Shown here in pieces: positions 1 through 38,087 of a stretch of DNA of 38,087 nt. The first letter of the stretch is position 1, and every line of letters begins with the position of its first letter. Source of the DNA: a virus. The notes beneath the pieces are model-generated. The model did no database searches, had not been told where the DNA came from, and was given only the letters and a program-made list of their open reading frames with translations. The stretch spans positions 1 through 38,087 of the IMG/VR virus record IMGVR_UViG_3300049893_000866; one strand, given 5' to 3'. A program made the position numbers and the translations under genes.

Positions 1-131
1 GACCACGACCGCGACCCCGACCGCGACAGCGACCGCGACCGCGACCTATCAAATCCTTCTCGGAGTAAGACCTGGTTCATTACTTTTTATCTCTTGGTAA
101 ATCGTGATTCCATCTCGCAGCGTCGACAACT
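1..131. repeat. Terminal overlap, left copy
   Basis: Bases 6-131 are identical to 37962-38087 by direct comparison; position 5 is A here and G in the other copy, and 1-4 match. The copy holds the end of the hexamer tract and the last codons of the gene at 80-418. This shows a circular or terminally redundant molecule, or an assembly-graph overlap inside the repeat. It is not two loci, so one copy should be removed before gene counting. Confidence 0.9.
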
Positions 132-418
132 GCTCCTCTACCGACGATAACCTCACCCATAGGTTCTATCTCGTTTAGAGTTCCATTTTTTAAGGCGTCA
201 GAGAATCGGCCAGTGTCGGGAATCCACGCGGCGTCTTCTAAGATGATCTCCTTCGGAGTAACTCGCTTTACTCTTCCGGTGTAATATAAGGTAACAGTCC
301 TAATAAGGTAAGCTTGTCCGACTTGATACGGAGACTCTGACTCTGACTTAGCCCTACCGCCTTTTAAAAGGCTTTGAATGTTTTTTAATTCTTTGATCGT
401 TAATTCGTCTATTTTCAT
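80..418 (-). CDS. Conserved small phage protein, function unknown
   Basis: The product is 112 aa. An AGGAGA ribosome site lies just before the ATG. The core (about residues 35-110) carries the phrases LIRTVT, YYTGRV, ILEDAAWI, DTGRF and WNHDLP. I recognise these from a widespread family of uncharacterised phage and bacterial proteins, and no activity is established for them. It probably forms a small beta-rich fold; the first 30 residues are a short helix. It lies 9 bp downstream of the NlpC/P60 lipoprotein gene in the leftward operon. Its TAA stop overlaps an ATG (TAATG) that opens into the hexamer tract. Its 3' end is repeated at 38036-38087 because of the terminal overlap. Confidence 0.85.
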   Translation of the reverse strand: MKIDELTIKELKNIQSLLKGGRAKSESESPYQVGQAYLIRTVTLYYTGRVKRVTPKEIILEDAAWIPDTGRFSDALKNGTLNEIEPMGEVIVGRGAVVDAARWNHDLPRDKK

Positions 419-427
419 TTTTTTCTC

Positions 428-1132
428 CTAATAGTACCATGGCAGTAAAAGTTGATCGTCCGTTACACAGCTAGAATTCACCGGACAGTTTCTAACGATA
501 GGTGACCTTAAGCGGCCTGGATGCTTAGCCCACTCTGGGTAGGTAGGCATAATCGTAATCAGCATATCCTTCCTGTACTGATAGGGCCTGATCCGAACGA
601 ATGCCTTCTTATTAATCGCTTCCTGTTTCGATAGTGTTCTCTGGTCTCCGCCTCCTGCTTCTGCGATCTGGTGATCGTTAATCATCAAAGCAATGTGCGA
701 GATTCTAGCGATCGAGCGCCCGTCTGGAGACTTCTTCCCGTAGAAAACTAAAGCACCCACTCCAGGCTTATAATGTTGGAAACGGCGCTGATCGGCTTGG
801 AACCAGTCGTAGATCATATCCGACGAAGAGTCGGTCGGTGGGGCTATTCCCCACATTTTTAGATACTCCATTACGAAGCCCGAGCAGTCGTAGCCTTCCA
901 TCGGCGTATCGCCTCCGTAGTGGTAAGGCGTTCCGAGCGTGGCCGATAGAAAGACGGTTAGAACCTCTTCGAAGTCCATCGATAGGATCTCGTCTTGAGA
1001 AGGAATCGGCGGGGGAGACTGTGGGATCGTAACGTCTGGTTTAGTCTCTGCTACGACTTCCTTAGAACAGGAACTTAAGGGAAACACGCAGAGCAGGGTA
1101 GTGAGAGTAAATATTAAGCTAAGGGGTTTCAT
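428..1132 (-). CDS. NlpC/P60-family lipoprotein (peptidoglycan hydrolase-like)
   Basis: The product is 234 aa. Residues 1-22 form a lipoprotein signal ending in the lipobox LSSC (Cys22), followed by a proline-rich spacer. About 55-180 is an NlpC/P60 papain-like domain with catalytic Cys83 in DCSGF and His146 in SHIAL; an acidic residue near 158-163 may be the third member. The family cleaves stem-peptide bonds in peptidoglycan. Lipidation suggests anchoring to a membrane facing the periplasm, unlike a typical soluble endolysin. It follows the RHH gene with a 14-bp overlap and has an AGGAG site. It may help in lysis, or remodel the wall of an infected cell to block superinfection; the sequence does not decide. 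Confidence 0.85.
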   Translation of the reverse strand: MKPLSLIFTLTTLLCVFPLSSCSKEVVAETKPDVTIPQSPPPIPSQDEILSMDFEEVLTVFLSATLGTPYHYGGDTPMEGYDCSGFVMEYLKMWGIAPPTDSSSDMIYDWFQADQRRFQHYKPGVGALVFYGKKSPDGRSIARISHIALMINDHQIAEAGGGDQRTLSKQEAINKKAFVRIRPYQYRKDMLITIMPTYPEWAKHPGRLRSPIVRNCPVNSSCVTDDQLLLPWYY

Positions 1133-1343
1133 TATCTTTACTCCTATAAACGTCGGTCATCGTTTCGAAGTACATTCGCAGAGCGTCTCGGATGACTTCC
1201 GATCGATCCATGTACATGGTTCTAGCGATTTGTTTTAGAGCCCGATCCTCGTTTGGAGAGATTCTAAAGTTTACGGTTCTAGTACGCGTGTCATGCCAAG
1301 AAATAGGTCTTTCGTTTGGCCTAAAGATATTACTTTTTTCCAT
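1119..1343 (-). CDS. Ribbon-helix-helix (CopG/Arc-type) transcriptional regulator
   Basis: The product is 74 aa. Residues about 20-60 fit the ribbon-helix-helix fold: a short strand (RTVNFRI), helix A from about 30 and helix B with the usual DRSEVIRDALRMY pattern. Such proteins dimerise and bind short palindromes in the major groove with the strand. The ATG has an AGGA site. The 57-bp gap upstream holds the palindrome TTTCTAGAAA (1373-1382), a candidate self-operator. It is the only recognisable DNA-binding regulator in the leftward operon, and it sits between membrane protein genes and the NlpC/P60 lipoprotein, which it may help control. Confidence 0.85.
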   Translation of the reverse strand: MEKSNIFRPNERPISWHDTRTRTVNFRISPNEDRALKQIARTMYMDRSEVIRDALRMYFETMTDVYRSKDNETP

Positions 1344-1400
1344 GCGTCCTATGTAATACGAGACGCGACACGTTTCTAGAAAACAATAGTTAAAAAGTTG
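1344..1400 (-). promoter_or_regulatory. Spacer upstream of the RHH gene with candidate operator
   Basis: This short AT-rich gap separates the membrane protein gene from the RHH gene. It contains the perfect 10-bp palindrome TTTCTAGAAA at 1373-1382 and a second inverted repeat, AGTTAA/TTAACT, near 1388-1406 that runs into the end of the upstream gene. RHH proteins often repress from such palindromes near their own gene. The role is inferred from position only; no convincing -35/-10 pair was found. Confidence 0.25.
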
Positions 1401-1757
1401 TTAACTCTTTAGGAAACGATAGCTTAACTCGAACACAAGCCCAAACACAGCCCGAGCTAGAAGAATCTCAGCGATAGCTAGTCTTCCAGGTTCGTAGAAG
1501 TAAGCAGCGGCGAAGAGCGAGTTTAGAAAGAAGAACTGCGATAAATGCCAAGCGTCCGTTAGGAAAACAAAGACGGTAGAGGAGCCTAGGAATCTTTCGC
1601 CTTGCCTAGGGTCTCCGTTCTTCCACTTGTTTCGCCAGCTAACGACGGGATTCCAGGCGTGTAGATTCTTAAACTTACTCGACGGAAAGGAGAAGACGAG
1701 TGTGTCCATTACGGCTTTAGAAATCGCCGAGAGACAGACTAAGACTAGAGAGATCAT
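1401..1757 (-). CDS. Small membrane protein of the lysis region
   Basis: The product is 118 aa, with a hydrophobic N-terminus (about 1-25), a hydrophobic stretch near 62-72 and another near 75-110, so two or three membrane passes are likely. I do not recognise a family. It overlaps the preceding membrane protein gene by 4 bp (ATGA), so the two are probably translated together. Lying directly downstream of the endolysin, it could be a holin or holin antagonist, but that rests on position and hydrophobicity only. The middle of the protein is basic and aromatic (NPVVSWRNKWKNGD), which would make a cytoplasmic or periplasmic loop. Confidence 0.65.
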   Translation of the reverse strand: MISLVLVCLSAISKAVMDTLVFSFPSSKFKNLHAWNPVVSWRNKWKNGDPRQGERFLGSSTVFVFLTDAWHLSQFFFLNSLFAAAYFYEPGRLAIAEILLARAVFGLVFELSYRFLKS

Positions 1758-2086
1758 TCCTCTTCCGAGTCGTAGCTAAAGTTAAACCCACCGAAGGCAA
1801 GCCAGCTAAACGCGACGGGAAGAAAGAGCCCGAAGATCGTATAGCTTAAGCGCCAGTCTCCTAGGAGATTAGAATCTGTGGCCATCAAGTAAGTCATCAC
1901 TACGGCGATTACCTGGAGCCCGTTTCCAAGGATCGGCCAGAACACGCTTCTATCGCGAGCGCGCTTACAGATCTTCGAGTAGTCGTTATTAAAGATCCAG
2001 GGGCCTTGCCAGTTCCCGCATATGAGCATGAAGAGCCAGAGAGAAGATACGAATACAATCGCAAAGACGTTCTGAAAGGTTTCCAT
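1754..2086 (-). CDS. Small membrane protein, holin candidate
   Basis: Read from the ATG at 2086 the product is about 110 aa. It has a hydrophobic segment near the N-terminus (NVFAIVFVSSLWLFMLICG), a basic loop (KICKRARDR) and two further segments, making three likely passes and an acidic C-terminal tail (SYDSEEE). A TTG start at 2122 would add 12 residues that overlap the endolysin; I chose the ATG because it lies 10 bp after the endolysin stop, as expected for coupled translation. Three passes with a charged tail suit a class I holin, but no family signature is visible. The next gene overlaps it by 4 bp. Confidence 0.65.
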   Translation of the reverse strand: METFQNVFAIVFVSSLWLFMLICGNWQGPWIFNNDYSKICKRARDRSVFWPILGNGLQVIAVVMTYLMATDSNLLGDWRLSYTIFGLFLPVAFSWLAFGGFNFSYDSEEE

Positions 2087-2096
2087 GCTAATAACG

Positions 2097-2642
2097 CTAG
2101 CCGAAGACACGGATAAATCCAAGGAGATCGTTTACGCCGTACCCGCCGATCAGCCTATTCTTTAAGTAAACCCCCCCGCCGTCTCGATCGAATCCATCAG
2201 AATTACTTGTATTCCCCTCGATGCTCTGAAACGTCCCGTTATGGTTATTCTTTAATAAGACCCCGATATGCCCTTGCGTCGTTCCTCGCTTGTTCCAGAC
2301 GACGAGATCCCCAGGTACTGCGTCCTTACCTGTCACGCGTTTACTCTCTGGAGTTCTATTCCAGATCGTTAGACAGTGCCCTGACTTAAAAGCATTCGAC
2401 CTAGGATAATTAGGATCTAAGACCTTAGCCTGTTTCTCTACTGCGTCTAGACAAAAGAACACGAATGCCGCGCACCACGGATCTCCCTTAGCTATAGAGA
2501 CTGATCTCTGAAACAGTTCTACTAGCTGGCCTTTATTGTTCCCGCCTATCTCAGTTACTCCAAGCCACCTGTTGCATTCTGCTACATAGAGCCCACGCAT
2601 TGCTTCGGGAGTAATCTTTATAAAATTAGGAAACGTCTCCAC
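2097..2642 (-). CDS. CHAP-domain endolysin
   Basis: The product is 181 aa from a GTG start that overlaps the upstream gene by 17 bp. It carries a single CHAP-type amidohydrolase/peptidase domain: catalytic Cys57 in PWCAAF, then GDLVVW, His125 in GHIGVL, and Glu142 with Asn144 in the SIEGNTS motif. CHAP enzymes cut the peptide part of peptidoglycan. No signal peptide or separate wall-binding domain is seen, which is usual for a single-domain endolysin released through a holin. The two following genes encode membrane proteins, so this looks like the main lysis cassette. It lies on the leftward strand, not at the end of the virion genes. Confidence 0.85.
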   Translation of the reverse strand: METFPNFIKITPEAMRGLYVAECNRWLGVTEIGGNNKGQLVELFQRSVSIAKGDPWCAAFVFFCLDAVEKQAKVLDPNYPRSNAFKSGHCLTIWNRTPESKRVTGKDAVPGDLVVWNKRGTTQGHIGVLLKNNHNGTFQSIEGNTSNSDGFDRDGGGVYLKNRLIGGYGVNDLLGFIRVFG

Positions 2643-2862
2643 CAGATTTTAACCTTTCTTTAATCTCTCTCAGTCTACGAATGGATTCTTCTATCGGAGT
2701 GACTGGTATGATTATCCCGTTCGAGTCTAGGACTGGTTCGTGTTCTAAGCGCGGAGTCTGTGCCTTGCCTTCTAAAAGATCCTTTTTAATTACTAGATCT
2801 TCTTTCTTAAGTAGTTCTTCTCTTTTTTTTTCTTCTAAGAATAAATCGAATTCTATGAACAT
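2626..2862 (-). CDS. Small charged protein, first gene of the leftward operon
   Basis: The product is 78 aa and very rich in Glu, Lys and Leu, with predicted helices at both ends and a short hydrophobic beta-like phrase (NGIIIPVTPIEE) in the middle. I do not recognise a family. It is the promoter-proximal leftward gene and overlaps the endolysin start. There is no clear ribosome site before the ATG; instead an extended -10-like TGCTAGATT ends 7 bases upstream, so a leaderless message is possible. The protein could be a regulator or scaffold of the lysis genes, but nothing in it shows this. Confidence 0.6.
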   Translation of the reverse strand: MFIEFDLFLEEKKREELLKKEDLVIKKDLLEGKAQTPRLEHEPVLDSNGIIIPVTPIEESIRRLREIKERLKSGGDVS

Positions 2863-3439
2863 ACTAAGAATCTAGCACAATCGAGTTTTAACACACCGTG
2901 ATCTCGGTGGAGAATACACGAGTGCCTAATAGGCTTATTAAGATATCTCTGTTTACGAACTAGGATTCTAACTGACTTGTTCTTACTTTCATTTAAGGCA
3001 ATGAACTTACAGAACAGTGACTAACAGAGAGGCTTAGGGCGGTTTCTTCCTAGAGATTCCTTAGTACCGAGCGCAGTCTGCACAAGACGCTGACTCAGTA
3101 GTCCCTTACTCTCGAAGCTGTTGTGATCTCGTATGGAGCCACACACTTCGCGCCGTAGTATCCCAAGACGATTAGCCCGCATCTCTAGGGTGTGCTACCG
3201 AAGAACTTAATCAACGGGAGGGACTCCGCGTCCCCACGAGGATGTCGCAGCTGCATTCCTCGCTTTAGGCTTTACTACCAAGCCTCGAAGCAGAATCTAA
3301 AGGAATACGGAGCGTCAAATAAATGACATTATTTTAGAGCCAAGCTTATAACTCCTTAGAATCACTAGAGCTGCGTCAAACAAGACACACTTACAAGCTA
3401 CAGGACAATGCGTTATAGTCTTAGTTACCAGGAGGCAAA
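2863..3439. other. 577-bp non-coding region with strong inverted repeats; candidate structured RNA or origin
   Basis: No convincing gene lies here. Complementary arms seen by eye: CACCG/CGGTG (2894-2898 with 2905-2909); CCTAGAGAT/ATCTCTAGG (3049-3057 with 3181-3189), enclosing 123 nt; GGGAC/GTCCC (3220-3224 with 3230-3234); CGAGGA/TCCTCG (3237-3242 with 3257-3262), with the palindrome GCAGCTGC inside; and AGGCTT/AAGCCT (3267-3272 with 3280-3285). Three hairpins thus follow one another within 66 bp. GCGTCAAA occurs twice (3312, 3373). The region divides the two transcription directions, so it may hold divergent promoters, a replication origin, a packaging site or a structured non-coding RNA. 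No known RNA family was recognised. Confidence 0.5.
3390..3419 (+). promoter_or_regulatory. Sigma70-like promoter for the rightward genes
   Basis: TATAGT at 3414-3419 matches the -10 consensus at five of six positions. CTTACA at 3390-3395 lies 18 bp upstream, or TTACAA at 3391-3396 with a 17-bp spacer. Transcription would begin near 3426, a few bases before the AGGAGG ribosome site (3430-3435) of the first rightward gene. Confidence 0.5.
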
Positions 3440-3649
3440 ATGAAAAAAAACACGATCTACTCGGTCACAGACGACGGCATTAAAGAAACCGTATGTCAAA
3501 GCTACGAAGAGTACACCGAGTTCTTAGACGATGGCCCAAACTTCGAAACACCAGAACAAGCGATGTTCTGCGCTATCGAATATCTTAGCGACAGGGTCAA
3601 ACGACTAGAAGAGAAGCTAGAGGAATGCGGCAAGCCTTCTGGTAGATAG
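3440..3649 (+). CDS. Small acidic protein, first rightward gene
   Basis: The product is 69 aa with a very strong ribosome site (AGGAGG, 4 bases before the ATG). Residues 1-40 are acidic (SYEEYTEFLDD), and 45-65 form a helix with heptad-like Leu and Val spacing (LSDRVKRLEEKLEEC), likely a short coiled coil. No family was recognised. Being promoter-proximal with an excellent ribosome site, it is probably made early and in quantity; small acidic helical phage proteins often bind a host enzyme, but that is only a general expectation. Confidence 0.7.
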   Translation: MKKNTIYSVTDDGIKETVCQSYEEYTEFLDDGPNFETPEQAMFCAIEYLSDRVKRLEEKLEECGKPSGR

Positions 3650-3663
3650 CTGCCGCTGGGAAT

Positions 3664-3718
3664 CTTCCTAGGGCTATCTGGCTTCACCCACCCACCGAAG
3701 CTAGGTATCTCTAGGAAG
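3664..3718 (+). other. Nested hairpin between small genes
   Basis: CTTCCTAG (3664-3671) is complementary to CTAGGAAG (3711-3718), and inside it GCTTC (3681-3685) pairs with GAAGC (3697-3701) around a C/A-rich loop. No T-run follows, so a simple intrinsic terminator is unlikely. It may stabilise the message end or attenuate transcription before the gene at 3761. Confidence 0.4.
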
Positions 3719-3760
3719 GCTCCTAAAACGAACGTAAACCCCCTATAAACGGAGATCTGT

Positions 3761-4000
3761 ATGAAGAAGGTATGTACGACCTGCCACCAATTTGACGAGC
3801 CTATTAAGTTAGTCCAAGGAAGCTTCCTGTTTGAGATCTGTCTCTGGCTCTGCTTCCTAGTCCCAGGCTTTCTCTACTCGATCTGGAGGATGTCTTCGAA
3901 GAAAGAAGCTTGTAGCGCCTGCCACGGTACTCAGCTAGTTAACGCGAGTAGCCCAGTAGGACAGCGAATCATTAACCAGAACCGAAAGGAGATCGCTTGA
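3761..4000 (+). CDS. Small zinc-ribbon protein with a membrane segment
   Basis: The product is 79 aa. Two Cys pairs, CTTC near residue 5 and CSAC near 45, could together bind one zinc. Between them lies a hydrophobic stretch of about 20 residues (LFEICLWLCFLVPGFLYSIW). This CxxC-hydrophobic-CxxC order resembles LITAF-like and other zinc-ribbon proteins that sit on the membrane face. GGAG lies 10 bases before the ATG. The next gene starts at a TTG that overlaps the stop (TTGA), so the two are coupled. The role is unknown; superinfection exclusion or an early takeover function at the membrane are possibilities without direct support. Confidence 0.7.
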   Translation: MKKVCTTCHQFDEPIKLVQGSFLFEICLWLCFLVPGFLYSIWRMSSKKEACSACHGTQLVNASSPVGQRIINQNRKEIA

Positions 4001-4338
4001 ACTACCGCATAGAGTTCGACCGATCGAGAAACGCTTTTGTGATCCTGGACCAGCGGGGGTTAGTCCAGTTCGCGTCGGAGTCTCTAGCCGATGCACTTTT
4101 AAAGCATGACTCGCTTATAAACGGGGGGGATCTATGGGAACTAAAAGAACAAGCGTCTTCACATTTCTTCCGGCTGCCGTCGCAATCTGCTTCCTACTCG
4201 GAACAGGATGCAGTAGCCAGACTTCGGTATCTAAACAACAGAGTAAGGCCACGACCAACGCAGGACAGATTTCTTACCCGTCTTGTCTGGACCTTCCGCC
4301 GGAGTTTGAAAGAGTTCCATGCGAGGAGACGCCGTTAA
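3997..4338 (+). CDS. Hypothetical protein overlapped by a lipoprotein gene
   Basis: The product is 113 aa from a TTG start with a good AAAGGAG site, coupled to the gene before it. The first 50 residues look like a normal small protein (MNYRIEFDRSRNAFVILD). From the point where the lipoprotein gene starts in another frame (4134), composition turns basic and low in order (RPRPT, RRSLKEFHARRRR), as expected when another frame is the one selected. The stop directly abuts the ATG of the second lipoprotein gene. The N-terminal part is probably real; the rest may be a passenger reading of the overlapping gene. Confidence 0.5.
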   Translation: MNYRIEFDRSRNAFVILDQRGLVQFASESLADALLKHDSLINGGDLWELKEQASSHFFRLPSQSASYSEQDAVARLRYLNNRVRPRPTQDRFLTRLVWTFRRSLKEFHARRRR

Positions 4339-4391
4339 ATGAACAGTGCAATTGTTCGCTCGCTACTGATCCTTACGTCCCTACTAATTAG
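4134..4391 (+). CDS. Small secreted lipoprotein A
   Basis: The product is 85 aa. A basic start (GTKRTS), a hydrophobic core and the lipobox LGTGC predict lipid attachment near Cys26. The mature part is short and Cys-rich, with CLDLP and a later NC pair. The ATG follows a GGGGGGG ribosome site. Most of the gene lies inside the preceding gene in another frame. Its C-terminal pattern C-x-DLP...NC recurs in the next gene's product, so the two look like diverged paralogues. Possible roles are outer-membrane modification of the host, blocking of a phage receptor, or an o-spanin; no partner with a clear i-spanin form is adjacent. Confidence 0.65.
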   Translation: MGTKRTSVFTFLPAAVAICFLLGTGCSSQTSVSKQQSKATTNAGQISYPSCLDLPPEFERVPCEETPLNEQCNCSLATDPYVPTN

Positions 4392-4554
4392 TGGCTGCGG
4401 CCCTGCCGTCGCGCCGGACGAGCCACGGATGGTTACCGTCTACGATCTAAGCGGGAACCCTGTTCTACTCCCGCACTGTGAAGATCTTCCGATTCAGCTA
4501 GGGCCAGCCGTACCATGGCCGATACAGGGCTATAACTGCGCGATCGATTACTAA
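4339..4554 (+). CDS. Small secreted lipoprotein B
   Basis: The product is 71 aa. The signal sequence ends in the lipobox LISGC (Cys20). The mature part is about 50 residues and contains HCEDLP and a C-terminal NC, matching the C-x-DLP...NC spacing of the lipoprotein encoded just upstream. It overlaps that gene by 53 bp in another frame, and its ATG immediately follows the stop of the 3997 gene. GAGGAG lies 10 bases upstream. Phage lipoproteins of this size are known as receptor blockers (for example Llp of T5) and as spanin subunits; the sequence does not say which applies. Confidence 0.65.
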   Translation: MNSAIVRSLLILTSLLISGCGPAVAPDEPRMVTVYDLSGNPVLLPHCEDLPIQLGPAVPWPIQGYNCAIDY

Positions 4555-4569
4555 GAAGTAATCAGACTG

Positions 4570-4598
4570 TTTACATTTCTTAATTATCTGCATAGGAT
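4570..4598 (+). promoter_or_regulatory. Sigma70-like promoter before the ParB/methyltransferase/terminase genes
   Basis: TTTACA (4570-4575) matches the -35 consensus at five of six positions and TAGGAT (4593-4598) the -10 at four of six, with an ideal 17-bp spacer. It lies in the 78-bp gap before the ParB-like gene, the first sizeable gap in the rightward series. Confidence 0.5.
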
Positions 4599-4632
4599 CT
4601 AACCAAGGCGAAAGGCCCTGGAGAAGTCCACA

Positions 4633-5172
4633 ATGCAAGTTAACTGCGCGTTCGATAAACTCGTCTCTCTTTCCGAGTTAAAACCACATCCTAAAAACAG
4701 GAATAAGCATCCTAAAGATCAGATCGAACGACTAGCGAAGATTCTAAAAGCGCAAGGATGGCGCGCTCCTATCCGCGTCTCGACTCGTTCCGGATACATT
4801 ACCGCAGGGCACGGGAGACTAATGGCCGCTCAACTAAACGGCTGGAATGAAGTCCCTGTAGACTACCAGGACTACGAGTCCGATGATCTAGAATACGCTG
4901 ATGTGCAAGCCGATAACGCTGTAGCGTCTTGGGCCGAACTGGATCTAGCTGCGATTAATCTAGACCTAGCTGATCTAGGGCCTGATTTAGATGTAGACCT
5001 AATCGGTATCCGTAACTTTTCAATTAATCTAGAAGACACGTTCGAGCTAGAAGAGGCGGAAGAGAAGCCAGTTAAATATATGATCGAAGTTCAATTTCCG
5101 AACGAGATGGAGATGCGAGACATTCTCGATGAGCTTACTTCGCGTGGCTACATCGTAAAGGAAAGAAAATGA
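4633..5172 (+). CDS. ParB/Srx-fold nuclease-like protein
   Basis: The product is 179 aa. Residues about 10-80 form a ParB N-terminal-like domain: LKPHPKNRNKHPKDQIERLAK, then ITAGHGRLMAA (AGHGR at 58-62, the nucleotide-binding box) and GWNEVPV. Phage proteins of this type are commonly encoded next to DNA methyltransferases and terminases, and some have DNase or ATPase activity. The C-terminal half is acidic and ends in a small alpha/beta segment. No helix-turn-helix of true partition ParB follows the N-domain, so plasmid-like partition is unlikely. The stop overlaps the methyltransferase ATG by 4 bp. A sigma70-like promoter lies just upstream. Confidence 0.8.
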   Translation: MQVNCAFDKLVSLSELKPHPKNRNKHPKDQIERLAKILKAQGWRAPIRVSTRSGYITAGHGRLMAAQLNGWNEVPVDYQDYESDDLEYADVQADNAVASWAELDLAAINLDLADLGPDLDVDLIGIRNFSINLEDTFELEEAEEKPVKYMIEVQFPNEMEMRDILDELTSRGYIVKERK

Positions 5173-6053
5173 ACTACGGAATTCCTTACATGGGCTCTAA
5201 ATCCAAGATCGTCGATAAGGTCTGTCGAATCTTTCCAAAGGCAGAAAACTTTTACGATCTGTTCGGAGGAGGGTTCTCTGTAAGTCACTACATGATTAGA
5301 AACAGATCAAAAGACTATAAAGAGTTTCATTTTAACGAGATCAGGGCAGGAATAAATGAATTAATTAAAGACGCTTTGGCCGGAAAGTATAGCTACGAAA
5401 ACTTTAAGCCTGAATGGATTAGCAGAGAAAGATTCAATTCAGAGAAAGATTCAAATGCTTACATTAAGATCATTTGGTCTTTCGGAAATAATGGAGATAG
5501 TTACTTGTTCGGAGAGTCTATCGAGCAATATAAAAAACCATTACATAACGCTGTAGTATTTAACGAGTTCGACGACACAGCAAAAAAAATTCTTGGAATG
5601 GATAAGTTTAAGGAAGTCTTCTCAGTTACTGATAGAAGATTATTCGTTAGATCAAGAATAGCTTTAATGAATAAAGGATCTAGGAAAGGCGAGCTACAGC
5701 AGCTAGAGCGGCTACAGCAGCTACAGCAGCTACATTTCTATAACACTTCTTACGAGAAAGTGCCTTTAAAAAAAGACTCTATAGTCTACTGCGACATTCC
5801 ATATATCGGAACAGCTGATTACGGAAACTCATTTAACCACAGAAAATTTTACGATTGGGCATCTAGCCTTGGGCTTCCTGTTTTTGTTTCAGAGTATAGA
5901 CTAGACGATTCAAGGTTTAAGGTAGTGGCGTCTTTCGAGAAAAAAAGCCTACTATCAGCAACAGAAAATCGAACAGCAAAAGCTGAAAAGGTTTTTGCAA
6001 ATAAAGAGGCTTACGAACTTCTTAGGTCTAGGAGGATTAATGCCCAGACCTAG
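5169..6053 (+). CDS. D12-class (Dam-like) DNA adenine-N6 methyltransferase
   Basis: The product is 294 aa. It has the Dam-family opening YMGSKSK, motif I FYDLFGGGFSV (28-38) for S-adenosylmethionine binding, and motif IV as DIPY (209-212) in place of the usual DPPY; the DIPY form is known in phage relatives. A leucine-glutamine repeat (LQQLERLQQLQQL, 176-188), made by tandem CTACAGCAG units at about 5695-5732, lies between them and is also seen in related phage enzymes. The likely product is N6-methyladenine, perhaps at GATC, which is very common in this genome. Codon use is more AT-rich than in the terminase genes, suggesting separate acquisition together with the HNH gene. Confidence 0.85.
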   Translation: MNYGIPYMGSKSKIVDKVCRIFPKAENFYDLFGGGFSVSHYMIRNRSKDYKEFHFNEIRAGINELIKDALAGKYSYENFKPEWISRERFNSEKDSNAYIKIIWSFGNNGDSYLFGESIEQYKKPLHNAVVFNEFDDTAKKILGMDKFKEVFSVTDRRLFVRSRIALMNKGSRKGELQQLERLQQLQQLHFYNTSYEKVPLKKDSIVYCDIPYIGTADYGNSFNHRKFYDWASSLGLPVFVSEYRLDDSRFKVVASFEKKSLLSATENRTAKAEKVFANKEAYELLRSRRINAQT

Positions 6054-6600
6054 AATTGAGATAGATCAGGAGCAGTTACATATATTAAAAAATCTAGGAG
6101 CAATGCCTTTTGATTTTGAAGAATTAGGTTTTACAGCCCCTAATGATTTTTTAGATACACTTAAATTAGAATCTAAGGAGTTCGCGAATAGACTTCTTAG
6201 GATGTTTCCTGAAAAAAAGTTTTCTATAAAACACGCGTTTAAGTCTGGATTCAAAAGATCAATCGAAGTTCAGATATTAAGGACCAGGTTAGGTACCGGA
6301 ATATCTAACCACTCAAGACAAAACGGTTTTGAGCACGTCTCCATGTCAAAACAGGCCATAGAGCTGACACTAGGCTATTCTTTGGAGGAACTTAAACTAA
6401 GTTTCGATTCTTTGTTCGAGCCAGGATTCTCGTGGAATAATCCTAGCGATTGGCAAATCGATCACATAGTTCCAATGAGTAGATTTAAGTTTAAAAGATT
6501 TTCTGACGAGGCGTTTCAAGAATGCTGGTCAATAAATAATCTAAGGCCCCTTTGTAAGATAAAAAATAGAAAGAAGTCTGATCACTACGGCGATTTATGA
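6040..6600 (+). CDS. HNH endonuclease
   Basis: The product is 186 aa from the ATG at 6040, chosen because AGGAGG lies just upstream; an earlier in-frame start at 5995 lacks this. The C-terminal third is an HNH nuclease: WQIDHIVP (His142), then a CWSINNLRPL box with the central Asn and a basic end with His182. The N-terminal part is helical and may bind DNA. It overlaps the methyltransferase by 14 bp and the small terminase by 4 bp. HNH proteins next to terminases take part in packaging of some cos phages, while free-standing HNH genes can be homing elements; AT-rich codon use like the methyltransferase favours a shared import. Confidence 0.8.
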   Translation: MPRPRIEIDQEQLHILKNLGAMPFDFEELGFTAPNDFLDTLKLESKEFANRLLRMFPEKKFSIKHAFKSGFKRSIEVQILRTRLGTGISNHSRQNGFEHVSMSKQAIELTLGYSLEELKLSFDSLFEPGFSWNNPSDWQIDHIVPMSRFKFKRFSDEAFQECWSINNLRPLCKIKNRKKSDHYGDL

Positions 6601-6938
6601 CAAAAGTAGAAATCGACTGGGAAGTACTAGACGCGATTCTTCAGTTCGGGCCGACGAAGGGGGTCTGTTCAGATATTCTAGGAGTATCGCCTGACACTAT
6701 CGAAGCCAGAATAAAAGAAGAACATGGGCTTACCTTTACTGAGTACAAAGATAAACGCATGGGTAAGGTTAAGATCAAGTTACAACAGAAGGCGTTAGAC
6801 ATGGCGTTAAAGGGTCACGCTACTATGATGATCTTCTGCCTAAAGAACCTATGCGGCTGGGTTGATAAGGTAGAACAGAGCGGAAACGCTGATAGACCTA
6901 TCTCTATCGTGATAGATAAGCAGGATGAGACGCTTTGA
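6597..6938 (+). CDS. Terminase small subunit
   Basis: The product is 113 aa. An N-terminal helix-turn-helix region (residues 20-45, GVSPDTIEARIKEE) is followed by FTEYKDKR, a helical oligomerisation part and the closing LKNLCGW-DK phrase typical of phage DNA-packaging small subunits. This subunit recognises the viral packaging site and regulates the large subunit. It is translationally coupled on both sides: 4-bp overlap with the HNH gene and 14-bp overlap with the large subunit gene. The sequence does not show which packaging type (cos or pac) applies, though the exact terminal overlap of the contig fits either circular permutation or short direct ends. Confidence 0.8.
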   Translation: MTKVEIDWEVLDAILQFGPTKGVCSDILGVSPDTIEARIKEEHGLTFTEYKDKRMGKVKIKLQQKALDMALKGHATMMIFCLKNLCGWVDKVEQSGNADRPISIVIDKQDETL

Positions 6939-8181
6939 AAAAACGGAGAAGCAGCGCGAAGCTATTGATCTACTAGGATCAGAAGCCAGAAACGTAATGC
7001 TCTACGGAGGCTCGCGAAGTGGGAAGACTTTTATTCTTGTTTACGCTGTCTGTCTCCGCGCTGCGAAGGTAAAGTCTAGACACGTTATCTTAAGGCTGAA
7101 GTTTAACCACGTTAAGACTTCGATCTGGGCTGATACTCTACCGAAGGTTCTAGCTCTCTGTTTTCCTGATCTACCTGTAGAGCTAAATAAAACGGATTAC
7201 TTCGTAAAGTTTCCGAACGGTTCCGAGATCTGGATCGCCGGACTAGACGACGATAAGAGAGTCGAGAAGATTCTAGGGAAGGAATACTCAACTATTTATT
7301 TTAACGAGTGCAGCCAGATTCCTTATAAGTCGGTAGCTGTAGCTATTACACGTCTCGCCGAGAAGAATGATCTAAAAAAGAAAATCTACTACGACGAGAA
7401 TCCCCCTTCGAAGAAACATTGGAGCTACTGGTTATTTATTAAGAACGCAGATCCGGATACGAGCGAATCTGTAGATCCGACTAAGTACGCTTCGATGCTA
7501 ATGAACCCTAAAGATAACCTAGCGAATATCGATGCCGAGTATATCGACGAGGTACTAGCTCAGATGCCCGAGAAGATGCGGCTTCGCTTCGAGCTAGGCG
7601 AGTTCGTAGACGACTACGACGGTCTAGTCTACTACTCGTTCGATCGAGAGAAGAACGTAAGAGAGTTCTCCTGCGGACCTGGGACTAATCTGGTAGGCAT
7701 GGACTTTAACGTAAATCCCATGACAGCCGTAATAGGGAAGTTAGAGAACGGTAAACTCTGGATCTTCGACGAGAAGTTTTTAGAGAACTCGGACACGTTC
7801 AGAATGGCTCACGAGTTAACTAAGTCAGGTTACGGAGGCGCTTGGATCTATCCCGACTCTACCGGATCTAATCGTAAGACTTCTGGTAAGTCGGATCACG
7901 CTATTCTTAGAGAGTCGGGCTTCGTTATTCAACCCACTAGAAACCCTCTAGTCTTCGATCGTGTTAATAACTTAAACCTCCTTCTTAAGAACGATCTGCT
8001 AGTTATTCACCCCCGTTGTAAGAAGCTAATTAACGATCTAGAGAAAGTCTCTTGGAAGGGTCAAGACCTAGATCAGAAGACGGACCCTAGCCTAACTCAC
8101 ATATCCGACGCGGCTGGTTACCTTGCTTGGGCTGTTTTAAACCAGTTCATTAAGAAGCCTGGGGCTGTAGTTATTAGCTAG
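6925..8181 (+). CDS. terL: Terminase large subunit
   Basis: The product is 418 aa, the usual length. The ATPase domain has Walker A GGSRSGKT (28-35) and Walker B TIYFNE (123-128, catalytic Glu128). The RNase H-like nuclease domain begins at about 255 with GMDFNVNP (Asp260), has Asp311 in YPDSTG, and closes with the HISDAAGYLAW phrase near 403. The enzyme pumps DNA into the procapsid and cuts concatemers. It follows the small subunit with a 14-bp overlap. CTAG and GATC are dense here: at least ten CTAG and eleven GATC are visible between 7441 and 8100. Confidence 0.95.
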   Translation: MRRFEKTEKQREAIDLLGSEARNVMLYGGSRSGKTFILVYAVCLRAAKVKSRHVILRLKFNHVKTSIWADTLPKVLALCFPDLPVELNKTDYFVKFPNGSEIWIAGLDDDKRVEKILGKEYSTIYFNECSQIPYKSVAVAITRLAEKNDLKKKIYYDENPPSKKHWSYWLFIKNADPDTSESVDPTKYASMLMNPKDNLANIDAEYIDEVLAQMPEKMRLRFELGEFVDDYDGLVYYSFDREKNVREFSCGPGTNLVGMDFNVNPMTAVIGKLENGKLWIFDEKFLENSDTFRMAHELTKSGYGGAWIYPDSTGSNRKTSGKSDHAILRESGFVIQPTRNPLVFDRVNNLNLLLKNDLLVIHPRCKKLINDLEKVSWKGQDLDQKTDPSLTHISDAAGYLAWAVLNQFIKKPGAVVIS

Positions 8182-8217
8182 TTATCCCACGCGCCGCGCT
8201 AGAGATACACTTAGGCC

Positions 8218-8511
8218 ATGCGCTTAAGAGAGTTTCTAAATCGGAAGCACTGGAAGATAGCCGGACTCTTTTACAAAGTAGCCTGGTGTAAGATTATCGA
8301 CGATGCTTCTACGCTTGGATACTGCGACGACGAGGCGCAAGTTATCTACATGAAGGACAAGCAGGACGAGGTAGAAACCTTTAAGACGCTGGTTCACGAG
8401 CTAGTACACTCGATGGATCACGTCTACAAAATTAAGCTATCCCATACTCAGGTGCGTAAACTCGAACTAGCACTCACAGATCTTTTAAGACAGAATGATT
8501 TAGTAGATTAG
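8218..8511 (+). CDS. Small zinc metallopeptidase-like protein (HExxH)
   Basis: The product is 97 aa. HELVH at 60-64 within a helix (FKTLVHELVHSMDHVY) is the zincin signature, followed by a second His-rich turn (KIKLSH). The size and layout resemble minimal zincins found between terminase and portal genes in other phages. Candidate roles are processing of a head protein or cleavage of a host factor; no substrate can be read from the sequence. There is no dedicated scaffold-protease gene elsewhere in the head region, so a maturation role is worth considering, though the protein is very small for that. No clear ribosome site precedes the ATG. Confidence 0.75.
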   Translation: MRLREFLNRKHWKIAGLFYKVAWCKIIDDASTLGYCDDEAQVIYMKDKQDEVETFKTLVHELVHSMDHVYKIKLSHTQVRKLELALTDLLRQNDLVD

Positions 8512-8519
8512 GGGTTAAG

Positions 8520-10028
8520 ATGGAACTAAACGCACTACAGATTCGTTCTATTATCGACGAGATCGAGCTTTACGAAAACACGCAGCGAAAGGCTAAGGAG
8601 TTTAAGTCGTTTCAGATTTACGACGGTAACCTTAAGACTTACGTTTCTCACCGAATTCGAGAGATGTATCCTAAGACCTTCAAAGCTTATACGATCTCTG
8701 ATTACTCCCTTCTTAAAAAAGTTACGGATAAAAAGGCTAAAGCCTATAAAGAGAGTCCGGTTCGTAAGACTAGAGAACAAGCGGACCAGGATAATTACAC
8801 TACCATCGTTAGACAGAACGGCCTAAACCAGGCGATGTCTAAACTCGATCGCTATTACAACCAGCACAAGTATTGCCTCATGGGCTCATTCATGGAGCTA
8901 GACGAACAGGGACAGGCTTCGTTTAGGTTCATGCCACTCGCTCCTTACGAGTTCGACTGCGTAAAGGACGACAAAGGTAATTTAAAGATTGTTATTCTTT
9001 CTTACCCAGATCCAGTTATTACCGTAGGAAACGGAAGCGACGGAATGGACACGCTTATCGCTGGCAGTAAAGCAGACGAGGGCGCGCAGGTTAAGATTTA
9101 CGCTTTCTGGACCGATACGAACCATTACGTCGTTAAGTTTAAGAAGGGAACGGACGGAAAGTCTTCTGGGCTTCCAGAGTTTCTGCCTCTCGAGAATAAT
9201 CCTAATAACGTAAACCCTTGGGGCGTTCTTCCATTCGTTTACGTTCCGATGTCTGACACGCCTAACTACCCTACTCCTTCCCCTCTTCCTGATCAGACGG
9301 TAGAACTAAACGCGCTGTTATCCGTTTACTTAACCAGCGGTAATATGCAAGTAGGCCAGCTAGTTCTTAAGTATCCACAGGATCAGGATATTCAGATGGT
9401 AACTCACGGACTGATGACTGGTCTAAAGTTACCGCAAAGCACAGACCCAGAAGCGCCAGAGACCGATGCCGCTTACCTTTCTCCATCGCCTAACATGGAC
9501 GGGCACCGAACTAGTATCATGACCTTCCTTAATCTTATCCTCGACGAGCAGGGGATCAGACCAGGAAGCGGAACGGATCTAAGCGTAGAGAAGTTCGCTA
9601 GCGGCCTAGATCGAATGATCTCGGAGGCTGATGTTCAGGATATTATCGAGGCTAACCAGGATATTTACCGCGAGGTAGAGCAGAAGGTTTACGATATCGT
9701 GAAGGCTCAACTAGAGAGCATTAACGACCGTCAACTCGTTAGCGACGAGATTTCGGTTATCTATCGAAAGCCTAAGATGCTTATTACCGATACCGAGCGC
9801 CTAGCTAACCTTGAGAAGATGATCTCTCTAGGGCTCCTAGAGGAGTGGGAGAAGTTCGTCTTTATTGATCCGAACATGAGCGAAGACGAGGCTAAGGCTA
9901 AGTTAGAGCGCATTCAGTCATCTAGAGCAGAGTCGGCTAGACAGATGGCCGAGGCTGTAACTCCAGATATGGAAGAGCCAGAAGAAGAAGACGGCGACGA
10001 GGAAGACGATGCCGATAACTCTAGATGA
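8520..10028 (+). CDS. Portal protein
   Basis: The product is 502 aa, a normal portal length. Position directly after the terminase and before the gp10-like, scaffold and capsid genes is decisive. The sequence is alpha/beta with the long helical region near 370-420 expected of the portal stem and clip (IIEANQDIYREVEQKVYDIV) and an acidic C-terminal tail (EEPEEEDGDEEDDAD) typical of portals that contact scaffold or terminase. It forms the dodecameric ring through which DNA enters. The reading frame ends 20 bp inside the next gene. No family name beyond the general SPP1/HK97-like portal type can be assigned by eye. Confidence 0.85.
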   Translation: MELNALQIRSIIDEIELYENTQRKAKEFKSFQIYDGNLKTYVSHRIREMYPKTFKAYTISDYSLLKKVTDKKAKAYKESPVRKTREQADQDNYTTIVRQNGLNQAMSKLDRYYNQHKYCLMGSFMELDEQGQASFRFMPLAPYEFDCVKDDKGNLKIVILSYPDPVITVGNGSDGMDTLIAGSKADEGAQVKIYAFWTDTNHYVVKFKKGTDGKSSGLPEFLPLENNPNNVNPWGVLPFVYVPMSDTPNYPTPSPLPDQTVELNALLSVYLTSGNMQVGQLVLKYPQDQDIQMVTHGLMTGLKLPQSTDPEAPETDAAYLSPSPNMDGHRTSIMTFLNLILDEQGIRPGSGTDLSVEKFASGLDRMISEADVQDIIEANQDIYREVEQKVYDIVKAQLESINDRQLVSDEISVIYRKPKMLITDTERLANLEKMISLGLLEEWEKFVFIDPNMSEDEAKAKLERIQSSRAESARQMAEAVTPDMEEPEEEDGDEEDDADNSR

Positions 10029-10617
10029 GGTTTCTAAGGAAGTTAGGTTAGATCTCCCAGATCTTCCTGCTCCTGTAGAGCGCTCGATCAAAGAAGAGGT
10101 AGCGGAGTTCATTATCTCTAGCGTACTTGAGTACGTTAACGACGGTAGATCTCCTGTTACGGGCCAGCAGTTTAAGCAGCTTTCTAAAGACTACGCCGAC
10201 GAGGAGAAGGGTGGGAGAAGAACTCCTAACCTAGACCTAGAAGGCGATATGCTTAACTCGCTAACTTGGAAGAATACCGAGAACGGTATTAAGGTAGGAA
10301 TCTTCGACGAGAGTCAGACACCTAAGGCTTATAATCATAACGTAGGCGACACACTTCCTAAGAGACAATTTATCCCAAACGGTAGGCAGCGCTTCGTAGG
10401 TATTATCGAGGACGGGGTAAACCAGATTATAAAAGAGAGGCTTCGAGAAGAGGTTAGAGGAGAGTTCGAACCGAGACGAGCGCCGAGAAGATCTCCTAGC
10501 CAGCCTGTAACGGCGGAGCCTGCTCCTGTTTCTACTCAAGGCGTACCTTTTAACATTTTTTCAGACGAGGACACGATCACGAACATAGTTCGAGGAGTTC
10601 TCCGTGGGGAAAGTTAG
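10009..10617 (+). CDS. HK97 gp10-like / virion morphogenesis protein, copy 1
   Basis: The product is 202 aa. The core phrases SPVTG-QFKQLSKDYADE, DLEGDMLNSL and LPKRQFIPN match the gp10-like group of head-tail completion or minor virion proteins. The last 60 residues are Pro/Arg-rich, then end in a short helix (TNIVRGVLRGES). It overlaps the portal gene by 20 bp and the next gene by 14 bp. The next gene product shares the SPV-G, K-YSK-Y and GDML-SL phrases, so the two genes look like an old duplication. In relatives such proteins help close the head-tail junction. Confidence 0.7.
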   Translation: MPITLDEVSKEVRLDLPDLPAPVERSIKEEVAEFIISSVLEYVNDGRSPVTGQQFKQLSKDYADEEKGGRRTPNLDLEGDMLNSLTWKNTENGIKVGIFDESQTPKAYNHNVGDTLPKRQFIPNGRQRFVGIIEDGVNQIIKERLREEVRGEFEPRRAPRRSPSQPVTAEPAPVSTQGVPFNIFSDEDTITNIVRGVLRGES

Positions 10618-11092
10618 AGATCAGATCAGGCTTATATTTAACAGGAACCTCAGACAGGCCGTGGATAAGACCGTCGAGGAAACCGTTAAAGGAAATTATA
10701 AACCGTTTATCGACGCTATCGTTAAATCAATTAAGCGCGGGGTTAGTCCCGTGGCAGGGATCGGTCGCTTTAAGCGCTACTCGAAGAGTTACCGCGAGGC
10801 CATTAAGAACGGCTGGAAACCTGTAGACGTTAAGGATCAGCAGACGAGTCCGGTTAACATGACTCTCTCTGGGGATATGCTTAAATCATTAGATACGAAG
10901 CAGCGCGGCAAGAAGCTATTCGTAGAGTTTACGGACGAGAAAGCTTTCTATCACAACGAACAGGGCGCGGGTAAAAGCAGAGTAATTAGGCGCTTATTAC
11001 CTACAGAACCAGGCGAAAGATGGGAAGCGAGACTCGAGCGCGAGCTGGCTAGGATAATTAAAGCCATTGTTAGAAAAATAAAATTTCGTTAA
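10604..11092 (+). CDS. HK97 gp10-like / virion morphogenesis protein, copy 2
   Basis: The product is 162 aa, starting GTG inside the preceding gene. It contains SPVAG--RFKRYSKSY, MTLSGDMLKSL, an AFYHNEQGAG phrase and RRLLP, the same order as in the upstream protein, and ends in a basic helix. GDML-SL followed by a beta-hairpin and a His-containing turn is typical of gp10-like tail-completion proteins. Two adjacent copies may form different rings of the connector or have split functions. A short GAAAG-loop hairpin (TTAACC/GGTTAA) follows the stop, just before the scaffold gene. Confidence 0.65.
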   Translation: MGKVRDQIRLIFNRNLRQAVDKTVEETVKGNYKPFIDAIVKSIKRGVSPVAGIGRFKRYSKSYREAIKNGWKPVDVKDQQTSPVNMTLSGDMLKSLDTKQRGKKLFVEFTDEKAFYHNEQGAGKSRVIRRLLPTEPGERWEARLERELARIIKAIVRKIKFR

Positions 11093-11125
11093 CTTTGTTT
11101 CTAAACATTAACCGAAAGGGTTAAA

Positions 11126-11737
11126 ATGGAAAACGAAGCGAACGAAGGTTCGAACCAAGCGGGCGAAGGCTCGAATCAGTCTGATAAGGTCAACGATAGC
11201 GCGGAGCTAATCAAGCGGATCGAACAGCTAGAGCAATCGAATAAGAGACTTCTCGAAGAGTCGAAGGGCTATAAGGAGAAGTATAAGGCCGTTAGCGGCG
11301 AGATTTCTAAGAAGGAAGAGGAGATCGCACTTAAACAGGGCGACCTTCAGAGACTTCTAGAGATCGAGCGAAACAAGACTGCGGAACGAGAATCTGAATT
11401 GAATACGCTTCGGGAGAAGATCCTGGCGCAGGAGATTAAGAATACCGTTTCAAAGTACGCTACCGACGCGATCTCTCTAGACGACGTACTTAATCAACCG
11501 TCTTTCTCTCCAGTTTTAAAAGAGGCGATCGATAAAGAGACCCTCTCTGTAAACGAAGAGAAGGCGAAAGAGTTCGTCGAACAAGTTCGAAAGGCTAAGG
11601 CTCACCTGTTCAAGACGGCTAATCAGCCTGGGGTAGTAACTAAAAAACCTGGTCAGAATAATGGGAAGCCTAAGTCTCTATCGGAAATGAATACCGACGA
11701 GATCAAAGCAGCTCTTAAATCTGGCCTTTATAAGTAA
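11126..11737 (+). CDS. Capsid scaffolding protein
   Basis: The product is 203 aa. It is highly charged, with a long coiled coil at about 25-110 (RIEQLEQSNKRLLEE onward), an acidic and Asn-rich start and a basic C-terminal end (LKSGLYK), the usual capsid-binding end of scaffolds. It stands immediately before the major capsid gene with strong ribosome sites on both genes. Scaffolds guide HK97-type coat subunits into procapsids and leave afterwards. No protease domain is fused, so removal probably occurs by exit or by another enzyme, such as the small HExxH protein encoded before the portal. Confidence 0.85.
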   Translation: MENEANEGSNQAGEGSNQSDKVNDSAELIKRIEQLEQSNKRLLEESKGYKEKYKAVSGEISKKEEEIALKQGDLQRLLEIERNKTAERESELNTLREKILAQEIKNTVSKYATDAISLDDVLNQPSFSPVLKEAIDKETLSVNEEKAKEFVEQVRKAKAHLFKTANQPGVVTKKPGQNNGKPKSLSEMNTDEIKAALKSGLYK

Positions 11738-11758
11738 CAATTTCAGGAGATTACTAAA

Positions 11759-12610
11759 ATGGCAGATCTAATTCATGGCGCAGGTGGCGAACTAAACGCC
11801 ACTAAGCAAGACCTAATCGCGGCTCTGGTTCAGCGGGAACTCAAATTCTCTGCTAAACTTTCGCCTTACTTCACGGACGTTTCGTCTTTCGCTGTCAAAG
11901 GCGCTAAGACTATTTCGTTCCCTAAGCTTTCTAGCTTCACTGCTACCAACCGCGCTGCTGGCGCTGCTGGTGACGCTGCTGTTATCAGCTCGACCGTCGA
12001 CACCCTCGACTTGAACCAGACTCCTTACCTCGCTTGGATCGTTGATCCTAATGAGAACGTGGAATCTGTTCTCGATTTCGAACTTGCAGCAGCTCAACGC
12101 GCAGCTTCTGCACACGGTCGTTTCGTCGACAACGCGATCATCACCGAACTTGAAACCGTTGGCGTCGCTACTACGACCGCTGGCGCTATTTCGAAGTCGA
12201 TCATCCTCGAGATGAGAGCTTCCTATATCAAGCGTTTCGGAATGATTTCGGACTCTGTTCTTATCGTCTCCCCAGACGATGAGGCAGTTCTCCTTGCTAT
12301 TAACGACTTCGTGCACGCTGAACTCTACGGATCGGCTGTGATTCCTAACGGAGTCATCGGACGGCTCTACGGAATTCAAGTCGTAGTTCACGAAGCACTC
12401 GTAGCTAACCAATACTACCTCGCTGGTAAGGATGGCTTAGCTTACGGATTCCAGCGCTCGCCTACCCTCTCTAGCCAAGGTGCTAACGAGTTCGGCGCGG
12501 GTGCAATGCGAACCGCTCTCGAACAGAAGTTCGGAGTGAAAGGCTTGCAACTTGGACAAGCTGGCGTAGGACCTACGCTCTCGGCTCTGGTTGTTAAAGA
12601 CAATAACTAA
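11759..12610 (+). CDS. Major capsid protein
   Basis: The product is 283 aa. It follows the scaffold and has an optimal AGGAG site. The protein is Ala/Ser/Val-rich, with an N-arm, a region like an E-loop (FPKLSSFTATNRA) and long helices (FELAAAQRAASAHGRFVDNAII) consistent with an HK97-fold coat of the short P22-like or N4 gp56-like kind; the family is inferred from position and general form. Codon choice departs from the neighbours: Leu CTC and CTT, Ser TCG and TCC and Thr ACC replace the CTA-rich style, as expected for the most highly expressed gene. Confidence 0.85.
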   Translation: MADLIHGAGGELNATKQDLIAALVQRELKFSAKLSPYFTDVSSFAVKGAKTISFPKLSSFTATNRAAGAAGDAAVISSTVDTLDLNQTPYLAWIVDPNENVESVLDFELAAAQRAASAHGRFVDNAIITELETVGVATTTAGAISKSIILEMRASYIKRFGMISDSVLIVSPDDEAVLLAINDFVHAELYGSAVIPNGVIGRLYGIQVVVHEALVANQYYLAGKDGLAYGFQRSPTLSSQGANEFGAGAMRTALEQKFGVKGLQLGQAGVGPTLSALVVKDNN

Positions 12611-12647
12611 TCTTTAGGGTTAGAATCTAAAAAGAAAGGGGGATAAC

Positions 12648-12872
12648 TTGGCACTTATTAAGTCGTCGGTTATCCCCAACTTTTTAAGGGCAGAAAGCCC
12701 AGAGCAGCTTAGGGTCGCCATGTTCCTAAATAACGTCCGCATGGGGGCCTATGTTAATTACTTCGATATCCAAAAGGACGGGAATACTTGGATCGCTTGG
12801 TTCTACGAAGAACTAACGGACGCTAAGACGATTCAACTAGCTAATCAGCCTAAGAGGTTAAGACGTGGCTAG
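12648..12872 (+). CDS. Small head-region protein, unknown
   Basis: The product is 74 aa from a TTG start with AAAGGGGG just upstream. It is a compact alpha/beta protein (IPNFLRAESPEQLRVAMFLNN, then WIAWFYEE), ending in a basic tail. I do not recognise its family. It lies directly after the major capsid gene and overlaps the next gene by 8 bp, so it is probably a head decoration or connector component. Confidence 0.65.
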   Translation: MALIKSSVIPNFLRAESPEQLRVAMFLNNVRMGAYVNYFDIQKDGNTWIAWFYEELTDAKTIQLANQPKRLRRG

Positions 12873-13182
12873 CCCTTTCTCCATAGAAGATGCGCAGCTT
12901 AAGTCGTTCTTTAGGATCGCGGAGCAGGACTTCGCTCGTAAGGTTTTAGGAGTAGGAGAAGACGGGACTAGCACTACGATATCTATCGGCGGCTATTCGT
13001 TTCAGCAGCTCCTAGGAGATTGGCCGCTTCTAGCCGTAGGGAATAAAATCGTAGCCACTTATCCGAGTGGCGCTATCGAAGAGTTTAGCTTTCAGAACAC
13101 GGGCGGAGAGGTTTTAAAGCTAAGGGTTACTTATTCTAACCCATCTAAGAACACTTTCGTAAGCGTCGAGAGGATCGTGTAG
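12865..13182 (+). CDS. Putative head-tail connector-region protein
   Basis: The product is 105 aa, GTG start. The first 35 residues are helical (IEDAQLKSFFRIAEQDFARKV), and the rest is mostly beta with Gly turns. Its position between capsid and tail genes suits a connector or stopper protein, but there is no recognisable motif. The stop codon shares its last base with the GTG of the following gene, so translation is tightly coupled. Confidence 0.6.
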   Translation: MASPFSIEDAQLKSFFRIAEQDFARKVLGVGEDGTSTTISIGGYSFQQLLGDWPLLAVGNKIVATYPSGAIEEFSFQNTGGEVLKLRVTYSNPSKNTFVSVERIV

Positions 13183-13526
13183 TGGCTTACGTTTACAACC
13201 CTTTAATCGCATTAAAGCTAGATAAGTCTGGAGGCGGCGCTGGTAGCGTAGAGAATTTCTCCTACACCTACGTCCCAGAAGGAACGACCGTGCAAGTTCC
13301 TGAAACACAGGAAATGTTCCACACATTGCCGCTGGTAGTCGACGGGACTTTAGACATTGACGGCGCTATTTCTCAGGAAGTGGACTACTCTCTTTTAGCT
13401 TTTTCGTGGCGACAGATTGGGGAGACAGTTACTCTAAGGGTGAAGGAAGCCAGGAACTTTTTATTTACTTCGCCTCTAACGATAGAAGGCATTCTGGCAA
13501 TCGATGGAACGGCTACCGAGGTCTAA
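13182..13526 (+). CDS. Virion-associated protein with an internal repeat
   Basis: The product is 114 aa, GTG start. Two similar beta units are visible: FHTLPLVVDGTLDIDGAIS near residue 45 and FLFTSPLTIEGILAIDGTAT near the C-terminus. The pattern LxVDGxLxIDG recurs in phage structural proteins and suggests small beta-roll units for assembly or surface binding. It lies directly before the fibre-like gene and is likely part of the same accessory structure. No enzymatic motif is visible. Confidence 0.6.
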   Translation: MAYVYNPLIALKLDKSGGGAGSVENFSYTYVPEGTTVQVPETQEMFHTLPLVVDGTLDIDGAISQEVDYSLLAFSWRQIGETVTLRVKEARNFLFTSPLTIEGILAIDGTATEV

Positions 13527-13529
13527 TAA

Positions 13530-15581
13530 ATGAGCATCATTTTAAAAGAAGAATCAGCAGCAGCTATCCCAACGCCTCCAAGCGGTAAGGCTACTCTCTT
13601 CGTTGATAGCGCAGACGGTATCGCTAAAAAGAAGGATGACACTGGAGCTATTTCTAACCTAGAGCCAGGCGTTACTTCTGTTACGAGCGTCTTTGGTAGG
13701 ACTGGAGCTGTAGTTTCTTTAAGCGGCGACTACGATGCGAGTAAGATTACTAACGTCCCAAGCGGAGACATTGTAGCTACGGATGTTCAGGGAGCTATTA
13801 ACGAGCTAGACGCCGAGAAGTTGACGGTTTCGCACAAGGGGGCTGGCGGGGTATCGGAGCACCCAGTAGCTACTGGTTCTGTCGCTGGCTTCCTTTCTCC
13901 TTCGGATAAGACGAAACTCGATACCGTAGCAAGCGGAGCGACTGCTAACCAGACTGATGCATTCTTACTAGACCGCGCTAATCATACGGGAACGCAGTTA
14001 TCCTCTACGGTTTCGGACTTTAACTCGGCGGCAGACGCTAGAGTTTCTGTTGGTATCGCAACGCACGTCGCGAATCCAGACCCTCACCCAGGATACGCTC
14101 TAGACGCGGAAGTTACCGCTGCACAGAACTACTCGGTTCAGAGATCTAACCACACTGGAACGCAGACGGCTTCTACTATTTCTGACTTCACTTCAGCAGC
14201 CAGAACAGCTTCGGTAGCGGACTCTATCCTAGACTCTGTCGTAGATATTGCTCCTTCTCAGAACGCGGTATTTGATGCATTGGCTCTTAAGTCTAACGTA
14301 GGTCATACTCATGTAGCGGCAGACGTTACCGACTTTAATGCTGCCGCAAAGGCCGCTTCTGTTTCAGACGCTATTGTCGACGGCGTTACGGATGTGGCTC
14401 CTTCTCAGAACGCAGTATTCGACGCTTTAGCCTTAAAGACTGACGACCCAACTACTACGCAGGGGGATTTGATTTATCGAGGCGCTTCGAGTCTACAGAG
14501 ACTAGCTATCGGAGATGTTAATCAGATTGTTAGACAAATTGGAGGAATACCGTCTTGGAGCGATGAGAACACGTTTCCTTACTTCGGTGGAACTTCAGAC
14601 GGTAATCTTACAGTTAGCTCTCTCGTTTCTTTAACTGGACCAGCATACTACGACACGCTAACTCTGATCGCTGGAGGGATTATCCAAACTAACGGATATC
14701 CTCTTTACGCTAGAGTCTTAGATCTTTCTAACGCTCAGGCCGATGCTATTCGTTTTAACGGAAACAACGGCGCTAACTCTACTAACCAAAATGGCGGCTC
14801 TGCTGGTACGGCTAACGCTACTATCATGTTAGGCGGATCTACTGCTGGTAGCGCTGGCGGTAACTCTACTGCTACGACAGGCGCGCAGGCTGCTACTCCT
14901 ACTTCGGCTTCACCTGGTAACGGAGGCGGAGGTGGTACTGGTGCGGCAGGTGGGCTTGGAAGCGGTGGAGCTGGTGGGGCTGCTAGAGCTGGTGTTGGTA
15001 CAACTAACCCAGTTGAGTTCGATCGTTTCGAAAGATCCTTCCTAAGAGGTAACGCTGTTATTCTTGGAGGTACTGGTGGATCTGGAGGAGGAGGCGGCGG
15101 AGGTAACGGAGCTAATCAGGGTCGCGGAGGCGGAGGCGGAGGAGCCGGAGCTGGAGTCGTAGCTGTCTACGCTAGAGAAATTATTACGTCCGGTTCTACT
15201 CCTGCTAACGTAATTTGTGCCGTAGGAGGAAACGGAGGAAACTCTGCTAACGCTGTTAACACTGATACAGGCGGAGGCGGAGGCGGCGGAGGTGGAGGCG
15301 GCGGATATATCTATATCGCCTACGCTAAAAAGACAGGATCTGCCGTAACTAACCTCGTATGTTCTAACGGCGGCAACGGCGGTAACGGTGGAAACGGTGT
15401 CGGTACTGGTATCGGTGGAGGCGGCGGCAACGGTGGAAACGGCGGACGCATTCGAATTTATAACGTGTCTACTGGCGTCAGCGTCGGAGTGATCGGAACT
15501 ACCGGATCAGTCGGAACAGCAGCAAGTGGAACAACTGGTGGAACTGGGGGCGCGGGTGGAACCGCGTTTGCAACGCTATGA
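13530..15581 (+). CDS. Fibre-like structural protein with glycine-rich C-terminus
   Basis: The product is 683 aa. About 40-300 carries fibre-type repeats: VTSVFGRTGAVV, LLDRANHTGTQ and later SNHTGTQ, and twice APSQNAVFDALALK. About 300-430 is a beta region. From about 435 the chain becomes glycine-rich, with many GGGGG and GGNGGN runs, interrupted by short beta segments such as AVYAREI. Glycine-rich sandwiches of this type occur in receptor-binding adhesins such as T4-type gp38, so a surface adhesin is a reasonable inference. The place of the gene, between head and tail-terminator genes, is unusual for a tail fibre; a capsid or neck fibre is an alternative. It overlaps the next gene by 4 bp. 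Confidence 0.8.
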   Translation: MSIILKEESAAAIPTPPSGKATLFVDSADGIAKKKDDTGAISNLEPGVTSVTSVFGRTGAVVSLSGDYDASKITNVPSGDIVATDVQGAINELDAEKLTVSHKGAGGVSEHPVATGSVAGFLSPSDKTKLDTVASGATANQTDAFLLDRANHTGTQLSSTVSDFNSAADARVSVGIATHVANPDPHPGYALDAEVTAAQNYSVQRSNHTGTQTASTISDFTSAARTASVADSILDSVVDIAPSQNAVFDALALKSNVGHTHVAADVTDFNAAAKAASVSDAIVDGVTDVAPSQNAVFDALALKTDDPTTTQGDLIYRGASSLQRLAIGDVNQIVRQIGGIPSWSDENTFPYFGGTSDGNLTVSSLVSLTGPAYYDTLTLIAGGIIQTNGYPLYARVLDLSNAQADAIRFNGNNGANSTNQNGGSAGTANATIMLGGSTAGSAGGNSTATTGAQAATPTSASPGNGGGGGTGAAGGLGSGGAGGAARAGVGTTNPVEFDRFERSFLRGNAVILGGTGGSGGGGGGGNGANQGRGGGGGGAGAGVVAVYAREIITSGSTPANVICAVGGNGGNSANAVNTDTGGGGGGGGGGGGYIYIAYAKKTGSAVTNLVCSNGGNGGNGGNGVGTGIGGGGGNGGNGGRIRIYNVSTGVSVGVIGTTGSVGTAASGTTGGTGGAGGTAFATL

Positions 15582-16051
15582 TCAGAGACGTTTTAGACTG
15601 GCAAGGTAATAAGATCGGAGAACTTTCTCTACCGGATGGAACTTCCGAGGAAGTATGGGCTGAGAAGTTAGCAGCCTACGCAAAGCCTCCTTCTGATCCT
15701 GTTACGTTTTCGATTAACTGGCTAATTAAAGAGCGTAAGCAGTTCGCAGAGGAAATGATGGAGCGGTTTAAAAACCGTAATATCATCTCTGGGATTAACG
15801 CTATTAAGGCCCTATGGCTTCACCACCGAATGCGGGCTTGGGAAGTAACGCTTCCAGCTCAGTTCGGTGGGGCATCTATGGTAGTCGATATCCTAAACAT
15901 GGCTGTTTCTGGTGATCTCGAGACGGCCTACTTTGCTATCAGATACGGCACCATCGACGATATGTCTCAGCCTCACCATTGCGTAGACGCTTCGGTTAAG
16001 GAGTGGCTAGAGAACGAGTTAAGAAACTACCTAGGATTTACCCTTCCATGA
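15578..16051 (+). CDS. Hypothetical protein of the fibre region
   Basis: The product is 157 aa with ATGA overlaps on both sides. The N-terminal 45 residues read like a beta-strand and turn segment (VLDWQGNKIGELSLPDG). The rest is helical and rich in aromatic and charged residues (LIKERKQFAEEMMERF, IKALWLHHRMRAWEV). I do not recognise a family. Coupling to the fibre gene before it suggests a chaperone or assembly partner for that fibre, but no sequence motif proves this. Confidence 0.6.
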   Translation: MIRDVLDWQGNKIGELSLPDGTSEEVWAEKLAAYAKPPSDPVTFSINWLIKERKQFAEEMMERFKNRNIISGINAIKALWLHHRMRAWEVTLPAQFGGASMVVDILNMAVSGDLETAYFAIRYGTIDDMSQPHHCVDASVKEWLENELRNYLGFTLP

Positions 16052-16557
16052 AGTGTCGCGTTTTATTTGCCAAGCCTAATAAGAAGTTTCCAGTATTTAG
16101 CTGGCTAATTAGGCTTTGCGAAGGAACGAACTATTCACACGTCGCCTTAGAGATCGAGGCAGACGAATTGTCTATCGTGTTCGACTCCGTTTTTCCTAGG
16201 AGCAGGATTTTATCTAAGGAAGAGTGGCTTAAGGGTCATAGGGTTATTTCTTTCGTAGAACTTGGAGAGACTAAGTCTACGATTAAGCAGTTAATCCAGA
16301 GCTGTGCCGAGCTATCGGGTAAGAAATATAGCCAGAATCAGATCGTAAAGATCGCGCTATTAACCTTAGGTGGGGCTATCGCTAGAAAGATTATAAGGCT
16401 AACTAAGAATAGTACTAGCCGTCTGATCTGCGTTGAGGCCGTCGCTAGAATTGTCGAGAGACATTTTGGGGTCTCTTCGTTTCCTGTTCCTGTCGATATT
16501 CTTGGGCTAGACGAATTAGAGAAGGTCTTAAAATCTGAGGGCGTAGGCAATGCTTAA
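16048..16557 (+). CDS. Permuted NlpC/P60-like (YiiX-type) hydrolase
   Basis: Read from the ATG at 16048 (ATGA overlap with the preceding gene), the product is 169 aa; a longer reading from 16003 would lie in that gene. His31 in NYSHVALEI comes before Cys128 in LICVEAVARIV, the reversed order that marks the permuted papain-like fold of YiiX, LRAT-like and related proteins. GKKYSQNQI before the Cys region fits as well. The family includes amidases and acyl hydrolases on peptidoglycan or lipid substrates. Encoded in the virion module, it may be carried in the particle to open the cell wall at entry, or act in assembly. Confidence 0.7.
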   Translation: MKCRVLFAKPNKKFPVFSWLIRLCEGTNYSHVALEIEADELSIVFDSVFPRSRILSKEEWLKGHRVISFVELGETKSTIKQLIQSCAELSGKKYSQNQIVKIALLTLGGAIARKIIRLTKNSTSRLICVEAVARIVERHFGVSSFPVPVDILGLDELEKVLKSEGVGNA

Positions 16558-17335
16558 GGTTCTAATTAACTCTGTAGAAGTCACGAACGAGCTAGAGAGT
16601 GGTATTGACTCTCCGGTTAACTACTCGGTGCTAGACACCGGAACTACGATCGAGGTGCAAAGTGATAGGCCAGTTACGAAACTTTATTGGAAGAGTATTT
16701 CTTCCCACGACGGGAACCTTTCTTTTAGCTATTGGAATGGCTCTACTTTCAACGCTGCTTCTATTTCTCGCGACACTAGCGATAAATTAAGGGTCCAGGG
16801 ATGGATCGAGTGGGCTATGCCTACTGACCTCGCCACGGATGGCGGCTTTTATAAATACAGGTTCGTCATTTCTGGCGCTTCTGTAACCGTAGCCGCTACT
16901 CTTTCTTTCGTTGGCATCGTGTTTAGCGAGGATAAGGATCTTAAGATCGAGTATCCGAACATCGGAGATTACCTCCCAGAAGGAGACTCTTCGTTTCTTA
17001 GGTTCCACGTCGCAGCTAGAGACGCTATAGTTCAGTGGTTTAGAGGTAAGGGTATTTCTACGGTAGTAGGAACTGAGGCTAAAAACCTAACCGAGTGGGA
17101 TTTCCTTGATATCGACGAGGTAAAGAACGCTTCTAAGTTTAAGACGCTAGCTAAGATCATGCGATGGCTATCGGATGCTTCGGACGATAAATGGTATCAG
17201 AAGGCTCTAGACTTCGAGAACATGGGCAATAACTCCCTAGACGTTTACTTTATCTCTATCGATAAGGACCGCGACGGGGAAGCTGATACGAACGAAACGC
17301 TTTTAACAACGGATCTGGTAATTAGACGTGCCTAA
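16550..17335 (+). CDS. Virion structural protein, unknown
   Basis: The product is 261 aa. The N-terminal half is all-beta, like a jelly-roll or carbohydrate-binding domain (VLDTGTTIEVQSDRPVTKLYW, then FSYWNGSTFNAASI). The C-terminal half is helical and ends with DKDRDGEADTNE, which spaces acidic residues like an EF-hand calcium loop. It overlaps the permuted NlpC-like gene by 8 bp and the tail terminator candidate by 8 bp. The position suggests a head-tail joining or neck-decoration protein. No family name can be given by eye. Confidence 0.65.
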   Translation: MLKVLINSVEVTNELESGIDSPVNYSVLDTGTTIEVQSDRPVTKLYWKSISSHDGNLSFSYWNGSTFNAASISRDTSDKLRVQGWIEWAMPTDLATDGGFYKYRFVISGASVTVAATLSFVGIVFSEDKDLKIEYPNIGDYLPEGDSSFLRFHVAARDAIVQWFRGKGISTVVGTEAKNLTEWDFLDIDEVKNASKFKTLAKIMRWLSDASDDKWYQKALDFENMGNNSLDVYFISIDKDRDGEADTNETLLTTDLVIRRA

Positions 17336-17771
17336 TATTGTAAGCGATATCGTAACTCAGATGAAGGCTCAGATTGGAACGGAGTTACCTAACCGAGTAG
17401 AGAGTCGTTATATCTGGGCACTAGAGGCTAACTCTTACCGAGGTAACAAGAACCTTTACGCTGTTAGGCCAGGCGCTGCGTTTAACGTAGCTGGCACTAA
17501 TCGGACGGTAACGATTGACCAGAACTTCGAGATCATTCTTTCTAGCGAGTTTAAGAATAAGGGCGATAATGACGCTGCGCTAGACGAGGTTATTCTAGGA
17601 CTATACGAGGATCACGAGAAGCTTTATCCGTTAATGTTTCAGCGTAATTTTAATATCCAGAGGGTCTTAGTAGTAAATCAGGTTGCACTGTCGGCTCCTG
17701 AGATTGATAATGACAACAACATTGTAAGCGTGACCGCGTCGTTCAATGTGAAGTATCGCACGGAAGGATAG
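17328..17771 (+). CDS. Tail terminator-like protein
   Basis: The product is 147 aa, GTG start. It has an N-terminal helix (VSDIVTQMKAQIG), strands, and a late helix with YEDHEKLYPLMF, followed by a terminal beta-hairpin. This size and order, just before the major tail tube gene, fits the phage tail-terminator or tail-completion group that caps the tube. The assignment rests on length, layout and synteny. It overlaps the upstream gene by 8 bp and lies 5 bp before the tube gene. Confidence 0.65.
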   Translation: MPNIVSDIVTQMKAQIGTELPNRVESRYIWALEANSYRGNKNLYAVRPGAAFNVAGTNRTVTIDQNFEIILSSEFKNKGDNDAALDEVILGLYEDHEKLYPLMFQRNFNIQRVLVVNQVALSAPEIDNDNNIVSVTASFNVKYRTEG

Positions 17772-17776
17772 AAACC

Positions 17777-18961
17777 ATGGGAATCGGTTTAGTAAAAGGT
17801 AAGTCGTCGCTGTTCATCAAGGAAGAGGTTACCGAAGGCGTTTACGTCGCTCCTACTAGCGCAGCAGACGCTCTCGAAGTCTTAGAAGACGGGTTAGAGT
17901 TTTCGCTTACTCGAGAAGTTATCGAGAGAAATAACCTCTCTGCTACTGTCGAAACCGAAGCTCCTCGCGTTGGTTTAAAAACAGTCGCAGGAGCTATTCC
18001 TGTAGAGTTTAAAGCAGATTCTACCGAAGGCGATGCTCCTCCTGCTGATCTTCTCTTTAAGTCTCTTCTCGGTGGGAAGCGCCAGCTTTCGGCTCCTGTT
18101 ACTTCTAAAGCGGCTGGACACACTTCCACCGTTATTCAGATCGAAGACGCTGATATCGCTTCCTTCGTAAAACACGGGGTTTATCTTTTTAAGATCGCGG
18201 GAAACTACCAAGTGCGTCCTGTGACCGTGATTGATTCTACCCCAGGGTCTGCTAACATTACCGTGCCTTTCGCTTTCGACGGCGGCGCTCCTTCTGGCGC
18301 TATCGTGATCGCTAAAATGACTCAATACTATCACTTGGAGGGCGCTCCAACCCTCTCGGCGACGCACTACATTGGTGGGGAAATCGAAGAGCGCGTAACA
18401 GGGCTACGATGTATTTCCGGAAGTCTAGAGAATTGGAGCACGGCGCAGCTCGCACAGTGGACATTTAACGTCGAGGGCTTGAACCTTACTAAACAAGTAG
18501 GTACTCCGGCGTTCACGCCTAACTTCTCAGGCGATGCGTTGCCTCCAGTTTTATTAGGCGCTTGCGTGTACTTTAACGGCATTGAGATTCAGTACAACGA
18601 ACTCTCTCTCTCTTTAGAGAATACTAAGGCTGATATTCCTTCGGCTTGTTCTCCAGACGGCAAAGTAGGATCTCGTATCACTCAGTTTACGGTTACAGGA
18701 GAGATCAACCCGTACATGGAAGACGACGATGTGGATCGTTTCGACGCTTTCAATGACAACGATACTGTCTCGGTTTTCGGCTTCGCTAAAAACCCTGGGG
18801 CTGTGTCGGGTCAGGATAAGGAATGGGTCTGTTTCTGGATTCCTAACGCTAAGATTACCGAGATCCCATCGGGCGACCAGGACGGTATCGTAACGGATGC
18901 CATCTCGTTCCAAGCGTTTAAGTCCGAAGGGAACGACACAGTTTTCGTTTCGTTTATCTAA
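17777..18961 (+). CDS. Major tail tube protein
   Basis: The product is 394 aa. Position after the terminator-like gene and before the frameshifted chaperones identifies it. The opening GKSSLFIKEEVTEGVYVAPTS and LEFSLTREVIERNNLS phrases are typical of tail tube subunits of siphoviruses. The rest is beta-rich with inserted domains (a segment around 110-190 may be an Ig-like decoration), which explains the larger than minimal size. Codon use again leaves the CTA-rich style (GCT, CTC, TCG), as in the capsid gene. An unusually strong hairpin follows the stop, as expected for a highly expressed gene that needs a message end or attenuator. Confidence 0.85.
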   Translation: MGIGLVKGKSSLFIKEEVTEGVYVAPTSAADALEVLEDGLEFSLTREVIERNNLSATVETEAPRVGLKTVAGAIPVEFKADSTEGDAPPADLLFKSLLGGKRQLSAPVTSKAAGHTSTVIQIEDADIASFVKHGVYLFKIAGNYQVRPVTVIDSTPGSANITVPFAFDGGAPSGAIVIAKMTQYYHLEGAPTLSATHYIGGEIEERVTGLRCISGSLENWSTAQLAQWTFNVEGLNLTKQVGTPAFTPNFSGDALPPVLLGACVYFNGIEIQYNELSLSLENTKADIPSACSPDGKVGSRITQFTVTGEINPYMEDDDVDRFDAFNDNDTVSVFGFAKNPGAVSGQDKEWVCFWIPNAKITEIPSGDQDGIVTDAISFQAFKSEGNDTVFVSFI

Positions 18962-18996
18962 TAGAGCGATCTAGTCCGTCCTCTATGATAATGCCG

Positions 18997-19038
18997 TCAA
19001 AGCCTCTGCCTTTACAGGTGGGGGCTTTGATGATTTTA
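18997..19038 (+). terminator. Terminator or attenuator after the tail tube gene
   Basis: TCAAAGCCTCTGCC (18997-19010) can pair along 14 bases with GGTGGGGGCTTTGA (19017-19030), including three G-T pairs, around loop TTTACA. It is followed by TGATTTTATT. The T-run is imperfect, so partial readthrough into the chaperone genes is likely, giving much tube protein and little chaperone. Confidence 0.75.
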
Positions 19039-19045
19039 TTACTTC

Positions 19046-19453
19046 ATGAAGATTCTACGAACAACTGACAGGGTAAAAATTAAGCTAGGAGAAGTAGTTT
19101 TAACGGTTAAGCCTATGACTCAGGCTCAGAAGATCGAGATGTCTAGGCTAGTTACTACGCAGGACGGGAAGCAGATCTCTTACGCTACAGAAATGCTAAC
19201 CTTCGTAGTTAAGCACACGGTTAAGGAGATGGAAGGCGTAACAGATCTAAACGGAGACGCGATCAAACTAGGTTTTCTAGAAGACGGCTCGATGGACGAG
19301 GAGTCCGTGTCTGACGTTATGGCCGTGTTAGTAGAGAAGGCTATTCTTTATATGCCGATCATGGCTGTGGCTAAGAACAAGCTACCTGAGCCCAACACTC
19401 CAGACCTTCCTGAAGGCGTCGAGGCTACCTACGCGGGAAAGTCGACGGCCTAG
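19046..19453 (+). CDS. Tail assembly chaperone, short form (gpG-like)
   Basis: The product is 135 aa. It opens with a beta-rich segment (VKIKLGEVVLTVKPMTQAQKIEM) common to tail chaperones and then is helical. It lies between tail tube and tape measure genes, where siphoviruses encode a G-like protein and a longer frameshifted G-T form. Just before its stop is GGGAAAG (19435-19441) in the phase needed for -1 slippage. The short form binds tube subunits or the tape measure during tail assembly and is absent from the virion. There is no clear ribosome site before the ATG, which lies 16 bases after the strong hairpin, so expression may be kept low. Confidence 0.85.
   Translation: MKILRTTDRVKIKLGEVVLTVKPMTQAQKIEMSRLVTTQDGKQISYATEMLTFVVKHTVKEMEGVTDLNGDAIKLGFLEDGSMDEESVSDVMAVLVEKAILYMPIMAVAKNKLPEPNTPDLPEGVEATYAGKSTA
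19435..19441 (+). promoter_or_regulatory. -1 ribosomal frameshift site GGGAAAG
   Basis: The zero frame reads GCG GGA AAG, so the heptamer fits X-XXY-YYZ exactly. The same heptamer is the slip site of the phage lambda G/GT genes. After slippage, reading continues from 19441 in the -1 frame with no stop through to 19908. The fused product would be 132 plus 155 residues, 287 in all. Confidence 0.88.
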
Positions 19454-19503
19454 AGGCGATCCTAAGACTGCTTCTAGGGCCTTCTCAGTTATCCGATAGA
19501 GAG

Positions 19504-19908
19504 ATGGTAGAGCTAGTATCTACGTTCTTCTCAATGGCAGATCAGGCGTTTAATTGTGCGGCTTGTCTAAATAGATATAAAAAGGATCACAGGGATTCTA
19601 GTAAAGGGTGCAATACTCCAGCTTCTAGAGTCGTAGCCGAGTATCAGCCTTTTTATAAGTTCAGACGCTGCCCTGGGGCTTTGAAAACGAACGCAGCCCG
19701 TGAGATTATCGGAATGCATCGGCTATATGAGCAGGGGGTTTTACCTTTCAACGGTGGATTTCTAGAACAACCTGCTAAAATAGTGGAAGCTATGGGAGTG
19801 GTGGACGCTCTCAAGTTCGAGCACCAAAAGGATTTGGAAGAGAAGGCTAAGAAATGGCAGAAAACAAAGTCTCAGTCGAACTCACGCTCGAGCAGACGGA
19901 AGCGCTAA
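19504..19908 (+). CDS. Tail chaperone frameshift extension (gpT-like)
   Basis: This reading frame is open from 19441 onward without a start codon near the junction, so it is best read as the -1 frameshift extension of the 19046 gene; the ATG at 19504 is internal and has no good ribosome site. The extension has cysteines at CAACL and later CP, a phrase ASRVVAEYQPFYKFRRCPGA, and a basic Lys/Arg/Ser-rich end. In lambda the T part binds the tape measure and recruits the tube subunit. It overlaps the tape measure gene by 55 bp. Confidence 0.8.
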   Translation: MVELVSTFFSMADQAFNCAACLNRYKKDHRDSSKGCNTPASRVVAEYQPFYKFRRCPGALKTNAAREIIGMHRLYEQGVLPFNGGFLEQPAKIVEAMGVVDALKFEHQKDLEEKAKKWQKTKSQSNSRSSRRKR

Positions 19909-21962
19909 GAACGCTACAGAACCTCGGTAAGCAGTTCGATAACTTCGGTAAGAAGGCCGAAGACGCTACTAAGAAAGCTGGATCGGCTTTTGGAACCTTC
20001 GGACAGACTGTAGCCGGAGTCTTTACAGGCGGGGCTTTATTAAAAGCAGCAGATGCTTTTATTGGATCTATCGCTAAGATCCCTGGAGCTATCGCCGACG
20101 TAGTAGAGGCAGGAATCGAAGCAGAGACTACGACGATTAGGTTAGCCAATGCTTTAGCTATTTCTGGAGATGCCAGCGAAGAAACCTTATCTCGTTTCGA
20201 CGCATTATCAGAAGAGATCGCTAGACTAGTAGGAGTAGAAGGCGAGGCGGTAAAGCAGAGTGCTACTTTCGCGCTATCGCTTGGTGCTACGTCTGAACAG
20301 ACAGAGAAGATCTTAAAGGCGGCTGCCGACGTTAGCGTGGCGCTTGGACAGGACTTTAATACAACGGTAGCGCAGCTTTCGATTACTCTAGAAGGCTCAT
20401 CGGGAAGACTTGGGAAGATCGACTCCAGGCTTAAGGATCTAGGAGAGACCGCGCTTAAAGAAGGCGCTGCTATTGATTTGTTAGCTCAGAAGTTCCAAGG
20501 CTTCGCAGCCCTTAATGCTAACAATCTTGACGTAGCTATCAGGAATCTTTCGGTAGGGTTCGGGGATTTAAGCGAAGCAGTAGGCGGGGCTATACAAGCG
20601 AGTCCTGCTCTTAGGGCTCTTATCGCTACTATCGGCGAGTCTATTAACAGTCTTACCTCGTTTATTCAGGAGAATAAGGGCGAGATATCTGCGTTTACAG
20701 ACGCACTAGTTCTTTCTTTCTTAGACGCTGCCAAGGCTTCGGCTTCGTTTATCGACGCTTTCGCTAGAGTAGGCGCGCAGATTAAGAACATCTTCGAAGT
20801 AGGCTTCGGAGTAGTCGCTGCTGGTGTTAACGCTGTTCTGGCAGGTATCGAGCAGCTAGTAAACGCTCTCGGATCGTTGGTAGGGTTAACGCCACAGTTA
20901 GAGACTTTTACTAATCTCTTCGGAGAATCTTTAAAATCAGTAGACCAGGACCTAAAAGACTTAGAGGCAACGGCTTCAGACGCAGCCTACGTTCCTGGGA
21001 CGCAGCAGGTTTTCGACTTTGCTAACGCCGTAGAAACTAACATGGCTAGAGCTACGGCTGCGGAGTTAAACGCTGAGAACAAGCGTAAGGAGATCGCAGC
21101 TAACTCCAAGTCTAGTAGAGATACTGAGATAGCAGAAAGGCTCGCACAAGAGCAGGCATTCCAAGCTAGCTTATTAGCTATTCAGGCTAACGCGCAGATC
21201 GCTAGACAGGAAGCGGATCTAGCAGTAGCAGAGATCGAGAACGGTAAGAACGCCGACACGATCGCTAGACAGTTCGAGTTAGAGCAGCAGAAGTTAGATG
21301 CTCAATATCAGGCCGATCTAGCTAGAATTAACCTGATCCAAGACTCGAACAAAAGAGAGCAGGAGATTCAGACTCTTAACCACAAGCGACTTCTAGCTAA
21401 CGAACAGAACGCAGCTAAACAACGGGTGGCACAAGCGCAGTTCGAGAAGCAGCAGAAGGATGCAATTTACCAAAGTAACCTCCAGGCTACCCAGAACTTT
21501 ATCCAGGCTGGGCTTGTTCTAGCTAAGGAAGGATCGAACGCGCAAAGAGCGTTACAGATAACGCAGGCCGTAGTAAATACCTACGCAGCGGCTAACCAGG
21601 CATTAGCGGCGGTTCCGTTTCCAGCTAACATTCCAGCGGTGGCTTCGGTTATCGCTCTAGGTATCGCTAACGTGGCTAAGATCGCAGGCGCTAGATTCGA
21701 GCAGGGCGGTATCGTAGGAGGGAACTCGTTCTCCGGTGATCGCGTTCCTGTTCGGGTTAACTCTGGAGAGATGATCCTTAACCGACAGCAGCAGGCGCAG
21801 TTATTCGATATGGCCAACGGCGAGGGCGGAGGCGGTAACGTAATCTCTGCTATTAACCAGCTAGGTGATAGGATCGAGAGAATGCGTATTAGCCTAGAAG
21901 TTAACGGTAGAGAGATCGCGAGAGTGGTTAGGGACGAGAGAGAGGCAGGGTTCGCAGTCTAA
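19854..21962 (+). CDS. Tape measure protein
   Basis: The product is 702 aa. It is Ala-rich and helical with a long coiled part (about 400-560), hydrophobic segments near 315-345 and 575-615, and the typical tape-measure end (FEQGGIVGG, then RVPVRVNSGEMILNRQQ). Tape length sets tail length at about 0.15 nm per residue, so a tail of about 100 nm is expected, in line with a siphovirus. No lytic transglycosylase or peptidase domain is visible; wall cleavage at entry may fall to the NlpC-like protein. It starts inside the chaperone extension and its stop shares one base with the next ATG. Confidence 0.9.
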   Translation: MAENKVSVELTLEQTEALRTLQNLGKQFDNFGKKAEDATKKAGSAFGTFGQTVAGVFTGGALLKAADAFIGSIAKIPGAIADVVEAGIEAETTTIRLANALAISGDASEETLSRFDALSEEIARLVGVEGEAVKQSATFALSLGATSEQTEKILKAAADVSVALGQDFNTTVAQLSITLEGSSGRLGKIDSRLKDLGETALKEGAAIDLLAQKFQGFAALNANNLDVAIRNLSVGFGDLSEAVGGAIQASPALRALIATIGESINSLTSFIQENKGEISAFTDALVLSFLDAAKASASFIDAFARVGAQIKNIFEVGFGVVAAGVNAVLAGIEQLVNALGSLVGLTPQLETFTNLFGESLKSVDQDLKDLEATASDAAYVPGTQQVFDFANAVETNMARATAAELNAENKRKEIAANSKSSRDTEIAERLAQEQAFQASLLAIQANAQIARQEADLAVAEIENGKNADTIARQFELEQQKLDAQYQADLARINLIQDSNKREQEIQTLNHKRLLANEQNAAKQRVAQAQFEKQQKDAIYQSNLQATQNFIQAGLVLAKEGSNAQRALQITQAVVNTYAAANQALAAVPFPANIPAVASVIALGIANVAKIAGARFEQGGIVGGNSFSGDRVPVRVNSGEMILNRQQQAQLFDMANGEGGGGNVISAINQLGDRIERMRISLEVNGREIARVVRDEREAGFAV

Positions 21963-22726
21963 TGTGCACTAAATTTTACTGGAATAACCTTTCACTCGAA
22001 GCAGTCTTAAGCCCTAGTAGCGAGAACGCACAGTTTCCGGTGGAGAATATTCAGGATGCTCGAAGAACTAAGGTCTTTCGTTCCACTAGTAATGCTGACC
22101 ATATCTATTTCGATTTTGGCGCTGCTGAATCTATCGACTCGGTGGTGGCCGTTGGCCATACTATTAACGGTCTTGGATTTTCTACTGCTACTATCGAGCT
22201 TAATAATGTAGCTACATGGACAATGGGGGCACTTGCTTCGATACCGTTGACTATCGACACACTCAACGACATTGCTTTTGGGAGCCTTGTCTCGCCAGTA
22301 AATGCGCGTTACGCAAAGCTTATTCTAACCTCTACGCTTGGTTACTGCGAAGTAGCTAAGTTATTTATCGGTAAGATGGACGAGGTAGGAACTAACGACT
22401 TCGGATTCCCAGTAAACTTCCAGTTAGATAATAAGGCTATTATTCAGCGAAACAGGTACGGTCAGAAGTTCGTAGACGAGATCACTACGCAGAAGCTTTT
22501 TAGTGGCTCGATCCAGGCGATGACTAACGACGAGTGCGAGAAGATATACGAATTAGCCTCGGAGTGTTCTACTACGCGTCCGTTCTTCATGCGTATAGAA
22601 GGCGCTCAGATCTTTAACGACGGGAACAGGGTGGCGGGTTACTACTACCTAAAAGACGATCCTGTTTTCTCCTACACTACCGGAGGATTCTGGAGCGTAG
22701 GCTTATCGCTAGAAGAGGGGACTTAG
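21962..22726 (+). CDS. Distal tail protein with discoidin-like N-terminus
   Basis: The product is 254 aa, directly after the tape measure where the distal tail (Dit) protein is expected. Residues about 10-135 read as a jelly-roll of F5/8 discoidin type (FPVENIQDARRTKVFRST, IYFDFGAAESIDSVVAVGH, NARYAKLIL). The C-terminal part (about 150-250) ends with SYTTGGFWSVGLSLEEG, a strand pattern like tail-ring domains. It may both form the tail-tip ring and bind surface sugar. Family assignment is inferred from fold-like patterns and synteny. Confidence 0.7.
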   Translation: MCTKFYWNNLSLEAVLSPSSENAQFPVENIQDARRTKVFRSTSNADHIYFDFGAAESIDSVVAVGHTINGLGFSTATIELNNVATWTMGALASIPLTIDTLNDIAFGSLVSPVNARYAKLILTSTLGYCEVAKLFIGKMDEVGTNDFGFPVNFQLDNKAIIQRNRYGQKFVDEITTQKLFSGSIQAMTNDECEKIYELASECSTTRPFFMRIEGAQIFNDGNRVAGYYYLKDDPVFSYTTGGFWSVGLSLEEGT

Positions 22727-22727
22727 T

Positions 22728-23174
22728 GTGTACCTCGTAGCGACAGACACGCCTTTAGAGATCTCTCAGGACTTTGACCTAACGAATCCTTACAGGGTAC
22801 ACATTAAGACTATAGCTGTATGGCTTTTACTTAACGATCCAACGCCTGGTTCTACTTTAAAACTAACTATCAGAGGAATCGACGACTCAGAGATCTACTC
22901 AGAGACTAAGACCATAGCGGAAATAAAAACTACGATTGGCGCGACGCAAGCATATGCGCATGGCAAATATATTTGGGAGCCAGCGTCGGAGGTAAGGCTA
23001 GGACGCGGGGTCTATTCTATTTGCCTAGAGCAAACTAATGGATATAGTTTCACTAACTTTATAGCGTGGTGCAAGGATTGGGAGTCTACATATTACCCGA
23101 CCGCATCGGCTGGCGATTGGGAAGACCCTTACTATGTTAGACTGTACGATCACGAGGCGCGAGAAATAGCATGA
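22728..23174 (+). CDS. Minor tail protein, beta-sandwich
   Basis: The product is 148 aa, GTG start immediately after the preceding stop. It is nearly all beta, with alternating hydrophobic residues (YRVHIKTIAVWLLL, TLKLTIRGI) and aromatic loops near the C-terminus (WCKDWESTYYP, GDWEDPYYVRLYD). This is a plausible carbohydrate-binding sandwich of the tail tip. Codon use in its middle (GCG, GCA, CAT) differs from the neighbours, suggesting recombination within the tail-tip cluster. No enzymatic motif is visible. Confidence 0.6.
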   Translation: MYLVATDTPLEISQDFDLTNPYRVHIKTIAVWLLLNDPTPGSTLKLTIRGIDDSEIYSETKTIAEIKTTIGATQAYAHGKYIWEPASEVRLGRGVYSICLEQTNGYSFTNFIAWCKDWESTYYPTASAGDWEDPYYVRLYDHEAREIA

Positions 23175-23740
23175 CGACTAGAAGCTACGACTTTCCAGAT
23201 GGCTTTACAAATGCGACGGCTCCTGTCTTCGGTGGGGGTATTGGGTCTGGAAGTATCGAGCCGTTTCAGGAGTTAATCGGAACAGGCGACGGCGTTACAA
23301 CCACGTTTAACACTACACACGCTCCATATACTGACAACTCGGTTCTAGTTTTAGTCAACGGAGTTCAGAGAGACAAGGGAACTGCCTGGACTCTTTCAGG
23401 AAATACGATCACTTTCTTAGCTGGAAATATCCCAGCAGACGGTCAGTACGTTTACGTTTACTATTTCCGACTTACTGGTGGAGGTGGAGGAGGAGGTGGA
23501 GGAGCTAACGTAAAGACTGAGTACAGAGTAATTAGTGGAGCAGAGGCAACGGCTAAGTCTTTAACGCTTATAGCTACCCCAACGACTCCAGGAGAGGTTA
23601 TTTTAGGAGTATCTGGAGGAGGCTTACAGTTCTTCGGAGACGACTTTACAGTTTATGGTTCAACTCTTTCATGGAACGGCCTGGCTTTAGACGGTATTCT
23701 AACGACTGGGGACAAACTAATTATCAATTACTCTTACTAA
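23171..23740 (+). CDS. Tail-tip/fibre protein with two beta domains and Gly linker
   Basis: The product is 189 aa with an ATGA overlap. Two similar beta domains (about 35-100 and 115-189) are joined by a run of nine glycines. The first has the phrase VLVLVNGVQRDKGTAWTL then ITF...GQYVYVYYF; the second ends TTGDKLIINYSY. The same module (VNG, G-D/W-T, ending V-V-Y) recurs in the next two genes. This looks like a small adhesin or fibre segment built of repeated units. Confidence 0.65.
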   Translation: MTTRSYDFPDGFTNATAPVFGGGIGSGSIEPFQELIGTGDGVTTTFNTTHAPYTDNSVLVLVNGVQRDKGTAWTLSGNTITFLAGNIPADGQYVYVYYFRLTGGGGGGGGGANVKTEYRVISGAEATAKSLTLIATPTTPGEVILGVSGGGLQFFGDDFTVYGSTLSWNGLALDGILTTGDKLIINYSY

Positions 23741-23752
23741 GGAAGGTAAAAG

Positions 23753-24319
23753 ATGGCACAAATCATAACTAAATTTATTGCAGACTCGGCAGTAGTGGCT
23801 AACAAGCTAGCTACCGACTCCGTAACTAACGCGAAGATCGCAAACGATGCGGTTACTAGCGCAAAGATTCAGAACGGAGCAGTAACGGATGCGAAGCTTG
23901 CTTCTACGTTCTTAAAGGCAGACGGAACTGTAGCTCTCAGCGGTGACTTAGACGCTGGCGGAAATACAATCTCTAACTTAACTAACCCTGTAGCGCTAAA
24001 CGATGCTGCTACTAAGGACTATGTAGACACTGAGATCGCTGGCGTAGCGGCTAACACTTACAATAAGCAGTCTTTCACTCTTTCGGCTGGGGATATCACT
24101 AACCAATATATCGATCTAGGACACTCGATTTTAGCTAACTCCCTAGACTTCATGGTTAACGGATTGATCTTCAGAGAAGGAGCCGACTACACGGTTAACT
24201 TAACCGGAGGCGCTGGAGGTGTAACTCGAGTTACATTTGCTGGCGACTTGGCTACTGCTGGCAATGCCGCTCTCGTAGCTTCTGACGTAGTCTACGTCAA
24301 ATACACTTACTCAGTCTAA
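23753..24319 (+). CDS. Tail fibre protein with N-terminal repeat stalk
   Basis: The product is 188 aa with an AAGGAAGG ribosome site. Residues 1-55 hold the repeated pentad-like pattern N-AKIA-DAVT-AKIQ-GAVTDAKLA, a beta-helical fibre stalk seen in many phage fibres, followed by a helical segment (DAATKDYVDTEIAG). From 105 to the end is the beta module LDFMVNGLIFREGADYTV ... DVVYVKYTY, shared with neighbouring genes. Trimeric fibre assembly is expected. The receptor cannot be inferred. Confidence 0.75.
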   Translation: MAQIITKFIADSAVVANKLATDSVTNAKIANDAVTSAKIQNGAVTDAKLASTFLKADGTVALSGDLDAGGNTISNLTNPVALNDAATKDYVDTEIAGVAANTYNKQSFTLSAGDITNQYIDLGHSILANSLDFMVNGLIFREGADYTVNLTGGAGGVTRVTFAGDLATAGNAALVASDVVYVKYTYSV

Positions 24320-24330
24320 TAGGGGAATAA

Positions 24331-24582
24331 ATGACTAGGATCGACGGGAAGCAGTTACAAGACGACTGGTTACAAGAGACGCCGACTGGGTTGGTTAACG
24401 GTTCTAATGTGACCTTTACCTTGTCTGCTTCTCCGTCTGATCCGAAGTGGGTTCAAGTCTTCATCGACGGCTTAAAGCAGAAGTACGGAACGGACTACAC
24501 GGTGTCTAGTTCTACTATTACGATGACTTCGGCTCCTGCGAACGGACAGAGCATCGAAGCGGTTTACTTAAAGGAGAATTAA
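24331..24582 (+). CDS. Small single-module tail fibre protein
   Basis: The product is 83 aa. After a short basic N-terminal helix it is a single copy of the module found in the two preceding genes: VQVFIDGLKQKYGTDYTV, then ITM-SAPANGQSIEAVYL. Four bases separate it from the next gene, and AGGGG precedes the ATG. It may cap or extend the fibre made from the same module. Confidence 0.65.
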   Translation: MTRIDGKQLQDDWLQETPTGLVNGSNVTFTLSASPSDPKWVQVFIDGLKQKYGTDYTVSSSTITMTSAPANGQSIEAVYLKEN

Positions 24583-24585
24583 GAA

Positions 24586-25230
24586 ATGGCCGGAAAACTA
24601 CAGAACGAAGACTTTAAAACAGAAGCAGAGTTAACAGGCGCTGGAGGTTCGGCGTCTCAGCTTCTTAACGACACTAAGGTCTACGTTACTGCTAGCGGTA
24701 TCAATAAGACCCTCTATGACGCCATTGTAGACGGTGATATAGGAGGCGGAGGCGGCGGTGGGAGTATCGAGTGGCTAGAAGACTCTAACGCGCCTATCGC
24801 AGCGTCGGAGAACTTTATCAGGGTTTATAGATACGAAGCTGGTCTTTCACAAGCGCTTTACGCATTCGTTAAGGTCCCAGAATCTTATAAGACTGGCAAC
24901 CAGCTTAAGCTTTACACTTCTTTTTATTCAAACGATACGAGCGGGACGGCGATAATCAGAAGCGTTTCTACCTTAATTAGACCAGGAACTGATTTAATTA
25001 CTTCGACGACTAACCAGAGAACGTCTACTAACGCTGCTGTGACGCTTTCAGGAACGACTCAGAATAAGCCCCAGGAAGTGATCTTAGACCTAAGTAGCAC
25101 AATCGGCCAGATCAACGCTGTCGGAGTAAGCCCTGGAGATTTAATTCTTATCAGATTAGAAAGAGGAAATGATACTGCTACCGGAGAATTAAAGGTTCCA
25201 GTACATGCTTCCGAACTCGCTTTAAAGTAA
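24586..25230 (+). CDS. Tail-associated protein, beta-rich
   Basis: The product is 214 aa. A helical N-terminal segment (1-55) is followed by a run of seven glycines and a beta-sandwich (SENFIRVYRYEAG ... LSSTIGQINAVGVSPGDLILIRLER). The layout, short attachment region, Gly hinge and terminal sandwich, is typical for small receptor-binding proteins. The pattern of an N-terminal linker plus globular sandwich is shared in general form with its neighbours, but the sandwich sequence itself is not obviously the same module. Confidence 0.6.
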   Translation: MAGKLQNEDFKTEAELTGAGGSASQLLNDTKVYVTASGINKTLYDAIVDGDIGGGGGGGSIEWLEDSNAPIAASENFIRVYRYEAGLSQALYAFVKVPESYKTGNQLKLYTSFYSNDTSGTAIIRSVSTLIRPGTDLITSTTNQRTSTNAAVTLSGTTQNKPQEVILDLSSTIGQINAVGVSPGDLILIRLERGNDTATGELKVPVHASELALK

Positions 25231-25239
25231 GGGGATAAA

Positions 25240-26724
25240 ATGAAAAAAATACTAGCCTTAGTTCTTCTGACGATTTCGTCAGTATCTTTTGCAGCACTAA
25301 CAGAAACAGACCGAGCTATTTTAGACTCTAAGAGAAATATTCTTGAAAACCCTGGTTTCGAAAACGGAAGGGCTGCATGGAATGCTTCGGCTGGAGTTTC
25401 TGCAGCTAACAGCGCATCTAGGGCCTTCGGTAGCCTTGGCTATTCTTGGAATGCTAGCGCCACTACTCAGAACCTTACTAGCTCGCTTGTAACAATCCCT
25501 GAGGGATTAAAGGGAAATAACGCTACTTCCTACTGTTATTTTAAGGCAGCTAGCGGAACGGCTACGCATAAGCTTCAAGTTTGGAATGGATCGTCTTCTA
25601 TCGCTGAAACTAACATCATTTCTAGCACTACTGCTTTCGTTAAAAGCTTCGTTAACTTTACGGCGCCTACTAGTGGAAGCCTAGCGATCAGAATTTTAAG
25701 CCAGGCAGACGAGCCAGAAATTTATATCGACGAGTGCTTTCTTGGATTCTCGGATAGCTTAAACATTAATCAAACGGCCTGGGTAGTCGATGCTACTATT
25801 TCAGGCGCTAACCCATCTTTAGGGACATCGTCTGTTTCCTCTTATACAGAGATTACAGACTCAGGGCTTACGCTTACTAATAACACCGTCCCTGGCGGTA
25901 TCGCTGCCAGAATCCCATGTTCATCCACTAACTCTCCCACAGGTACGACATGTTCTTCTGGTAACGAGTCGGTAGGTATTAACTTTAACCTTCCAGTAGC
26001 TGGACTTGTAAGGGCTTGCGTTTCGTTTACGCACTCGATTAACTCAGCTCCATCTGGCGCTGTTTACGCAGCTTTCCAGGTAGTAGAAACGCCGTCTAAT
26101 GCGCAGACGATTACTAGCGAAGGTAATGCTAGAACTTCTAGCACGATGGACCAGAACGGTGGATCTTCTGCTGCTCAGCTTCATGCGTTCCCTTTCAGAC
26201 TCTGCGGAACATTTAACTTTACTACAGCAGGAGATAAGACGCTTCGCCTGATGTACGAACAGTCTATCTCTGGAACAGTAAACGCCTCGACAATCGCAGG
26301 AGACGAGGCAGCCACAATAGGTCAACGAAACATTAAGTGGGAAGTGTTTCCTGTTAACCAGTTGATGCCTTCTCCTGTGTTGATCGGGTCTGTTACTTCT
26401 AACTCGTCCACCGCTGAAAGAATTGAGCGAGCAACTGTCGCAGAGGGAGCTATCTGTAGCGCTAGCCCTTGCACGATCGCTAGGCAAAGCGGTTTTTGGC
26501 TTTCAAGCGTTTCAAGGTCAGGAACTGGTGCTTACACTTTTAACATTGCTTCAGGTATTTTTTCTGGACCTGTCAGCTGTGTAACACAACAAACGAACGC
26601 ATTCGTTTGCAGATCTTCTGGTGTTGCTCCTACTTCTACGTCGTATTCTATCGACTGCAGAAATAGCAGCGGCGGCTTAGACGACTTTAGAGATCTAAGT
26701 ATTATTTGTATGGGACCTAGATAG
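25240..26724 (+). CDS. Sec-signal-bearing tail-region protein
   Basis: The product is 494 aa. Residues 1-18 are a textbook Sec signal peptide (MKK, hydrophobic core, SFA before the cleavage point), which is rare for a phage virion gene. Then comes a CBM-like sandwich (NPGFENGRAAWNASAG ... EIYIDECFLGF) followed by further beta-domains rich in Ser and Thr. The C-terminal 80 residues contain paired cysteines (ICSASPC, SCVTQQ, VCRSS, DCRNS, IICMG) suited to disulfides in an oxidising place. It may be exported to the periplasm or released, or act as a fibre whose N-terminus is trimmed. AGGGG precedes the ATG. Family unknown. Confidence 0.8.
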   Translation: MKKILALVLLTISSVSFAALTETDRAILDSKRNILENPGFENGRAAWNASAGVSAANSASRAFGSLGYSWNASATTQNLTSSLVTIPEGLKGNNATSYCYFKAASGTATHKLQVWNGSSSIAETNIISSTTAFVKSFVNFTAPTSGSLAIRILSQADEPEIYIDECFLGFSDSLNINQTAWVVDATISGANPSLGTSSVSSYTEITDSGLTLTNNTVPGGIAARIPCSSTNSPTGTTCSSGNESVGINFNLPVAGLVRACVSFTHSINSAPSGAVYAAFQVVETPSNAQTITSEGNARTSSTMDQNGGSSAAQLHAFPFRLCGTFNFTTAGDKTLRLMYEQSISGTVNASTIAGDEAATIGQRNIKWEVFPVNQLMPSPVLIGSVTSNSSTAERIERATVAEGAICSASPCTIARQSGFWLSSVSRSGTGAYTFNIASGIFSGPVSCVTQQTNAFVCRSSGVAPTSTSYSIDCRNSSGGLDDFRDLSIICMGPR

Positions 26725-29264
26725 TGTCGTGGTTAGACTACGCCTCTAAAAGCGCATCCACTAAGTTAGCCCTAGCCCATCTCTTTCCAAGGGAGAAGGT
26801 TAGGGCGTGGACGCTTGTTAGTGGAACTGTCTACCAGGTAAATCCTAGGGCGTTTATATCTGCGGTTCACAACGGGACTACCGCGCTTACTTCCGTAACT
26901 GGAACGCCAGCTGTGTCAGAGTGGTCTTATGATCCTATTACTAATCTGCTTCTGATAAACACAGGGGCAGATCCTAGGGGTCAGGACATTATTCTTACCT
27001 ATAAATACTGCTTTAGTACGGCTCCGATCGTTCTACCGCACGATCTAGACCAGGGAGCAGAGGTAGAATACGACGCTAGGGTGTTAGACATCGGTGATCT
27101 AAAGCTAGAGCTAGACTACGAGAATGCTGGAATCGCGCTAGAAAGCACGTCTTCGATCTCTCTACAGAATAACGACGGTTTTTTCGATGATATTTACGAT
27201 ACTCTAACATGGGAAAACCAAGTAGTAAGGTTCTATTCTACTGGTTTAGAACTAGATCCAGCGGAATCTAGGCTTATTTTTACTGGCTTTATCGATCAGA
27301 AGTCGTTCTCTACGCAGCAGTTTAAGCTAACGATTAAAGACGCGTTTAAAAAGCTACGAGACAGGGCTTCGCTTCCTGTTTTTTCTACTCTAGACGGGGA
27401 TCTAAACGACTCAGAGCTAGGGAAGTCTAAGCGAAGGATCTACGGAAGGCTTAAAAATCTAAGGTGTGTAGGGATCGACAAGACTCTTTCAGGGTTTTCT
27501 TTAGCTGGAACGTTCTCGGCTAACGTAGGAGACACCACTATTATAGGGACTGGATCTAACTTACTCGACGAGTTGTCTCCAGAGGACGAGATTTCCTACG
27601 TTTTTAACGGTACAGAGTTTAAGTATAAGGTTCAGACCGTACCTTCTGACACTTCTTTTACGGTTTCTCAGCCTATCGAGGCTCCTCTTATTTCTGCGTC
27701 TCTTATTTGTAGCCCTTCTGTGCCTTATCGCAGAAAGAACAGGGCTTGGCATATCGCGGGGCACTTGTGCCACGACATAGAGACAACGGTAACGGAGTTT
27801 ATCACCCCGACGCGTCTAAGAGTAGCATCGACCCAGGACTTAATGCCTGGGGATCTACTCGATTACGATAACGGCGATCAGTTCCTAAACGTCCTTAGAA
27901 TCAGCGGCGACGTAGTAGTCCTAGATAGCGCAGTGTCTGGCGTTCCAACTGGTGGAGAGCCACTAGTTTCCCCTGCTGTAAGGGCTGCTTATTTCGAGAA
28001 CTCGCTACTAGTCCCAGGGCGTGACTATGTAGTTCTTAACGGCGCTTCTGACTGTATTCTCGAGCTAGACGAGTTAGCGGAGTTTAATATCACGCGCCCA
28101 TTTCTAACATCGGTTAACTTTACTTTTACGAACGGATCTAGCTCTGTAACGCATAACACGCCTGACTTCGATCTAAAGACTATCTTAAAGCCTAGGGACT
28201 GGATCAGGGCTAACTCTATTACTCGCCCGACCTGGTTCGAGATCTTATCGGTTGACTCCACTTCTCTTACTTTGCGCGTTCCTTATTCAGAGGCTAGCTT
28301 TACAGGAAACGCCGAGAGAAAGAACGTGACATATGTTTCAGACGACTCCCTAATTACGGTAGACGTAAACGGTAAGCGAGGATCCGACGGTAGATGGGCG
28401 AAGACCGCTTCTCAGGCGATCGCCGATATCTTACTTCTAGACCTATCAGAGACTAACTTAAACACTGCTAAGTTTACGGACGCTGAGACAGACGCGCCAG
28501 ATCTTATTAGCTACGCTATTCCGAGGCAACCAGCTTCGGATGCTCCGGTTATTCGAGACGTGATTACTGACATTAACCGAAGCGTTTTTGGGGCGCTCTA
28601 TCAGGATAAGGACTTTAAGTTTACGTTTAGCGTTCTACAGAGCGACAAGGAAGAGGATATAGAGACTATCTCGGAAGACGATATCCTTTCTTACAGCTCG
28701 AACTCTAAGCCAGCTATAGCGAACAAGGTCGAGGTTAACTATAGACCTTTCGCCGATACTCTCTCCAAGGAAGACTCTTTCCAAAAGGTATTCTTCGATA
28801 ACGTACCAGTCGATCAGCTATCGGGCATTGTAAATACGGTAGTTTATACGGCCTATCTACACGAGGAATCGGACGCGGAAACCTACGCGGAGAGGCTGGC
28901 CTTCTTAAGGACTAACACGAACACGACGATTCAAATTAAGGGGAAGATCAACCTAAACCGTTTCGGGCTTGGGGATAAGGTTATCTTAGGACTAGATCGA
29001 CTCTTTAAGCGTTTCGGAGGCGAGTCTACTCTTAAGACCGCTCTCGTGTACGGTATAAGTACGGATGAGGCTAACGCTACTCTATCTGTGAATGACTTTA
29101 ACGCGATGTTTACACGAGTCCCAGCTATTGCTCCAGACGATGCGGCTGATTACGGATCGGCTTCGGCTTCAGACGTTGCGAAGTTCGGTTATATAGTCGA
29201 TGATATTACAGAAACGCCTAACCCTGCTAGTGACCTTGGGCTGGGCAATAACTTAATGGGCTAA
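26724..29264 (+). CDS. Baseplate hub / tail tip protein
   Basis: The product is 846 aa, GTG start sharing one base with the preceding stop. The N-terminal 110 residues are a beta region resembling the small fibre modules (VYQVNPRAFISAVHNG ... IILTYKY). About 115-210 holds a tail-hub-like beta domain (LDIGDLKLELDYENAGIAL, then LIFTGFIDQKSFSTQQFKLTIKDAFKKL). The remainder alternates beta domains and ends in a flexible Ala/Asp tail. Length and position after the tip genes fit a central hub or Tal-like protein. No peptidoglycan hydrolase motif was seen in it. Confidence 0.75.
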   Translation: MSWLDYASKSASTKLALAHLFPREKVRAWTLVSGTVYQVNPRAFISAVHNGTTALTSVTGTPAVSEWSYDPITNLLLINTGADPRGQDIILTYKYCFSTAPIVLPHDLDQGAEVEYDARVLDIGDLKLELDYENAGIALESTSSISLQNNDGFFDDIYDTLTWENQVVRFYSTGLELDPAESRLIFTGFIDQKSFSTQQFKLTIKDAFKKLRDRASLPVFSTLDGDLNDSELGKSKRRIYGRLKNLRCVGIDKTLSGFSLAGTFSANVGDTTIIGTGSNLLDELSPEDEISYVFNGTEFKYKVQTVPSDTSFTVSQPIEAPLISASLICSPSVPYRRKNRAWHIAGHLCHDIETTVTEFITPTRLRVASTQDLMPGDLLDYDNGDQFLNVLRISGDVVVLDSAVSGVPTGGEPLVSPAVRAAYFENSLLVPGRDYVVLNGASDCILELDELAEFNITRPFLTSVNFTFTNGSSSVTHNTPDFDLKTILKPRDWIRANSITRPTWFEILSVDSTSLTLRVPYSEASFTGNAERKNVTYVSDDSLITVDVNGKRGSDGRWAKTASQAIADILLLDLSETNLNTAKFTDAETDAPDLISYAIPRQPASDAPVIRDVITDINRSVFGALYQDKDFKFTFSVLQSDKEEDIETISEDDILSYSSNSKPAIANKVEVNYRPFADTLSKEDSFQKVFFDNVPVDQLSGIVNTVVYTAYLHEESDAETYAERLAFLRTNTNTTIQIKGKINLNRFGLGDKVILGLDRLFKRFGGESTLKTALVYGISTDEANATLSVNDFNAMFTRVPAIAPDDAADYGSASASDVAKFGYIVDDITETPNPASDLGLGNNLMG

Positions 29265-29267
29265 ATA

Positions 29268-29783
29268 ATGGCGTTTATATCTATCCCAAGTTCGCTAATA
29301 CAGGTTGGAAAGGCTGTTAAAAAGTCTTTATTCCAGCTCACCAAGGACAACTTCGACGACTTGGAATCTCGCCTTTCAGCCGTAGAAGTAACGGGTACTT
29401 TCGTAGAGATCGCAGACGAAACGGTTTATTCGGCGACTACTGCTGCGACTTTAACCGGAGTTCTGTTTTATAAGGCGAAGCAGAACGTTCGTGTCACTAA
29501 GGTTCAGATTCAGATCTTCGAGAAGGGGTCGATCTCGAGCGGACTTTTAACGGTAGACCTAAAGAAGAATTCGACTCTTAACCCAGTTGGATTTGCTTCT
29601 ATTTTAACGACTCAGGCTAGCATTAACTTCGCTAGCGATCCTGATTTTACTGCAGACGACGCAGTTATTAATTCTGTCTTGAATGATTTAAGCGTAGGTG
29701 ATTTCCTTCGCGTAGACGTTACGGCACTACCAGCAACGCCGCTTTCTAAATTTAGAATTATTGTCAGTGGAGAATTGATCTAA
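29268..29783 (+). CDS. Tail fibre/spike protein with coiled-coil start
   Basis: The product is 171 aa. A helical N-terminus (AVKKSLFQLTKDNFDDLESRLSAVE) suggests a trimerising coiled coil; about 45-171 is a beta-sandwich (VTKVQIQIFEKGSISSGLLTVDLKK). It starts 3 bp after the hub gene and shares one base with the next gene, so the three are cotranslated. It is likely attached to the hub as a short receptor-binding spike. Confidence 0.65.
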   Translation: MAFISIPSSLIQVGKAVKKSLFQLTKDNFDDLESRLSAVEVTGTFVEIADETVYSATTAATLTGVLFYKAKQNVRVTKVQIQIFEKGSISSGLLTVDLKKNSTLNPVGFASILTTQASINFASDPDFTADDAVINSVLNDLSVGDFLRVDVTALPATPLSKFRIIVSGELI

Positions 29784-30292
29784 TGGCTAACACTTTTGTT
29801 CCTTTTAACTTTAATCCAGTAGCTACCGCTGTTTACACTAATAGCGACCATTACACAGTGCCAGCTAACAAGTTCGCCTATATCGAGATCTTCGCTAATA
29901 CTACGAACTCGCAGGGGACGGTTTCTCTAAACTCGGACGTGTTTTTTAAGTCTACATATATTTACTCGGCTGAGGCTTCGAGGGCTACTATAGGAACTTC
30001 TACAGTAAATATTCCTTCCGACTGCCTAGCTTACGTTTTCGCGAAGGACGATACGGGCGGATTAAACGCTAGCCCACTAGGTATAACTTCGGTACAATCT
30101 AATTTCTGTTGGAACGGACAGGTTTCAGTCGACACGGCAGCTCCTAACATTATCGGTATTATCGCCGCAGGTCTTCGTAACGAATACCAAAAGAGTGCTA
30201 ATGGGATTTGGATCAAGGCAGGAGATCAGATCGATATTTCTGCTTCGGGCGATATTAGAGTAGTAGTAATGGAATACGACGTTCCAAGTTAA
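29783..30292 (+). CDS. Terminal tail-tip protein, beta-sandwich
   Basis: The product is 169 aa and all-beta, Thr/Ser/Asn-rich, with the order YTVPANKFAYIEIFANTT then GDQIDISASGDIRVVVMEY. It resembles the globular heads of phage fibres in overall composition. It is the last of the tail-tip genes and shares its first base with the preceding stop. No signal peptide or catalytic motif is visible. Confidence 0.6.
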   Translation: MANTFVPFNFNPVATAVYTNSDHYTVPANKFAYIEIFANTTNSQGTVSLNSDVFFKSTYIYSAEASRATIGTSTVNIPSDCLAYVFAKDDTGGLNASPLGITSVQSNFCWNGQVSVDTAAPNIIGIIAAGLRNEYQKSANGIWIKAGDQIDISASGDIRVVVMEYDVPS

Positions 30293-30302
30293 GGGGGAGA
30301 CT

Positions 30303-30440
30303 ATGCTAGTCCTTTGGATCTTTTTAGTGGCAATTCACGGGGTCGAAACGAAGATTAATTACGACGCCTGTAAAAAAGAAGAGTTCAAGCCTAAGGTCTG
30401 CGAACGCTATAAGAAGCTTTTGCCTCCAGACGAGCGATAA
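30303..30440 (+). CDS. Short secreted or membrane peptide (45 aa)
   Basis: The product is 45 aa. GGGGGAG lies 5 bases before the ATG and the TAA stop directly abuts the ATG of the next gene, so it is a real operon member by context. The start (MLVLWIFLVAIHG) is a hydrophobic signal or anchor. The rest is charged with two cysteines (ACKKEEF...VCERYKK) that could form one disulfide outside the membrane. It opens the cluster of small lysis-type genes at the end of the virion operon. Confidence 0.6.
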   Translation: MLVLWIFLVAIHGVETKINYDACKKEEFKPKVCERYKKLLPPDER

Positions 30441-30725
30441 ATGGAAAACCCCCAGACGCTAATTCAGCTAGTAGTCGGGGCTATCGGTCTTCTTTTTTCC
30501 TTTGGTCTTTTAGACATCAAGAGGAAGTTAGAGGGACTCGATAAAATTCAGCATATCGACGGTATGCTGGTACAATTAAAGGAACTCTTAGATCGTATGT
30601 CTGTAATAGTTACAAGGCAGGAGGTCTCTGAGAATAGGTTTCAGATAGAGATTCAGTACCTAAAAGACAGGTTACACAACCTAGAAAATAGGCTGGACGA
30701 ACTAGAGAAAACCGTTAAGGCTTAA
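30441..30725 (+). CDS. Membrane-anchored coiled-coil protein (i-spanin-like)
   Basis: The product is 94 aa. One N-terminal transmembrane segment (about 6-24, LIQLVVGAIGLLFSFGLL) is followed by a long heptad-rich helix (28-92, LEGLDKIQHIDGML ... LHNLENRLDELEKTV). This layout is that of Rz-type inner-membrane spanins and of XhlA-like accessory proteins in mirrored form. The lipoprotein encoded at 31086-31373 would be the outer-membrane partner. The assignment is by architecture, not sequence family. Confidence 0.6.
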   Translation: MENPQTLIQLVVGAIGLLFSFGLLDIKRKLEGLDKIQHIDGMLVQLKELLDRMSVIVTRQEVSENRFQIEIQYLKDRLHNLENRLDELEKTVKA

Positions 30726-30737
30726 GGCTAAGGAGAA

Positions 30738-30965
30738 ATGGAAATGGAATTCATTCAAAAGATTATTGACGCTTTAGTTAACCTCGAGTCCGGCGCAGTC
30801 CTTACGGCTGTGTTAGTTGTATGGGAAGTTGTCGGTAGATTAATTAAGACTGAGAAGCCAGCGGGTGCGATTCGTTTCGTCGCTAACGCTGCTCGAAAGA
30901 TCGGGGAACTCGCTGTGAAAGTAGCCGATATCCTCGATAAGTTTCTCCCTCAAAAGCTTAAGTAA
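30738..30965 (+). CDS. Holin-like small membrane protein
   Basis: The product is 75 aa. One membrane segment (about 18-36, GAVLTAVLVVWEVVGRL) is followed by a basic amphipathic half (KTEKPAGAIRFVANAARKIGEL) and a Lys-rich end. Similar one-segment proteins with the phrase KTEKP are encoded in phage lysis regions and are often listed as holins. AAGGAG precedes the start. The gene is coupled to the next by a shared base. Confidence 0.55.
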   Translation: MEMEFIQKIIDALVNLESGAVLTAVLVVWEVVGRLIKTEKPAGAIRFVANAARKIGELAVKVADILDKFLPQKLK

Positions 30966-31168
30966 TGGCTGAGATTTTAGCCGCTTTGAAAGCCTTGCCT
31001 GAGCTTATTAAGTTAATTAAAAGCTTGGGCGAGGCTATCTCTAAGATGGATCTAGAGAAGGATCTTAGAGAGATACAGGACGCACATGACCAGCTCGACA
31101 ACGCGAAGACGTTTAAAGATAGAATGGCTGCTTATCGCAGGATCGCTTCTATCGGCAAGCGCCTGTAA
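30965..31168 (+). CDS. Small amphipathic helical protein
   Basis: The product is 67 aa and fully helical in appearance (LAALKALPELIKLIKSLGEAI, then KDLREIQDAHDQLDNAK). It has no true membrane span but a strongly amphipathic first half. It shares a base with the holin-like gene and its last 83 bp overlap the lipoprotein gene in another frame. It may modulate the holin or bind the membrane surface. No family was recognised. Confidence 0.55.
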   Translation: MAEILAALKALPELIKLIKSLGEAISKMDLEKDLREIQDAHDQLDNAKTFKDRMAAYRRIASIGKRL

Positions 31169-31373
31169 TTCATTTCCAAAGGTTAAGACCAGGTTTATCG
31201 TAGCTACGCAGGCTCAGGACTCAGAATACGGTCAGGAGCGGGTAGCTTGTGTGATCTGCGACGAGGACGGGGTTTGCGTAGATCATCCAATATTCGAGTG
31301 TGACAACACGATCGGTTACTCGTCTCGAGATCACGAGCGCATTCTTACCTGGGGAAGAAATCACTGTAAGTAA
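31086..31373 (+). CDS. Lipoprotein, o-spanin candidate
   Basis: The product is 95 aa. A basic N-terminus (TTRRRLK), a hydrophobic core and ASAC near residue 27 make a lipoprotein signal, slightly off the usual Leu at -3. The mature part holds several cysteines (ACVICDEDGVCVDH, ECDN, HC), so disulfides are likely. The gene begins inside the preceding frame, as Rz1-type outer spanins often do, and a coiled-coil membrane protein is encoded just upstream. The stop is directly next to the stop of the convergent RusA-like gene, with no space for a terminator between them. Confidence 0.6.
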   Translation: MTSSTTRRRLKIEWLLIAGSLLSASACNSFPKVKTRFIVATQAQDSEYGQERVACVICDEDGVCVDHPIFECDNTIGYSSRDHERILTWGRNHCK

Positions 31374-31850
31374 TTACTGAAGCGACTCGGAGCTAGAGAG
31401 CGCTCTAGGCTCAGGGTCTAGAATCTTATAAGGCTTAACTACAGCTCTAAGGATGATCTCTACAGAGTCTTGTGAAGACGGGACCTTACTAGAAGAGACT
31501 TTGGTTACGAGCCCGTCGTCTAAGTCGATAAACTTAAACACCTGATCTAAGACGCATTTTAGCGCGTTATCCACGTCTAGGGTGCGCTTGTTTATTGTTC
31601 CACTAGCTGTGAAAAATTCTTCTGATTTAATGTAGCAGATTAAATCTACATGAAGCGCCATTTCATGAGGATTAAAGTTGTTCAGGAAATCTATAGCGTG
31701 GTTCGAAAACTCTCCAAGGTAGTGGTTAAACGCTACTTCGAACTCTCTACCTTCGCGGCTCTTAATCATCCTGCCTCGGAAGTTTCTATACATTTTATTT
31801 ACAGATATCGGGCGAAGAGGAACTAAAAACCGCATTATAAGGTTACGCAT
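31374..31850 (-). CDS. RusA-like Holliday junction resolvase
   Basis: Read from the ATG at 31850 the product is 158 aa; an upstream frame to 32021 would run into the divergent gene and lacks family features. PLRPISVNKMYRN near the start and TLDVDNALKCVLD (Asp92, Asp94, Lys98, Asp102) with LDDGLV (Asp111, Asp112) match the acidic active site of RusA. The enzyme resolves four-way junctions made during phage recombination and replication, and may debranch DNA before packaging. The C-terminal 20 residues are an extra Ser/Pro tail. It is the only leftward gene between the late operon and the terminator region. Confidence 0.8.
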   Translation of the reverse strand: MRNLIMRFLVPLRPISVNKMYRNFRGRMIKSREGREFEVAFNHYLGEFSNHAIDFLNNFNPHEMALHVDLICYIKSEEFFTASGTINKRTLDVDNALKCVLDQVFKFIDLDDGLVTKVSSSKVPSSQDSVEIILRAVVKPYKILDPEPRALSSSESLQ

Positions 31851-31893
31851 TTTAGAAAGTAGGCTACCATTTAATTGACGGAGGCAAAGGGAA

Positions 31894-32865
31894 TTGTCTA
31901 ACGCCGATTTGCAACACGAAGTTGTGGCCGCGATTAAGTCAGTCGTCTCCGATCTAGGGAGAGTTCCTACGCTCTCGGAATACCTAGCGCATCCTAAGGC
32001 TGCGACCAGACACAAGACCATGAAGGCGTTCGGTCTTTACAGCGAGGCTCTTAAGGCTTCCGGTTTCGAGTTAGCCGAGAAAGTAAAAGCAAAGCCTAAG
32101 CTTCTAGCAGATCCTGAATTAAAGCCTGAAACGGCTGAAAGTTTGATCGAGAGTTATCAGCGTAGGCGAGTAATAAAGATCCCGTCCTATAAGAAGATCG
32201 TAGCTATCGGAGACACGCATTTCCCTTTCGTAGACAGTAACGCATTATCGATGCTCTATGCGGTTATCGAGAAGACCAAGCCAGACGTAGTAGTCCAGGT
32301 AGGGGATTTAGCTGATATGCTAGCCGCCTCTCGTTTCCCTAGATCTCTAAACCTCATGACTCCAAGAACTGAGATCGCGCTAGCGAAAGACCAGGCTTCC
32401 GAGATGTGGCGAAAGATTCGTGCCATAGTGCCAAGCGCTAACCTAGTCCAGCTTCTAGGGAATCACTGCGTCAGACCGATGAGGCAAATTATAGAGAAGT
32501 GGCCGGAGGGCGAGGACTTCGTAAAAGATTCGTTTACGACGCTCTATTCGTTCGAAGGCGTGAAAACTATCTACGACCCTACCGAGGAGTTCTGGGTGGG
32601 GGATATCGCTTTTATACACGGTTATAGAACAAAGCTAGGGGATCACGCTAGGTTCATGAACGCTAACGTCGTATGCGGCCACACGCACAGGGGTGGAACG
32701 GTTTACTTCCCTGTAGGAAACGAGCAGAAATGGGAGCTAAACGCAGGCTTCCTAGCCGATCCCTTCTCTGCTGCTCTCTCTTACCGTGCCCAAAAACTAC
32801 ATAACTGGACCGTAGGGTGTGGGCTTATCGATGAGCTAGGTCCTAGGTTTATTCCTTTTACTTGA
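31894..32865 (+). CDS. Calcineurin-like metallophosphoesterase with N-terminal helical domain
   Basis: The product is 323 aa from a TTG start with GGAGGCAAAGG upstream. Residues 1-60 are helical with DLGRVPTLSEYLAH, like small DNA-binding repeats found with homing-type nucleases. From 100 the metallophosphatase motifs follow in order: GDTH (106-109), GDLAD (137-141), GNH (189-191), HGY (242) and GHTH (262-265), so the dimetal site is complete. Family members cleave phosphodiesters or phosphomonoesters, including nucleases of the SbcD/Mre11 group. A role in DNA end processing or host nucleotide turnover is possible. It starts divergently 43 bp from the RusA-like gene. Confidence 0.85.
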   Translation: MSNADLQHEVVAAIKSVVSDLGRVPTLSEYLAHPKAATRHKTMKAFGLYSEALKASGFELAEKVKAKPKLLADPELKPETAESLIESYQRRRVIKIPSYKKIVAIGDTHFPFVDSNALSMLYAVIEKTKPDVVVQVGDLADMLAASRFPRSLNLMTPRTEIALAKDQASEMWRKIRAIVPSANLVQLLGNHCVRPMRQIIEKWPEGEDFVKDSFTTLYSFEGVKTIYDPTEEFWVGDIAFIHGYRTKLGDHARFMNANVVCGHTHRGGTVYFPVGNEQKWELNAGFLADPFSAALSYRAQKLHNWTVGCGLIDELGPRFIPFT

Positions 32866-32947
32866 TCCTTCTTAGACGACGTGAGTTAATTTAAATGCGG
32901 TTATCAGCGGAATCCTTAAAACTCCCTTCTAAAAAGCCTACCTTTCG

Positions 32948-32979
32948 AAGCCCTTGCACTCCCACAGTAGCAGGGGCTT
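32948..32979 (+). terminator. Strong hairpin before the tRNA-like gene
   Basis: AAGCCCTTGC (32948-32957) pairs with GCAGGGGCTT (32970-32979) over 10 bases, with one G-T pair, around a 12-nt loop. No proper T-run follows on the + strand, so it is a weak terminator for the phosphoesterase message or a processing site for the tRNA-like transcript. Confidence 0.45.
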
Positions 32980-32989
32980 CCGACTTTGG

Positions 32990-33070
32990 GGCGCGTAGCT
33001 TAACGGTAGAGCTAGCTTGTGGGGTGACGACCCCCAGACTGGTTCGGGTTCGAATCCCGACGCGCCGCCA
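32990..33070 (+). tRNA. tRNA-like gene, aberrant anticodon region
   Basis: Acceptor arms GGCGCG (32990-32995) and CGCGCC (33061-33066) pair, followed by discriminator G and encoded CCA. T-A, D-stem GCTT/GAGC with loop AACGGTA, and a perfect T-arm TCGGG-TTCGAAT-CCCGA are canonical. Between D and T arms lie 31 nt instead of about 23. The only good stem there is TGGGG/CCCCA around TGACGAC, which lacks U at position 33; a shifted reading puts U33 before GAC. Amino acid identity cannot be assigned. It may be a decayed tRNA, a tRNA mimic, or an attachment-site relic. Confidence 0.5.
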
Positions 33071-33077
33071 GTTGAAT

Positions 33078-33114
33078 AAAAAAACCCCCCCAGATAAAGC
33101 AAGAACTGGAGGGG
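33078..33114 (-). terminator. Intrinsic terminator of the leftward operon
   Basis: On the minus strand CCCCTCCAG and CTGGGGGGG (33106-33114 and 33085-33093) form a stem with one mismatch around a 12-nt loop, followed directly by seven T (complement of 33078-33084). It lies about 70 bp past the last leftward gene and closes the operon that starts near 2862 and crosses the window ends. It also shields the tRNA-like gene from antisense transcription. Confidence 0.8.
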
Positions 33115-33184
33115 CTTCATTGATAACAAGGGATGAGAAAACAAAATGCTTCTAAGCGTGTCCGAACAGGAAGCGATCTGTCTT

Positions 33185-33418
33185 CTATGTGTGATTCTTC
33201 TCTACGTCTGGTTCGGTTAATTGTAAATCCGATTTTTTAGAGCCGAGTGAAAAATTAACTACCTGGATAATCTGCTTATACCGCTCCGAGGTATCAACGC
33301 CGTGAACTTCCCAGTCGTAGTAATCCTCAGGGATTAGTTTAGCGACGCACTCGAGCCCAGTCTTTAGCTTGTGTGCGCGCTCTACTTCTTTAGCTAATAG
33401 AAAACTAGTCTCACTCAC
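33185..33418 (-). CDS. Small hypothetical protein, last gene of the leftward operon
   Basis: The product is 77 aa, with a helical first half (SFLLAKEVERAHKLKTGLECVAKLI) and a mixed second half. I do not recognise a family. Its start overlaps the preceding gene by 8 bp, and the operon terminator lies about 70 bp after its stop. One cysteine, no metal motif and no membrane segment are present. Confidence 0.65.
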   Translation of the reverse strand: MSETSFLLAKEVERAHKLKTGLECVAKLIPEDYYDWEVHGVDTSERYKQIIQVVNFSLGSKKSDLQLTEPDVEKNHT

Positions 33419-33707
33419 AGATAGATCCTCTAGTTCGATTAGATATTTCTCGCTTGGAGAGTCTACAGTTAAAACATTTCGTCGAGCTAGTCAGCTTCTG
33501 TGGCCTAAACTTAACGCCGCAGGTATCGCAGGATCTCTTTAGTTTAGGGTCGCAGGCGCTACAGTAGTCGCTAGCCCTAGTGTGTTCCTTGCGGCAAGCC
33601 TTACAAGCCCAGGCCGTGATAACCGAAAAATTCTCTAGTCCCTCGTCGTCGAAACACTTAACTTCTTTTGTCTTTAGCTTCAGCGAGGCGTTTAAGTTGT
33701 TCGTCAT
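33411..33707 (-). CDS. Zinc-ribbon protein with five cysteine pairs
   Basis: The product is 98 aa. From residue 35 it holds CKAC, then CSAC, CDTC and CFNC, so four clear CxxC units (plus a single Cys before them and one at the end) could bind two zinc ions. The tail is basic. This looks like a small double zinc ribbon that binds nucleic acid or a host polymerase. The gene is the second last of the leftward operon and overlaps its upstream neighbour by 50 bp. No specific family was recognised. Confidence 0.7.
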   Translation of the reverse strand: MTNNLNASLKLKTKEVKCFDDEGLENFSVITAWACKACRKEHTRASDYCSACDPKLKRSCDTCGVKFRPQKLTSSTKCFNCRLSKREISNRTRGSICE

Positions 33708-33903
33708 AGTTCTTTATTAATCTCCTAGCATGAAGATCCGTAGGGTAAGCTACCGAGTAAGCCCTTACAAGCGACTGTTTAGCCATGATTAGACTAAACT
33801 CCTGCTCTAAAAACCTGTGCTTATCCTCGATTGGGATCGAGTCTAGATAGTTATTTATTATCTTATTACAGCGATCGATCGTCTCAGAAAGGCTAGGAAT
33901 CAT
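33658..33903 (-). CDS. Small helical protein, unknown
   Basis: The product is 81 aa and predicted all-helical (SLSETIDRCNKIINNYLDSI, then LIKNYDEQLKRLAEAKDKRS). It starts 9 bp after the SSB stop and overlaps the next gene by 50 bp. Nothing in it points to a specific role; its place between SSB and a zinc-ribbon protein suggests a part in DNA metabolism. Confidence 0.6.
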   Translation of the reverse strand: MIPSLSETIDRCNKIINNYLDSIPIEDKHRFLEQEFSLIMAKQSLVRAYSVAYPTDLHARRLIKNYDEQLKRLAEAKDKRS

Positions 33904-33912
33904 TCCTAGAGG

Positions 33913-34266
33913 CTAGTTCTTAGCCGCCGTTTTTTCAACATACTGGAGATCGGAAGCCTTAACGACGTAGACTGTTTTAAGGTTTCCATTCTTATCATTA
34001 TAAGATCTAGAAGTAAGCCTTCCTGCGATCCTAACCTTGTGGCCTTTAGAGAACTGGGAGAGGTATTCCGCTAGGTGTTCCCAAGCTTCTAGCTCTAGCC
34101 AAGTGCTTGGCCTATAGTTCCCATCTTTATCCTTGCCCTCGTAAAGACTAACCTTTGCGGTGCAAACTTTTTTACCTATGCTTGTTTCTCTTATCTGATT
34201 AACTGCGTAGATCGTAGCCGTATCCGTAAAGTTTACCTTTGGCTTGTATTGCTTCGTGTTTTCCAT
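33913..34266 (-). CDS. ssb: Single-stranded DNA-binding protein
   Basis: The product is 117 aa. It has the OB-fold pattern of SSB: VNQIRETSIGKKVCTAKVSLYE, WLELEAWEHLAEYLSQFSKGHKVRIAGRL, then a final strand with YVVKASDLQYVEK. The family coats ssDNA in replication and recombination. The usual acidic C-terminal tip that recruits partner proteins is missing (it ends TAAKN), while the adjacent gene product ends in a tip-like NDLPF. GAGGT precedes the ATG, in an AT-rich 29-bp gap that could hold a weak promoter. Confidence 0.88.
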   Translation of the reverse strand: MENTKQYKPKVNFTDTATIYAVNQIRETSIGKKVCTAKVSLYEGKDKDGNYRPSTWLELEAWEHLAEYLSQFSKGHKVRIAGRLTSRSYNDKNGNLKTVYVVKASDLQYVEKTAAKN

Positions 34267-34295
34267 GTTTTACCTCGTATCAATTAATTATTTCA

Positions 34296-34844
34296 TTAAA
34301 ATGGAAGATCGTTTTCGGTCATCTGCGCGTTAGGATTAGCGAACGCCTCGAATGCGCTTTGGATCTTCGGAGCCTGTTCTGCCTTTGGAACGGCTGCTTT
34401 AGGAGCTGGCTTTACCGGAGGAACAAGCGCATCTTTAGGATACTGCTTAGGGGCCTCTGGTTTAGGCGACGTTCTGGCTGGCGGCATTGGAGAGTCTGCT
34501 AGTCTCTTACCCTCGTCTAGTTCGTCTGCACAGAACTGCGTTCCGTACCCTACTAGGGCAAGAGCGCGTCCGATAGCTCCTGTTTCTGCTTTCTCGAGGT
34601 GATCAAAGAACCCCTTCGTGTCTTCGCGCTTGTGAGCGGTGGCCATGATCTGATTCTGTTCGTTAAATATCGTAGCCTTCGCGACAGTAACCCCAGGTTC
34701 GAAAACGATAAGGTTAGTCTCAATTCTCCAGTTAGGCTTCTCTTCTCTGAACCACACTATTCTATGCGCTACCTGAAGATAGGGCTTCCCCCTCATGTCT
34801 AGGATTGGTAGCTCTGTCCCTTTTGGCGTCTTAAAAAAACTCAT
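34296..34844 (-). CDS. Rad52/Sak-like single-strand annealing candidate
   Basis: The product is 182 aa. The first 110 residues hold PYLQVAHRIVWFREEKPNW, then AHKRED and the phrase KAETGAIGRALALVGYGTQF, a motif of a widespread phage group related to Rad52/DdrA-type annealing proteins. The middle is Pro/Lys/Ala-rich and disordered, and the end is TENDLPF, like the acidic tip of bacterial SSB. Gene order (next to SSB, with RusA-like resolvase nearby) supports a recombination role. Family assignment is from remembered patterns and not certain. It overlaps the preceding gene by 4 bp. Confidence 0.65.
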   Translation of the reverse strand: MSFFKTPKGTELPILDMRGKPYLQVAHRIVWFREEKPNWRIETNLIVFEPGVTVAKATIFNEQNQIMATAHKREDTKGFFDHLEKAETGAIGRALALVGYGTQFCADELDEGKRLADSPMPPARTSPKPEAPKQYPKDALVPPVKPAPKAAVPKAEQAPKIQSAFEAFANPNAQMTENDLPF

Positions 34845-35032
34845 TGCTTTTTTCTCCTGATCGGAGCCTCTACATAAGCGACTACCCTAGCTATTTCTAG
34901 CTCTTTCTCAGTGGGCTCGCGTTTAATAACTTCTCTTAACTTTCTACCGTTAAAGCAGCGATGACAGGGGAAATCTGGATCAGAGAATCCAGCGCAGTAG
35001 TCGCATAGCTCGCCAGGTTTGTTAACTTCCAT
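34841..35032 (-). CDS. Small zinc-finger protein
   Basis: The product is 63 aa. CDYC near residue 10 and CHRC near 23 form a four-cysteine zinc site with ten residues between the pairs; the rest is a charged helix ending in RRKKQ. Both ends are coupled: TAATG with the gene before, ATGA with the annealing-protein gene after. It is one of several small CxxC proteins in this operon. Confidence 0.65.
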   Translation of the reverse strand: MEVNKPGELCDYCAGFSDPDFPCHRCFNGRKLREVIKREPTEKELEIARVVAYVEAPIRRKKQ

Positions 35033-35712
35033 TAAATATCCTCCGGCGCTATCTCGGCAAGGATCGGGAACTCGGTTAGGTAGCTAGTAGAGAAGATCTT
35101 CTTAAGCGTTCTACCTTTCTTAAGCATTCTCGAGCGCCAGAAGGAGTAAGCCAGTTTACAGATTGGGAAGCGAATCATCTCCTCGGCCATTAGCCAGATC
35201 TTAAGTGTCCCAGAGTCTCCGGTTTTCTCGTTATATCTAAGAGCGTGAGTGACGACGTGAGCGCTCCAGAGAATCTGAGAAGGAAGGCTTACCTTAAAAC
35301 CAGCCCTAGCTTTTAGATAAGGCATTAAAAAAAGAAAACGAAAGACGTTCTTCGCTTCGCTATCAGAGTCATATATCCCGTCGTTTTTTAAAAGTGCATA
35401 ACCAATAGAAGCGGCGTTTAGCCTATTAAGGTAAGCGGCTCCGATCATCTCGTCGTGACTAAAAGTTCCGCCTCCGCCGTCTGGCCAGCGCCTAAAATAA
35501 CCGTTTCCTGCGACATTACAGAGAGCGGAGTATTCTAAGGCCGAAGCTTCCCATTCCACCTTCAGATCAGGAAACGAAGGATCAGTGTAATACTTCGCTA
35601 ATTTAAAAACGTAAGCGCAGTATATAAAAGGGTTAGAGTGCCTAGGTATAAGAGGGAGACCGTAGCGCTTGTCCCAGAGTTCGCTAGATTCTATTTTTTC
35701 GAAGACAGTCAC
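35032..35712 (-). CDS. Conserved phage protein, unknown function
   Basis: The product is 226 aa and the largest of the leftward small-gene run. It is helical and aromatic-rich, with the phrase GGGGTFSHDEMIGAAYLNRL near residue 80-98. The SHDE-IG form recurs in uncharacterised phage proteins. There is no membrane span or known catalytic box. ATGA and TAATG overlaps couple it to both neighbours. It might be a replication or takeover factor because of its place upstream of the annealing protein and SSB; this is inference only. Confidence 0.65.
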   Translation of the reverse strand: MTVFEKIESSELWDKRYGLPLIPRHSNPFIYCAYVFKLAKYYTDPSFPDLKVEWEASALEYSALCNVAGNGYFRRWPDGGGGTFSHDEMIGAAYLNRLNAASIGYALLKNDGIYDSDSEAKNVFRFLFLMPYLKARAGFKVSLPSQILWSAHVVTHALRYNEKTGDSGTLKIWLMAEEMIRFPICKLAYSFWRSRMLKKGRTLKKIFSTSYLTEFPILAEIAPEDI

Positions 35713-36005
35713 TCCGCACCCCTCTCTAGGTCGGCGATAAATGCTTCCATCTCTTCAATTATTTTAGCAGCGCTCGATTGGGGCTTTGGCCTATAATCTC
35801 CCCACGATTTCAAAGCGCGTTTGATCATCGACTCCGAGAAGGCGAGGCGGCGTTCGAGTTCCCTGTACTTAACAGCGAGATAAGACCTGTCATCTGGCGA
35901 CGGTGAAAAGGGCTTATCGTTCTTTGGTGAACACTGACCGCCTTGCCTGTGGTCATCCGAGCACTTCGGACAAATCCACGTTTGGAAACTGATATCGTCA
36001 CTCAT
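35709..36005 (-). CDS. Small zinc-pair protein with duplicated C-terminal helix region
   Basis: Read from the ATG at 36005 the product is 98 aa; this start overlaps the preceding stop as ATGA, the rule in this operon, while a start at 36038 would not. CPKC near residue 12 and a later Cys may bind zinc. The C-terminal half, RELERRLAFSESMIKRALKSW ... FIADLERGAE, is clearly related to the C-terminal half of the next upstream gene's product, so the two arose by duplication. Function unknown. Confidence 0.65.
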   Translation of the reverse strand: MSDDISFQTWICPKCSDDHRQGGQCSPKNDKPFSPSPDDRSYLAVKYRELERRLAFSESMIKRALKSWGDYRPKPQSSAAKIIEEMEAFIADLERGAE

Positions 36006-36346
36006 TCTTCGCCACCACTCTCTAGGTCTTCTAGCCATTGTCTTTGTGAGGGTCTGTGTACGGCGTAAAACTCATCAATAGTTCCAGGTGGGCCAGAGTT
36101 AAAGTGTTTTTTAGCCCTCTCAAGCATAGACTCCGCGAAGGCGAGGCGTTTGCACAACTCTATATATCGCGTGATGTTGATGTTAACGTGCGCGTGGAAG
36201 TCATCCGCAGAAAACACTTTAATCCATTCGCACCCTTGCTCTTGAATCGTCGGCCTAAATTCTTCAAAGACTGCACCGCGATTTAACAGGGGAACATTGT
36301 TACTAATGGGTTTTTGAATCCACCAATGCCTCACGTACTTGTTCAT
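36002..36346 (-). CDS. Small protein, paralogue of the next gene's product
   Basis: The product is 114 aa. The N-terminal part is unique (WWIQKPISNNVPLL, EWIKVFSADDFHAHV). The C-terminal part, IELCKRLAFAESMLERAKKHF ... WLEDLESGGEE, matches that of the downstream gene product. At DNA level 36126-36148 and 35826-35848 are identical at 21 of 23 positions. It is ATGA-coupled on both sides. The shared tail may bind a common partner while the N-terminal parts differ. Confidence 0.65.
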   Translation of the reverse strand: MNKYVRHWWIQKPISNNVPLLNRGAVFEEFRPTIQEQGCEWIKVFSADDFHAHVNINITRYIELCKRLAFAESMLERAKKHFNSGPPGTIDEFYAVHRPSQRQWLEDLESGGEE

Positions 36347-36690
36347 TCTTCCCCGCCCTTATCGCTAAGTGGGTTGAATATAGCGTCTTCGATTTCGTTA
36401 GAGTCTAAGCCTGAGTCAATAAGACTAGACCAAATGCGCTCCCTCTCGGACTTCACCGCTTCGGTGATCTTCTCGGCCTCACGTCTCTCAAAGTGAGCGA
36501 GGCTCTGAGACGCCCCTAATAGAGAGCTTCTCAGATCTGCCACCTCCGTCTCACGCATCTCGAATGCGGCTAGGGCTCCAGCGAAGTAAACCTCTTCAGC
36601 GGCGTTGATATCTGCCCTATGCTCCCATGTGCGATTATCTACCTCGACACGCGCCATCTCTTCTAGCTTAGCCTTTTGCTCGGGGGTCAT
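36343..36690 (-). CDS. Small helical protein of the leftward operon
   Basis: The product is 115 aa, highly charged and helical throughout (AKLEEMARVEVDNR ... AEKITEAVKSERERIWSSLIDSG), ending KGGEE like the neighbouring paralogue's GGEE. A weak similarity in the segment SQSLAHFERRE to their RLAFAES region hints at more distant kinship. ATGA overlaps couple it to both neighbours. Function unknown. Confidence 0.65.
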   Translation of the reverse strand: MTPEQKAKLEEMARVEVDNRTWEHRADINAAEEVYFAGALAAFEMRETEVADLRSSLLGASQSLAHFERREAEKITEAVKSERERIWSSLIDSGLDSNEIEDAIFNPLSDKGGEE

Positions 36691-36926
36691 TCAAACGCCT
36701 CTGGTAGCCAGACCCTCATCATTGGATCTGTAGCGATACGATTAAATATAGGATTAGTTTTCACCATGTCTTTTGTTTTATGTCTAGCAACGTAACGAAA
36801 ATTCATTCCCGAGTCCCACAGCACATCCGCCCAACTTCCATCTTTAGCGACACGCTTAACCCACCCAGTGGCTGGGTTTGTGCATTTGAAAACAACTTGG
36901 TCACCTTTCTCTAACTTCTTTTTCAC
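36687..36926 (-). CDS. Small Tudor/KOW-like protein
   Basis: Read from the GTG at 36926 the product is 79 aa, with GGGAG upstream and a GTGA overlap with the small gene before it. A longer reading from 37004 would have a 26-residue Arg-rich start that lies wholly in that other gene, so I reject it. EKGDQVVFKCTNPATGWVKRV followed by SWADVLWDSG suggests a small barrel of SH3, Tudor or KOW type. Such proteins bind proteins or nucleic acids. Function unknown. Confidence 0.65.
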   Translation of the reverse strand: MKKKLEKGDQVVFKCTNPATGWVKRVAKDGSWADVLWDSGMNFRYVARHKTKDMVKTNPIFNRIATDPMMRVWLPEAFE

Positions 36927-37060
36927 TTCTCTCCCTCGCTGCCGCGTTTTAAATCGGCGAAATGCTCTCTCAGTAGGTTTAGAATCTCGATCACGGCTAG
37001 ACACGCTAAAACCTTAAGCCCGATATCTCCGATTGCCGATAAAAGCTCTATGGTCTTCAT
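36923..37060 (-). CDS. 45-aa membrane peptide gene
   Basis: ATG at 37060 overlaps the stop of the gene before it (ATGA) and its TGA overlaps the GTG of the next gene (GTGA), giving an unbroken chain of coupled genes. The product is M-KTIELLSAIGDIG, then a hydrophobic stretch (LKVLACLAVIEILNLL) and a charged end (KRGSEGEK). One membrane segment is likely. No family is known; the support is the operon pattern and a normal codon style. Confidence 0.6.
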   Translation of the reverse strand: MKTIELLSAIGDIGLKVLACLAVIEILNLLREHFADLKRGSEGEK

Positions 37061-37377
37061 TTCTTTCTAACCTCGCGGACGTGGATGATTTCTCCATCGT
37101 GTTTTTCTTTTAGTGCAGAGTTATAATCCTGATAGGCTATCGTGAAATATCCGTTTCGAATTAAAACCCAAAACTCCCTAGGCTTTGGCTTCGGCTTCAG
37201 CTTGCGGAGTTGTTTTTCATGTACGGTGTACTTATCGCCACCATCTTTAAATGAGACGTTGCACCATTTTGCGTCATAGCAGTAGGCGGAAAAAAACATC
37301 TTTCTATTTGTTAGGTCTACGTGTCCTTGTGAGTATCCGTAAACCATTACCCTATCGCCGACTTTAAACTTGCTCAT
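37057..37377 (-). CDS. Small basic protein with KOW-like start
   Basis: Read from the ATG at 37377 the product is 106 aa; this start overlaps the preceding stop as ATGA and has AGGAAG upstream, while the longer GTG reading does not fit. It opens with FKVGDRVMVYGYSQG, a strand-turn pattern like KOW or SH3-type barrels, then WCNVSFKDGGDKYTV. The middle is a Lys-Pro linker (KLKPKPKPRE) and the end a small alpha/beta segment. Function unknown. Confidence 0.65.
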   Translation of the reverse strand: MSKFKVGDRVMVYGYSQGHVDLTNRKMFFSAYCYDAKWCNVSFKDGGDKYTVHEKQLRKLKPKPKPREFWVLIRNGYFTIAYQDYNSALKEKHDGEIIHVREVRKK

Positions 37378-37607
37378 ATAAACCACTTCCTAAGTAAACT
37401 TCCGATCGGGTCATGTGGCTGAACTCGACTCAAAAACCAGCCTTCCTCTTGGCATATCCAACACGGTGAGAACTTGCCGCCCAAGGGTTTTTGCGCTGAA
37501 AGATTGTAGACCGCAGGTCTAGTCCAGCAAACCGCGCAAGGGATGTTATGCTCTGCTATCGGGGCACCTCCGAAGTCATTCACCACTGGTTTAACCATCT
37601 CCATCAC
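37374..37607 (-). CDS. Small zinc-binding protein
   Basis: The product is 77 aa. CAVC near residue 24 and CWIC near 49 make a four-cysteine zinc site. The end is hydrophobic and basic (IGSLLRKWFI). It overlaps genes on both sides by 4 bp. It is one of at least four small CxxC proteins in this operon, which may act together on host transcription or translation; no direct evidence for this. Confidence 0.65.
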   Translation of the reverse strand: MMEMVKPVVNDFGGAPIAEHNIPCAVCWTRPAVYNLSAQKPLGGKFSPCWICQEEGWFLSRVQPHDPIGSLLRKWFI

Positions 37608-37795
37608 TGACTAACCCTCACACAAGCGACTCCTCGCCCGTCTTCCTTTGCTAATGGTTCTAACTGAAGCTGCGCCTTTGCGCGATTACAAGCCTCTAGA
37701 CTTGAGTAAATCTCTAGAGGATTCGTAACCTCAGCCATCACGTCGTTATTTCTTATATCGGACACTAATAAAACTACTAAGACAAAGACTTGCAT
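37604..37795 (-). CDS. Small secreted or membrane-anchored protein
   Basis: The product is 63 aa. The start (MQVFVLVVLLVSDI) is hydrophobic and could be a signal or short anchor. The rest has LEACNRAKAQL and a second cysteine, ACVRVSQ, allowing one disulfide. AGGT lies before the ATG. It is the first gene after the hexamer tract in the direction of transcription. Confidence 0.6.
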   Translation of the reverse strand: MQVFVLVVLLVSDIRNNDVMAEVTNPLEIYSSLEACNRAKAQLQLEPLAKEDGRGVACVRVSQ

Positions 37796-37804
37796 AGATA
37801 CCTG

Positions 37805-38008
37805 TTACTTAAATTTAAAAAGACTACCGCGACCACGACCGCGACCACGACCACGACCACGACCACGACCGCGACCCCGACCGCGACCCCGACCACGACC
37901 GCGACCCCGACCGCGACAGCGACCGCGACCCCGACCACGACCGCGACCCCGACCACGACCGCGACCGCGACCCCGACCGCGACAGCGACCGCGACCGCGA
38001 CCTATCAA
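37805..38008 (-). CDS. Possible (Gly-Arg)n repeat protein
   Basis: Read from a TTG at 38008 the product is 67 aa: a Met-Ile start, about 29 Gly-Arg units with two Cys-Arg variants, and the end GSLFKFK. AGAAGG lies 2 bases before the TTG, which is too close to be ideal. In this frame the changing base of the hexamer is the third base of Arg codons (CGC, CGT, CGG), so 26 of 28 units are synonymous. A competing frame starts at an ATG (38036) that overlaps the preceding stop as TAATG and reads Ser-Arg/Trp/Gly; there the variants change the residue. RG repeats bind RNA in known proteins. It may equally be non-coding repeat DNA. Confidence 0.35.
   Translation of the reverse strand: MIGRGRGRCRGRGRGRGRGRGRGRGRGRGRCRGRGRGRGRGRGRGRGRGRGRGRGRGRGRGSLFKFK
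37831..38002. repeat. Hexanucleotide tandem repeat (GACCNC)n
   Basis: Twenty-eight full units plus GACC: 12 GACCGC, 8 GACCAC, 6 GACCCC and 2 GACAGC. Longer periods are visible, such as GACCAC-GACCGC-GACCCC recurring. No stop codon occurs in any of the six frames. It lies between the genes at 80-418 and 37604-37795 on the closed map. Copy number at the window junction is uncertain because the assembly overlap falls inside it. Confidence 0.95.
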
Positions 38009-38087
38009 ATCCTTCTCGGAGTAAGACCTGGTTCATTACTTTTTATCTCTTGGTAAATCGTGATTCCATCTCGCAGCGTCGACAACT
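37957..38087. repeat. Terminal overlap, right copy
   Basis: This matches bases 1-131 with one mismatch (37961 against 5). It includes the final hexamer units and, at 38036-38087, the last codons of the gene annotated at 80-418. Confidence 0.9.

Follow-up and report, generated by a model that had tools for sequence, protein, structure and literature searches.

A hexamer repeat at the ends of a phage contig lies in a recurrent gene pair of a predicted Sm-fold protein and a Ser-[Arg/Gly/Trp] low-complexity protein

Sm and LSm proteins, such as archaeal SmAP, eukaryotic Lsm1-7 and, as a further Sm protein, bacterial Hfq, have a five-strand barrel, and some carry flexible extensions: eukaryotic SmD1 and SmD3 have Arg-Gly tails and Hfq has disordered tails. 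In FET/FUS low-complexity sequences, RGG domains and SR proteins, small spacers alternate with Arg or aromatic stickers. Here we describe a phage gene pair that combines related features. The first gene (gene A) shares the predicted barrel with the Sm/LSm proteins, but it lacks a match to curated Sm/Hfq models, a conserved AAWIADTGRF stretch is particular to its family, and the low-complexity part of the phage pair is a separate, coupled gene (gene B). Gene B shares the spacer/sticker alternation with the FET/FUS, RGG and SR proteins; unlike these, it is a free-standing phage protein with a strict two-residue period (Ser-X) and a three-residue alphabet at X, and it has no homology to them. The DUF6948 (PF22253) phage proteins are similar to gene A in fold and are likewise followed by an alternating low-complexity ORF. 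However, gene A does not match PF22253, and the partner of DUF6948 reads Gly-[Ser/Tyr/Asp] whereas that of gene A reads Ser-[Arg/Gly/Trp]. As in the poly-GR dipeptide repeat proteins, an open Gly-Arg frame is present in arrays of the TCG type, but here it is neither conserved nor coupled to a start.

The window analyzed is the complete IMG/VR virus record IMGVR_UViG_3300049893_000866 (38,087 nucleotides), and its features are listed in Table 1. Bases 47-131 repeat the last bases of the record exactly, which means that the genome is a circle and that assembly broke it inside the repeat. The tract appears again in bases 1-46, and the difference of one hexamer between the two tract copies is probably why the exact end repeat went unnoticed. 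Joining the ends places the tract directly behind the leftward ORF of gene A. Tandem repeat detection (TRF) reported it at 37826-38002 with a period of 6, 29.5 copies and a score of 242. An earlier note on this DNA had described 28 units of which 26 differ at one base only; the observation that all but two units vary at a single base stands, while the numbers are corrected to 29 and 27. The 27 TCG-NGG units comprise 13 CGG, 8 TGG and 6 GGG on the minus strand.

Table 1 Features of the window (38,087 nucleotides).
Feature	Position	Strand	Description
gene B, second copy, 5' part	1..80	-	from the wrapped contig ends; one hexamer shorter
terminal overlap	47..131		identical to 38003-38087; contig closes to a circle of ~37.95 kb
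gene A	80..418	-	112 aa, predicted Sm/LSm fold; stop TAA 82-80 overlaps the gene B ATG 80-78 of this copy (TAATG)
CHAP endolysin	2097..2642	-	upstream of gene A, same leftward gene set
single-strand DNA-binding protein (SSB)	33913..34266	-	same leftward gene set
gene B	37824..38036	-	70-aa ORF: MNQVLLREGFDR + (Ser-[Arg/Trp/Gly/Leu])29 + TAG; same layout behind gene A in 119/136 distinct loci
hexamer array	37827..38000	-	29 units, 27 TCG-NGG and 2 TCG-CTG; the previously noted tract in its likely translated frame
gene B leader	38001..38036	-	12 aa, MNQVLLREGFDR; consensus MNxAxLRxGFDx with gene A subfamily i

The same note had read the tract leftward as poly(Gly-Arg) under purifying selection. 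It overlooked an ATG at 38036-38034 that overlaps the stop codon of gene A as TAATG and opens the Ser-[Arg/Gly/Trp] frame, which runs to a TAG just where the tract ends and contains two Leu at X. Leftward translation of the tract within a coupled operon, as the note had proposed, is very probable; it does encode an Arg-rich low-complexity phage peptide, but in the Ser-[Arg/Gly/Trp] and not in the Gly-Arg frame. The frame GGT-CGN is open and the changes in the window are indeed synonymous in it. Yet it has no ATG in the window or in most TCG loci, and the variation that is synonymous there is non-synonymous in the coupled Ser-X frame, which removes the argument for purifying selection on a Gly-Arg peptide.

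In order to avoid a bias toward the DNA pattern, relatives in IMG/VR and GTDB were fetched by gene A and not by the hexamer; counts from the IMG/VR scans are lower bounds and should be read as at least the number given. Among the matches listed, gene B follows gene A in 119 of the 136 distinct loci with at least 200 nt of downstream sequence, and several of the remaining gene A loci carry a degenerate gene B. The two genes overlap at the start of gene B in most of 139 pairs (74 overlaps of the ATGA type and 12 of the TAATG type, among the matches listed). Conversely, loci picked by DNA pattern alone carried gene A in 75/120 cases for TCGNGG and 61/120 for TCTNGG, again among the matches listed. 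The AGCNGG scan was weak (7/120 among the matches listed) because many of its matches are antisense Gly-Ser repeats. In IMG/VR contigs selected by DNA pattern only, the array is usually preceded by an ATG of the Ser frame at ~20-50 nt and followed by a stop codon of this frame no more than a few bases from where it ends; the other frames usually lack such a placement. No gene A-gene B fusions were found among these loci. In several phages, gene B is present in tandem copies that each start at an ATG of their own, which explains many of the frame-shifting spacers between arrays at some loci. For 51 of 211 gene B ORFs, gene A was not detected upstream; some of these adjoin sister-type partners (see below) or tandem gene B copies, others are unexplained. 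At one locus (L053, 1304-1675, minus strand), seven short GGTCGN arrays are separated by frame-shifting spacers that tandem ATG-led copies do not explain.

The leader of gene B differs with the type of gene A: MNxAxLRxGFDx accompanies subfamily i, and KQKYR or RGRYRRW accompanies subfamily ii. These types were named after inspection of the data; independently of them, a Mantel test showed that leader and gene A similarity covary (r 0.405, 0/2000 permutations; 0.293, 0/2000 within subfamily i alone). Such covariation can reflect docking or co-inheritance. Neither Pfam nor PHROGs has a match for gene B, which MW202573 annotates as a hypothetical protein in the same Ser-X frame. The GTDB contigs with gene A number only seven, all from MAGs of mixed phyla, so that no host is claimed. 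It is well supported by the sequences that the pair recurs across hundreds of uncultured phage contigs, and it appears to be undescribed: a search among open-licence papers returned no description of gene A, gene B or the pair.

We found that the encoded dipeptide is conserved between phages and the hexamer is not. Among 72 arrays not picked by DNA, the dominant Ser codon is TCG in 43, AGC in 12, TCA in 8, TCT in 7 and AGT in 2, while within one array a single Ser codon is used nearly exclusively and the non-synonymous base varies. Since TCN and AGY are not exchangeable by a single synonymous step, it is the peptide and not the DNA that is conserved. The Gly-Arg frame of the AGC, TCT, TCA and AGT arrays reads Gly-Ala, Gly-Leu, Gly-His/Gln or Gly-Val, and Ser-[Arg/Gly/Trp] is kept. 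These codon swaps thus contradict the expectation that substitutions stay synonymous in the Gly-Arg frame across relatives; in other phages, the only frames that render the variable base synonymous lack conservation from one phage to the next. A control hexamer, GGACGN, which would be synonymous for Gly-Arg, occurred with gene A at 3/120 loci among the matches listed, all three encoding Thr-[Arg/Gly/Trp]. By ATG placement, Ser codon classes and the control hexamer, Gly-Arg is therefore not the conserved translated frame; the codon classes of Ser lead us to reject it, and we give a selected Gly-Arg peptide hardly any credence.

Within arrays, X is Arg, Gly and Trp at frequencies of.325,.285 and.284, and all three residues are present in 116 of the 119 arrays with at least 12 units. 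At the first base of X, 55% of units carry a non-modal base, as compared to 3-10% at the other five positions. Among the 1661 units of the codon-unbiased set, 994 encode a residue other than that of the array majority and 108 depart from it synonymously. Length differences between close relatives are 12, 30, 42, 54, 60 or 162 nt, i.e. mostly whole hexamers, in line with the multiples of 6 anticipated earlier; two more diverged pairs differ by 39 and 63 nt. Their other changes lie mostly at codon position 1. Array lengths come from metagenome assemblies, in which repeats may be mis-sized, and contigs often break at the repeat. Arg is encoded by CGG only in 83 arrays and by AGG only in 29, while six arrays are mixed and one is mostly CGG. 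Targeted hypermutation at the variable base is disfavoured by this exclusivity, owing to which the units appear to be a reshuffling of three types already present and not new mutations. The variation fits arrays built up as three unit types are duplicated and shuffled; they would grow and shrink by hexamer duplication, and selection would keep a roughly equal mix of Arg, Gly and Trp. Some arrays depart from this alphabet: Thr-[Arg/Gly/Trp] replaces Ser beside distant gene A homologues at three loci (L373, L450, L458), and two others (L124, L125) contain repeated Met-Tyr-Trp insertions with Val/Glu at X.

Gene A is covered by no Pfam, PHROGs or NCBIfam family and has no significant sequence match in the PDB; among 56 members, neither an Sm or Hfq sequence profile (Pfam, NCBIfam, PHROGs) nor PF22253 gave a match. 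Structure prediction points to an Sm/LSm fold. The AlphaFold2 models of both subfamilies are confident (mean pLDDT 92.9 for gene A of the window, and pLDDT 89.8 for the other subfamily), and the predicted topology is a five-strand bent barrel. The PDB hits listed by Foldseek for both subfamilies are almost all Sm/LSm chains, with NatC subunit chains as the main others (best E 4.9e-4 and 5.9e-4, which are moderate E-values; TMt up to 0.78).

The antisense Gly-Ser matches of the AGCNGG scan led to a sister module, in which a DUF6948 protein precedes the (Gly-[Ser/Tyr/Asp])n ORF, often written GGC-TCC/TAC/GAC, in 35 of 42 cases, part of this set having been found via the array itself. Cultured phages with this pair are Pectobacterium phage Ymer, Iodobacter phage PhiPLPE, Vibrio phage IKEMa6-1 and Chlorobiaceae phage CV-1-33. 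DUF6948 with an overlapping (Gly-[Ser/Tyr/Asp])n ORF was seen at L226, L247, L273, L304, L582, L583, L584, L585 and L588-L592. In Chlorobiaceae phage CV-1-33 (L582, 1780-2025), gene25 is annotated as an (Ala-Met/Leu/Lys) repeat; the coupled ATG frame reads Gly-[Tyr/Asp/Ser/Glu], and the annotation is probably out of frame. Both modules are present at one locus (L105), where gene A is paired with Ser-[Arg/Gly/Trp] and DUF6948 is paired with Gly-[Ser/Tyr/Asp/Glu]; the neighbour protein there matches PF22253 at 1e-32. A further domain, e.g. VYFVDGIPC, is joined to some of the Gly-[Ser/Tyr/Asp] arrays (L247, L304, L277 and L586).

Outside the pair, we found no fixed neighbour. Recombination genes (RecT, Erf, Sak4, NinB and exonucleases, assigned by PHROGs on representatives) recur within 4 kb, at ~32 loci by cluster membership among the matches listed. 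The pair in the window also lies near an NlpC/P60 lipoprotein, and that of MW202573 adjoins a repressor, far from a peptidase.

The above results make it nearly certain, from the sequences, that the module and its Ser-X frame are real. As the best explanation, at a probability of about 0.5, we propose that the gene B tract belongs to a conserved Sm-fold/low-complexity module that would act as a condensing scaffold; for the condensing mechanism as such, our confidence ranges from tentative to even. By composition and alternation, gene B is a repetitive low-complexity chain with multivalent Arg and aromatic residues, as in condensing proteins of the FET/SR type. The product of gene A would assemble into a ring of the Sm type and bind RNA or single-stranded DNA. 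Gene B consists of a short leader, which would dock on gene A, and of Ser, rarely Thr, alternating with Arg, Gly or Trp. With Arg/Trp as stickers and Ser/Gly as spacers, this chain would act as a multivalent, condensing scaffold where early recombination or replication of the phage takes place.

Several other roles were weighed against this scaffold. Gene B might be a protamine-like nucleic-acid compactor or an RNA chaperone that works without phase separation, with gene A as its carrier. The Arg/Ser-rich chain, the Sm-like partner and the early DNA-metabolism neighbourhood agree with such a function, but DNA compaction would not be expected of the acidic sister version and ~29% Trp together with ~29% Gly is unusual for a compactor, so that we regard this alternative as possible but unlikely. 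The opposite charge of the sister chains favours a role in multivalency or material properties over a charge-specific interaction. It is also hard to square with a single cationic mode of action, as would be expected if gene B were an Arg/Trp-rich membrane-active peptide that aids lysis or poisons the host and is restrained by gene A. Although the composition and, in the window, the adjacent CHAP endolysin and NlpC/P60 lipoprotein are suggestive of such a peptide, neighbours elsewhere are often recombination genes and the MW202573 pair lies next to the repressor, which renders this improbable.

Finally, the repeat might act as DNA or RNA, for example as a recombination hotspot, origin iterons or a packaging site, with the ORF being incidental. 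This would suit a long tandem array in a recombination neighbourhood at which contigs frequently break. It is very improbable considering that the hexamer varies between phages (TCGNGG, AGCNGG, TCTNGG, TCANGG, AGTNGG), that only the encoded dipeptide is kept, and that the start of gene B is coupled to gene A in most loci.

Overall, what appeared as an odd repeat becomes a recurrent, apparently undescribed protein pair in hundreds of phage contigs, of a type that annotation pipelines miss or place in the wrong frame. The cultured phages PhiPLPE, CV-1-33, IKEMa6-1 and Ymer, which have the sister pair, make the module testable now. The arrays would provide a clear natural record of selection on low-complexity sequence, in which synonymous sites are uniform and a three-residue alphabet is mixed. 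The pair links predicted Sm-fold proteins to low-complexity partners in phages. More speculatively, the two modules may represent a general two-gene phage device, in which an Sm-fold protein and a strictly alternating low-complexity protein, in two chemistries, would form a condensate around recombination or replication intermediates; as part of the same tentative reading, this device might correspond, in prokaryotes, to the Sm proteins that carry Arg-rich tails.
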